A stretch of 64,000 nt of DNA from Arctopsyche grandis (Eukaryota; Arthropoda; Insecta; Trichoptera; Hydropsychidae): NCBI RefSeq assembly GCF_051622035.1, contig NC_135357.1, positions 37,245,691 through 37,309,690 on the forward strand, written 5' to 3'. The notes below the pieces were generated by a model, which saw nothing but the letters and a program-made list of their open reading frames with translations, was not told the DNA's origin and searched no databases. The position numbers and the translations under genes are program-made. Positions 1 to 64,000 of the stretch are shown piece after piece; within the stretch, counting starts at the first letter, position 1; the number at the start of each line of letters is the position of its first letter.

Positions 1-2832
1 AAAATTGAAAATCTGCAAATAGAAATGAAAAAAAACCAAATACAGATGCTCGGCATAAGCGAAGCTAGATGGCCTGGAGCAGGAAAAACGATGCATTGCA
101 ATGGATATACGACTTACTACTCGGGATCGCTTGACGGCACTCATAAGAATGGTGTTGCTGTGATTCTGGAAGACGACATCAGTAAAAGTGTGAGAAACTT
201 TATTCCGTTATCTGAACGAGTCATGATGATACAATTAGCAGGAAAACCTATAAATGTTAACATAATACAAGTGTATGCCCCCACTTTTGATAAAGAAGAA
301 AATGAGATTGAAGAATTTTATCAACAAATCAAAGAATTGATGACATATACGAAAAAACATGATGTTAACATTATAATGGGAGATTTCAACGCCAAAGTTG
401 GAGACGAAGAAACAATGGGTATAACTGGTCGCTTCGGACTTGGAGAAAGAAATGAGAGAGGAGACAGACTAGTTCAGTTTTGCCAGGAAGAGCAGTATGT
501 TATCTTGAATACTTTCTTTAAGCTACCTAAAAGAAGATTATACACATGGAAATCCCCAATGGACTGTCCTGATAATATTGTGCGAAACCAAATTGACTTT
601 ATTTTGATAAACAGTAGATTTAAAAATAGTATAAAATCGGTGAAAACCTACCCTGGTGCAGACGTGGCATCCGATCATAATCTACTTTGTGGGAAATTGA
701 AGATAAGACTGAAAAAGATTTTAAGAGCATCAAAACCTAAACCAAGATTGGATTTAGAGCTGCTTAAAAATCTTACGATCCACGAACAATTTACAAAAGA
801 TCTCAATAAAAATTTTAAACAAAAATGTATTGAAGAAAATAGTAATGTAAACTTAAAGTGGGAAGGTATGAAATCAGCAATGACCCAATCTGGGAAAAAG
901 TTTCTTGAAACAAATCAAATAATTAATAAAAAACAACCTTGGATGACGGATGAAATTATACATTTAATGGAAGAACGTAGAAAACACAAACATAATAATC
1001 CAACACAATATAAAAATATTCACCGCCAAATTCAAAGGAAAATTAAAGAAATCAAAGAAAAATGGATGGAAAATAAATGTAACGAAATTGAAAAATTACA
1101 AGAAAAACACGACGAATTTAACGTACATAAAAAACTAAAAGAAGCAACAGGATCATTCAGAAAAAAAGATTTCATACTCCTTAGGAATAAAGATGGAAAA
1201 ATCATTTTAAATATGGATGAGAAGAAATCAGAATGGACCGAGTACACAAAATTGCTCTTTAAAGACAATAGAGAAACCGGAGGGCATATTGAAGATCCAG
1301 AAACGGGACCATATATATTGAAATCCGAAGTGGAACATGCTATAAAACTAGCAAAGAGTCGGAAAGCTACTGGACCGGATCTGATTCCTGCCGAATTTCT
1401 CAAGTTATTGGACGACGATAACATAGAAAATCTAACAAAACTCTATAATAAAATATATTTATCAGGCGAAGTACCTAGCGATTGGTTACAATCCATATTT
1501 ATCCCGTTGCCCAAAAAGAGTAACGCGAGGACGTGTAGCGACTTCAGAATAATTAGCCTAATGAGTCACACATTGAAGATCCTACTAAAGATAATACAGG
1601 GCAGAATTTACTCACGGTGTGAAGAGGCGATTAGCAGAGAGCAGTTTGGGTTCAGACAAGGCTTGGGTACCCGAGAGGCCCTTTTCTGTATGAAAACACT
1701 ACTCCAAAGATGCAGAGAAGTCCGTAAACCTGTGTACATCTGCTTTATAGACTTTGAAAAGGCCTTTGACCGTGTCCAACACGCTCGCCTGATGGAAACA
1801 TTAAAAAATATTGGCCTGGATGACAGAGATGTCAGATTGCTACGAAATATTTATTGGAATCAGACTGCAGTAGTACGTGTCGATGATCAATTCACTGATG
1901 AGATTCCTATAGAACGGGGCGTCAGGCAAGGATGCATCCTATCACCTACTCTTTTTAACACCTACACCGAATCCATCTTCCACGATGCTCTCCAAGAGGC
2001 GGAGGGCATCAAGGTGGGCGGCGAGACGATCACCAATATAAGATATGCTGATGACACGGCACTAGTCGCTGAAAATTTAGCAGACCTGCAAAGATCTCTA
2101 GACCGTGTACATCAAGAAAGCAATCGAAGAGGTCTGCGCATAAATCTAAAGAAAACAAAATTTATGATAGTAGATAGAATGCAAACAGACACCGGGAATC
2201 TAACCTTGGATGGAGAGGTGATAGAAAGAGTAAAAAGATTCAAATACCTGGGTACCTGGCTGAATGAAGAGATGGACCCAGATGAAGATCTAAAAATCCG
2301 CATCGAGATGGCTAGAACAGCATTTGTAAAAATGAAGGCGGCCCTTACAAACAAGCATCTCAATCTTCATACGCGGTTGAGATTCGCGAAGAGCTACGTC
2401 TGGACAGTATTACTACACGGATGTGAGACGTGGACTCTGAAAACCAAGATGATCAGCCGCATTGAAGCTTTTGAGATGTGGGTCTATAGGCGTATGCTGA
2501 AGATTCCGTGGACCAAAAAGATATCAAACGAAGCTGTCCTCGGCATGATGGGGAGAGGCAGGGAACTTGTTTCTGTCATCAAGCGGAGAAAGATGGAGTA
2601 CCTCGGACACATGATACGGGGTCCAAAATACGAATTTCTCCGTTTGATAACCATGGGGAAAATAGAAGGAAAAAAATGGATTGGCAGGAAAAAGTTATCT
2701 TGGCTTCGAAACATGCGCATGTGGACCGATATGAGCGCCGAAGAGCTGTTCCGAGCCGCTGAAGACCGATGCGGATATATTCAAATAATCGACGAGGTGG
2801 TCGCCAACGTCCGGATGCGGACAAGGCATTAA
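1..2832 (+). mobile_element. RTE-type LINE, endonuclease-reverse transcriptase ORF (5' end outside window)
   Basis: One uninterrupted reading frame runs from base 1 to the stop at 2832. The first ATG in view is at 25, but the frame is open upstream of it, so the start lies off the left edge. The N-terminal part is an apurinic-like endonuclease with the catalytic motifs MGDFNAK (about residue 117 counting from 25) and SDHNLL. A basic linker follows, then a reverse transcriptase with FIDFEKAFDRVQH, GVRQGCILSPTLFN and YADDTALVAE boxes. The C-terminal thumb-like region (HGCETWTL, MLKIPW) is typical of RTE/'craniofacial development protein 2-like' insect LINEs. The frame is followed by a short AAG run and AT-rich 3' sequence. 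No stop or frameshift is visible, which suggests a recent insertion. Assignment to RTE rather than a neighbouring clade is by motif style only. Confidence 0.88.
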
Positions 2833-2928
2833 CAAGAAGAAGAAGTTTGTGTCCTTTTGATTTTTGTATTTTGTCGATTTTATATGCTAAAAAAATCAAT
2901 TCACTATATTAAAAAAAAATTATACTTT

Positions 2929-3090
2929 CTCGAGAATTCTCGAGAATCTCGAGAAACAAAAAAGAAAATCTCGAATTCTCGAGATTCAAGTATTTCGAGA
3001 AAATGAGATTCTCAAATCTCGAGATCCAAATATTCCTAGAAAATGAGATTATCGAATCTCGAGAATCAAAAAATGTCGAGAAATCACAAC
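2929..3090. repeat. CTCGAG-rich tandem repeat, about 40-bp unit
   Basis: CTCGAG occurs at 2929, 2939 and 2948, then at 2978, 3018 and 3058, the last three spaced exactly 40 bp apart. Within the 40-bp units the text 'GAAAATGAGATT' recurs. The block is AT-rich outside the palindromic cores and lies between the LINE end and the next, older LINE. Confidence 0.7.
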
Positions 3091-4650
3091 CTCTAGTATA
3101 GGCGTCCTAGAAACCTGAAATTGTCTATATGCTATCAAAAGGTTTATATACCAAAACTTTCACATTTTTTAACTCTATTGTATTAAATGATTTTTCCATC
3201 ATTATCATCACTGAGACCTGGCTTCATCCCTCTATTAGGAATGGTGAGTTGTTTAACACTAATTACTTGGTTTTTATGCATGACCGTGTCTTTCGTGATG
3301 GTGGTGTCTTGTTCGCCATTAATAACAGAATATTGTCTCAGTGCAAACGCTTGTACTTCCTAGAAACTGTTATTGAGGATATATGTATGGCTAGAGGTCG
3401 TATTCGGCGTTGCCATTTTGTTTTCTGTGTTGTGTATTTTCCGCCTGATTTATCCAATATTAGTATTAATTTATTTTTTGAAAAGCTCATGCACAATTCC
3501 CGCTATTTGATTGATAAAAATGTGATTATTATGGGAGACTTTAAGCCCAACTGTTATCCCAACATTAAAGCTGATATTGAATTACATATTGATGTTTTTA
3601 ATCTAAATCAGATCAACACAGTATCTAACAATTATGGTCAAATGCTTGATACATTTTGGTAATCATCATATTCATCTAGTCGGGTCTGACCCCTATCAAA
3701 GATATCTGTTTTAATGATCTTATCAACTGCTGATTGAAGTGCACTTTACAATAATTCTGATCAGGTAGATAATGCACTTAGATAATGGCCGTGTATCGTG
3801 TGTTATATGATTATTTTGATTATTTCTTTCTCAATAGAGTATAGCTCTGAGTCATCTATTAGAAAGTACCCACCCTGGTACAGTTCTGTAACTATTAGAA
3901 TTGTGGCAACTCCAAGGTACTGGCCGTAAAACCATCGGCTGGCTAGCGCTTCACCGGTAAGCAAAGACTTCCTTCCCGGCTGTCAAAATAAATGGTTGTA
4001 CATTACCAACACAGTCGTCTCACTCGCCCTACCCCCATAGAATCATAAGGAAAAAGCACGTGGTGGGGATCTGATTTCGTTCAAACCCAATTGAAATCTC
4101 TGATCGATACTATCCATTCTACATATGTTGGTGAATGTGTTTCACAAATAAGGTTTTGCCCCAAAAAATTTTGGAGATTGATAAACTCCAAGCGGAAGAC
4201 TGTGCTCCCTTTCATCTATGCATGATAATAGAGATGTTGAGTTTGTTGGTCATCAGAGTATTTTTGCTTAAAAATTGTTCAGGGATAGGATGATGTACTA
4301 GTTGTACTAGATCATGAATTTTTCCCTACTAATGACACATTTTCCTTTTCTTCTTCTCTGTCTATTGATTTAATTGATACTATTGTAAGACAGGGAATGT
4401 ATGTTGACCGTATCCCGGTCTAACGAAACACGTGTTGTGTAGTTTGAAAGAGGATATTAATTTTTGTTCAATGGGTACAATGGTTATTGTATGTACGAAG
4501 AGGTTTCTTCGGAGATGTGATCTGTTTGAACTCCAGAGGCTCACTCTGCCGGTGGAGGTTGCTGCGTTGCTTTATAAACGTTTTGGGTTGAAGTGTGTCG
4601 TGTGCACATCTTTTGTTCTTGGTACTCGCGCTGCCCTAGTTATGTTTTAT

Positions 4651-4678
4651 GGGTTCATACGCCTGGACGTATGAACCC
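4651..4678. repeat. Perfect hairpin, 11-bp stem and 6-base loop
   Basis: GGGTTCATACG at 4651-4661 is the exact reverse complement of 4668-4678, with loop CCTGGA. A further copy of 'atgggttca' follows at about 4691. It lies in the unassigned stretch inside the old LINE. Confidence 0.6.
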
Positions 4679-4867
4679 GTTCGTGGTTTTTATGGGTTCA
4701 GTGAGTTCTTCCTTTGTTTCCAAGACACGTGTATAGAAACACGTGTCGACCTTTTGACGAGGCGAGCGTGTGCCATGCGTTAATGACTTTCCTAGATATG
4801 TGTCGCAGTGACCTGATGAGATCATTTCAGTTGTACTATATGCCTACACTATTGATATTGAATATGT

Positions 4868-5029
4868 TGTGGCGGCTCGCTTATACGACATGGTCGAGTT
4901 TGGTTGCCTTCCTGCGAGTGGGGACCAACCCGGCTGGGTTCGGAGAGCTACTACTCACTCTGTCTTCAGCTGTCATATAATAAACACGTGCATTAACATG
5001 CCAGTCGTCTCATTCGTTCATCCTCCATA
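4868..5029 (+). repeat. Left LTR of the miniature LTR element
   Basis: It begins TGTGGCGG and ends CCTCCATA, and matches 5811-5972 over its full length. It contains an AATAAA-like 'ATAATAAAC' stretch towards its right end. Confidence 0.85.
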
Positions 5030-5810
5030 CTGGTGACCCCCGACATCGAGCCACGCAGCCTCGATCAATTTCAACATGCCGCTCATCCCATGCCGCTCAT
5101 CCCTGCCTCGCCGAGTCAGGCGGGAGAAGCTACCCGCCGCGCCCCCATCGCCATCAACACGCGTCGCGGCCCGCGGGTGACAATAAACGAGCAGATACGG
5201 CTACCTACCTACCTACCTACCTACCGACGTCCAGCCACAACGTCGACGACAGGTGCTTTTAAAAAATGGGGGAGCGAATGAGACGACGATCTTGACAGCT
5301 GGATGTGGAGTCATGCGCGATCCACTACACATAGAACGGTATTCCAGCACCACAAGACATACACCACCTCAGCACCATCATCATCATCATCATCATCAAG
5401 GCCCCGTCCGTCCCCACGAGCGTCGTCACGCCGAGACGGGCGGTAGCCCTACAACACCTCCACGAGCCACAACGACTCACAGTCCAGCTCGGAGTATCAT
5501 CAACCACATCGATGCCCCTGCCGCCCCCGCCGCCCCACCAACCGACATCAGCCTCGGAAGAGCGGCGCCGCCGCAGCATCGCATCGCGCGACCATCGGAC
5601 CACCCACCGTCCTGCTCGCGACGTCACCGCCCTCGAATCTACCGACCATTCAGGGCGGTACACCTATGTACACAGCGGATGACCCACGTCAACATTTTTT
5701 TTTTTCTCCCCACGTAATAATTTTTTCTCTTTGTGTAACAATAATTTTTTTTCTTTTGTAAAATTTGTTTCTTTGTAATTTTGGTATCGCTGATGCTGGG
5801 GGGGGAGTGA

Positions 5811-5972
5811 TGTGGCGGCTCGCTTATACGACATGGTCGAGTTTGGTTGCCTTCCTGCGAGTGGGGACCAACCCGGCTGGGTTCGGAGAGCTACTACTCA
5901 CTCTGTCTTCAGCTGTCATATAATAAACACGTGCATTAACATGCCAGTCGTCTCATTCGTTCATCCTCCATA
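5811..5972 (+). repeat. Right LTR of the miniature LTR element
   Basis: Same 162 bp as 4868-5029. It follows a poly-purine tract and is followed by the ATGT target duplication, after which the host LINE resumes in the RT region. Confidence 0.85.
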
Positions 5973-7490
5973 ATGTTTTTTCTAGACTGAAGGCTTTGCG
6001 TTCATGTGGTCCAGACATGATCCCTGATTTCATTCTGAAAGGCTGAGCCCCTTCTTTTCCTACGTTGTGAAAATGCTCTCGGATTTTTCCTATTCATAAA
6101 GGGGGCGAAAAATCCAATATTGGAAATTACAGACCTCTTTCTTATCCAGTCCTGCTATAGTCTTTGAGCTCAAACTTTGTAACTATATATGGAACTATTT
6201 TCAACGTTTTGTGTTGGATGAGTAGCATGCTTTTTGACCTGGACGCTCAGCTGTCACGAATTTGTTTGATTTCAGTAATTGTGTTTACTGTTCTTTGAAC
6301 CATCATAACTAAGTCCATGTAATTTATACTGATTTCCATAAAGCCTTTGATAAGCAGAATCATATCATATTGCAGTTGAAAATGTTCGCGTATGGATTTT
6401 TTGACAGATTGGTGCAGTTTTTTAAATCCTATCTTATGAATCGTCAAAAGTTCGTCGTCTTCTATTCTACCTCTCTCGTTCCCATATCTACATTGCTGCT
6501 GTATATGTTGCTGACTCCGGGGTTCCCCAAGGTATACACTTGGTCAATTGTTGCTTTTCACTGTATGCGGATGATTTAAAACTCTATTTGTGTATATATG
6601 TATGTATATTCTGCGATCATGCGAACTTTTTCAAAATTATTTAAATACTCTTCACGGTTGGTCTTTGACTAACCGTTTGCTTCTCAATGTCTCCAAATAT
6701 AAAGTAATGTGTTACTCTAGATCTAGATATATCCCTTTTTGTACTTTTCCTTATCTTATTGGTAATTCTGAATTTAACTGGGTTGAATCTGCTGTTGATC
6801 TTGGGGTTACATTTCAGAGTCACCTCAGTTTCTCCAGTTACATTGATTCTGTGTGTTGCTCAGCTTTAAAGACGGTTCAAAGGTTTGTTTTTCGTAATTC
6901 CCGGCATTTCTAAAATCCTACTGTTGTGAGGCTGTTGTACAATCTCTGGTGAGAAGTATCATGGAGTATGCTTCTATGATCTGTAGTCTTTCAGACAAAA
7001 CTCAGTCTATTAAGCTTAAGCTTATCCAAAGACGTTTTCTCCGGCTTATATATGGGATTTACCCATATTTACTTCCTTTAAGATGTGTCATGGTTATGGT
7101 TTGCTACACATTTCGCTTGAGCACAGGAGAAGTGTTAGAAGCCTTATTTAGTTCTTCTTTTCTATATTTTGAGGTTTTATCTCATGTCAGGTTATTCTGG
7201 GTGAGATTGGCCTTCATGCTCCGGAGAGTTTGGTCTAGACCCGCCAACGTCCCTTATCTCATATTCCTCAGGCAAGAATCGCGGCATATTTTAATTCACC
7301 CATTCTAAGTTAACCAGCAGCATGGACTTGCTAGATAAACTGATTTTCATTGGAACGGTTCTGTATGTTTATTTTTTTAATGTATAATATGTGCTTATTT
7401 ATAATTTTTTATTTCTGTTTCTTGATCTGTGTAGTGCACTCGTCATGAGTGTACATGATTAATTGCAAATAAATAAATAAAATAAATTTT

Positions 7491-8762
7491 TATCGTACAG
7501 AATTTTGGCACACATGCTCTACAATATTTGTACCATAGATTGTAAATTGGACAATTCGTTCCATAAAATTGGACAATCTATGTATTATAAACGATATAAA
7601 TCTTTTTAATCACGATATACATACATACATACATTATATACATACATATATGCTTCGCATTTGTTTTTTGATGATTAACATTATTATTTTTTATCATAGT
7701 ATTATTTTATTTTTTACTATTTTATTATTTTTTATTACTTTATTATCCTTATTATCTTTATTACATTTTTATTATTTTGAATGTATTGTCATTTTAATTT
7801 TTTGCTTTTTGTAATTACATATCTTACTTTATTGTTATTTTTATTTCTTGCTTCTTAATGTTGAAATCACCTATTTGTGAAAATTCTATAATGGTTTTTT
7901 TATTTTAATTATTATAATTATTATTTTTTGTTAACAATTTTGTAAAATTGAAAAGAAAAAACTGTAGATTTTCCTATTAAATAAATATATAAAATCATGG
8001 TTCGAAACGATTTGGAAACTCGTCGGTCATATCATTCACATCATCATAATATAATTTTTGTTTGAAAATATATTATCTGTCTGATAGCTTATTTGATAAG
8101 GATTTGATTATATCATATACATGCATACATATGCTATGTATATATATCTACATATATGCATTGCATATCATTGTCATTTCATATCGAGTATTCATACGGT
8201 GTTCATACTTGGATTTGGATTTGGACAGGATTTATTCAGAATCAAAGGTACGATTATAGTGTAATCAAAAATGAATACTTACAATGTTTAGAAAGAACCT
8301 CAATATCATATGTTATGACTTATACCTCCCGGATCCTAATTCAAAACGGTTTTGTCCCCTTTTATCACACATTTGAAGATTGACTGAATATGAGATGCAA
8401 GTAACCCGGGAATTTTGGAAATTTAATATCAATACGATATTTATAATCATTCTAAAAACATAATTTTAACGCATACATTTACACTATTAAATATATATGT
8501 AGATTCGCAATTAAAATCCTTGACATTGTAATATTGCTGCGCCGTTTTGTGAAATGATTGTTATTTTTGTTTAAACAAAGAAAATAATATAATTAATTTA
8601 ATTTTTTTTTTTGATTTTTCTCAGGATAATTTATTCCCACCCAAAATTCCCGGGGAAGAATTCGCGATTTTCCCGACCGTGTATCTCTTTTTGAAGTTCG
8701 CATTATCACACAGAAATTATATTAAGTGAAAAGCATAATAATATAAAAGAAAACATCGAGCG
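7491..8762. other. AT-rich spacer upstream of the STAND-ankyrin gene
   Basis: Mostly A/T homopolymer and TATTTT-type sequence with TACATA microsatellite scraps (7620-7660, 8110-8165). No coding region is convincing. A short inverted pair at 8405-8418 and 8641-8654 (CCCGGGAATTTTGG) suggests a roughly 250-bp MITE ending about 110 bp before the gene start. No clear TATA box or initiator could be chosen in such AT-rich sequence. Confidence 0.6.
8405..8654. mobile_element. Possible MITE with 14-bp terminal inverted repeats
   Basis: CCCGGGAATTTTGG at 8405-8418 is the exact inverse of 8641-8654. The interior is AT-rich and non-coding. I could not find a matching target duplication, so the class is unknown. 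Confidence 0.4.
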
Positions 8763-11700
8763 ATGACAATGGATAAGTCTTACAATTTCAATTTAGTGTT
8801 TGTCAAATCAATTGAGGATAAATCAAAAACATTCGAAAAGCATTCAAATAAATCATCAGAGGGGAATGGAATCAAGAAGCTGATAAGAATTGGTTCGTAC
8901 GAACCGATAAAATCTTTCATCGGACGACAGAAAGAATTGAAGCAATTACATGCGTCCCTTCAGAAATGTCCAGTAGTAATTTTCTCCAAAGAAAGTATTG
9001 GAAAAACCCAGCTGGTCAAGATGTACGCGCGTTCAAAGGAAAGCTTTTATACAAATATTGTATTTATTGGTGCTAACAAGGAAGAGGAATCGTTTAAAAA
9101 GTGGGCCGATCATCATGAAGATTTGCAAAATGGCGCTAACGCTGAGAAACACGTCGAAACTGTCGTTGAAGGTGTATATGGAAGTTTGAGTTGTAACGAG
9201 CATACTTTAGTAGTGTTTGACGATGCGAGAAAATACGCTGATGTTAAAAAATTTCTACCGAATTGCGTACAAAACGTTTTCGGATTGCATATTTTGATTA
9301 CGACACAAAGTCGAGAATGGGCATCGGATAGTGGTGTAGACATTATTTATTTGAACGAAATCAGCGAAGGAGAAGTTATGGACTTTGCAAGGGAGGCTTT
9401 GCAAGATGAAAGCGAAGAACACATAAAAATGCTAGTGAGTAAATTCAAAGATAATCTTTCATTTTTGACCCAATCTATCGATTTTATTGAAATTCAAAAA
9501 CAGGCAGGTGACAAATCAGGTATAAAAAGTTATTTAAAATTGTACGATCAACGCAATGGAGTTGTGCCTGATAGTAAAGAAGTTCCATTTCGCAATACCT
9601 TGCAAAATGGCGATTATAAGTCGTTTGAAGAAATTGTAACAGAAAAACGTGACGATGATGATCGTGGTGCCATTTTACGTTCCGCTGCTGAAAACCAAGG
9701 CACAAAAGCTATAGAAGCTCTTTTCAATTGTGGATTTCGTGCTAATGATGCTGATGTTAATAGAAAAACTCTATTGCACTATTGCGCTGCTGCAGGGAAC
9801 GTTGATGCAATCAAGAAACTTGTCAGCATGGGAGTTGATGTAAATGCTCTGGATGATGAAGAAAAGAGTCCATTACATTACGCAGTCCTTAGCAACAACT
9901 GTGAAGCCATTACAATACTATTAAATAAAGGAGCAAAGGTCAATGCTGTTGATTTCCAAAATGTGACACCGCTTATCAGTGCTACAAGTTTGGATAACTT
10001 TAAAGCGGTTAAGATACTCGAAGAAAATAAAGCTAATATGAGTGTGGTCGATGGAAGCAAAAGAACTTTGCTTCACATCGCAGCTTCTACTGGAAACGTT
10101 GATTTGATAAAATTCTTCTTGAAAAAGGGATCTAATCTTAGAGCTGTAGATGAAAGCGGTCTGTCTCCATTGCACTATGCGGCGATTAATGGTAATGTTG
10201 AAGCGATTCGTTTGTTAAAAGAAAAAGGATCAAATTTGAATGAAGTGGATGAAGATGGCAGGACTCCAATGCATGAAGCTGCTTTAAATGATAATACTGA
10301 TGCTTTGAAAGTATTCTTGGATATGGGTGTGGATTCTAATGTGGCCGATGAACATGGAATAACTCCGTTACACAATGCAGCTCTTAAAGGCAATATTGAA
10401 GCATTAAAATTACTTCTAGATAGTGGAGCCGAAGCAAATAAAACCGATTCGAATGGTATTACACCTTTACATTTTGTGGCGTCATATGATAATGTCGAGG
10501 CAATAAGGACACTCAAAGACAACGGAGCTAATCTAGACCAAGTCAACAAAGATGGCTCGACTCCTTTACATTGTGCTGCATTTGAAAACAATTTAAGTTC
10601 AATCAAAGTACTATTGGAAATGAAGGCGAATCCGAATGTGAAGAATAAAAACGACCTAGCTCCTCTTCATTGTGCCGGATTTGAAAACAATCCGGAAACT
10701 CTCAAGATACTTTTAATAAATGGAGCAGATGCAAATATAAAGGACAAGGACGGTTCCACGACTTTGCACCACGTCGCATACAAAGGTATTGTACAGACTC
10801 CAGGGATGTTCAACTCGAGAGCACCCCGGAAGTCGGTTTCTTAGAAGCTCGTGGTAAGCGTGGGCGGGGCTGGTTTCCTCCAAGGGATCCACAGGTCGTC
10901 GTCTGCGGTCTGGTCTCTGCTGCTGTCGGCTCGGCTCGATGTATATCTCTCTCTCTCTCGTACAGTGTGCGTAAGTGAGGGTGATACGGGACAAAGGCGG
11001 GAAATTGAATAGTAATGAAAACAGGTTATAATTCTGTTTGTATGGTGACTGTATTATATATATATATGTATATACAGAGATCAAGCAGGGGGGACAGAAA
11101 AGGGGGGGGGGGGGAGTCCGACTTGAAATTAGCGCGCACGTGTTCAAGAGGTTATGGTAACCTCACTCAACCACGTGGCTCCGTGATCTGACTTCGACGA
11201 AGAGAGACCAGGAATTCCTCACTTCTCACCGGACGTATACTGAAGCTGTACTTCCAGTATCGTCTGCCGATCAAGGCTGAGCTGATCGGGACTCGGTGGT
11301 GGGAACCAACTCGGTAGCGAACAGAGATGTTCACTCGACCGACGCGGAAAACGAATAGGGGGCGGGGACGCGCGCTCGGCGCCGATCTCCCTCCAAAACG
11401 GCTCCTTTGGTCGTAACGCCACGAAAGCTGACCATGAAGACTTGGTCGGAACATACTCCCCCCGTTGGAAGTCAGAGGATCGAATTCCAAAACAAACAAG
11501 AATTAATGGTGCACAAGCGACTAATGAAATACACAAAAACCAAGCAAATAAGCAAAAAAATAACAAAAAAACAAAAAACAACACAACAAATAACCCAGTC
11601 AGCAAACAAAATAACATTAGTCCATCGTCAATTTCCCATCCTACATAAGCAGCTGACTAAGCCGGCAAGAAACAAACAAAAAATAGACAAACAAACAACC

Positions 11701-14700
11701 AAAACACCAACAAACACCAATGCTAGGTAACAATATTGTTCAATCGTTATATGTCCCAATCTATCCTGATAGCTCTATTACAAAGCACCAATCAAACCAA
11801 CAAGAGAAGCATAAAAGAAAAGCAACTCAAAAACTTAAGTTAAAACACATAAACTGAATCCACAACACAGATACAAACAACGCGCCAACTTTAATGTGGG
11901 ACGTTATGAACGTTCGCCACTCCGTTGCACAAATTAACCGACTGTTGCTCGACTGGCAGTCGAGCTACTCGCCGGACTGCTCGCTTGGTGTTGCTGATGG
12001 AGGAGTAGTAGGACCTACTCCTGTGCCCTTGTCTGCCAGGGGCCGCTGCTGCATGTGCTGGTGTGGTAGCACCCTCGCTCCGGGCTGATCGACCAGATCC
12101 TCCTGCTGTTGCGCAACTAGTGGTGCGCCAACTAGGAACTGGCCAGGAGTTATGGGAGCTGGGTTGGGAAGGTCGAAAGATGTGAGGGTTAAAGGGCGCG
12201 GGTACATTGCGCTTCGGCAAGCGGAATCTTCGTTCCGCGTAAATACGCGATTCGTCCAGGGGACGCGTAACTGTCTTGACTGGACGTCTCGCGCCAAAAC
12301 AAGATAACGGATCACGACCCGTTGTGTGATGGCAATTCCGAGAATCGCTTGAAACTGTGGGCGCTTCTAGAGAGCCGCCCAATATCCAGCCGAAAGCTGT
12401 ATTCATCATCGCGATGCGTCCTCCTCTGTCACCGCGTGACTTGGAGGGAACTAAAATGGTACGTTTGCCATTGCGTAACATCGCATGATAGGCGTCGCTG
12501 CCTATCACCATATCCACTGTACCGGGAATATCGAATGACGGATCGGCAAGGGGGAGATGAAGCGGCAAATGGCTCCGAATCTCGGACACGTTGCGCGATG
12601 GAAGTTGATTCGCGATCTCGGGCATGATTGCGCAATCGAGATCAACACTGGAGCCCTGATTGGGGATGCGCGGTAGAATTCGAATTACCGCGCCACTAGT
12701 AATGGACGTCCTATTTGAACCTATTCCTACCAGGTTGACGTCCATCCTTTTCGACTTTAAGGCGAGTCGCCTTCTTAAGTCTTCAGAGATGAGGTTGAGT
12801 TCGGAGCCGTTATCTAACAATGCTCGAACCTTGTGCGAACGCCCATCTCCGCCGCGAACTTGTACTTCCACGGTGGATAACAGGACAGTTCGGGCGTGAG
12901 AAGGCGATACGCGTCTCACCGAGTGTAAAACCAACGATGATTTTACGGGTTTGGCGTTCTCTGATTTCTTGGGGGTCCGATAATGTTTGGCCTTATTTGA
13001 AGGCGAAGTTTGGTATGGAGTTGAGTCATGTAACATGGTGTGATGGGCATGACCGCATTTGAAGCATCTCTGCTTTGTTTGGCACGCGTGAACTATGTGC
13101 CCTGGCCTCAAGCAGTTGAGACATAGTCGACGTTTTATGGCGTTCGACCTACGCTCATCACCGCTCATTTGGCGGAATGATGGACAGGCTAGCAGAGAAT
13201 GACTTCCGCTGCAACTGATGCAGGAGGGGCGTTCCCTCCTCACATGCAGAACTGCTGCCTTCGGATTCGTAATGGTTCTTAGTCGAGGATTCGACTCGCC
13301 TTTTAAGACGAAGTCGGCATTTGCCATCGATTGGCACTGAAGCGTCAGAAATTCGATGAGTTTGTGGAATGTGCACTCCTCATGTTTTGGCGCTTGAAGC
13401 TCCCATTGTCGAACCGTGTATCGATCGAGCTTCCTAGTGATGCACATGACCAAAATGTCGTCCCAAGTGTCGACCGGAACGCCTAAGTTGGCCAGTGCAC
13501 GGACGTGCATGTTAAAATCGTCTATGCAGCGATGCAAACTTGCGTAACTATTGGACGCAATTTGTTCCGCGTCCAATATTGCGCGAATGTGGGACTGAAC
13601 AACAATTTTTTTATTGTTGTAGCGCTGCTCCAGAATGGACCAAGCGCGGGAGAAGGAATCATCAGATAACTCTAAGCCACTGACTACGCGATTGGGTTCT
13701 CCTTTTAGGACTGCCAACAAGTATTGGAAACGGGCGAGTTGAGAAGTTTCGCCGGCCATAGCGACCAAGAAGCGTTGTGAGAAAAGGGGCCAATTTTGGA
13801 CGTTGCCTTCGAAGGTGGGCAACTCCAAACGGGGCAATTTTATTGCCGAATTTGATTGCGATACAGCGGAAATCGTGACGGCAGCGCCACCTACCGGCGA
13901 CGCGCTCAGTTGCAGCTCCCGCAATCTGAGCATTTCCATACATCGTTCGAGGGCGATTAAGTATTCCGTCTCGAACTCGTCAATGACGGACTCGGAGGCC
14001 CGAGCCTCCGCTTCGTCCAGCTCGTCAATCTGAGCTTGGACCGATTCGAAATCAGACAACAGAGGTTTAATTATCTCGAGTCTGATTTGGAGCATGGAAA
14101 TACTCAGATCCCCCTCCAAATGGTTCGCATTTCTCGTTAACCGAGCGCGAATGCTTTTCCGCGTATTCCGAAGTGCTTCCATTTTGGACACGACAAAAAT
14201 AAACAATGGACACGGGAAAAGAAACAAAATGGCGACCAAAAATCACAACAACAACAGAAAAATGCTAATTACGACCAACCTAGATTAGACGACGTTGACA
14301 GACCAGCTCTGGAAGAAATCCGGCTCTTTCGAAGGACCAAATGTACAGACTCCAGGGATGTTCAACTCGAGAGCACCCCGGAAGTCGGTTTCTTAGAAGC
14401 TCGTGGTAAGCGTGGGCGGGGCTGGTTTCCTCCAAGGGATCCACAGGTCGTCGTCTGCGGTCTGGTCTCTGCTGCTGTCGGCTCGGCTCGATGTATATCT
14501 CTCTCTCTCTCGTACAGTGTGCGTAAGTGAGGGTGATACGGGACAAAGGCGGGAAATTGAATAGTAATGAAAACAGGTTATAATTCTGTTTGTATGGTGA
14601 CTGTATTTTATATATATATGTATATACAGAGATCAAGCAGGGGGGACAGAAAAGGGGGGGGGGGAGTCCGACTTGAAATTAGCGCGCACGTGTTCAAGAG

Positions 14701-15687
14701 GTTATGGTAACCTCACTCAACCACGTGGCTCCGTGATCTGACTTCGACGAAGAGAGACCAGGAATTCCTCACTTCTCACCGGACGTATACTGAAGCTGTA
14801 CTTCCAGTATCGTCTGCCGATCAAGGCTGAGCTGATCGGGACTCGGTGGTGGGAACCAACTCGGTAGCGAACAGAGATGTTCACTCGACCGACGCGGAAA
14901 ACGAATAGGGGGCGGGGACGCGCGCTCGGCGCCGATCTCCCTCCAAAACGGCTCCTTTGGTCGTAACGCCACGAAAGCTGACCATGAAGACTTGGTCGGA
15001 ACAGGTATATTGGATATGATTCAAATCTTAATCGAAAATAGGGCTGATCCAAACGCAAAAAACAATCGTGGACTAACACCCATTCACTGCGCATCATCTG
15101 AAAACAAAATAGAAGCTGTCAAACTCCTCCTGCGATTAAACGCCGATCCAAATCTTCCAGATAATAGAGGTATCGTTCCATTGCATCACGCCTCGAAAGA
15201 AGGCAGACTGGATCTTATGAAGATACTCTTGGGGGCGAAAACAGATCCGAATACTAGCAATAAGCATGGTTTCACTTCGCTTCATTGTGCCGCATTTGAA
15301 GACAGACTTGACGCTCTCAACCTCCTGCTGCAAATGAAGGCAGATCCAAATCTGGCTTATGCCAATGGAGAGACTTTGATCCACTATTCCGCATTGGAAG
15401 CAAAGCTCGACATGTTGAAATTACTTTTAAAGTATAAAGCCGATGTTAACGTAAAAGATGATGATGGAATGACCCCGTTACATTTCGCCGCTGAATATAA
15501 TAACGTTGACGAGTTGAAGATTTTGTTGGAAAATGGTGCTAGAGTCGATTTGGTTGATAAATGTGGCAAAACGCCACTGCATATCGCCGAAGAAAACAAG
15601 AGTGAAAATTCGTACGAATTAATTTTAAATCATAAAAAAAATCAGAAAGACCGAACATCGTTCGATAAAGATATGCTGAGGGTATAA
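8763..15687 (+). CDS. STAND (NB-ARC-like) NTPase-ankyrin repeat protein, interrupted by a BEL/Pao element
   Basis: Host gene in two blocks, 8763-10789 and 15009-15687, separated by a retroelement plus one copy of its GGTAT duplication. Without the insert it is 2706 bp, 901 codons, with no intron. Residues about 45-240 look like a STAND/NB-ARC NTPase: FIGRQKELKQL, a degenerate Walker A (SKESIGKTQL, about 75-84), Walker B (LVVFDD, about 149-154), a sensor-like LITTQS (about 178) and a decayed lid segment. From about residue 300 to the end there are about 17 ankyrin repeats (TPLHxAAxxGN style), the last near KTPLHIAEEN. The family is likely a nucleotide-driven sensor or scaffold, but ligand and partners are unknown. 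Lack of introns, against many in its neighbours, suggests retrocopy or horizontal origin. As read here the first block continues into the LTR and stops at 10844, losing the last six or seven repeats. Confidence 0.8.
10790..11453 (-). repeat. BEL/Pao 3' LTR (left copy)
   Basis: Direct repeat of 14342-15003. It holds a G run at about 11102-11114 and a CT run near 10946. It abuts the host GGTAT at 10785-10789. Confidence 0.9.
11891..14239 (-). CDS. BEL/Pao gag and protease polyprotein (retroelement)
   Basis: Open frame of 782 codons. A methionine about 20 codons in (near 14182) starts a more gag-like MEALRNTRKSIRARL. A DUF1759-type gag region covers about residues 134-280 (LPRLELPTFEGN). Two zinc-knuckle-like motifs follow (CLNCLRPGHIVHAC and CFKCGHAHHTMLH, about 380-410). 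A DUF1758 retroviral-type aspartic protease follows (ALLDNGSELNLIS, about 470). These are the hallmark domains of BEL/Pao elements. It is encoded antisense to the ankyrin gene and belongs to the element at 10790-15003. Treated as a fossil part; no function for the host is implied. Confidence 0.85.
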   Translation of the reverse strand: MVAILFLFPCPLFIFVVSKMEALRNTRKSIRARLTRNANHLEGDLSISMLQIRLEIIKPLLSDFESVQAQIDELDEAEARASESVIDEFETEYLIALERCMEMLRLRELQLSASPVGGAAVTISAVSQSNSAIKLPRLELPTFEGNVQNWPLFSQRFLVAMAGETSQLARFQYLLAVLKGEPNRVVSGLELSDDSFSRAWSILEQRYNNKKIVVQSHIRAILDAEQIASNSYASLHRCIDDFNMHVRALANLGVPVDTWDDILVMCITRKLDRYTVRQWELQAPKHEECTFHKLIEFLTLQCQSMANADFVLKGESNPRLRTITNPKAAVLHVRRERPSCISCSGSHSLLACPSFRQMSGDERRSNAIKRRLCLNCLRPGHIVHACQTKQRCFKCGHAHHTMLHDSTPYQTSPSNKAKHYRTPKKSENAKPVKSSLVLHSVRRVSPSHARTVLLSTVEVQVRGGDGRSHKVRALLDNGSELNLISEDLRRRLALKSKRMDVNLVGIGSNRTSITSGAVIRILPRIPNQGSSVDLDCAIMPEIANQLPSRNVSEIRSHLPLHLPLADPSFDIPGTVDMVIGSDAYHAMLRNGKRTILVPSKSRGDRGGRIAMMNTAFGWILGGSLEAPTVSSDSRNCHHTTGRDPLSCFGARRPVKTVTRPLDESRIYAERRFRLPKRNVPAPFNPHIFRPSQPSSHNSWPVPSWRTTSCATAGGSGRSARSEGATTPAHAAAAPGRQGHRSRSYYSSISNTKRAVRRVARLPVEQQSVNLCNGVANVHNVPH
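14342..15003 (-). repeat. BEL/Pao 5' LTR (right copy)
   Basis: Direct repeat of the left LTR. The minus-strand primer-binding sequence lies immediately inside it (about 14320-14341). It is followed by GGTAT at 15004-15008 and then by the resumed host ankyrin frame. Confidence 0.9.
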
Positions 15688-16092
15688 ATAATTATAAACA
15701 CAATACAAAAAAGAAGTAATAAATCAATTAATTTAAGCCCTCGCGATCACAATCTTTTTTACAGTTCACAGTTTTATTAGTTTATTTTATTATTAATTCG
15801 TAGTAATTCACCCCTCGAATGAAACTAGATCATTTTTTCGAACTTGTATACAGTAAATTCATCTCACTTCAACAAAATATTTAGGCTCGTTTTTAAAATC
15901 AAATGAAACATTATTATTAATGAATATTCCAGTATTTTGCTTGCATATGATAATGAGGTTTCTTTTTATTTATTTATTTGTTTATACGGTCAAAAAAATG
16001 ACACAAAGAAAAGAAAAAAATGCAATACAAAAGTTGGTAAATTTTATAAACATGTGTAATTTGTATGTATTTGTATGTTACATATTATAAAA
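15688..16092. other. 3' flank of the STAND-ankyrin gene
   Basis: AT-rich non-coding sequence. AATAA-type signals occur soon after the stop (for example around 15716). Nothing else is recognisable until the MITE at 16093. Confidence 0.6.
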
Positions 16093-16426
16093 CGATGCGG
16101 TGCAAACGATCGACAAGCGCCAGACAGACTGAACCACAGATTAACGACACGTGTACCTTATGCGTGCGCACTGCTCGCACTTATACTAAGTGAAATCTAC
16201 CCGAAGTCCCGACATACCTACCCTGTATACGTTCTGTACTTCTGATACTTTAGTTCCGAATTTTGCCTTATTAAACTCGCCAGAAAGATCCAACTCAATT
16301 TTAATAATTGCATCTGTGCACATCGAAAGGTTACTCGTCATCTGATGTGCAATCTATCATTCGTGAAGTCGAGAATTGCGTTTAAAGCAGCCATCCTGGC
16401 GCTTGTCGATCGCTTGCACCAAACCC
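16093..16426. mobile_element. Mutator-like MITE, copy 1
   Basis: Flanked by a perfect 9-bp duplication ATTATAAAA (16084-16092 and 16427-16435). The inverted ends share GGTGCAAnCGATCGACAA followed by GCGCCAG (left inner repeat 16099-16123, right 16396-16420). The interior, from about 16258 to 16390, matches the second copy at 43075-43448 closely, including 'aactcgccagaaagatcc' and 'catctgtgcacatcgaaa'. No coding capacity. The 9-bp duplication fits Mutator-like elements. Confidence 0.72.
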
Positions 16427-16528
16427 ATTATAAAATACAATTTTACTAATTATTTATTTATATAAAAATAGGACTGGAATCCAACTATCACCTTCATGGC
16501 TAATAAGTAGCTACATATCTACATATGT

Positions 16529-17429
16529 ATGTACATGTGTGGATCTATCAAAAGGAAACTGCAGAATGTCATCCGAAATCAGTATAGAAAAAAATGTAAT
16601 ATTTTCGTTAAACATTTTGTTGAACAAATCGAAGAAATCTTAAATCGTAAGAAGAGTCGTAAAGAAAATAAGAGTATACAATTGAAATTACCCAATGACA
16701 GAGATAAACGTAGATATTGTTTTGTTACTATCGCCTGTGACGTTTTCCAAAGTTTTGAATTTCAATTATTGCAAGTGACCTCTAAAGGAGAACCTTTTAT
16801 GGCAATAAACAAATTCGCAGAAGATGCAGCTTACAGATTTTACAAATCGTTCAAAGACAACAAAGACGGCGATATTGATGCAAAGCGTGTCCTCTGTGGT
16901 AAATCTAAACTAACTATTTTGAGAAAACCGGGACAGGAAGTTGAGTATTCGTATGGAAGCACCCAAAAGGAATGGAGAACTTCGTATGTCTTTGAAATGA
17001 CGGGACTCGCTTTATTGAAGAACGGGGAACGGAAGTTTTACTCGAGTAACGCGTCCAAGCATGAATTATACAACATACTTCCGTCGACCTCTGTTTGTGG
17101 AATCTTTGGTAGAATTGAAGATCAACTATGGTTTTGAAGAACGTTGTGATAACATTGATTATAAAAAGAAGCCGGATTATTATATCAAACAGAAACCGAA
17201 AATTTTACAAAGGCTGGGATTTGATTGTTCAGAATCGTTTCTCGATTCTGAAAAGTCTTACAAAAACGAAAAAGATATCACGAGAGAAAAAATTTCCAAA
17301 CCGAAAAGAAACAGCCTTCGCAGAAGAAATAACCCAATCAGAAATGACGGTTCAGCTTTATTGCGATGGTGTTTGTTAGTAGTATTGGTACAATACGTTC
17401 TAGAATTAATTATTTATTACAAATATTAG
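16529..17429 (+). CDS. Unrecognised protein gene with C-terminal membrane segment, reading frame split
   Basis: I do not recognise this family. The frame 16529-17137 gives 202 codons rich in K, E and N, with YCFVTIACDVFQSFEFQLLQ and FAEDAAYRFYKSFKD near its middle. A second frame, 17061-17429, overlaps its end and reads VESLVELKINYGFEERC, then a strongly basic stretch, then a hydrophobic run near the C-terminus (CLLVVLVQYVLELIIYY) that looks like a tail anchor. Both frames look coding, so the gene may have shifted frame near 17100. Near the start, ATG at 16567 (MSSEISIEKN) enters the same text in another frame across an A-run, so a second shift is possible. There are no introns. It lies downstream of the intronless STAND-ankyrin gene, in the same direction. 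It may be a pseudogene, a gene with sequencing errors, or one using an unseen splice. Confidence 0.45.
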
Positions 17430-19664
17430 CTTACATATTGAATAATTTATGTAAAATGTAAATAGTGTCAACGTATGCATAAATTAAGTGGACTATTGGT
17501 AGTGTTAATATATTTCAATAGATTTTTTCTATTGAAAAAATTTGAAAATTAATAATGATGTTTGTATCTTCAATTTTGGCTGCATTATAAAATGTGCATA
17601 AGTTTTCTGATCATTGGTTTGACTCCACTTATATAATATAAACTTATATTATGTACTTAGAGTGATAATAAGTGAGCACCGTTTGAAAATTTATTAAATT
17701 ACAGACATTTTGACAAATGTGCATGCATTTTGTTGTAGGTACTTAACGTATGTTTAAATAATCACTGATCCAAATAGCCATTATAATATTATATATGTTA
17801 CACTGAGACTAAATATACATTGTAATATTGTATGTATGAATGTACATATTTAGTCTATGTATGTTCATTATGAATTTAATCAATTTATTTTCTACTTTGG
17901 TTTGGACTCTCTGTTTACTTAAATATCAAACAGTGTCAAGATTCATCTATCAATTGTCGTTACTTCTAATATACATATTATGTATTTAATAATAAATAAA
18001 TATCAATACCAAATTAATGCAATTCAAAAATTGATTTAAATAATATCCTTTTTCCTGTCTTGTTCTAATAAAGATCTATTCATTATTTAAACAAATTATT
18101 GAATTAAAAATCTATTCTTTGTTACAAAAATTGAATTTGGCACTTTGCATGTACATATAAAAATTTATTTCAGTTTGGTTTTTACTGTCATCTCTTGTCG
18201 TCAAACTTTTATAATTTAAAAACACGGATTTAAGCCATAGCTTGAGTTCATAATAGATGTCTCTATTTAATCAAATTAACTAAATTTTATCTATCACACA
18301 TATGTACATATGTATTATGTATGAATAAATAAAAATATTACATTGTGATTGATGTAATATATATATAATTTCAACTTTCAGTATTCAGTATTCAAACTAT
18401 CATAGATAATAAAATATCAAGATTATTTACATAGCATTGTCTTAATAGAGAGTGTATTATATACATAAATACATATATAAGTATATGTATACATATACAA
18501 ATACATATATATTAGACAATAAAAAAATAGTATTGTTGCAGTATGTCTCTTGTTTTAAATATCTCATTGCAATGGACATAAATGTTAATCAATGAATACA
18601 CATATGTACATATATTGAGAATGTGATAAAATGTAAATCAGTGTTCAGCAACTTGAGTCACTAGAAAAAAGCACGACCACTTACTTCTTCTTTATCTGAA
18701 AACTTAATACCATTTAAATTTCTTAAGAAAACTTGTATAGTATCGAAATTTTCAAGTTGTTTACTTTTTCGGTTAAACTTTTGTATCTGCAAATTATTAT
18801 AAAAAAAAGCTTGTAATAAAAAAAAAGTTTTTTAAAAACATACCTCTTCTATAATTTGTATAGAAAATTATTATTTTGAATAAAAACAATAATTTTATTT
18901 TACTACCACTATCTATGTTTAAAACTAATAAACAAACGATGGATAAACGTCAACGACTATGTCGCCGGGCAGATATCAAAAGCGTCTTACACGATATTTT
19001 TGCACCATCGTAATGGCGGCGGATCCATTTACTTATATTGATGACCAAAATGAGCAATATGGCAAAGTATGAAAACGATCGGATAAGAGGCAAACTTTTT
19101 CCTGAATTGTAATCGTAAGTGAAACGTAAAGGAGGTATGTAAAAAAAGTAGCGTGGATGAAGACGACTAATGCTGATGTTTATCAAAAAATATTCATAAA
19201 GATGAAGTTAATGTATGAAATTATGATTTTCGCTAGTTAAATTATTCTCAAATAAATAGCCATAAGCGTGCCAAGTAAGATTTTTTCATGATTCAACTCC
19301 ACATCTTTAATTAGTAGTATAAGACTGCTTTTGAAACGAAGCTTTGATAAAGTGGCAATTAAATATATGTAAGTGAAATGATCTTGTTACAAAATTTTAA
19401 TAAACAAATTGAATACACCTGGGTTGTTATGAATTATAGTAGTAGGAGCACTGCAGCCATAGTAGCTCATGTTCACTTGGCTCTGGGCAGTTACAGGGAG
19501 AGCTAACTTGTACACTCGTTGCCACCAATTTATTGTCACCTGTCGATTTATCCAGACCTTTTGCAATCGTCTACACGTGCTCGACAGAATCATCTCCTTC
19601 ACACCTGATGTCCAGCTTAATATCTTCTTCGAATTAAGCAAGAGCTGTCCCACCAGATCGTACT
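17430..19664. other. AT-rich intergenic region upstream of the vitellogenin receptor
   Basis: Long AT-rich stretch with several TACATATG microsatellite scraps (17820-17870, 18300-18320, 18470-18510). No gene is supportable. The receptor's promoter must lie in the right part, but no TATA box or transcription start can be chosen with confidence. Sequence becomes less AT-rich from about 19430 to the ATG, consistent with 5' UTR. Confidence 0.6.
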
Positions 19665-22600
19665 ATGGTGCGAGCTGCGGGATGCATCTTGGCACTCGCG
19701 CTGGTCTCCAGCACCCTGGCTGAGAGTCACGTTGTCTCTACATTGAGCTGCAGTACACCTAACGAAGTATTCCAGTGCAAGAGTGGAGAGTGCGTCTCGA
19801 AGAAACAAGTCTGCGATGGACATGTGGATTGCGCCGACAGTTCAGACGAAGATGGCTGCCATAATTGTAACTCGTTGTTTCTTTTCCCCGTCTCTCTAGT
19901 TTTTCTCGTATTCTTTTGATGCATCTGATTTGTTTTCTTTTGTTGTAGTAGCCAATGATTGTGAACCACCCAAGTGGTTTCGGTGTGACGATGGCGTTTG
20001 CATCAGTAGCCATTTCAGGTGCGACGACATGTGGCATTGCGGAGACAACTCCGATGAACTCAACTGTACTGATTCTTTTGGTCAGTATGTTTAGTTCTTG
20101 ATTAAATATATGTGGTAGGTAGAATAGAAGAAGATAATTTTGAAAAGGATTCAGTGTAAATTTGATCAAAGGTCAAATCATCTAAAATTTTCTTTTCCAT
20201 TAATGTTGCAATTAAAAATGTACATTGTTTTATTGATTTACACTATTTATACGATTAGTAAAGGGGCATATTTTTCCCCTCGGAAAGTCATATTATCTCA
20301 TTATACCCAATATATAAGATTTTTATAATAATTAGTGAATAGTGGAGTTTATGTCGATTAGAATTTGTAAAATAAAAGCACTGGGTAATTATTTAATTTT
20401 GCTTATTTACATAAACTTCTTAATGAGCGGTACTTGGTACTTCGAGTTAATGTGCATTATAATTCAGCAAATGAACTTTTTCTGATTTTATATTAGGACT
20501 TTATATATTTTGCCACACAATTATTGAAATTTTGTTGATTGCTCTTTATATTATAATCACCAGTTCAATGCATGTACATATCTATGTATGTACATATGTA
20601 TGGTGTAATATGTTATAGTTTTATATTTTGAGTTAATATTTTCACTAAATTTTACTCAAGATCCGAATATTTCATTTAGACCCGAATATTGCATTTTAAA
20701 ATCAAGATCCGAATATTTATAGTGCTATGAATGTTTTTTATTAATATTAAATGTAATAATAGCGATCGAAGCTGAAACATAAAAATACATTACTCGAGCA
20801 CTTTTTTTTTATTTTTGATCAAAAACACACGTAAATAAAACCGTCATTGCATTTTTGACATAATTAACGTTTTCTATAATATTTAATTTCATTTAACAAT
20901 TTGAAATTTTTCCATCATATTATTATTATGGACAAGCGTAAGATCTGTAAGAACAAGTGTATCTCTGTTGAATCAAATTTGATTATAAAAATTAAAATTG
21001 ACTGTAGATGAAACTTTCAAAATGAAAGAACAATTTATGTGCTCTAAATACAATATTGATCGACAGTGTATTTTTTAAATATATTTTGCTCATTTTCATA
21101 ATTGACCACCATATTAATTGATAATAATTAATGGCAGTATTTGATTTTTAGTGAATTATAAGATTATATTAAATGTACATACATATGTACACATAGCCAA
21201 TTAATCAAATTAGTACAATAATAAAACCAACACGTGCATTATCGAGAAATTATTAAAATAGTATCGAATAATATAAAACAAATATCAAATATTTATTTAA
21301 TGTGTTTCTTCTTCTTGTTTTGACTTACACTTTTTTTGTCACACGTTATTATCAAAAAGTACATATGTATGTCGAAACCATCTTGATTAAGATTTTATGG
21401 ACATTTAAATTTGAACAAAGGCTTTAAATGCTTTTCAGGACATCTTGTAAGCCATCAGTTAGATTGCCCCAAAGATAAGTTCCTATGCAACGATTCCAGC
21501 CATTGCTTGATGATGGATTGGGTATGCAATGGAGAAGCGGACTGTCATGATGGATCTGATGAGTTACACTGTAATCAGGATAAGGTACATTTTAAATATA
21601 TTTAAATACAAACATACATACGGTATGCGAGTGCACTCGCCCGAGAAACGATACCGCAAGGCACCATTTCAGGACATTTTGCCCTGGAATCCAAGGTGGT
21701 ACAAAAAACACGTTTTGTTTCAAATTATTTGAAATGATGAACACGTGTTAACGAATCCCTACTTCAAATAATTCATTTGAAACTTTCGAGTTACAATAAT
21801 TCTAATTATAAGGAAGATATTTTGGTTTTTTTCTTAAATATGTGCATGAGCTAAAGAAATTGAATAGGTGCTGTTCTTATTATACATACCTACATATGTT
21901 ATGAATCACATGAATAAGTAAAACTTTACATGCTACTCATTTTAGAACTCGCAACATCATCCATGCACCAGTTTTCTATGCAAAAATGGCAACTGCATCA
22001 TCGACAATTGGGTCTGCGATGGTAACGATGACTGTTTGGATCTCAGCGATGAAACCAATTGCAGTAAGTTAGATTTCAGTAGATTAATCCAAAGATCTGC
22101 CAAACAACTGAGAGTCGATCTGACAACTCTGTAATAAGACCTACATATGTATGTATGTAAAGTAGACTATGGGACCACGAATTTGACAACCAACTTATAG
22201 TTTGAGTTAGATTCAAACAAATGCGTGGATTTAATATATTCATAATTGATTACTAGGTGTAAATAATGATTTAATACATTCATAATTCAGGAATATGTAT
22301 AATAATATTTTGAGCATAAATTTTCTGCAAACTAATCATTCAACAAATACGCAGGATCAGAACTGAAAATAGAAACTATGATATAACAAATACGACTTTT
22401 AACACCAATAGTGATACCATGTATCAAGTCGTTATCATAAACTACTGACTTAACCAGCACCCAGAACTTAATAAATATTGCCCTATCAGTATCTTGACTG
22501 AATTGAGCAGAATTATACCTACCAGACTATACCATGCTGGGAGTTGCGAGATATATAATTTTTCAAGGGGTTGGGGGGCGATATTAAAAAAAAAACATAT

Positions 22601-22940
22601 ACGAATAAAAACATTTTTCAAAAAAATATTTAATTTTATACGAAAATTTTTAAATGGTTTAAAAATTAGAAAATTCAGGTGTCTATTTAATTTAATACTT
22701 TTAATTAATTTTTTATTTATTTAATAACTTAATATGCCATAACCCATGCGATAATATTTCATCGGGCCCAACACTAGTTAACATTACGAATTTCAGCTGT
22801 GCCGGTAAACTTCGAATGTGACAAAAATGATGGTCTGTTCCCCTGCAAAGATAATTCAAGTTGCATCCATGCTGAGAAGGTTTGCGATGGCAATAAAGAC
22901 TGTCGCGATGGTTCAGACGAGGGTGGTGCATGTCTAGATG
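19665..22940 (+). CDS. VgR: VgR exons 1-5: signal peptide and first LDL-A cluster (5 repeats)
   Basis: Exons 19665-19866, 19949-20080, 21439-21584, 21946-22063 and 22797-22940. The signal peptide is [19 protein letters not shown]. Each exon holds one six-cysteine LDL-A repeat with the calcium-binding SDE-type acidic end ([41 protein letters not shown]). Each boundary keeps frame. Intron 2 (20081-21438) is AT-rich with three 'CCGAATATT' scraps near 20660-20720 and no gene. Intron 4 (22064-22796) shows nothing recognisable. The acceptor of exon 2 is ambiguous by one codon (TAGTAG). Confidence 0.88.
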
Positions 22941-25900
22941 GTAAATTTTGTTCTGAATTTCATTCATGTTTTGTCGTTCTCATTCTGTTTTACACTCTGT
23001 GTATCTTGGTTTAGCTACCAAGAACTGCGTTAAGGCCAATTGTACCCATGGCTGCATCAACACACCCGATGGCGCTTTTTGTCCTTGCTCTCGAGGCTTC
23101 GGTAGAACTAGTAACACTTCTTGTGCAGACATAGACGAATGTTATCTGCTCCATGGACAGTGCTCTCAACGTTGCCACAACCATCCCGGTAGTTACTATT
23201 GCTCCTGTGACGAAGGTTACCAGTTGCAGAAAGACAACAGATCGTGCACAGCAGAAGGTGCAGATCTTTCAACTATGTATGTACTAGTGTGAAGTAGTAT
23301 GAATGCTATTATAACTTTATTTATTTACAGGAGAGGAAGCCATTATGGTATTCAGTACAAAATATAACATATTAGGCTTCAAGCTCAAGTCAGAGAAATA
23401 TTTCTTGATATCCGAAAGCGAAAATCAAGTAAGTTCAGCTATAATTTTAAATATTTATCTAAATGAGATTGAATTGTTACAATTTAAGAATTGTCTTTTC
23501 TGCTTTGGGCGTTTCATATGGTTTTATTTACCGCCCATTTTTGACAACCTCTTATTATCAACTTATTATATTTTATTTCAATTAAAGTACACTAATTCAT
23601 GTGTAATATATGTATACAAGTCGTCAATGGTTCAAATTCGTTTGCAGATAGTGGGTGTGGCTTATGATGGAATTCACGTGTACTGGACAGTGATGGATTT
23701 TGGATACGAAGCCATTTATAGGTCGAAAATCGACGGAACCGAGAAAGAAGTAAATATCAATATTACTTTCCTATTACATTTGTTTATTTTGTACTTACAT
23801 ATGTACCGCTTCGTTCTCTTCGAAAGGGTCTTCGGACTGTATTCGTTGGGAGGGGGGGGGGGTTGTGGCCTCATATTGAGGGCTTTGAGGGTCGAATTCT
23901 TCGACATTTAAAGCCGGCTTTGAATTACATATTCCACTCTTAACGGTAAGGGGCGGGGGGGGGGGGGGAACCAGCTGATACTAATGACTAGAGCCCGGAA
24001 TTTGAAGGGGCTGTTTATTGTTCAAAGATTGTAAATGCATTGTTAAAGGTTTGCCGTACCTTTTTTACAAAGAATTTACAACAATTGAACAATAGGTGGC
24101 ACGTTTCCGGCCCCTTCAGATTCCGACCTCTACTAATGACCAGGGTCCAGAGAAATGTTATAATAATACAATGATTAAGATTTATTTATTAAGGGATATG
24201 TATTTAACCGGTCTCCGTGACGAGCCAGAATGTTAAATTACAGAAAACGCAAATATCGGAAGGCAAAGATCGAAAATCGAAATATCTTAAGTCGAAAAAT
24301 AAAAAAAGGGTGCGTGGTAAACGGTACACACTCAATAAATTTGCGCGAGCAGGATACAACAGGAACAAGAGGAACAGGCTTTTCCTCCCGTATTAATGTG
24401 CGCGCGCAGAATACGGGAGGAAAGGTCTTTTCCTCTTGTTCCTGTTGTATTCTGCTCGCGCAAATTAAGTGAGTATGTACCGTTTACCATGCACCCTTTT
24501 TTTATCTTTCGACTTCAGATCTTTCGATTTTCGATCTTTGCCCTCCGATATTTGTGTTTTCTGTAATTTAACATTCTGGCTCGTCACGTAGACCCGTATT
24601 TAACGTGTAATATATAGTTTCAACAAAAATATGTATGTAAAATTAACGATGTTTATATTAATTAAACTTAAATAATTGGTTATTAATATAATTGATTATT
24701 CGGCGCCACCAAGAAAAATGTTTTTACATTCATTTAAAAATATTTTTTACATTTCTTTGGTGCCATCCCTTAAAAAAAGTCGAAGGCGGGCGACCGCCTT
24801 CAACTTTTCGTCGTAGAAATTTTGGTTTGTTTTCGATGTTACCAACAAACCTTACATACATACATAGTTACAAAGTCTCTTTCGAAATTATATATTAGAT
24901 GACAAATACCTTTTGAATGAAATAATAAATGATGTTAATGTAAAATTATTGTTTTATAAAGATGTTTTTCAATTTTTGTGTTTTATATCATAATAAAATG
25001 ACACAATATTACCTTTTTGCCATAAAATTCCCGATAAATTACCGGTGAACCGGTAATGACTCATATATTTTTTACCTATTTACCGGTAGTGCAAAATTCT
25101 GGTAATTTGCATGCCCTAATTCTGACATATGTATGTACATGTATTCTTAACATGTACCTTCAAACTTCAAATTTCAGGTACTAGTCAAAACTGGTTTGGG
25201 CTCTCCTGAAGATATTGTCGTAGATTGGTACACAGGAAACTTCTACTTCACCGATTCACAAATGAAGCACATTGGAGTTTGCACCAATGATGGATTACAC
25301 TGTGCGGCAATCGTCAGCAAAAATGTGGACCAGCCGCGAGCTATAGTTTTAAATCCAGTCAAAGGGTGAAAACATCACCTTATTACTATTGACTTCTCGA
25401 TTTCATCTGCTAAATTATGAACTTAATGTGAATTTCAGTGAAATGTACTGGACTGATTGGGGTGCCAGACCTGAAATAGGCAAAGCCAAAATGGACGGCT
25501 CCAATGACAAAGCTATTGTCATCGAAAACATAAAGTGGCCCAACGGATTGGCACTCGACTATTCGAACGATCGTCTCTACTGGGTAGATGGAAAGTCTTC
25601 TTGGATTGAAAGCGTCAAGCTCGACGGTTCTCACAGACAGGTGTCAATTTGATTTTTGGACTCACGCTTTCATTTTAGATGATTTTAATTGTGGTCCTTC
25701 TCGTTTTGAAATTTGCAGAGAGTGCTTCAAAGTATTCATCATCCGTATTGGGTGGCCGTATTCGAGGACAGTCTGTATTGGAACGATTGGGCTACCCAGT
25801 CTTTGGAAAGGTGTCATAAGTTTACTGGAAAGAACAGAACTGTGTTGGCCAAAGTGGATAAAATACTAGGTAACCTCAAATTATAAATGTTTTGCTATTT

Positions 25901-28900
25901 AAAAAAAAATTCAAATATATAAATTGTTTCATTTTAAAGGTATCCATGTTTATCATCCATCTATGGCACCGAAGAAGAAGCACGCTTGTGAAAACAGCCG
26001 CTGCGAATACATGTGTTTGCTCAGTGGAAGTGATGGATTCACTTGTGCTTGTCCTGAAGGAAAAGTCCTTGACGATGACAAAAAACGCTGTAGTGGTATT
26101 TCAAATTCGAAATATTTATGTATGTGTTTTTAAAACTGACAAAGAACCTTATTATATATTATACTTTGATACTTTTAGAGATTTCTCCTGAGAAATATTT
26201 GATCATCGGAGCTAACAATGTCGTGTTGGTGGTTCACCATCAAATTATCGGAGGACATGGTATTGATAAGTCAACATTGCCTGATATGCACATCGATAAT
26301 CTGATCCATGACTATGCTCGTGGTGAGTTTTTTTAGTTTTTTTTTTTCAAATTTGAGTTTTATACTAAGACGGTGTACCCTAACTTTATTATATGATACT
26401 CGCATGTTGATGTTATCTAGTCTTTAACCATCGCTATCTATTTCAACAACTTTCAAACCGATAGCATCCATTCGAATAATCCATATTTTTCATTTATCGC
26501 AAATGGTAAAGAGTTATTCGGAAGGATAGACATTCAAATCAAATTCAATTTACAGATAATCTCATCATCTACAACGATTTCACCAAGACGATATACAGCA
26601 TAAAACACTATGCAGATCACGAACCCAACGTGACTGTTTTGATCGACGCTAATCTTGAATCGGTACAAGGGTTTGATTTCGGTAATTAAAATTCTATGTT
26701 CGTCTATAGAAAATTCTTTGAAATTGCATTGTTGACTAGATTTAAAATTACTTTGCGTTTAGATTATGTTAGTAGGACTTTGTACTGGTGTGACGTATAT
26801 CGCAAAACGGTCGAGGTGTTCTCCTTGGAGACGAAAAGTCGGGCTACCCTCTTCCACGACCACAATGGAGGAGTCTTCATCGACATTGCTCTGGCACCTG
26901 AATATGGGTACGAATTTATATAATAATCTCTAATTCAGTAATCGGTTTCATGATGATCATCACTGTGCACGTTTTCGTTTCAGAATAATGTTTTTGGCCA
27001 TGCAAATTGGGGAAAATAATATCATCATCAGCAGGATGGCTATGGATGGTAGTGGAACACCGATACATATAATCGAACATGGTCTTAAGGGTGAGATAAA
27101 TTCTAAACACCGGCGATCGCAAATAATACATACATAAATTAGCTTACGTTGTTGTAAAAATGTGACTTTCTTCCAGGTCTAATAAAAATGCATTACGATT
27201 CAGACACATCGAGTCTGTACATATCAGACCAACATAACAAAATCATAGAAACCATGCATATTCATGGTACGTACATACATAGTATACAGACACGTTGTTG
27301 CAGAAAATATAAAATTATAAAATATATGTTTTTATTACACAGGGGGTGACAAAGTAGAGTATCGTGATGTTGATGTCGAAATTGGAAGTATCACTTCTTT
27401 GGGAGAAGACGTGTTCTGGGCTGGAGCATTCTCGAAAAAACTGCACTGGTCTAACAAGATGAATTCACACGAAAAAATTGTTAGATTTTTAATGTTGGGT
27501 AAGTTTTTTTATTATTATTTAATACATTTCATACAAAATGTTTTTTGGATCACAAAATTTTGATCAAATCTAGCTTTTGGCATCTGCTCCTACTACAGCT
27601 CCAGTATTTGCAGATTTAATTTTACTTCTTAATCTTTTTTGGGTAGTTCTACCAGTCTTTTAACTTTTGTGGGGAGTATCTCTTTTTGACATCATAAAAA
27701 CGTGATATATGATAAATCGATTTCTAGGGATTTTCTAGCTTGCAGTACAAAACCAAACGTTAAGTCCCATAGATCGCAAGTTAATAATATCTGTTTGAAT
27801 CAATTACTTCTTGTTTTCAGATGTTCCAAACACGGATCAGATGCACTTAGCCTCAGTCAAACCACTTCCAAAACCAGTGTATAAGAACCGTCATCCTTGC
27901 TCTCCACCAACCACTGCATGCTCTCACATCTGTCTCCTGAATGATGCCATGGATGAATTCTTGCACACCGAGCCAAATTCTAAAGCTCCACTTCGAACCC
28001 ACACTTGCCTGTGTCCAGATGATATGGTCATGACTTCAGATAACAAGACTTGTGAAGTGGAAATGACCTGCAAGCACGGACAGTTTAAGTGCAAAAAGAG
28101 CAACATGTGTATAGACAAGGCAAGGATCTGCGATGCAAAGTTGGATTGCACTCTTGGCGAGGATGAAGAAGATTGTTCAAGTATTTTGTTTTGTTTATAA
28201 GCTAAAAATCATCTAAGTACAGCATCAAACCAATATTCTTTAAATTGTAGAGCATACCTGTCATCAAGACCAGTTTCAATGCAACAATGGACATTGTATC
28301 AGTCGTAAAAATCGCTGTGACAAACATATAGATTGCCCCGACAATTCCGACGAAGAGAACTGCGACAACTATGGTAAGTTCATTTCCAGTTACTCGCCAA
28401 AGCATGTGAGCTGTTATTCTTGCATGATCAGGATGTAATTGTACCATATGTACATATATATACAGAGGATTGTAATCGGTTTGTGTGTTTTTAGATTCCA
28501 AGCGATGTAGTCCACTGCACTTTGAATGTCGTTCAGGACTTTGCTTAGACATCGGGCTTAAATGCGATGGAACGAAACACTGTCCCAATGGAGATGATGA
28601 GGAAGGTTGCAGCAGGATGATCTGCACAAAGGATCAATACCAGTAAGCATTAAGTATTACGATCTACTCAGGGCCGTACCTGCCGCATGTACAAATGTGT
28701 GCAACGCACACAGGCGGCCGAAATATAAAGGTGGCTGAAAGAAATGAGAGTCGAAAAATTATATTCCTTAAAAACTACGAAACAAGAAATTGTACTTTTA
28801 TAATGCATTTAGGTTGTCTTGTTTGAGTACTTGTGGATTACTGTTGCAAGTTACAACTTGTAACATACCCGAACTATATTTTGAGGAAATAATGGGATAG

Positions 28901-31900
28901 CAGGTATACCTTCAGTCCGCATAGAGCTAGATATTCTATGTTCTATTATCTTTGCGACTGCCAGATGTATTTCTTTAAGGATTTTGAGTATTGTTTGGTC
29001 ATTGAAAGAACAATGTTCTAGATGTGGGACTGGGGGTAAAAACACTATTTCATGAATGAACTTGAAAACGTTCAGTCCCTCTTGTCGTCTGGTCCAGTTC
29101 ATAACTAAATTTTTTGGTTTTTTGTCTGTTTTTCTGGTTAAAGTTTGCACGCAGGTGGCCGAACTCCTGGGTGCGGCCCTGGATCTGGTCTTCACTTTCC
29201 GATTGAAATATTTTGATATAGAAAAGATCATTGAATCCACGTATTAGCTTAAAAAAAATCTGGTTTTGATTTCTGATATATATCTATATAAAGTCATTTC
29301 TAAATGTGTCTGCTTCTTGATTTTCAATCTCTCATCTCAAACGAGATGAGAGAATGCTGTAGCCACACTCTAGCTTTTATTTTTTCCTCTCATCCCTTAT
29401 AAGTCAACCATGAGAACTATAAAGTGTCATACTGAGTCCCCTTGCATCCTGCTCACACACACGTATGTAAAGCTGTGTGATAAAACAGGCAGATTTCTAT
29501 AGCACGCTACTGTGGCTCTACGTGTATCCTAGAAGATTTAAACTTTAAATTGATTTAACTTTTAGATGCAAGTCTGGCAAGTGCATATCTAGTAAATGGG
29601 AATGCGACGGTGAAGTTGACTGCGACGATGCATCTGACGAGCACAACAAATGCGGTATTCACATCATTACTTCTAACATCTCAATGGATAAGATATTCGA
29701 CGCTCAAAAAAAATTTTTTTAGCTTACAACAAACCATGCGGAAAGGGAATGTTCCGCTGTATATCGGGTCAGTGTATTGATGTACAACTTCACTGTAACA
29801 AGATTGATGATTGCGGCGATGGATCCGATGAAGTTCGTTGTCCAACCATAGTTCAGAAGATTCAAGAGGTACACTCATACGCAATGGATCATACTGGATG
29901 TTCATCTTCAATTCATATTTTATTTTATTTTTTGCAGGAAAAAGAGTGTCATGAATCCCAGTATGCTTGTGAGACCAATACGACCATATGCTTGCCTTAC
30001 AGCGCCAGGCGAGTGCATTGCTTTTGAATTAATCATGTAAAAACTCAATGCATTGCACTCAACAACTCAAAACTTATTTTCATTGCGATTGTTTTTAGGT
30101 GTAATGGAACTGCAGAATGTCCCAAAGGAGAAGACGAACTGTCATGTAGCGAAAGTATAGTTTGTAGAGAGCATGACGAATGGAAGTGCAGCAGTGGTGA
30201 AAGATGCATCCTATTGTCCTGGAGATGTGATGGTTCCAAAGATTGCTTGGATGGATCCGACGAGGCAGACAAGTTGTGCAAAGAAATCAAAGGTAGCTTC
30301 TCGTTTCTTGTTTTATCATTTTAAAGGTTTTTAGTCGATGGTAACGTTTTTTTTTTTAATTATATACATACATGTGCAGATTAAGCCACCAGGAGAAAAT
30401 TACATCTTGATGACTTAGTACACAGCTAAATGTCACAGTTCACTTTTTAGTAACAAGGGCATGCTAAGCTCCAAACCAATCACGAGAATAACCGCTAACC
30501 GAATCAGACTGAAATTTTTACATATAATAGAAATTACAAATTTTATACCCTAATATTTTTACGTCAATCGGAAGTAGTACTTTTACTATAGGGAATCGAG
30601 GTTTTATTCAGAAACCTTATAGTTTATTGAACTGAAGTTTCATATCTAGAAGTTTTAAGCTTAATACCAAGTTATGTATAAAATTTGGTAAGCATCCATC
30701 AACCGGAAGTGTCAGTTTACTCTTGTTCGATTTTTCTTCCACTATTTTTTTCGACCCCTTAAACATGTGTACTCTTCACGAAAAAATTCAAGTATAATTC
30801 TTGTATCAATGTGATGAAAATAAAAAAAATAACTGAATTTAATAAACCAGAAGTGGAATTTTTTCCTCTTAGTAAAGTCAAAAATGTTGTGACCGCGATT
30901 CTTTCCACACCCCTGAATATAAAGATGAAAATTTATATTTGTATTCATTATGAACTAGCTTAAAGCTGGTACGGTTTTGGTCAGAATTCGTAAACCGGAA
31001 GTAATATTTTTTTTAAAACAATATTTCATTATTTTATTTTGACCTTTTAAATTGTTTTTATTTTATTGATATTTAATGTGTATAATATTTATAGTGATTT
31101 TAAGTAAAAAAAAATTTTCGAACTAAATCCGAAGACCGGAAGTAGAACTTTTTTCTCGTGTAAGTTTCCCTACATTTGCGCTCAATTTTTATCGAAAACT
31201 CTCTCATCGCCGGTATATGTGAACGTGGATGTATGTTAAATTATTGAATTCTGTTTTAAGACCTTATATTCCTCAAATACATATATTAAGTCATGGGTTG
31301 GTCACATCCGAATTTTTTTTTATACTATTATTCAGTTATTTTTTTCAATTTGGACATTTCAGAAAGTGCATCAACGAATCTATCATCATCTACTACGTGC
31401 GACGAAGGCTATCGTTGCTCCAACGGACAATGCATTGACTACACATCCCTATGCGACGGAATATCCAATTGTTATGACGGTAGTGATGAAAACGGAAAGT
31501 GTGGTGAGTTCTTGTGTGTACCATACTTAGTTCAGAAGCCAAAAACGTAAAGGTCGCTTTTTGATCTTAAATTTCATCATTAGGAAATGCTTGTAAAGTG
31601 AATGTCTGCAGTGATAAGTGTATACCAAGTCCTCGAGGTGCAATATGCACTTGCTCAGGGAACATGGTCCTCGGAAATGATGGTCGCAAATGTATTCCGG
31701 GTCCTCCTTTGTGTCTGAAAGACCCGCCTCCTTGTGACCACCAATGCATCAGCACCAAAGACTCGTACATATGCAGTTGCTTTGAAGGCTACAACTTAAG
31801 GTAGATAAACAGTAAATGCATGTATTCATATTATTCAGTTCTGATAAACTCAGTATTGCACGTACATATAACTTTAAGTTTTCAAAACACGTAGTATGTA

Positions 31901-34900
31901 CGTCCGATTCAAACCTGCTATACATATGTCATTGATCAGTTTTATTTCATTCGTGTCACTAATCAGCTGGTGGTTTGAATCTGGTTTAACATATGTCACT
32001 AGCTTATGGGCTCACACCTTTACACTTTTCTGTAAGCGAAATTCTAGGGCTAGGTACTAATCCAGTTGAAATGTATCTTTTCAGAGCCGATCGTAAATCC
32101 TGCAAAGCAATCGGTGGTCCAAAGTCAATATTTTACATGACCAACAACGAGGTGAGGCTGGTGTCCAATTCGATTAAGATACTCCACAAGGACCCACCCG
32201 GTTTGAGTGGCATGGATATCTTTGTCAAAGCAAAGTCCATATTCTTCAGCATCAAAGACTTGGGTCAGATCTATCATCAGAACTATATGACGAAAAAGGA
32301 GACCGTCATCTCCAATCTGGGAAGACCCAGCTTGATAGCAGTAGATTGGGTAGCAGAAAATGTATACTTTATAAACAGTAATGGAAACAAAAGTATCGAA
32401 GTCTGCCATATGGATAAGCAAAACTGTGCCACGTTACAAACTATAGACAATGATATGACAGTTAGTATAAACACACCTGACATTCACAAACATTTTTGGT
32501 CAATGTAAAAAAAATCACTAAATGAGATGTTTTTTCAGGTCACTGCTTTCACTGTTGATCCAATCAGCAGGTTGATGTTCTACTCATTAACCAAGTGGCT
32601 TCAGAATAAGCATCCCAAATCTATAATTTATCAAGCCCATCTTGACGGAAGTCACGTCACAGAGGTAGTCACCGAACACCTGAACCTATGCTCTGGTCTT
32701 GCCGCGGACTTTGAACGGAAACTGCTGTACTTCTCAGATCAGAATTCCAACACCATCGAAAGCATCAACTACGAGCTGACCAATCGCAAAGTCATAATTA
32801 AAAACGACACGCGAGCCGTTAGACCCATAAGTCTGGACATTTTCGAGAACGAAATCTACTTCATGTCCTTCAACACACCGAAAATGGTCAGGTGCAAGCT
32901 CACTGGGGATCACAGATGCTCGACGAGAAACATCAAATTGTATGGAGTGCAAGTGCTCAAAGTGCATCAGGAAAACAAGCAAAAGAAAGTGAATAACGAT
33001 TGCTCGACGAAGAATTGCACCCATATATGTGTTTTGGGACTGAAGGGAGCTCAGTGTTTATGCAGTGATGGAAAAAGTGTTGAAGAAAACGTTGATTGTT
33101 CCAGTAACGAGGTTATTATTTTACTATACAATATTTGTTTAGACCAAAGATACTATCATGGATAGTACATTTATAATTTAAAACCCAAATTTAGTTGTTT
33201 TTTTCGTGTTTGACTGTTGTTGAAAATGTACTTATATACTTTAGTTTGAGTAATGTGATTTTGGTTTTAAGAAAACTACTAATCTTTCAGAGGAGGCCTG
33301 AATTCGTCGTTGGCAGAACATTGTCAAGTGAAGACGATGCTGTTTCTACCAATGGAAGCTCGGGGAAAGCGATATCCGCAATCATCATTGTGTTCACCGT
33401 TACCTTCTTGTTCTTGGGTTCCTTTATGTTATATAAATACCAGAAAAAGAGACTGGGAAAACCGTCCAATTCAGACTATTCGTAAGTGCATATAACATTA
33501 TAAAGTTGTGCAGTTTTGTCATGTACTTTTCTAATTGTGAGCGTAATTTCAGTAGTAGAACAGTTCACTGGAGGAGATTTGGACTCGAGGAAGCTGAAGT
33601 TGCACAAAGTACTTGTATATTATATGTTGTGTTATATAATGCTTATATAAACAGTGACTCGCTAAAAATTGATATATTAAAGATAAAACGTCAAGGGTTT
33701 TCTGGGTTTAACATATAAAAAAGACACAAAAATACTAATTTAAATGTTTAAACAATACTTGTTGGGCCTTTCTACCATTTCCATTTTTTGTACCTTTATC
33801 ACTATCAGCTTTTATATGTGTATATGTATTTTAGTAACAGTATATGTATGTATGTATATAATATGTATATTCAACATCTGTTATTGCTTTGCAGTGTCCG
33901 CTTTCAGAATCCCGGATTTGGCGGAAGTTTATCCCCAAGCTTCTCTATGGGTCTAGGAGGTATCACTTCTAGGTTTCCAAACCTGCTTAGGTAAAACAGT
34001 ATTATCTATATATGAGCCGATTATTATGAAAGTGGTCTAACTCATATATGTACACATTTTGTTTCGCGATACTTTGACTTTTGGGTTTGCAAAAACACGT
34101 GAGCAATTCTTATTGAAAATATTTATCTGCTTGGATTTAATATTTCTTTTCGTAGTAAAAATTAATTTTGAATACCTTATATTGACTCGCAACAATATTT
34201 TTCAATAATTAAAATTTGACAAAAGCTATGAACAATGTTGTTGCGTAGGGGTGGGTGGAGGATCCAAGTAAAAGGCCAACAGTCGTTTCACAGCGTTTAT
34301 TGATGATTAAGGAGATACACGCACTGTCACTGCTCCGTCCAGAATGACATGATATCGCCAAGTATCGCCTTATAAGGGATAGATCTCTCAGGACATCTTC
34401 GACGTCTAATTTGTTTACCTATTGTTATGGTCACGTACGGATATGTCTTCCCACGACATTCGCTCCCGCGGAACAGGTCAATTCTGGGAAGAGCAATCAT
34501 TGTTTAGCTTTCATGCACTTAGCTTATCGCTAATCTTTAAAACCACTTACACCGGTCACACGGTCTCTCAGGACGCTACCCGGCCTAATCCGATCGCAAT
34601 TACTCGGCGGCTCTTTTTAGTATACGTAACAATATTAAATAACATTTTTCAATTTTGTGAGTTAGACCATTGTCATAGGTGCACATATAATATTTACTTT
34701 TTTTATGTTATTTAATTAAAATATTTTTTTAGAAATACAAATCCAAATCAAAATCAAAATCAAAACGAATTCACAAATCCACTCGACACCAAAATAATTT
34801 CAAATGATTGGCCTCCAAATGCACTAGATTCAAAATTATTACAGTTGAAGCATAAGGTAATGTGTAATATAACCTTTCATTTATGGTAGAAGTTTAAATT

Positions 34901-35048
34901 AAATCAATTTATTAAATATATTTCGTTTTAGGTATCAGGTAGTCAATTAGAGGTGCCGAATCTTTTGGGTGATTCTGATTCTGACGTGGAATCCGACAGA
35001 GGCATTCACGACGGAGACCATAAAGATAGGGCGAGACTATTACCTTGA
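19665..35048 (+). CDS. VgR: Vitellogenin receptor (yolkless-type LDL receptor family)
   Basis: Type I membrane endocytic receptor that takes up vitellogenin in oocytes through clathrin-coated pits. About 34 coding exons give about 1885 residues, the usual insect VgR length. Order: signal peptide, 5 LDL-A repeats, 2 EGF, YWTD propeller, EGF, second propeller, EGF, 8 LDL-A repeats, 2 EGF, third propeller, EGF, one transmembrane segment, and a cytoplasmic tail with FQNPGF, an FxNPxF internalisation motif. The 5 + 8 repeat layout separates VgR from the smaller insect lipophorin receptor. Nearly all introns fit GT-AG and keep frame; one uses GC-AG. At the exon 30-32 region the frame does not close by one base with consensus sites. 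Start ATG chosen because it begins a clean signal peptide. Large introns hold several transposons. Expression is expected in ovary; this is family knowledge, not seen here. Confidence 0.92.
23015..26095 (+). CDS. VgR: VgR exons 6-12: EGF pair, first YWTD propeller, EGF
   Basis: Exons 23015-23257 (two EGF modules, the second with [16 protein letters not shown]), 23331-23428, 23648-23749, 25178-25365, 25439-25640, 25719-25869 and 25940-26095 (closing EGF). The propeller carries EMYWTDWG and RLYWVDG blades. All junctions keep frame. The 1.4-kb intron between 23749 and 25178 carries two MITEs (23989-24132 and 24209-24596) and G runs near 23850 and 23955. The propeller drives ligand release at low pH in this family. 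Confidence 0.85.
23989..24132. mobile_element. hAT-like MITE, 144 bp, in VgR intron 8
   Basis: Perfect 8-bp duplication CTAATGAC at 23981-23988 and 24133-24140. The inverted ends are TAGAGCCCGGAATTTGAAGG on the left and TAGAGGTCGGAATCTGAAGG read inwards from the right. Part of the right half ('ACCTTTTTTACAAAG', 'AATTGAACAATAG') recurs near 62708-62745 in the ODC intron. Confidence 0.75.
24209..24596. mobile_element. Foldback MITE, 388 bp, in VgR intron 8
   Basis: The two halves are nearly inverse over most of their length: GTGACGAGCCAGAATGTTAA is repeated inverted at the right end, and 'CCTCTTGTTCCTGTTGTAT' pairs across the centre. Flanked by the 8-bp duplication TATTTAAC (24201-24208 and 24597-24604). 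The 8-bp duplication fits hAT or P-like elements. The RNA would form a long hairpin. Confidence 0.75.
26179..27498 (+). CDS. VgR: VgR exons 13-18: second YWTD propeller
   Basis: Exons 26179-26322, 26556-26681, 26763-26907, 26984-27090, 27177-27266 and 27343-27498, all with short GT-AG introns and compatible phases. Blades are more divergent than in propeller 1 (TLYWCDV, SLYISD, VFWAGA), as is usual for the middle propeller of insect VgR. Confidence 0.82.
27821..31503 (+). CDS. VgR: VgR exons 19-26: EGF and second LDL-A cluster (8 repeats)
   Basis: Exons 27821-28180, 28251-28373, 28495-28642, 29566-29654, 29723-29868, 29938-30008, 30099-30292 and 31363-31503. Exon 19 opens with an EGF-like module and ends with the first LDL-A repeat of the cluster. 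The following exons carry seven more, some split by introns. Exon 24 ends AG followed by GCGAGT, so intron 24 is GC-AG; the joined codon gives [11 protein letters not shown], a normal LDL-A spacing. Intron 21 contains a hAT-like element and intron 25 a diverged tandem repeat. This cluster is the likely main vitellogenin-binding region by analogy with the family. Confidence 0.85.
28669..29181. mobile_element. hAT-like non-autonomous element in VgR intron 21
   Basis: Ends CAGGGCCGTACC on the left and the inverse of CAGGGCCGCACC on the right. The 8-bp flanks GATCTACT (28661-28668) and GATCTGGT (29182-29189) are a decayed target duplication. The minus strand holds an open stretch (about 28851-29135, with [13 protein letters not shown]) that looks like a leftover hAT-type coding fragment. 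Confidence 0.65.
30480..31200. repeat. Diverged tandem repeat of about 140 bp in VgR intron 25
   Basis: CGGAAGT-type cores recur at about 30569, 30703, 30847, 30995 and 31136, spaced 134-148 bp. Each is preceded by 'aac/aaac' and followed by an AC-TTTT tract, with looser matches between. Each core also resembles an ETS site (CCGGAAGT), which may be chance. Confidence 0.5.
31584..33111 (+). CDS. VgR: VgR exons 27-29: EGF pair, third YWTD propeller, EGF
   Basis: Exons 31584-31800 (two EGF modules), 32085-32460 and 32539-33111. Propeller blades include LMFYSLTKW and LLYFSDQNS. The closing EGF is [13 protein letters not shown]. The 3' end of exon 29 is placed at 33111 (weak donor GTTATT) because this is the only in-frame choice to the membrane exon. 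A better donor at 33104 (GTAACG) would put a stop in exon 30. Confidence 0.75.
33291..35048 (+). CDS. VgR: VgR exons 30-34: transmembrane segment and cytoplasmic tail
   Basis: Exon 30 (33291-33481) holds the membrane span ([19 protein letters not shown]) and a basic stop-transfer KYQKKR. Exon 31 is about 33553-33608. Exon 32 starts at 33895 (reading [10 protein letters not shown]) or 33908 and ends at 33990. Exon 33 is 34733-34856 (N/Q-rich, then TNPLD). Exon 34 is 34932-35048, acidic (DSDSDVESD), ending ARLLP and TGA. The frames of exons 30 and 32 disagree by one base through exon 31; a donor needing one more G at 33608 would settle it. Intron 32 contains a solo LTR. Confidence 0.68.
34239..34631 (-). 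mobile_element. Probable solo LTR (Ty3/Gypsy-like) in VgR intron 32
   Basis: On the minus strand it begins TGTTACGTATAC and ends CCCCTACGCAACA, i.e. TG...CA, about 393 bp. It carries a TATAAGGCG box and an AATAAA signal in the right order. Flanks ATGT and ATAT could be a decayed 4-bp duplication. No internal coding part is adjacent. Confidence 0.55.
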
Positions 35049-36512
<1,464 letters not shown>

Positions 36513-36767
36513 ATGAATGCATTAATCTGTAGGAATATAGCACAACATGTGTTATCCCGAATCAAAATCAGTGATCTCATCTCTTTCACAACAATGGATA
36601 AGTCGTACGATGGCATCATCGCGCTCCTGTACAAACATGCAGAGCTAACCTCGCCTGGAATTATATTCGCTACTCAAGGGCAACAACCAAATCCGACTAA
36701 TGGAAGCTTCCAGAAGTATGATTTCGTCACCCGGAGACAAAAGATAACCTCAAGCCCCCGAAAGTAG
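36513..36767 (+). other. Short open frame of unknown nature
   Basis: 84 codons beginning MNALICRNIAQHVLSRI, with ELTSPGIIFATQGQQPNP further on. Base composition is more balanced than the surroundings, so it may be a fragment of a gene or element. I do not recognise a domain. A GGGGGGAGGGCGGCCGCC patch follows at about 36910. Confidence 0.25.
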
Positions 36768-37914
36768 GATGACATCATTCAATTAATATATAATCCAGAG
36801 CATCAGACTCGGATGCTAGTTCAGCCAGCCTTTTCGCTGAAATGGGCAATTAGCCAAATTCCCCGCGATTGTAATAAATTTGTATACTGTACAACAGGGG
36901 CGTCATTTGAGGGGGGAGGGCGGCCGCCTCCCCTAGATTTGAAGGGGACTATCCACGTTGTTTAATATATTATTATGAATTTGAATTAAAATACTATTTG
37001 CTAGTAAAAGGATGCTAAAAAAATGGACATCGACAACGTTATTAATTTATATGCGTTAATAAAATCTAGACGGTATCCATTATTGTAATGTGTTATATTA
37101 TATAATAGGTATTGTAAATAAAATTATATTATAATAATAACATTTATTTAATGCTTTTTTTATTTTTTAGTTTAAAAAAACTCTCAATGTATTTTCAGGA
37201 GACTATTTTGTACTTTGTAAATCAGCGTTTATACCCAAATCTCTTAATAGATTTTTTAAAATTATTTTACTATTAATTTTATTGATAAAAATATTATTAA
37301 AAGAAATAGTCATATACACTCATTTTTTAAATATAATACCATATAAAAAAATGATAGAAAGTCATTTCTTAGTGGTCAAAAATTTTGTTCTCCTGGGGAA
37401 AGCTGATATAACGCACCTGCTATACAATAATAAATTATCCTCTTAAAAATTCAACCGAGTTTCCATAGGACAGGACACTGGTTAACGGTAATTAGATTAT
37501 TCGTCACATTGCGGTGGTCACAAAGATAATTTTTGCCATGAAAATCGCGAATACACAATATTTGACACTCAAGTTCTTGTTAGTATGATGGACTTTTCGA
37601 CTGCCAGATGTTCCGTTATAGAGATTTTAGTGACTTTGTGACCAATAATCACCGAACCTGGTTAACACACCTTCCCGCTTCCTAAAAATCCATTACTAAA
37701 AGCTGTATAAATATTATATTTATAGATAAAATCATCCTGTCTCGTCCGGTGTAGGTAATGCAGGAATTCCTCTTTTATAATTTGCCGATAGTGGTAATTA
37801 ATGCAGCAAATACTTTTCAGACGTACTACAGTTTGTGCAATCGTTTTGTATCAAGGCTGAATCAAAAGAACGATTTAATTAAGCGGGTCATTTGTGACCG
37901 TATATTTCGAAGAG

Positions 37915-38205
37915 TGGGGATAGTGGCGCTCGGGATTGCGCGAAGTGACGTTCGCGAACGTCAGTTGTTGTGCGCCGGTAGCGGCGGCTTTCGCGCCCCC
38001 TTTGAGGCTGCGCCCCGTTCGCTGCCCCGCGCCCTTTTCAGCCCCCGACGCTCGCGGGTGAGACGCCCCCCCACGCGGGTGCCTCCGCCCCCGCCCCTCC
38101 CCCCCGCCTCGCCGCCCCGCTCGAGCCCTCGCACACAATCGATACGCTTTGCTGCCCCTGCCCCGCCCCGCCCCGCCCCAACCCTGTCACCCCTATCGTC
38201 CAAAC
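37915..38205 (+). promoter_or_regulatory. GC- and CpG-rich island, likely promoter or first exon of dystrobrevin
   Basis: About 290 bp of strongly GC-rich, CpG-rich sequence in AT-rich surroundings, ending in a run of CCCCG units (GC-box-like, about 38160-38178). A good splice donor CGG|GTGAG lies at 38058. Dystrobrevin's first coding exon has a splice acceptor at 41460-41461 just before its ATG, so an upstream non-coding exon is required and this island is the best candidate. Translated frames here are P/R-rich artefacts of composition. Confidence 0.5.
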
Positions 38206-39116
38206 CAAATATTAATCATCTGACGTTTATGTGTATTTTAAAAGAAAACAAATGAATTTCTATTTTTTCAATTATTTTCACGCTTCCATTTAATTATATT
38301 TATTTTTTGATCATTTTTTATTCGAACGCTGTATTTTTTACTATATTAAATACCTTTTAAATTGAAGGCTTTTCTTTGCACTAAAGTGCAATTTTTTTGT
38401 GCAACCTTTTTTATATCAATAAATTGCCACATTTTTTATTATATATGTTTTTATTTATTATATTTGTCAATTCATTTGTTTAAATTGAAAATATATATAA
38501 AACTAAAACTAAGAATTAGAAAGGCTTTCCTCTATAACCAAAGATGCAAACCAAAATATTATTCTTTTTTTTTTTTCTTTTGGTTTGCTAAAACAAATGT
38601 AATTTGATTCATAATTAGTTTTACTTCACTTTTTTTTTCATTAGAAAAAAAATCTTATGTTTTTACTTTTTAAATTCAGTATATTTTAATTTATATGGCA
38701 CATTTAACTTTCTATGTCAATATGTTCCGAAATGAAACATTTATATTACCAATGAGCTGAGCTGGTATACAGTGAGCGACAAAAAAAAACTGATTTTGAG
38801 ATTTCTATGAAATTTGATTTTACTCTTATATGTAGCGATTTCTCAATACAAAAGTTTATTAAACGATGATAAGGATCATAAGGATATTAAAACAGGGCAA
38901 ACTGTGAATTTTTACTACGTGTTTGTTGAAATATTGAAATTATTTGCGACATGTATAAAAATGGAGAAAAACGTGTTGGTTGCATTTTGGTCGTGTTTCA
39001 CTTGTTTTGAAGCGATTATCAACCTGTAAATTTTTTTATATGATGTAAATAAGCTATTCTATTAATAAACTCAAAGAAATATATAATCCACATTTATTTT
39101 TTATAACTGCCCGAAT

Positions 39117-39368
39117 TCTTCTGGGCATGGAATCATAACACTGGCGTGATTTCGTTCTCCCAAAAATTGATTACTATATCTTCAAGTTCTTTCGAAGTTT
39201 CGGGTTGTGGGCTCTCATCCTTTTCTTGAAAATTGCCCATAAGTTCTCTATGATGTTCAGGTCAAGACTGTTTCCTGGCCAAATGAGGGATACATACTTA
39301 GGGTATGCAGATGAGCTGGTATACTTAGGGCTGCCGAGTATCATGGTCAAAAAAAGAAAAACAAACAT
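39117..39368 (-). mobile_element. Tc1/mariner transposase remnant
   Basis: Minus-strand text reads SLIWPGNSLDLNIIENLWAI, the WPxxSPDLNPIENLW signature of Tc1-like DDE transposases, followed by FKKRMRAHNPK. Only the C-terminal end is present and the upstream frame is broken. Confidence 0.8.
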
Positions 39369-40579
39369 TTAACCAAAAATATCATTATTTTACAAGGTAA
39401 TCCTAAAATTTCACCAGTACAGGAAAGATTAAATCTACATATAAGGCTAATAATCATAATGTATACATATATTTTTATGTAGTATAAAAATAATTTTTAA
39501 AACAAATTTATGCAAAAATCCAATTATCTCAAACGAAATATTATACGACTCATTCCAATTTCATAATAACCGGAACATACATATGTAGTTAGGAACATGA
39601 AAAGTTCACTTAAAAATGAATTGTTAAATTTAATCATCTTTATTCTCACTCTCAATTTCATCATCTCTGTTGCTATATTTATCTACATTGCTAATTTGGT
39701 GCAAAAGTTTCTTAATTTCTTTTATTTCTATATAAAATTCTAAAGATGAAATATTTTTGTTATTATATTTCTTTCTTTAGCCCACTGTCCGCTGATCATG
39801 GAAAATATTCTTTCTACATTTTGGCCAGATATTGCAAAAGCCTCTCCACTCACGTCATATACTGTGAGAGAAAATATAGTACAGACTGCGTTAAATTATT
39901 GTCAAAATTGTAAATGACGACATTTTGGATCTTATATAAAAAAGATAGAGAACAAAATAATTGTGTTCAATAAAAAAAGACAACATGTTCTCTTAAAAAG
40001 AGATTTATTGGCAACCCTAGGTATACTAACTACACTATAATAAATTACATCTCGGAATAAACAATAGCAACTAAGCAAATTTGCTTGCCCAAATGCTGAC
40101 ATCACTATTTACATTTTACGTTAAACCTGTTTTTTTTTTAGTTTTCGTACGATGATGTCACATCGGTGATGATGAGCAAACGTGTAATTTATTAGTATTT
40201 TAAATATTAACCATGTGTCTGTTTATAGTCATGATGATGTGTGCATGAACAACTGTTTATACGTTTGTCTGCTGACCTAAATATTGCAGCAAAACGACCC
40301 AAGATTTATTATGCCACCGCTAATTGAATACGTTTAACACGTTCAATCGTCTCAAATTGGTTGGGCGAGCGATGGAGAATTTAAAGTTCAGTTCAGGTCA
40401 AGAATTAATTTCAGACCATTGAAACTACTATTTTTTTTTATTAAATTCCTCGAACTGAATCTAATATTTATTTATGTTCCCGAAATGTATTGCCAATATA
40501 ACTATATAAAGGTTCGACTCTTTGAATTTTTAAATCGGTTGACTGTATGGGTCAAAAAGATCTAATAAGATGTAGATTT

Positions 40580-40988
40580 TTTTTTTTTTGATTTTTAAAT
40601 GCTTTTTATTATTACGAAATTATGTTCACAATACATCTTATATCTATTTTAATAGCTACTGATCTACTGATCATTTTCTATTTTACAATTTAATTTAATT
40701 TGGTTAGTAATCACAGTATTATATTATTGTAATGTTAATCTAAAGCATAATAGGAAAAAGAGCTCAAAAACCTATTTACAATCCTTATAAATGTTCATAA
40801 TACATCTAATACATAATATTAATTAAAGACTCTCTAAAGTCGATGACCTAAAGCAGATTGTGTTTAGGCAATCTGTGTGTTATACCTGAAGGGTATAGAC
40901 ATTTTGTTGTAATCACCGAGACTCTTCACAAGTGTGTTAGTATGGTTATTAGTGATTCTGTCATAGAATCTACTGGTTAGTTTGTTAG
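40580..40988 (-). mobile_element. Retroposed segment with 17-bp target duplication
   Basis: TAATAAGATGTAGATTT occurs at 40563-40579 and again at 40989-41005. The insert ends on its left in a T run, i.e. a poly(A) tail on the minus strand, preceded on that strand by an AATAAAAAGC signal. This is the signature of LINE-driven insertion. The source transcript is not recognised (3' UTR, SINE or truncated LINE). Confidence 0.65.
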
Positions 40989-41476
40989 TAATAAGATGTA
41001 GATTTGTGTCTTCAAATGTATTAAATTTTTAGAAATAAATATTTTACAAAATTAACATATCAAACATATGTATGTATGTATGTATAATATTAAAAAAAAA
41101 CCAAAATTAATTTCAATTTTTCAATCTACTTACTGAAAGATAAAAAAATATTAGTTGAAATATTATTTTTATTTAATCAACAACAAATCGTTTTAATTTA
41201 CCAAATTTAGGTATCAGTAAACTTGACTTTGCGTCGAATTTCTCTTATCTCGCGATTTTATCACAGTTATAAAATAGAACGTTACAATTGTCGGCTTAAT
41301 TCGACCGTCAATTGCTTAATCGACTCCACATTGGCGCAAACTAAAGGTCAATTATCACACCCACTATTTCTAGAGGCTCTTTATCGCATTTAACGGACTT
41401 AATTTCTTAAGATATGTGTATAATAATAACACTTTTTAATCGATAGTGTGTTTGTTTTCAGTAGCGCGTCGACAGA

Positions 41477-44121
41477 ATGAGCGTGGCCGCTGAAGAACCC
41501 GGGGGTGGTACTTCGGGTACCATCCCGGGATCGGCACCGGGTCAACCAGGAGGCCCTCCGACCGACCCCAGACTGGCCCTGCTGCAGGAGATGCGCGTCC
41601 AGAACTTCGATCTGATCCGATTCGCCTCATACCGCACAGCTTGCAAGCTCCGATTCGTCCAGAAGAAAGTCAACTGTATGTCGTATCATATTTTTGAAAT
41701 GGAAATTTGTCACACTAGGCACCATCTAAAAATAACAGAGATAGAGCAATATATGGATTAAGATAGTACTGAAATGAATTGGTGACCTCTCTCTGATAAT
41801 CTTGTACAGGAACCTTAAAAGTACCGCAATGACTGAATGTGTACGTTTGTTTTTTTAGTGCACGCTGTCGATATATGGAACGTGATCGAGGCATTCAGGG
41901 AGAATGGACTTAACACACTAGAACCGCAATGCGAAGTCAGTGTCGCTAGATTGGAGACGTTACTGTCGTCGCTGTACCATAGTCTCAATAAGAGGCTGCC
42001 TCCGGCGCATCAGGTGCGAGCTGCTCACTGTTGCGCTTTGCTTCTCAATTGGCTCCTCGCCGCTTACTGTCCTCCGGGGTATTATTTTTATATTTATTTT
42101 ATATGTAAATACTCAAATAATATGTTGTATTTATTAAGTTTTTTTCTGTTTTTAGGGAAAATGTTGGAAAAATTAGGGTATTTTCAATCAAAGTCGCTTT
42201 GGCGACGATGTGTGCTGGAAAGCTCGTAGATAAGCTTAGATGTAAGTATGGTTTTTTTTTAGGTTTCGAGTTCATAAGTGTTTCAAAACTATGAAGCTGA
42301 TGTAAAGAAGTTCATTGATCTAATATTGGGCCTGAATTCTGATTTTTATACACCTCCTCCTTGGTTTCACGATAAAACGCTCATGGAATTAACACTCAAC
42401 GACATAACGCTCATGTGAAAAAATTATACATTATACTCACTGATAAAACGTCCACGGGAAAAATGCTTACGCGATATGCTATGTCGCGAGTGTTATTTCT
42501 AGTGGTGTCACCCTAATAGTTTCCACGGGTTTCCGGAAATCCGTTGTTAGAAATCAAAAAATTCATATAATTTTTGTCAAAATTATACAAATCTTGAAAA
42601 TTGTTTTTGACGGTTACAACTTCGAAAAGGTCGCAGTTGATTACATAGTAGGAAAAGAGAAAAGATCTTGTTAAAAGTCATAAACTTTATTGCATCATTT
42701 TGTAAATACCCAAAGAAAGCCGAAAATTCCAATTTTTTTTCAAACACGCTAAATTCTTCGTCTTTTCGGAAACGGGTGTGTTTTTATTTCGTTTTACTTG
42801 ATTGAATTGTTTCATTTACACAAGAAGATTTTTAGATTTAGATTTATAATTAGATTTAAATTTTATATAAAATTTAAGCGTTTTTGGTTTTTTTTTGCCT
42901 TTCTTCAGACATCCAAAAAAAGTTGATTGAGAACCCAAAGCTTGTGTAAGCTTTTACTATGTTGGTATTTTAGTTAAGTTTGATTTGGGCTAAAGTTTGA
43001 TGATTAGTGTAGACCAGAAAAAAAAGAATATACATACTTCATAGTTTTGAAATATCTGTGTACCACTTTTGAATGGGTGCATCCGCTCTAAAATTGCCAG
43101 ATTAACAGAACGGCAGCTTTAAACGTAATTCTCGTTTTCTCGAATGATAGATTGCACATCAGATGACGAGTAACCTTTCGATGTGCACAGATGCAATTAT
43201 TAAAATTGAGTTGGATCTTTCTGGCGAGTTTAATAAGGCAAGATTCGGAACTTATCGAATCTTGCCTTATTAAACTCGCCTGAAAGATCCAACTCAATTT
43301 TAATAATTGCATCTGTGCACATCGAAAGGTTACCCGTCATCTGATGTGCAATATATCATTCGAGAAGATGAGAATTGCATTTAAAGCAGCCGTCCGTTAA
43401 TCTGTCGTTCAATTTGTCTGGCGATTTTAGAGCGGATACACCGCATACCTTTTGAGTATGATTTTAAAATTTTCTCATAATATAATATATATATAGAATC
43501 ACAACTTTCATTACAATTCTAATTTATTTAATGACTGAAAGTGACTAACTATTATGTACACAAATATATGTATATAAATCTGAACCTAAACAGAACTGGG
43601 CGCTTCTACTAATTTAAGCAATTCATTTGTGAATGAAAAAGAAACGGGCATTTAGATTATCAATTTTAATGTACAGATTTGTTATACATCTGAGAATAAA
43701 AACGCCTTGTAAAAGTGATCTAGGTATTACATTGAATCTGCGTAACTTAAACAAAGACCTGCCTTTATATATTGCAGATGTATTTTCGCAAGTGTCCGAC
43801 GGCACTGGCCAACTATCTCGAATACGATTGGGAGAATATTTGCGCGAGGCTTTGGCCTTGCCAGCAGCCGTATACGAATCACCGTCGTTTCCCTACAGCG
43901 ACAACCTCACCGACACACTATTCCCAGGAGTAAGGAAATTACATATTTTGTATCCATATAACAATATTACATATATATTATGATTCTAAGTGATGAATCG
44001 TTTCAATTTCAGCGTGGAAAAGTCACCGTGAACGACTTCATGGACACGATGATGTCAGATCCGGGACCGGCGTGTCTCGTCTGGCTGCCGCTGCTGCACC
44101 GACTGGCGTCCGTAGAAAACG
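41477..44121 (+). CDS. Dyb: Dystrobrevin exons 1-5: EF-hand region
   Basis: Exons 41477-41675, 41859-42078, 42156-42241, 43778-43929 and 44013-44121, with phases 1, 2, 1, 0, 1. They encode [20 protein letters not shown] through the paired EF-hand-like helices to LHRLASVEN. Exon 3 is short (86 bp, [19 protein letters not shown]). Intron 3 contains a Mutator-like MITE and a GCTCAC-type repeat. Confidence 0.9.
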
Positions 44122-47100
44122 GTAACCATCCATTGGTCGAATGCGGCAATCGGTTCCTATAGTCGTATATTAAATTTTGATGTTTTTATTCAGTTGTACA
44201 TCCGACGGCGTGTTCGGCCTGTGGAAGAGCTCGTCTCGCCGGCTTCCGCTACCGTTGTTCCCGATGCCACAATTATACGCTGTGCCAGGATTGCTTCTGG
44301 CGCGGCAGAGTCTCCGACAATCACACCAACGAACACGAAGTCAAAGAGTACGCCACATATGTAAGTTCGATCGAAATGTACGTGTGCTTGTTCTGTATGT
44401 ATGTGTGATACATTTGTTTGGTCGTTTCGCTTTCAGAAGTCTCCGTCGAAGCAGATCGGCCACTCGTTAAGGAAGTCGTTCCGGTGCGTGCCGGAAAGGT
44501 CGCGACAGCAGTTTCCTCGGTTCCCCGATCAGCCTGAAAAAACCCTCAACCTCAGTCACATTGTGTAATTTTCTTTTATTATATATATTCATACTAACTC
44601 ATGTACATATGTCTCATTTTTATTTTACACTATTTAAATGTAGTGTAAAAGTGATTATATTTAATAACAAAAATTATTTAAAGCATTTGTAACTGCACTA
44701 AATTAGAATTGTTTTTAAGTCTGTATTTACTTTTGAAATCTTCTGCATATCATCCTTTGTACCAAGTAAAACATCAATGAATATTTGAAGATTATGTTAT
44801 TATTTTAATTTATTTTCTCTTCAGACCTCCGTCACCTGTTGCCATGCATAATGGTTTTCCGGATGCTTATGGAGGCCACTTAGCACACACGGGACACACA
44901 GGATCATTAGACTCTCGTGCTCCTCGACCGATGCATCACGGTAAACCATAATTGAAAAAAAAGTACACTTTAAACCATAATGTACACGCGTATTATTACA
45001 TTTTTTTGAAATCTTTTAGATATGGGACGAGGCGACGACGAGCATCGATTGATTGCACGATATGCTGCCCGACTTGCTCAACACAATACAATGGTATTCG
45101 TCAATATTTTTATACTATCCTATTTAGTTGGTGATGACAGCTGAGACAGGCCTGCTTCTAGTGACGTCAAACAGAAAGAAGCATGTTATAAATCAGACTC
45201 AAACTTCCATATGTTACAATTTTTTTTCATGTTGATTGAATGAGCTAGTGTTTTCATATCAAATTTAACTTTCATTCTAGAATGTACATATATATGTACT
45301 TTAAGGTTCTGCGACAAAGCGCTCACAAACCTAATGCTCAACGACCCAACGCGCACGACATAACGCTCACGCGACAAAGCACTCACAGATTAGACATAGC
45401 GTTTTGTTGCGTGACCGTTATCTGTGAATATAATGTTTGTGAGCGTTTTGTCATGACACAGTACTTTGAGGCAACCTTTTGGTATTCGCGGAACACATTG
45501 TTTACAACTCTTAGAGTTTGTCAGCTACGTATATACATATGTACTTTATCGGTGGTCACTAGCTAGTCCTTACATACATAGGTGACAAAAGTGACAAAAC
45601 GTTAACTAACATCGGTTTTCTCCCTCGCATTTTTTTCCCCGATCTTGCTCACACACGTTAGACCAAAGTGGTGCGTACGGTACTAAAAGGCCCGCGGCCA
45701 CCAAGTTGCGATGCTCTGCTTTAAGGCGTACTACTAGAGTACATACACTTTGTACATAAGGCTTTAAATTTGTGTATTCTTGTGATATTTTTACACGTAT
45801 TTTTAGGACACATGTTAATTAATCATATCATTGTATTTGTAGCCAAGATCCGGACGATCGGCGTCGCTGACACCAGATCTGGTAAATGCTGTTTAATTAT
45901 ATTTATGAATGTAAATATAGTTTAATAATGAAATTGAAGTTTTAATGTAATGTACATATATGATGTAGGGTCGTGGAATGGTAGAAGGACTCGGCTGGAA
46001 TGCGAACGCTGATGGTGCCCGAGCCCAGCGTGAACTCATCTCCCAACTCGAAGCCAAGAATAGAGAAATCATGCAAGAAATTACTAGATTGCGGTTTGTA
46101 TATATATATTTTTTTAGTATATTATTGCTCAACGTTTATTTTTTCAATGTATCACTTTTGTTATGTAGGCGACAGCAAGAAGCAGAAGGTGGTGGTGGAA
46201 ACTCTGGAAGTGGAGAACTCGTCGGTGAATTGCGCGCGTTGCGTCAACGTAAGGGTGAATTAGAAGGACACCTTTCAGCGTTGCAAGATTCTCGTCGTCA
46301 TCTAATGGGTCAGTTGGAAGGGCTCATGAAAATGTTGAAGGTATGTGTTACATATTTATGATATTTGCGTATATCATAATTTTGAAAAACTTATTGGAAT
46401 GTGTTTGGTGTGATCAGAATCAGCAGTCCTCACCTCGATCGACCCCTACATCGTCTCCACGATCTGCCCAAAGTCCGCCCCCTTCAGGATTCATCTTGGG
46501 TGCTCCGAACGATCGGTACTATTATTGATATATATTTTTTTGGACAGTCGAAGGGTCTTTTAGCTAATCTCTAGATTGTTCTTTGTAGAGGAAATGTCAT
46601 CGTCAGCGGTCCGAGGTCGGCTCCTCAAACTCCATCACTCGGTGAGCGTGACCGACTAGACATGTCGTGCATGTCGCAAAGCTTAGCAGCATCAGGTGCG
46701 TTTAACTATACCAGGATATGTACACATTTGCCATCCGGTATTGCATTATGCAAACATTTATCAAATTTAAAAAAAAAAGTCGGCTCTAAAATCATTAGAT
46801 CTCGATTCCTATTAGCCAGAACATTTATATAAGGAACAATTTAAACGTCCATTTTATAAAATAAATGTGCATTTAAAAAAAATTGTGTGCATTTCTAAAT
46901 GACGGATACAGATTGACATTAGAATGTTTGCTTTGATCATTGAAAAAAATATTTGCTACTTAAAAAGTGGATGTAATGTGCATTAAAATGACCTTATCGG
47001 CAACGTTGCGAATACCGAAATACGAACCAATGTTTTTTTAGGTTTTATTTATGGTTTGGTTAGGTTAGGTTAAGTTACGGTTGGTTTTATTCATTTAAGA

Positions 47101-50100
47101 TTACATTTCACTAGTGAGCAAACAAAAGTAAACACTTTTGACGGTTGAAAATTGTCAATAGCTGAAGACGTTGCCACTTTTTGTATCCATTCTAAAGCTA
47201 AAATCTATTTTTTCGAATGGTCGTTTTTTTATTTTTTAATGGTCACTTTATAATACCAAAATATTTTATTCGATGCATAATACGAGATTGTTTAATGCAC
47301 CGAAAATAATGCAAATGTTTAATGCGCAAACATTTTTTTTAAGATACAAAGTATTCTTCTCAATGTACAGCTAAATCGTACCCATTTATATACTTGTGTG
47401 TATTTCAGGTGTCGAAGGCGCACTCACCGCGGAATTGAGATCCAACTATACCTCGTCTCCGAGAAACAACGGTACGTATTCGATTGAAGTCGATGGAATA
47501 TTTTAAAATATGAATAGTATTCTTATCACGGTGGAGGTGGTATCGAGTTTTACTAACATTTACTCAATCGCTTTCACTCTTTTCTTTTCCATTCACACCA
47601 TTTTATCTCGATGTTTCACTGAGCGATGGTTGTATAGCGAACGACTCGTTCGCTATACTGACCGCAGTCGGTGCACCAGGTCACAACGTCACGGTCAATT
47701 TACACCATGGGTATATTACAAAGGCACGTTTATCATGTAATATCTCGATGTGAGCGCACTTATATCTGCACTACCGAGTTTCACTCGCAGTTTATATATT
47801 TATATGTATATCCATCGTGTAAATCGATTCTTCCGATCGTCGGGCTGCGGGTGTGTGTTGTTGACGAATTATGTCCGCAGGCGCCAGTAACGGGGCTCCG
47901 TCCCCTGCACCGGGCAACCGATCGCTCCGCACCGACCTCCTGTTCGCCGCCGACTCTGTCACCAACGCCATGTCCACGCTAGTGAGGGAGCTGAACTCCG
48001 GTGAGGATAGCAAAGCATAGAAACAAAAAAATAAAAAATGAAATATTCACAATCCAAAAAAACAATATATATTCCCGTCCCAATCTTTTGCACCATAGCT
48101 GACGTTATTTAATATATGAATCATGTCGTTGTGTTTTTCGCTGATACTTTTTCGTTTTTGGTTTTTTCTTTTTTTAGTTTTCATGCATTTTGGCTCTAGT
48201 TTTTTTCTTTAATTTTCGTTTATGATTTTTTCAGCTTTTCAAAATTATTAATAAAAAATAAATTACTTCGGATTGAATTATTTTTTCTTTTTAGCTAAAT
48301 CGATTATTATTATTAAATGTTTTTAATTCATCATACTTTTATGTACGGAATGTATCTTAATTTTCTTTTTTGATAATAAATCTATGCATGTTGCAACTAA
48401 TCCGTCACGGTTAAATACATATCTCATTTTGCTACTACTACTTTGTTAGATGAAATGTTTTTTCAACGGAAAAAACTTTAATGCCATTTTATTTTATATA
48501 CTACTTTAACTTAATATGTAATAAAATCTAGCATTTCCTCAATATTTAACATCATACAAATCTAATTTAAATAAACACTAAAATAAGCATGCTTTTTTCT
48601 GCATAAATAATACATTTACAGTGATATTTTAGTAGATTTTCAATCAAGTATACATTTTATGCTTTACATACAATCAATGACTGCTATATTTATGTTTTAA
48701 TTATATCATTATTAAAATAAAATTCGTGTCTAGTATTGAAAAGCAACAAATTGAATTATATTTTTTCAGTTTTGATCATTCGATTGTCAGTAATTTAGAT
48801 TTCGGTCAGTAGTCGAGTGGTCATTGACAAATCATGATAGTACCATATTTATAATTGATCGATAAGGATCTTATGTTATTATTCGTACAATAGATTATAT
48901 TTTGTTAATTTCGTTATTCCCGATTATAATACAACAATAATATAGTTATTATTATTATATTGTTCTAGAATAGATTTTGGATTTTGTTCTAACAAAACAC
49001 ACTCGTCGACCGATGTATCTTAATATACATATGTACCTGTCTTATAGTCAGTACGTATTATAATTAAATAATCATTATATATTACGTACATATGTACTAT
49101 ATACGTCTGTCGATGAATATCGTCTGTAATTAATTCATCTCTTCTGTGTAATGTGATTGGTATTGGTATGTGTGCTATTATTTTTTTATATATTTATATA
49201 TACATTATGTATATCAAGCAATACATTAAGGAATGGTTGAAGAACACCTCACGAACAACACAAATTTAATTCGTAAGACACATCACGGGAGTGGCTCTCT
49301 TTATATTTTGAAAAAACAACAAACTCGGACCCAACGAGTATGAATATGACATTGAAATCTTTCATTTTGTGCAATGTTTTGTAATATCTTCAACTTCGTA
49401 TATTATTTGTACGTATTTAATTACAATTCTGATATTTACATATGATAGTTATAAATTTATTTGAATGTAATTTTCCTTACTACACATTTCTGATCTAAAA
49501 AAAGTTATTGAAATAGGTGTCGATTTCAGGAATACCAACTTTAACTCCCACGCTACTATACATATTAAAATCCTAATTTCCTTTTTTTTTATACATGCTA
49601 CGCCAAATCCGAGAAATCGGCAAAAAATTGCCGAATTCATGAATGCCGAATGCGTGTATTCGGCATAAATGTTCTTGCTTTTTTCATGCATTGAGCAAAG
49701 TACGTTTTCCACAAGTAAAGGCAAAATCCATTGTACGTGTGCACCGTTCGATGACGACACCATCGACTGGTCACGTGGGCGCCCTAATCATCTCGGTACA
49801 GTGTTGTGTCTCTAACCTCTCTGGATCTGTCTAAAATCTAAACATATTATATGCGAACGCCCATCTTTAGAACATTTCGCCCAGCAAATAAAAGTGTCCC
49901 TCTTTAAAATAGCTCGCACGACAGATTCGGTGTTCGCCTGGCAAATCTTAGCAGCCAAAACTTATTTATTTAAGGGTTAGGATTGGCCCTATTCATTTAA
50001 GATTAGGTTGTTAGGGTCGGTATTTATTTTTATCAAATGGGTTGCCAGTAACAAAAATAATATTTGTCAAAAATAAGTACCGACCCTTTGCCGAAGTGCC

Positions 50101-53100
50101 GGGCCGCACCGTGCAACTTTGTCGGCCGACTAGTTGCGCGACACGAAAAATGTATGGAAATTTGTGCGACAAACAAGTTGACAGGTGTAGCATGTCCCAT
50201 CTACCTGCATGATAAAAATAAATACCGGCCCTAACAACCTAATCTTAAATGAATACGGCCAACCCTAATGAATAAGTGTTGGCTGTTAAGATATTACGAT
50301 ATGTTTTGATGGATATTACGATGTGTGGGAATCTATCATCCAACTGTCAAAAAATAATAATTTTACTGATAGGGGCCAAATTTCAAAATTACAATTTAAG
50401 AATTCCATACACTGCCCACTGCACGCATTCGGCAGCTAACTTGCCCATAAGATGAATAAATCAATTTGACATTTTTTTGCTGATTTCACGCAATAGGCAA
50501 TTTCACGGATTCGGTGTAATATATATGTATATATTTATTAAAATGTTTAAGATTTATGAAATTTTTAAATGTAATTATTTTCGATGAAGTTTTACACTCC
50601 GATAATTAGCGATATTACAGATCGTCCAGCCACTCCTGAAAGTCTTCGATTTATATCGGAGCCGAAGAGTTTTCATGTAAGTCGAAGACTCCGTATGTGT
50701 CCGATATCAGAATATACTCTCACGGTAAAATGTTTCGTTCAGTTTACGTTTTCGTTTCGGATCGGTGTTGAGGTGGCGTTCTTCTTCGACATTTTAACAC
50801 TGCGTCTCTTCAAGTCGGGCGAAAGTCGATCGACGACTCGTCCCGCTCTCCATATTTCGTTTCGTTTATTATTTTATTTTGTTATTATTTTTTGGTTTTT
50901 TAGTTTTTGTGTTTATCTTTTTCATATTCCGCAGAGGGGTCCGAGGATGAGGCGCCCGCCTTGAGTAACATCAGAAAACCTCTCGGTGAGTCCCGCCACT
51001 GCCCGCTCCACTCTCTCACCGTCAATCAATCACCAAAAATCATTCAATGATATCCAATGTATACTATTTGCCATTTGGTTCTATGACACCATTTATTATT
51101 ATTTTATTTTTATAAAAGCAGTCGTCGCTTTCGGCTTGCATTACATTGTTATTATATATTCATTGTTTCACGGTTTCTTTCAACCATGCCAATTTTACAT
51201 TCAACGCTTTTATATTACCAAAAAAATTAAGAAAAAAAAAACATCTAGATGCATGCTTTTTAGAATTGCTGTAATATTTATTATTCATTTTTATTTTTAT
51301 TTTAATCACATATACATATTTATACAAAAGAAGCAAAAAAATGATAAAACAATAGTAATATTCCATGCTTATTTAATAAGAGTCCATTGTGAAATAAATT
51401 TTGACATCAAATTGACATATTTTAATACCGCAAGTAAATTTTTTGCAAAAAAAAATGCATTTCATTGAAACATATTAATTGAGGCCATCTTTATATATTG
51501 AAATCATATGAAAAACCAGACTCAAACCATCAACTGAATGTTCGTCATATGGGATCAGGCCTGTTTTCATATATGAAAATGAAAATAATTAAATATGAAT
51601 ATCGTTTTTGTTGTCCATTTTGCATAAATTATCGTAATTAAGTCGTAGAAGCGAAATAATTTGCTCTCACAGCACTTATTTATTAGTATATATATATATA
51701 GTTTTAATTTTGCACTGTTTTAAATGATACACACTTGCATGTGCCGTGTGTGTTTTGTGTGTTTGCACTCGAAGCTTAAAACGGATGATCGATCGATCGA
51801 AGCCTCGCCTCTTCGGTTTTGTACTGTTTTAAGAGATCCGCAGTCGAAAGGTTCACCTCGTCGACACGGTGAATGAACGTTTGCGTTTGACGTTTTGTAG
51901 ACTTTGAAGAAGACGGAGACGATGACGACGGAGGTCGCATCATGGTCGGCCCCGGACCAGCCATGCAAGGCGGGGACGAAGTGTGGCGCGGAGAGTTGGC
52001 CCGTCGTCTCCAACGCGAGAGATTCCTGGCCGAGCTGCGAGCTCGTGATCCCGATCCCCAGGTGATAAGACGTCTCCATGTTTATGTTTTAGCATTTATT
52101 ATTATTGTCGAGAGAATTTTCTATATTATTATTATTATACATATTATATATATATTTTTATTTTCGATTTTGTTTTATATTTTATATATATATACACGTA
52201 TATATCAATTTATTTTATTTCGAAGAGTGGCAAAGGCGCTCCCGCTGAAGTTTCCAGATAACTCCAGTACTAAATTGAACTTCTTACCAATTTATTATTT
52301 AGTCAGGTTTGTTTTATTTTTTCATATTATTATTATTATGTATATATGGATATATTTATTTTTGCACTATTTTTATTTTAAATTCTGTAGTTTTAGAACT
52401 ACACGTTGCAATTTCAAATATGATACTGAAACATATATTTCATATATGAGCATATTTTTATACTGAGATTTTGAAATGTTGGTTCAGTTTGAATTGCGTT
52501 CTACGTTCACTGTTTTCGCTTTATATGTTATTCGCAATATATGTACATATATATATACAGTAGAACCTCGATTATCCCGACTAATTGGGGATGAAGGTAG
52601 TCTGGCTTATGGAAAAATCTGCATAATCGAAAAAATCACAATTGACAAGGAAAGACGTGTACATTCAGTATGAATAATTTTTATTTGTCTACCTTTACAT
52701 GTATAATGACATAAAGATCAATATTAAATTATTCTTTATTAACAGTTTGCCCGCGGCCGTCTTCTATGGAAGCTTTGCCCGACAATTTTGTAGCGCGGCT
52801 GTCTTCCATAGAATTTCTGAACTTTGCATGGGATTTTGAGCCTTATATGCGCCTATTTCAACTGTTTTAAGGTTCAAAATTGGTTGAATATATTACTGAG
52901 AGTTAAATTCCATCTATTGAATTTGCTTAAAATGAATAAATACCAGTCAAAATTAGTTTTTTGTGGAACCATACTGAAACCTCGTTTATGTGACGTCACG
53001 TCTGTTGAACAATGGCGACGATACGTCTCAATTGTATGAAGAATGATTATTTGACAATTAAGCCAAAACTACGAGTTATATTTTGTATTTTATTGTTTAA

Positions 53101-56100
53101 AATAATACTTTATGTGTTAATTAACATATCTGGTTACTTGAGTAAATATTAAAATCTGTATTTAAGGTCGAAATCGAGATTCTACTGTATATATGTACGT
53201 ATTTGTTGATAGATAGCACCGTTTACTCGATCGCATTGCGACAATCCGATGGACGGTTTTACTAAAGCTGGAAATTTGCGTCACTTGTCGAAAGCATAAA
53301 ATATGCTAAAAATTCGCTTGCTTCATATCTACATCAACGCCATCTATCCTATTGTCGCAATGCAAAATTGGACGTTAGTACACAAGAAAGTGACTGTAAG
53401 TATTTCAAAATGGCCGATGAGAGTGTTTCAGAATGGCGGACGCGCACTGCAGTGCCCCCTTTCGTTTTTTTTTTCAGAAACGAAGACTCACAACTGTTTA
53501 TTTCTTTTTTTTTATGTTAGTACGATGTTTCGATACATTTTTATGATGGTTTTAAGTTTTTAGCAAACGGGAAAATAGTGTCTTATCCTGAACTATCGAT
53601 CGAATATTTCATTACGTGTGTGTTTTTTTTAATGTGCTAGCACTGCAAAATTATCTATCGCACTTGTTCGTATTTGTGTGTATCACATAAATTTTGTTCA
53701 TATAGCTCTGTATATTTGTAATTTAAATCATAGATGTTTCAACGATAGCTGCACCGTGTTCGATGTGTTATTTTACTGTACATGTTACAGTCGAAGTTCA
53801 TTTTCAGTTGTAATATACTCCAACTGGCGTTTTAGATCATTCATATTCGAATACAATTTAACTAGTAAATTATAGCTCTACAAGCGCAAGTATACTTTTA
53901 ACAATGTGTGCCAGTTGTATGTAATATAACAGTTGATTTTTGGCAGTTCTAATGTTTTTACGAATGCTTTAATATTTGCTAAGTATTATCAGTGATGGTA
54001 ATGAGTATCGTATTACGATTAAGAATGTTCAAAACAAAAATGTGACGTTTTTTCGAAAACCTAACCTCTCCATCCTAACCTGCTACCAACTTATAGTTGA
54101 TCTGAATTTTCATCTGTAATATATCTTGACCAGTTGGAATGTACATAATTCGCCATATGAATCAACTTAACCCTTTGAATGCTGACCAACGCCGATCGGC
54201 GTTTTGCCAACAAGTCCATGGGCCTGAAAAACGCTGATAGGCGTTGTATTTTGAGCATGTACAAAGTAAATAAGAATACTACCCGCTAAGCCTTTCCATT
54301 TGTAGCATTGAAAAAAAATACATTGAACATGGGTCGTGTAATCCGTGTCAATGTTTATAAAGACTGGTTTACACTGGAATTTCTGAATTTTTAACCATAG
54401 CAGAATTTCCCGATGCCAATCCCTAACCGCTGAGTATTTTAGATTGTGGCTTGGCATTTAGATTGTGAGCATTACATTTTAACAACAATGAAGAAGATGG
54501 AACTAGTTTTGGAAAAATACATTCATTAATAGGCTTGTTTTGTTTATTTTATATTTTTGCAAGATATATTAGAGAGTCTAAACACTCCTTTACTAAACTC
54601 AAAATCCTTGGCGGTAGTTATCTAGGGTTTGTTTGGATTAGCTACAATTTTTATACCCGCTTTCTATTGGATTTTTAAATAATTCTAGTTGGAAATGTTG
54701 GCGAAATTTTCAGCTTAGTGAGTTTTCAAAGGGTTAAGTGGGTTAGACGGAATATATTCCACCTAGTTAAAATATATTACAACTGAAAACACACTTCAAC
54801 TATAACGGTAGTTGATACCAGGTTAGATGGAATATATTACAACTGAAAGACACACTTCAACTGTAACATACATATACATATGTATGCATTAAATTTTTCG
54901 GTTCAAATGAAATCGCTCGAAATCTTTTTGAAATCAGATTCTAATATTAACTCAATATTTTATGGCGGAATATTAGTGAGCCTTTTGACACATTTCAGAA
55001 TTGACACATGTCCGAGACTAAACTCGAGCCGATTGGTGATCATATTTGAAATGAACCGTTATACAATGACAACTTTCAAATTAGAAAACATATTCGATTA
55101 ATTACACTGTTCGACATGAAAAATGGTTCAGAGACGAGATATGACTTTGTACACGAATCTGGTAATAGAAAATGTTGGTTGGCTCGAGATTCGGAGATAT
55201 ATATGTTTTTAAATCGCACGATTTTTCTCTATCTTGGTGTTGTTCGGTCGATGTCTCAAAATTTGTCAATTTCCTGTTCAAAATGAATATTGGAATCTAT
55301 AGTTGGGTATTTTATCTTTCGTTTGTAGTACTTTGTACCTTTCAAATCTCTTTAAGTAGTCGTCCAGTTCAAATCAAAAGTAAAAAGTACGTATTTTCAC
55401 TTGAGATTTTTTCCCACTGTTAATACTATTTTATATTGAGTATTTTCTATTGAAAGATGTTTATTGAGATAGTGTTCTGGGCACACTATTTTTGTTTTCG
55501 TTTAAAAGGATTAATTGGAAGTGTGCTGAATTTTGAATCGGTAAAATTGCGAGCTAAAAGCTCGTACTAGTGAACATGAATCTGGTAATAAAAAATGTTG
55601 ATTGGCTTTATTTTATCGAGTTAAGCCAGTTATCAATAGAATTTTTGTTATTAAATCACAAGAATAGTCGAAATATGATTTTTCTAAGTGGAATTTTATT
55701 TAATTCTCATATAAAGACAATTTAATATATTATCCCTATTGATTAAATTCAGATTCGTGTAAATACGAGTAAATACTAGTACGAGCTTTTAGCTCGAAAT
55801 TTTACCGATTTAAAATTCAGCACACTTCCAATTAACCCTTTTAAACGAAAACAAAAAATAGTGTGGCCAGAACACTATCCCAATAAACATCTTTCAATAG
55901 AAAATAGTATTAACAGTGGGAAAAAATCCCAAGTGAAAATACGTTCTTTCGACTTTTGATTTGAACTGGAGGACTACTTAAAGAGATTTGAAAGCTGAAA
56001 AGTACTACAAATGAAAGATAAAATACCCGACTATAGATTCCAATATTCATTTTGAACAGGAAATCGACAGATTTTGAGACATCGACCGAACAACACCAAG

Positions 56101-56576
56101 ATAGAGAAAAATCGTGCGATTTAAAACACACATATCTCCGAATCTCGAGCCAATCAACATTTTTTATTACCAGAATCGTATACCCTGAGCATACATCTAT
56201 AAGAAAAGTCATATCTCATCTCTGAACCAAAAAAAAAAGTCGTCATTTATCGAACAGTGTTATACGACAATTGCTATATTCTACAAACAAAAACCTAAAT
56301 ATATTTGAGACCCACTGAGTACGAATACGCTATTGACATCTAATGCTTGATTGTTTCGGACTTGGGAATATTCCAATGTGTGTCGGGCAGTTTTACTCTA
56401 TGGTATATACGAGCTTAACATTTCGACCGATCGATCTTATCGCTGATATTTTTGTTGTTTTGCTTTAGCTAATGATGTTTCGTGTGAACTTTTTCCAGGG
56501 TGGAGCGGAGCTGGCCGCTCTAGCCGCCCAAGCCGCCGAGTGGGAAGAGGCCGTTCAGCGCTGGCAGGCCCGCTAG
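41477..56576 (+). CDS. Dyb: Dystrobrevin
   Basis: Cytoplasmic member of the dystrophin-associated complex; it binds dystrophin by coiled coils and syntrophin, at muscle and neural membranes. 20 coding exons give 2307 bp, 768 residues, with all junctions in frame. Domains: Gly/Pro-rich start; EF-hand region (residues about 30-245, [39 protein letters not shown]); ZZ zinc finger ([20 protein letters not shown], about 260-300); conserved RKSFRCVPE and [19 protein letters not shown]; coiled coils ([21 protein letters not shown] and [19 protein letters not shown]); a second region [21 protein letters not shown]; and a C-terminal Ala/Glu helix ending WQAR. The start ATG lies 15 bp after an acceptor, so a 5' non-coding exon exists. 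Dystrophin is excluded because there is no spectrin or WW region. Confidence 0.95.
42365..42510. repeat. Diverged copy of the GCTCAC-repeat MITE in dystrobrevin intron 3
   Basis: Shows ACGATAAAACGCTCATGG, CGACATAACGCTCATG and ACTGATAAAACGTCCACG, i.e. the same 14-16-base unit as the element at 45307-45460, with a possible inverse end near 42490-42505. Confidence 0.45.
43075..43448. mobile_element. Mutator-like MITE, copy 2, foldback form
   Basis: Long inverted arms (about 43076-43250 and 43265-43442) around a palindromic centre AAGATTCGGAACTTATCGAATCTT. Flanked by CTTTTGAAT and CTTTTGAGT, a 9-bp duplication with one change. Shares its ends (GGTGCA type) and interior with 16093-16426. Confidence 0.7.
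44194..44564 (+). CDS. Dyb: Dystrobrevin exons 6-7: ZZ zinc finger and following linker
   Basis: Exon 6, 44194-44360, carries the ZZ cysteines (CSAC, CSRC, CQDC) and the two histidines of NHTNEHE. Exon 7, 44437-44564, reads [20 protein letters not shown] and [14 protein letters not shown], near-invariant in dystrobrevins. Confidence 0.92.
44825..47471 (+). CDS. Dyb: Dystrobrevin exons 8-15: linker and coiled-coil region
   Basis: Exons 44825-44940, 45020-45093 ([14 protein letters not shown]), 45843-45881 (39-bp microexon, [13 protein letters not shown]), 45969-46093, 46169-46340 (heptad-rich), 46418-46515 (Ser/Pro-rich), 46589-46695 and 47409-47471. Introns are GT-AG and frame is kept. Intron 9 contains the GCTCAC MITE at 45307-45460. 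Confidence 0.85.
45307..45460. mobile_element. Small MITE built of GACAWAACGCTCAC repeats, in dystrobrevin intron 9
   Basis: Inverted ends GACAAAGCGCTCACAAAC (45313-45330) and the inverse of GACAAAACGCTCACAAAC (45435-45452). The left half is about five 14-16-base units of the same motif in tandem. Flanks GTACTTTAAGG and GTACTTTGAGG form an approximate 9-11-bp duplication. Confidence 0.6.
47638..47679 (+). CDS. Dyb: Dystrobrevin exon 16: likely 42-bp cassette exon
   Basis: TAG acceptor, 42 bp, then donor GTCACA. The phase matches both neighbours, so it can be included or skipped without changing frame. Encodes [13 protein letters not shown]. The donor is weak, which fits optional use. Confidence 0.45.
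47881..56576 (+). CDS. Dyb: Dystrobrevin exons 17-20: C-terminal region
   Basis: Exons 47881-48000 ([19 protein letters not shown]), 50935-50985 ([17 protein letters not shown]), 51901-52061 (acidic run, then [21 protein letters not shown]) and 56499-56576 ([20 protein letters not shown], stop TAG). Exons 18 and 19 may be alternatively used, since each flanking intron is long. Intron 17 (48001-50934) and intron 19 (52062-56498) carry several MITEs. Confidence 0.82.
49945..50308. mobile_element. MITE with about 80-bp inverted ends in dystrobrevin intron 17
   Basis: Left ATCTTAGCAGCCAAAACTT and right inverse ATCTTAACAGCCAACACTT. Further in, TTAGGTTGTTAGGGTCGGTA is repeated inverted as the right-hand CCGGCCCTAACAACCTAA. 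Non-coding; no clear target duplication. Confidence 0.55.
52558..53187. mobile_element. pogo/Tigger-like non-autonomous element in dystrobrevin intron 19
   Basis: Left end CAGTAGAACCTCGATTAT and right inverse CAGTAGAATCTCGATTTC, both flanked by TA. These are classic pogo-type ends. No transposase is visible inside; length about 630 bp. Confidence 0.7.
54171..54733. mobile_element. piggyBac-like MITE, copy 1, in dystrobrevin intron 19
   Basis: TTAA at 54167-54170 and 54734-54737. Begins CCCTTTGAATGCTGACC and ends TTTTCAAAGGG. Contains the small inverted CGCCGATCGGCG near the left end. Matches 61747-62635 over most of its length apart from the insert there. Confidence 0.8.
55105..56259. mobile_element. 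Large foldback element, arms about 470 bp, in dystrobrevin intron 19
   Basis: Arms about 55105-55570 and 55774-56259 are inverse copies: both give [16 protein letters not shown] when read outward to inward. A spacer of about 200 bp separates them. Ends are CACTGTTCGA and its inverse. No coding domain was recognised, and the target duplication is unclear. Confidence 0.65.
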
Positions 56577-57608
56577 CACCAATCGCACACCAAAACCCGT
56601 CAACCCATACATAACCGATAACGCACACACTCGGACAATTACCATAACCTCAATTTCAGCAGAAGAAGAAGAAGAAAAAAAAACAACAACAACGAAAATC
56701 ATATAAATAATCGCTATAATAATGGCCGTCTACATCGAGTCACACACTCATAGCCATTCGAATATTTTAATATTACATATACATATTTATATGCTAAATG
56801 TGAAGGAAATTAATTACACGGCAACGTATAGTTGTCGTTTCGGGTGAATTTGTATTATTTACATATTATACATGATTATATGTAATATATATATATATAT
56901 ATATACGATTAGGTTTTGTCATTAAGCTTATGCATGTATGGAGCTATCTGTCGTCTCCGCACGAGGATTCTCTTTATATGTATATATGTATATTGTAAAT
57001 TGTGTGAACGTACAATCATGTTTGGTCTAATTGTAACTTGTATACATGCGAGATATTTGATGTACCTTCGCTATATACACACATAGATGCATTTTTTATT
57101 ATTATTTGAATATATTTTATTGCATTTTTTTACTTTTATATATTATACATACGCGTATATGTTATGGTGAATACGTGAACCATCTGAGCATGTCAGATTG
57201 TTTCCAATGAATGTACACATTCACTGACTTCTGTTTGATGTTGTTTATTTACTTAGCTTGACATAAGACAGACTCTAGATCTAGAGATTCGAAGTTAAAT
57301 GAAATGAGGAATTTGTATAAACGCACTTATGTACTGTATTTCGTTTATCAAGGCATTTGTTTGTCGAGTTATTAGACTTCTATGTACATTCATAGATCAT
57401 TAAATATACGCATTCATCATGACATATACGCACTTTCTATGAACAGTATTATTGATCTGAGTTTTTTCGGCTCCGATCTGGATACGTGTACGTTTCGAAT
57501 AGTGTGAAGAGCGACATTGGACAGTGATGGCATTTGTAAACTGTAAGAAGTCTAAAATTTCAATAACGTTACACTTAAAATAGTCATTTTAACGATATAA
57601 CGTATGGC

Positions 57609-57647
57609 TGTGGCTATTTGCAGGTACTATATTTGCAAATAGCCACA
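57609..57647. repeat. Hairpin, 14-bp perfect stem
   Basis: TGTGGCTATTTGCA (57609-57622) pairs exactly with 57634-57647; loop of 11 bases. It lies about 1 kb beyond the dystrobrevin stop, possibly in its 3' UTR. Confidence 0.6.
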
Positions 57648-58692
57648 ACCTATAACTTATTTGAATTTGTTCAAACTTCAAACGGGATGCAAGTGTGATC
57701 CATTGGCCGGTGTCGCTGTAAAGCAGCGATGCTCAATTGTGGTGAATTCGAGTACTTATTTTAAAGAGTTGATATTGATTGGGTATTGTTATAGATGTTG
57801 TTGTTACTGTTGTTATTATTTTTTAGCGTTGTTGATGATTTGATTTTTGTTATTGTACATTACGATTAGTGAATCTTTGTTTCTTCACGGCACTAGAGAG
57901 CGACTCTTAAGATTGTTTGATAGGTAGTAGCGTTTGTTAGGAAGTGTGTTGTTAGTCAATATCCGAAATGAGCTTTATTACAAAATGTGAGAGTAAATAA
58001 AAAAAAAAAAAAATAGAAACATACGCCAGTACATATCAAATAAACTTGGAACGGAAAAGGTGAGCATCTCGGTTTAGAAATTAAACGTGTATAAATAATA
58101 AAAAAAAAAATACCTCTGATAGTTTTGTAATAATCTAATATATTTAATACTTGTAACAAAAAACTATTCCAGAATATGCCTGAAGATTGATTTTCCAAGT
58201 TTGTTCGAATTTTTCAGGAATGTTCCGCCTAAAATTTAAACTAAACATATACAGATTGCATTCTTGTAAATATAGTTGTTTAAAGAATGTTGAGAATAAA
58301 TGCTTTAAAATTAACTATTAAGTAAATGAAAAAAAAAAACATGTTGCTTATTTATTGTATGTGAAATATAAATTATTATTGTATAGTTACACGCACACGC
58401 AACTTATGCACATTTACACGTTAAGCATAATATTATATTATATTTAATAAATATTTATGTATATGTATTTGTAAAACGATTCGAATTTGCAGCGAGCGTA
58501 AATAATTTTTTTTAAATGCATTTATTTAAGTCACGGCTTGTGTAAGATTTTATTTATTATTGCTTCAAATTTTTATAAGAAAATCGTCAAAATTTTATTT
58601 TATATACGGTACGTATTGTTGTTACTCACTTTTTATTTAATTATATATTATTATATTATAGTGAATATTATTAATTTGTGTTGATATTGATA

Positions 58693-58926
58693 TTAATTAT
58701 GGTTGAGTTTAATTTTCGCTCGGCAAAGCCAATTCAAACTTATACGATGTATTTTATACCATTTTGATAATGATAATCTATTTTTTCGTTTTTCAAACTT
58801 TTTGGTATTAAAATCAACAATATAACGTCCATTGATGAGGCTTTTAATTTTTAGTTGTTGAACGTATTCGTATTCTAAAGGTGTTTTTCCACCGTTTCGC
58901 ACTGCTTCACGTTTATCATACATCAT
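58693..58926 (-). other. Short open frame, unknown, possibly a gene fragment
   Basis: 77 codons on the minus strand. DKREAVRNGGKTPLEYEYVQ followed by K-rich text looks more protein-like than its surroundings, but no domain is recognised and there is no partner exon nearby. It could be a transposon remnant. Confidence 0.25.
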
Positions 58927-60076
58927 ACACGGGTTTGAATAGTTTATTTTAATTTACTCAACATGCTTACTTTTATTATACCATTTGTGATTCAGTGCTA
59001 AAAGGCCAATGTCAAATTATTAATAAACAGCCTTCAGAAAAATAGAAATCTTTCCATTTAGGAATTATCAACGGTGTTTGAAACTTACGCAATCAGGACA
59101 GTGGTTCCCTAAAGTCATAAAACGAGTAGGTATAGGAAGTGTCAACATATTTTGATATGGAATGACCTCTTGCTCTCCCCAGTTGGGAATCACGGCACAA
59201 TAAATGAGTGATTTAATATAAGCGGATGATTAAGTACTACTTTTCATCTATCATTGGTCTTTGTTTTGAACATAACTGGCTCAAAAGTTATAAATCTTAA
59301 TTCAGATTGTCATTTTTTTAATAGCCTGTTATAAAATATTAGCACAGATAAGGTTCAGGAAGAAAAATGTTGAGAATTACAAGATTAATCATCATTCAGT
59401 CTCATTTTCAGTATGTTGTTTTTGACATTGGCCGTATAAATCGGTAAATGTACTGCGATCTTCCATTTAAATGCAATTCATATCATTAGTTTTGTAAATA
59501 TTATATTAAAAAAAAAAATCATCTGGTGAAAGTGTACGTAAATCATATTCGTATTAGTGAAAGCAGGATAGCGTAAAAAAAAGTTGTGTGTATGCGCTTT
59601 TGTAAATATTGTGTTTGCACATTTGATTTTTTTTTATTTTTCGTTTTCATTTTCACAATATATATTATATCACGCACCTATTCGTAAACTTCATACTTTA
59701 TATATATTTATATAAACACACATAAATATATATATATATATATATTATTATTATGCATATAAATAATATGCATTTGTGTCTTGGGCAAATAAAGATGTTT
59801 GTTTGTTAATATAAAATTTTTCATTGTCATGTTCCTAAACGATGCGCTTCTCAACCTCTTTTTATTATGATTATACGACTTTATATAAAAGGAGAATAAT
59901 ATGTTTACAAATATAATATACACAGTATTTTTATTGAACCCTTACAAAATATACATATAATATTAAAAACATTTCATTGATTAAAATTCACATTAAATTC
60001 ATTCATTACGTAAATTATTTATTAAATTATTTTTTATATAATATATTAATTATCTTATTAAGAAAGAGTTGAATAA

Positions 60077-60344
60077 TTACGGCGATCTTATTTTATTGGG
60101 ACTAAATCGGGAGGCACTGCCTTCGTCATAAAAATTATCGGTGAATTTTTTCAACTGTTGTATTCTTCCTTGCCATTCCTTTGATCGGCATTTTCCTGGT
60201 GACTCGTACAAGTGTTTCACATTGGGTCCGGATTGCGTAAGCGGCTTCGGCAACTCATCGGGCAATTCCGTGAACGTCTTCCGACTCTTCCTGAACAGGT
60301 CCAATCCATTCAAAGAATCCCTTAAAGTTTCAGCAATGAGTATC
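60077..60344 (-). CDS. Odc1: ODC exon 8: unusual C-terminal region
   Basis: About 90 codons joined in phase to exon 7 (CG|G). Begins [20 protein letters not shown], then P-, K- and S-rich text ending SPNKIRSP. The core ODC fold ends near exon 7 (YVFMTGNTR), so this exon is mostly extension. No clear PEST cluster was seen. Confidence 0.75.
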
Positions 60345-63300
60345 CTATTTTAATTTGATCTATTTATAAGGTTGTCGAACTCACCGAGTGTTGCCCGTCA
60401 TGAAGACGTACTCATCAGGCTCGCCGAAGCCGTTGAACTTCGTAGACGTCGTCGTGGTGTACGCGCCGAAACTGTCGAAGAGTATCCAGCTCGGTAGCGA
60501 CAACCTCGGCAGCAGCATACTCTTCACGACGACGTCTATTCCGTCGCAAGTCGGACCCCATAAGCTGCTTTCGATCAACGGAGACTCCTCCACCTGCAGG
60601 TTTAAAAATTATTCACATTCACCAACGTTTCAAATGAGTAAATGTGTAAATTTCAGCGTTTAGGTTAGGACTTACGTCTAAAGGCATCGGATTGATGATC
60701 AATCTGTTGACTGCTAGTCCGGCGAACGAAGCATATCGTCCGTTGTCCATGAAATACATCGTGTGCATTTTGTCGTCTAGTTGACGCACTCTACGAGCCG
60801 AGTGAACGCTGCAGGCTAAAGTGAACGCCGAAGCTACGAAGTACCGTCCCGGCTCTGATATGATCCTCGTGTTGCAACCTCGAGGAAAGTGCTCGTCTAG
60901 AGCCGTATTGATCTGAACGGCGACCTGAAAACATCGCCAATAAATATCAAAGCATTACTATCAACAGTACAGGTGTTAAATTATGTACATCATCGATGGA
61001 AGTGCCGACGTCTCCGGCGAACCCTCCGCCAATGTCCAATAAGTTCATTTCGTGTCCGATCTGATGACCGAGGTTGAACAGTCTGCGCGCTTCGGCAATG
61101 CCCCGAGCGTGAGCCGTGTTATCATGACATCCGGAACCGACGTGGAAGCTTATACCGACTACCTGTAATGATTTCAAACTTAAATATTGTCCTCCGATTT
61201 GATGTTTGAATGTGGATTTGTTTTTACGTTTAAATTAAGTCTTCCGGCAGCTCTCAGCAGGTCGGGTGCTTCGGTGAAAGGACAGCAGCCGTACTTCTGA
61301 CCCAACGGACACGTCGCTATGAGAGCATCGTTCCTAATACGTAGTATTAATCTGTAATTCCATGGTGAGTGGTTAGACTGTTAGAGGTTTTGCAATTTAA
61401 AATGGCGTCCAACAACCATTTTGACAACTTTGTAAATGGACTCACACCTATAGCTGATTATCGAACACTGTATTGGTTATATTTATTATTCAACTGGCAG
61501 TGTGAGTCTCATTAGGGAGAAGTTTCTTGACTTATACAGTTGAAACTATCATAAAGGTGTGATTTTGAACTGAAGCTCTATAAACAGACCTACTATAACC
61601 ACATTTATGTGATGAAGCAACCTTTTTGATATTTAATCATATAATATAAACTTGACCAAAAATGAGATCGTAACCTAACCTAACAATAATGAGAGCCTAT
61701 AATGCAAATTGTATAAGATGTCGTGTGAAAACTTATAGGTGTTTAACCCTTTGAATGCTGACCAACGCCGATCGGCGTTTTGTCAACAAGTCCATCAGCT
61801 AGAAATACGCCGATGGGCGTTGTTTTTTGAGTAAGTAAAAAATAAAGTCTTTCCAGGTAGCATTGAAAAAAAATACATTGAACATGGGTCGTGTAATCCG
61901 TGTCAATGTTTATAAAGACTTGTTTACACCGGAATTTCTTAATTTATAACCATAATAGAAGTTCCCGATGGAAATTCCTAACTGCTGAGTATTTTAGATT
62001 GTGGCTTGGCATTTAGATTGTGAGCATTACATTTTAACAACAATGAAGAAGATGGAACTAGTTTTGGAACAATACATTCATTAATAGACTTCTTTTGTTT
62101 ATTTTATGTAGTTGCAAGATATATTAGAGAATCTAAACGGTTACCTGACAACTCGTTCACAGATTTTCCGTAAACCGAGGATGCGCTCCAGGCATTACGT
62201 ATACGGCCATCTCTTTCTCACCCGTCTGTTCACCAAGATCTCGTTTACTATGCCATTACGTATGCAGCCATCTCTTTCACAGACCGTCTGTTCACCGATA
62301 ACTGACGGTCTGTGAAAGAGATGGCTGCATACGCAATGGCATAGTAAACGAGATCTTGGTGAACAGACGGGGTGACAAAGAGATGGCCGTATACGTAATG
62401 CCTGGAGCGCATCCTCGGTTTACGGAAAATCTGTGAATGAGTTGTCGTGTCACCAGTCTAAACACACCTTTACAAAACTCGAAATCCTCGGCGGTAGTTA
62501 TCTAGGGTTTGTTTGGATTAGCTACAATTTTTATACCTGCTTTCTATTGGATTTATTAATAATTCTAGTTGAAAATATTGGCGAAATTTCCAGCGTGGCG
62601 GGCTTTCAACAGAAAAGACGTCAGCACTCAAAGGGTTAAACAATTAAAATCTGACAAGACGAAAGTCAAACATATTAGTCAACTAGCTATTAAACGTCAC
62701 CGTGAACCTTTTTTACAAAGCATTTACAATAATTGAACAATAGACGGCGCGCTCTAGGTCCGCGCTTTAGTTATTACTAAAGGGCGGATAGAGAGCGTGC
62801 TTTTTCCAGGAATCACGGCGTTTTTCTATTCACAAAGCTAGAGTGCAAAAAAAAAAGGTTCTGAGAACCTTCAACAAAGGTTCGTCATAAAAATGAACAA
62901 TGCACAACGAACAATAAACAAAGAACGGCACGCTTTCGGTCCTACCTCTAGTTATTACGAATATTTTTCACTATCGAACTAAAAATCGATTGAAATTTTC
63001 ACCGTTGACCAAACCGCGCAAAATGGCAATGTTTCAAAACGATCGGAAGACTGTAGGAACTTAAGCTCAATCGTTTGCGAAAGCAAACATAATAGAGCCT
63101 TGTATTAATAAACGAATAACTTAACCTAACCTGAAACTAAACACGCAAAATCATAAAGCACTCCACATAACCTAAAAAGTACATATATAAAACGTTATAC
63201 CTCGCATCGGGGTAGTAATGTTTGACTTTGACGAGCTCAAACTCGCTGTCGAATGTGAGGAGTTTCACCCGCTTCTCCCGAGCATATTCCAAATGCTTGT

Positions 63301-63757
63301 GTGGCTTAGCAGTATGAGCATACACAATACGACTGAAAAAAGCCATAGTAAATACTCGAAGCAAATTATCACACCATGTAGTACTATTCCAATTATTACT
63401 CTGGTGAAACTCCGGTGGCCAACGCCGCGTCTATCTCCGACTCGGAAGCGCAATCGAACCCGGCACCGAGGCTAGCCAACACCAGCAGCACCAGCCTATT
63501 AGTATTGCATTTCACAGCTGAAACAAACGCAAACCCATGATGCGACATAACCTAACCTGACATGGTATAAAATTATTCTTCGTACCGTAGAACGGTTCAA
63601 CTCGGGGCATCTTCTCCTGCCAATTTTTATACTTGGCCATCAGATCGGCCACGTTCAGCATGGTGAACGTCCTGTCGCTCAGCCGGTTTCCGATTATGTA
63701 ACGGGCCAAGTGCTCCGGAGACCACTCCTCGCTGCCCACGAAGACGCTCTCGGCCAT
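60077..63757 (-). CDS. Odc1: Ornithine decarboxylase
   Basis: PLP enzyme of the cytosol that decarboxylates ornithine to putrescine, the first step of polyamine synthesis; works as a head-to-tail dimer. Eight coding exons on the minus strand: 63586-63757, 63400-63517, 63201-63332, 61228-61351, 60989-61162, 60676-60924, 60385-60593 and 60077-60344. Total 1446 bp, 481 residues, every junction in frame. Key residues are present: PLP lysine in FYAVKCN (split by intron 1), GAGFDCAS, the His of [12 protein letters not shown], the Glu of EPGRYFVAS, and the catalytic Cys of GPTCDG. Start ATG (MAESVFVG) has a good GACACCATGG context. Differences from the family: YAHTAK where YANPCK is usual, MDNGRYASF where NDGVYGSF is usual, and a C-terminal stretch of about 90 residues (exon 8) unlike ordinary ODC. 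It may be a diverged paralogue. Convergent with dystrobrevin. Confidence 0.93.
61747..62635. mobile_element. piggyBac-like MITE, copy 2, in ODC intron 3
   Basis: TTAA at 61743-61746 and 62636-62639; begins CCCTTTGAATGCTGACC and ends GTCAGCACTCAAAGGG. Same family as 54171-54733, with which it shares GAACATGGGTCGTGTAATCC and the right part. It is longer because of the nested insert at 62139-62455. Confidence 0.82.
62139..62455. mobile_element. Near-perfect foldback element nested in the piggyBac-like MITE
   Basis: 317 bp, almost a perfect inverted repeat about a small centre near 62300 (GATAACTGA). Arms include GACAACTCGTTCACAGATTT on the left and its inverse on the right. Flanks ATCTAAAC (62131-62138) and GTCTAAAC (62456-62463) are an 8-bp duplication with one change; copy 1 of the host MITE has the empty site AGTCTAAAC. 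Confidence 0.8.
62700..62960. repeat. Scraps of the hAT-like MITE family in ODC intron 3
   Basis: ACCTTTTTTACAAAG, AATTGAACAATAG and GTTATTAC recur from the element at 23989-24132. A second looser copy (GAACAATAAACAAAGAACGG, then CTCTAGTTATTACG) follows at about 62910-62960. Confidence 0.45.
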
Positions 63758-64000
63758 GGTGTCAGTGAAATATGTGCTCAATGGTCAAAGTGTATTCTAG
63801 AACTGGTACGGTTGTCCGTGTTTAATTTGACCGGATCGATTTCAGTTGTGACAATAATTTACAATTGTGTATAATATATAAGTAATAAAATAGTTTTAAT
63901 GTATATTTTTTTATTATCATTTTATATATACATACATATTAATGATAAAATTGTGAATAAATCACAAAAAAACTCAATTTATTGAGATTACGTCAACGGC
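63758..64000 (-). promoter_or_regulatory. Upstream region of ODC (5' UTR and promoter side)
   Basis: Sequence just before the ODC ATG on the minus strand. The first 60-80 bases are of balanced composition, then AT-rich. No TATA box can be singled out and no upstream exon is visible before the window ends. Confidence 0.35.

Follow-up and report, generated by a model that had tools for sequence, protein, structure and literature searches.

Plant NLRs carry an N-terminal module and C-terminal repeats and form large families, and the combination of an NB-ARC domain with ankyrin repeats occurs in fungi. We know of no classical NLRs in insects, and a literature search found no report of an NB-ARC–ankyrin expansion in an insect. 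For fungi, NLR-like genes are reported in an excerpt of PMC4986451. The available excerpt of PMC5062602 (2016) reports arthropod homologues for Wolbachia-phage ankyrin/TPR and NACHT proteins, and describes such homologues of the N terminus of the phage WO protein gwv_1093 and of a WO NACHT–ankyrin protein.

The window, a stretch of 64,000 nucleotides from the caddisfly Arctopsyche grandis, contains a gene of related layout. A reading frame with its ATG at 8763 encodes the motifs FIGRQKELKQL, SKESIGKT, LVVFDD and LITTQS followed by ankyrin repeats, as the preliminary description had recognised in proposing an NB-ARC-like P-loop domain of STAND type joined to an ankyrin array. Profile matches agree: residues 50-226 match the NCBIfam NB-ARC/TPR protein NF040586 (E 1.5e-15), residues 52-158 match Pfam ATPase_2 (6.1e-5), and Ank_2 is found at 6.5e-80 in one coding piece and 2.8e-60 in the other. 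The same description had treated 8763-15687 as one gene; this has to be revised, since a 4,214-bp LTR element (10790-15003) interrupts it inside ankyrin repeat 12 and separates two coding pieces, the first frame stopping within the LTR. The features are as follows.

8248..8624, plus strand: possible 5'UTR intron, read by eye from a donor-like aag/gtacg (near 8248) and an acceptor-like ttttctcag
8763..10789, plus strand: piece 1 of the NB-ARC-like/ankyrin gene, from the ORF, its translation, profile matches and family alignment; NB subdomain, ARC1-like part, 11 ankyrin repeats and the beginning of repeat 12
10785..10789, no strand: left copy of the target-site duplication GGTAT, from the sequence
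10790..11453, minus strand: LTR of 664 bp, from LTR comparison; supplies the stop codon (10842-10844) that ends piece 1
11891..14182, minus strand: gag/protease-like ORF of BEL/Pao type, with DUF1759 and a weak aspartyl protease match (Pfam)
14342..15003, minus strand: LTR of 662 bp, from LTR comparison
15004..15008, no strand: right copy of the target-site duplication GGTAT, from the sequence
15004..15687, plus strand: piece 2 of the gene; remainder of repeat 12, six further ankyrin repeats and the stop
16511..17429, plus strand: remnant or truncated gene with the family N-domain only (profile, genome-wide E 1.3e-5, 65 bits)

Counted by eye, the gene has about 18 ankyrin repeats, 11 before the break, one split by it and six after it. 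An AATAAA lies near 15718, 3' of piece 2. The insert has the LTR pair, the target duplication and a gag with DUF1759, which we take to be a marker of BEL/Pao; the gag-like ORF is the part of the insert that was scanned, and the 2.9-kb interior leaves little room for reverse transcriptase and integrase. As assembled, the allele bearing the insertion would encode 674 residues from the gene, followed by 19 more contributed by the duplication and the LTR. The LTRs are near-identical, differing by just one substitution and a 2-nt gap, and the insertion is recent-looking. The frames flanking the GGTAT duplication are compatible when the pieces are translated apart. The likeness of the LTRs, together with the fact that the reading frame stays open in each piece as far as the element, could mean that the gene still works and that the insertion is missing from other alleles. 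We consider this unlikely, however, in view of the condition of the nucleotide-binding domain itself. SKESIGKT keeps the GKT of Walker A, whilst the leading glycines of GxxxxGK[ST] are gone; the ARC1 motifs are degenerate, the ARC2/winged-helix part and the HRLVQ motif are absent in the alignment with the family, and 29 of the 59 family-invariant NB/ARC1 columns are kept.

The profile comparison with NB-ARC that had been proposed for this protein gave a negative answer: PF00931 has no match in the window copy up to E 10 (most matches weaker than about 0.1 are removed by the HMMER filters), whereas elsewhere in the genome 73 places exceed the Pfam cut-off. The curated cut-off of NF040586 (FxsT) is missed as well, at 56.8 versus 300 bits over residues 1-296, the repeats being ankyrin and not TPR, and searches of PADLOC and PHROGs with the window domain found nothing. 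The gene also lacks the N-domain of its family. The sole N-domain in the window lies in the neighbouring piece, at 16511-17137; the frame of that piece apparently shifts between about 17060 and 17140, and no NB-ARC was seen in it. The window copy is thus a reduced, worn-down family member, among the least informative, and the intact paralogues are better to study. The absence of introns claimed for it stands for the coding part; on the 5' side, donor-like and acceptor-like sites precede the ATG, and GT..AG-like pairs were seen by eye in 8 of the 10 paralogue upstream stretches printed, so that the gene would not be strictly intronless if these sites are used.

The family itself is large. Two genome-wide searches gave 100 and 106 nucleotide-binding matches, which merge into at least 96 loci on 12 contigs, and 67 of the 96 fall within stop-to-stop frames that reach 1000 aa or more, with no stop inside the match. 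Four of five paralogues scanned pass the PF00931 cut-off of 23.5 bits (L021 35.0, L009 41.6, L017 31.0 and L020 37.7); the fifth, L011, falls below it at 19.8. Intact members consist of an N-domain of about 430 aa, a complete NB-ARC and a long ankyrin array, and in alignments of 20 and 15 sequences the P-loop, Walker B, sensor, GLPL-like motif and ARC2 are all present in intact paralogues. At least 376 aa precede the NB-ARC in 17 of the 20 paralogues fetched, whilst L010, L015, L018, L022 and L023 look broken. The intact members therefore have the layout of an NLR, and the tripartite arrangement of N-terminal module, nucleotide-binding domain and C-terminal repeats is found in intact paralogues only. 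The STAND architecture first proposed from the window gene, and borne out there by NF040586 and Ank_2, is complete in them. Pfam lists for the window gene and the five scanned paralogues contain ankyrin families and no leucine-rich repeats, and the N-domain has no convincing relative among Pfam or PDB sequences.

Bacterial contamination can be rejected on three grounds: five of the contigs bearing these loci are 30-43 Mb long; the family is no more than 27-48% identical to a Wolbachia NB-ARC; and, of ten pieces taken from other frames in the window, three score above the Pfam cut-offs of families of animal type (LDL-receptor class A, EF-hand_2 and ornithine decarboxylase). The suggestion that the lack of introns betrays a retrocopy does not suffice either: since the domain is common to 96 loci, and the layout to the intact members fetched, a single retrocopy cannot be the sole origin of so many long coding frames.

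The suspected connection with an ankyrin-rich endosymbiont is, on the other hand, supported. In a scan of prokaryote genomes Wolbachia provided the best two of 47 loci (2e-68 and 1e-47, the next being 9e-30), and the NB-ARC is carried by 31 of 41 genomes of the genus. Near-complete Wolbachia domains score 314-398 bits with an HMM and other bacteria at most 109. Family members share 27-48% identity with one Wolbachia NB-ARC over up to 420 aa; 19 of them (27-34%), which may represent a TPR form, match only to position 321-387 of that query. Likeness extends along the protein: Wolbachia L078, a frame of 1628 aa, aligns with insect L009 at 31% over 1,314 columns (2e-137), through the N-domain, NB-ARC and post-NB-ARC linker into the ankyrins. 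An N-domain profile gave 94, 90, 85 and 44 bits for Wolbachia L078, L091, L088 and L030, against 7.0 for the best of 360 shuffled ORFs, and the domain is present in just 4 of 15 distinct Wolbachia proteins tested. By these comparisons the Wolbachia proteins are by far the closest relatives found in the prokaryote scan. A viral origin was also considered and rejected: viral contigs, scanned three times, yielded no relative, and in a phage collection the window domain had a single weak match (28%, E 1e-3) and insect L021 none.

Trees were built from the window copy and 20 of the 96 insect loci, the most diverged loci being left out. Insect and Wolbachia sequences separate from other bacteria with support of 100/100. 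We regard it as probable that the family, of which the window gene is a reduced, split member, is common to the insect genome and Wolbachia by ancient lateral transfer, and that the intact members are switches of NLR type. Vertical descent, by which the Apaf-1/Dark NB-ARC of animals acquired an ankyrin array, could appeal to two short PF00931 matches at C3:22178221-22179140, which resemble exons of another NB-ARC gene, presumably Dark. The identity of 27-48% to Wolbachia and the N-domain common to family and symbiont argue against it, as does a solved-structure profile search with the NB-ARC alignment, which returned plant NLRs first (Sr35 at 4.5e-6, NRC2, NRC3, Roq1 and MLA13), bacterial AfsR weakly (0.08) and no Apaf-1 up to E 1. 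Vertical descent is strongly disfavoured and in our judgement very improbable.

The direction of the transfer is a closer matter, since the two trees and four constrained groupings are compatible with either. A passage from Wolbachia to arthropod is mildly preferred because Wolbachia has both bacterial NB-ARC–TPR and ankyrin forms. The reverse, in which an old arthropod NB-ARC–ankyrin family entered phage WO or Wolbachia and served there as host-mimicking proteins, is plausible if somewhat short of probable. PMC5062602, in the excerpt available, describes homologues of a related-looking WO protein in many arthropods and argues by parsimony for transfer from arthropod to WO, whilst calling the opposite direction plausible. 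In the LG+C20 tree, a branch supported at 75/92 sets the 16 Wolbachia rows apart, yet a clade of insects with the ankyrin-bearing Wolbachia rows except L087 is equally likely (p-AU 0.49). Furthermore, the family is diverse within Wolbachia, where TPR, ankyrin and other N-termini give it several N-terminal and repeat types, and the more distant bacterial relatives to which plasmid records give a name are for the most part NB-ARC–TPR proteins (24-29% identity in the 20 records listed of 59), both of which count against an arthropod source.

Between L009 and L012, identity per 100 aa is 93-100% in the N-domain and NB-ARC and 49-84% in the ankyrins, a pattern that would fit sensor-like evolution. 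In L018 and L027 the initial ankyrin stretches match as closely as the NB-ARC does (90-97%), the differences being confined to later ones. Purifying selection on the NB-ARC is clear in four of seven pairs (dN/dS 0.15-0.22); the other three give 0.46-0.87 which, with several broken-looking paralogues, suggests that some members may be in decay. In six of the seven pairs dS is higher for the ankyrins than for the NB-ARC, barely so in L011/L014, and in L019/L021 it is lower; the excess points to conversion or turnover of repeats no less than to selection.

An immune function for the intact members is inferred. Their fast-changing ankyrin array would bind a ligand, most probably a protein from a microbe or symbiont, upon which the NB-ARC would exchange ADP for ATP and oligomerise and the N-domain would signal. 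The window copy, with neither N-domain nor ARC2 and with a damaged Walker A, could before the insertion at most have bound ligand, perhaps as decoy or regulator. Alternatively the loci, rather than acting in immunity, may be a self-expanding set that manipulates reproduction, regulates the load of symbionts or has no function, and the window copy may be ordinary debris. The broken-looking paralogues, the LTR split and the adjoining N-domain remnant would suit this, as would the use of ankyrin repeats by Wolbachia to target fly proteins, reported in an excerpt of PMC13170367. The long frames retained at 67 loci and the selection on the NB-ARC are less easily accommodated, and we take this possibility seriously whilst doubting it.

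More tentatively still, and with less expectation of being right, we propose that an insect lineage without classical NLRs rebuilt about a hundred intracellular NLR-like receptors from a Wolbachia NB-ARC–ankyrin gene, which expanded near chromosome ends, its ankyrin arrays diversifying by recombination with the switch conserved. If so, a symbiont protein has been turned into a sensor of symbionts or of their phages. The family provides a definite example in which NLR-like receptors of an insect can be put to the test, with a relative in a symbiont identified, and would join three questions: the replacement of NLRs in insects, the origin of eukaryotic NB-ARC proteins, and the role of the NB-ARC and ankyrin proteins of Wolbachia.

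A number of parallels can be drawn with known systems. FxsT and other bacterial NB-ARC–TPR proteins (NF040586) match window residues 50-226 and residues 459-826 of L021, although they are annotated with TPR repeats where the insect family has ankyrins. Plant NLRs such as Sr35, NRC2, Roq1 and MLA13 have the NB-ARC domain in common with the family, but they end in leucine-rich repeats, and the insect N-domain is without a convincing relative in PDB or Pfam. Fungal NLR-like proteins are alike in layout. The phage WO EAM protein gwv_1093 resembles the family by description, whilst a search of the phage collection with L021 came back empty. Besides the ankyrin form, Wolbachia possesses TPR and further N-terminal forms; its NB-ARC–ankyrin protein L078, however, aligns with intact insect members in N-domain, NB-ARC, linker and ankyrins alike.

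The NB-ARC-ankyrin family is large in Arctopsyche grandis. The assembly to which the window belongs (475.7 Mb, 189 contigs) gave at least 100 matches to the NB domain of the window protein and at least 106 to a Wolbachia NB-ARC. Joining matches within 3 kb, and adding one extra place from the window-domain search, yields at least 96 loci, spread over 12 contigs. Of the 96, 69 have a stop-to-stop frame of at least 1000 aa (67 without a stop inside the match); locus frames have a median of 1333.5 aa and a maximum of 3,696 aa, with nine below 600 aa. PF00931 exceeds its cut-off at 73 genome places, two of them short matches in separate short frames (C3:22178221-22179140) which resemble exons of another gene, perhaps the genome's own Apaf-1/Dark gene. 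The five contigs of known length among the 12 carry 75 loci; 65 of these are found within 5 Mb of an end, where 22.6 would be expected, and with clusters collapsed 24 of 30 are, where 8.9 would be expected. Nineteen members that are more diverged (27-34% identity) stop aligning to the Wolbachia query at position 321-387, close to where TPR-type Wolbachia proteins end too. They may be a second form that carries TPRs and goes back to a transfer of its own.

Positions of the diverged members, by contig
C11:26.7-29.0M
C12:0.5-2.1M
C9:11.9M, 31.6M, 32.2M
C1:39.4M
C6:20.9M, 32.3M
C7:31.1M
C13:11.8M

Of twenty loci fetched, 17 have at least 376 aa ahead of the NB-ARC, and several appear broken. The usual order is an N-domain of ~430 aa, a complete NB-ARC (motifs VVGLGGIGKTELAKKY, LVVFDNAEEY, TLITSR, FPLALKQAVGYI, ARC2 and VHRLVQ), a linker reading HIVSVWEHSSNYP and a long ankyrin array, with 11-21 Pfam Ank stretches in five members scanned. 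The PF00931 cut-off of 23.5 bits was passed by four of the five scanned (35.0, 41.6, 31.0 and 37.7), L011 falling under it at 19.8. The N-domain has no convincing relative in Pfam or PDB; it is absent from L011 and from the window gene, and in L010 the frame starts just before the NB-ARC, with N-domain sequence upstream in another frame.

The window copy departs from this layout, and its parts are as follows.

Features of the window gene and its surroundings
8763-10844: open frame made up of the first piece of the gene (674 codons), then target duplication, 17 LTR codons and a stop
10790-11453 and 14342-15003: LTR pair, direct repeats of ~660 bp, 2.9 kb interior between
15004 to the stop at 15685-15687: second piece of the gene, frame compatible with the first
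16511-17137: N-domain piece (65 bits, insect-only profile), remnant to 17429, downstream of the NB/ankyrin gene by 0.8 kb

The interior of the LTR element holds one long minus-strand ORF matching DUF1759 (Pfam, 1.7e-29) and, under the family cut-off, an aspartyl protease (0.0019). GGTAT flanks the element on each side, and one substitution and a 2-nt gap are the only differences between its LTRs. It looks like a recent insertion of BEL/Pao type, as DUF1759 suggests, within ankyrin repeat 12 of about 18 (counted by eye; Pfam gives nine Ank stretches in the first piece and seven in the second). By eye, the frames at 3111-3662 and 6575-7308 resemble parts of a non-LTR element (endonuclease and reverse transcriptase); these frames have no Pfam match at E of 0.01 or below. 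The downstream N-domain piece shows an apparent frame change between about 17060 and 17140. No NB-ARC was seen with the remnant at 16511-17429, and a hydrophobic stretch is present in its terminal frame.

The preliminary description had taken 8763-15687 as a single intronless gene with an NB-ARC-like domain. The two coding pieces are indeed compatible, but the LTR element separates them. Likewise, coding parts of family members are single frames, yet intron-like sites lie upstream in eight of ten paralogues examined by eye: ggtatgt(a/g)ag...tgcag in L009, L012, L013 and L016, and gtacgt...attacag in L019, L021, L025 and L028. In L024 just an acceptor is visible; the first Met of L017 is internal, which makes that stretch uninformative. 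Similar sites occur in the window copy at ~8248 and 8624; such sites would fit a 5'UTR intron without proving one. As for the domain, residues 50-226 match NF040586 (1.5e-15) and 52-158 ATPase_2 (6.1e-5), but PF00931 is not among the Pfam matches listed up to E 10. Against the family alignment, 29 of 59 invariant NB/ARC1 columns are kept; the Walker A sequence is SKESIGKT, there is no GLPL-like motif left, and ARC2 is missing together with its HRLVQ motif. The window copy is thus, as judged from sequence, an NB-ARC protein homologue without the look of a competent switch, most likely a decayed or decoy family member.

Seven close pairs were compared by NG86. NB-ARC dN/dS was 0.22, 0.15, 0.87, 0.62, 0.16, 0.18 and 0.46, and ankyrin dN/dS 0.42-0.76. 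Per 100 aa, L009 and L012 are 93-100% identical over N-domain and NB-ARC and 49-84% over the ankyrins. The same tilt, less clean, is seen in L013/L016 and L025/L028, whilst in L018/L027 the first ankyrin stretches are 90-97% identical, so the contrast with NB-ARC is absent there. Conservation of the switch together with rapid turnover of the repeats is the pattern a sensor would show. Ankyrin dS, however, exceeds NB-ARC dS in six of the seven pairs (0.495 versus 0.042 in L009/L012; the reverse in L019/L021), and this elevation indicates a contribution of recombination or conversion.

The closest relatives found are in Wolbachia. Scanning 84,980 prokaryote species, each represented by a single genome (contigs of at least 3 kb), with the NB-ARC alignment gave 47 loci, a search that is not exhaustive since it rests on two short peptide patterns. 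The best two are Wolbachia, from the Fragariocoptes setiger endosymbiont (38% identity, E 2e-68) and wOc (1e-47), followed by 9e-30, all E-values being relative to candidate stretches. In the genus of the former, 31 of 41 genomes have a match (best 3.6e-121). By HMM, near-complete Wolbachia domains score 314-398 bits and the best other bacterium 109.0.

Layouts of the Wolbachia proteins (by eye; Pfam where marked)
L078 (Pfam): N-domain, NB-ARC, ankyrin
L079, L080 (Pfam), L081, L083, L087 (Pfam): other N-terminus, NB-ARC, ankyrin
L030, L088, L091 (Pfam): N-domain, NB-ARC, TPR
L089, L090: NB-ARC, TPR

The alignment of L078 with insect L009 spans 1,314 columns (31%, 2e-137), including N-domain and linker and running into the ankyrins. 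Of 15 distinct Wolbachia proteins, four were matched by the insect N-domain profile (44-94 bits) and 11 were not; the top score among 360 shuffles was 7.0 bits. Across the order the profile matched 15 of 343 genomes, and 12 of these 15 belong to the 41 searched in the Wolbachia genus. The N-domain matches in three Rickettsiales genomes other than those 41 (G063, G064 and G065) lie in frames of 96-448 aa. In L029, L079, L080, L083 and L087 the NB-ARC is joined to a different N-terminus, which by eye we take to be like DUF4297/Cap4-type defence proteins; that family is not among the Pfam matches of L080 and L087 up to 0.001.

An LG+C20 tree of 44 rows (20 insect, 16 Wolbachia, eight other bacteria) splits insects and Wolbachia from other bacteria (100/100), groups the insect rows (100/97) and places Wolbachia on one side of a branch (75/92), with a program warning that the outgroup branches are long and that seven outgroup rows have an unusual composition. 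Under LG+F+G4 (45 rows) the outgroup attaches, weakly supported, inside Wolbachia; the window copy is basal on the insect side, its branch measuring 1.50. A tree constrained to unite insects and all ankyrin-bearing Wolbachia rows but L087 is as likely as the best tree (p-AU 0.49); including L087 gives 0.25, and joining insects to the remaining Wolbachia rows 0.19. From these results lateral transfer between insect and Wolbachia is well supported, its direction not. The earlier proposal of horizontal gain from ankyrin-rich endosymbionts is supported in its endosymbiont link, the direction it proposes being mildly favoured. Family identity and the lateral link together we regard as very probable.

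PMC10438800 mentions a protein with ankyrins and an NB-ARC in the prophage of a Wolbachia from fleas, and Bordenstein and Bordenstein (2016; PMC5062602) reported that ankyrin/TPR and NACHT proteins of Wolbachia phage have homologues in arthropods. Titles and abstract openings among the open-licence papers listed do not describe an NB-ARC-ankyrin expansion in an insect. For an immune role the chances seem even, and NLR-like switching of the intact members is somewhat favoured. Going by their domain layout, these members would most likely be NLR-type switches, in which the ankyrins would sense, the NB-ARC would switch and oligomerise, and the N-domain would signal.
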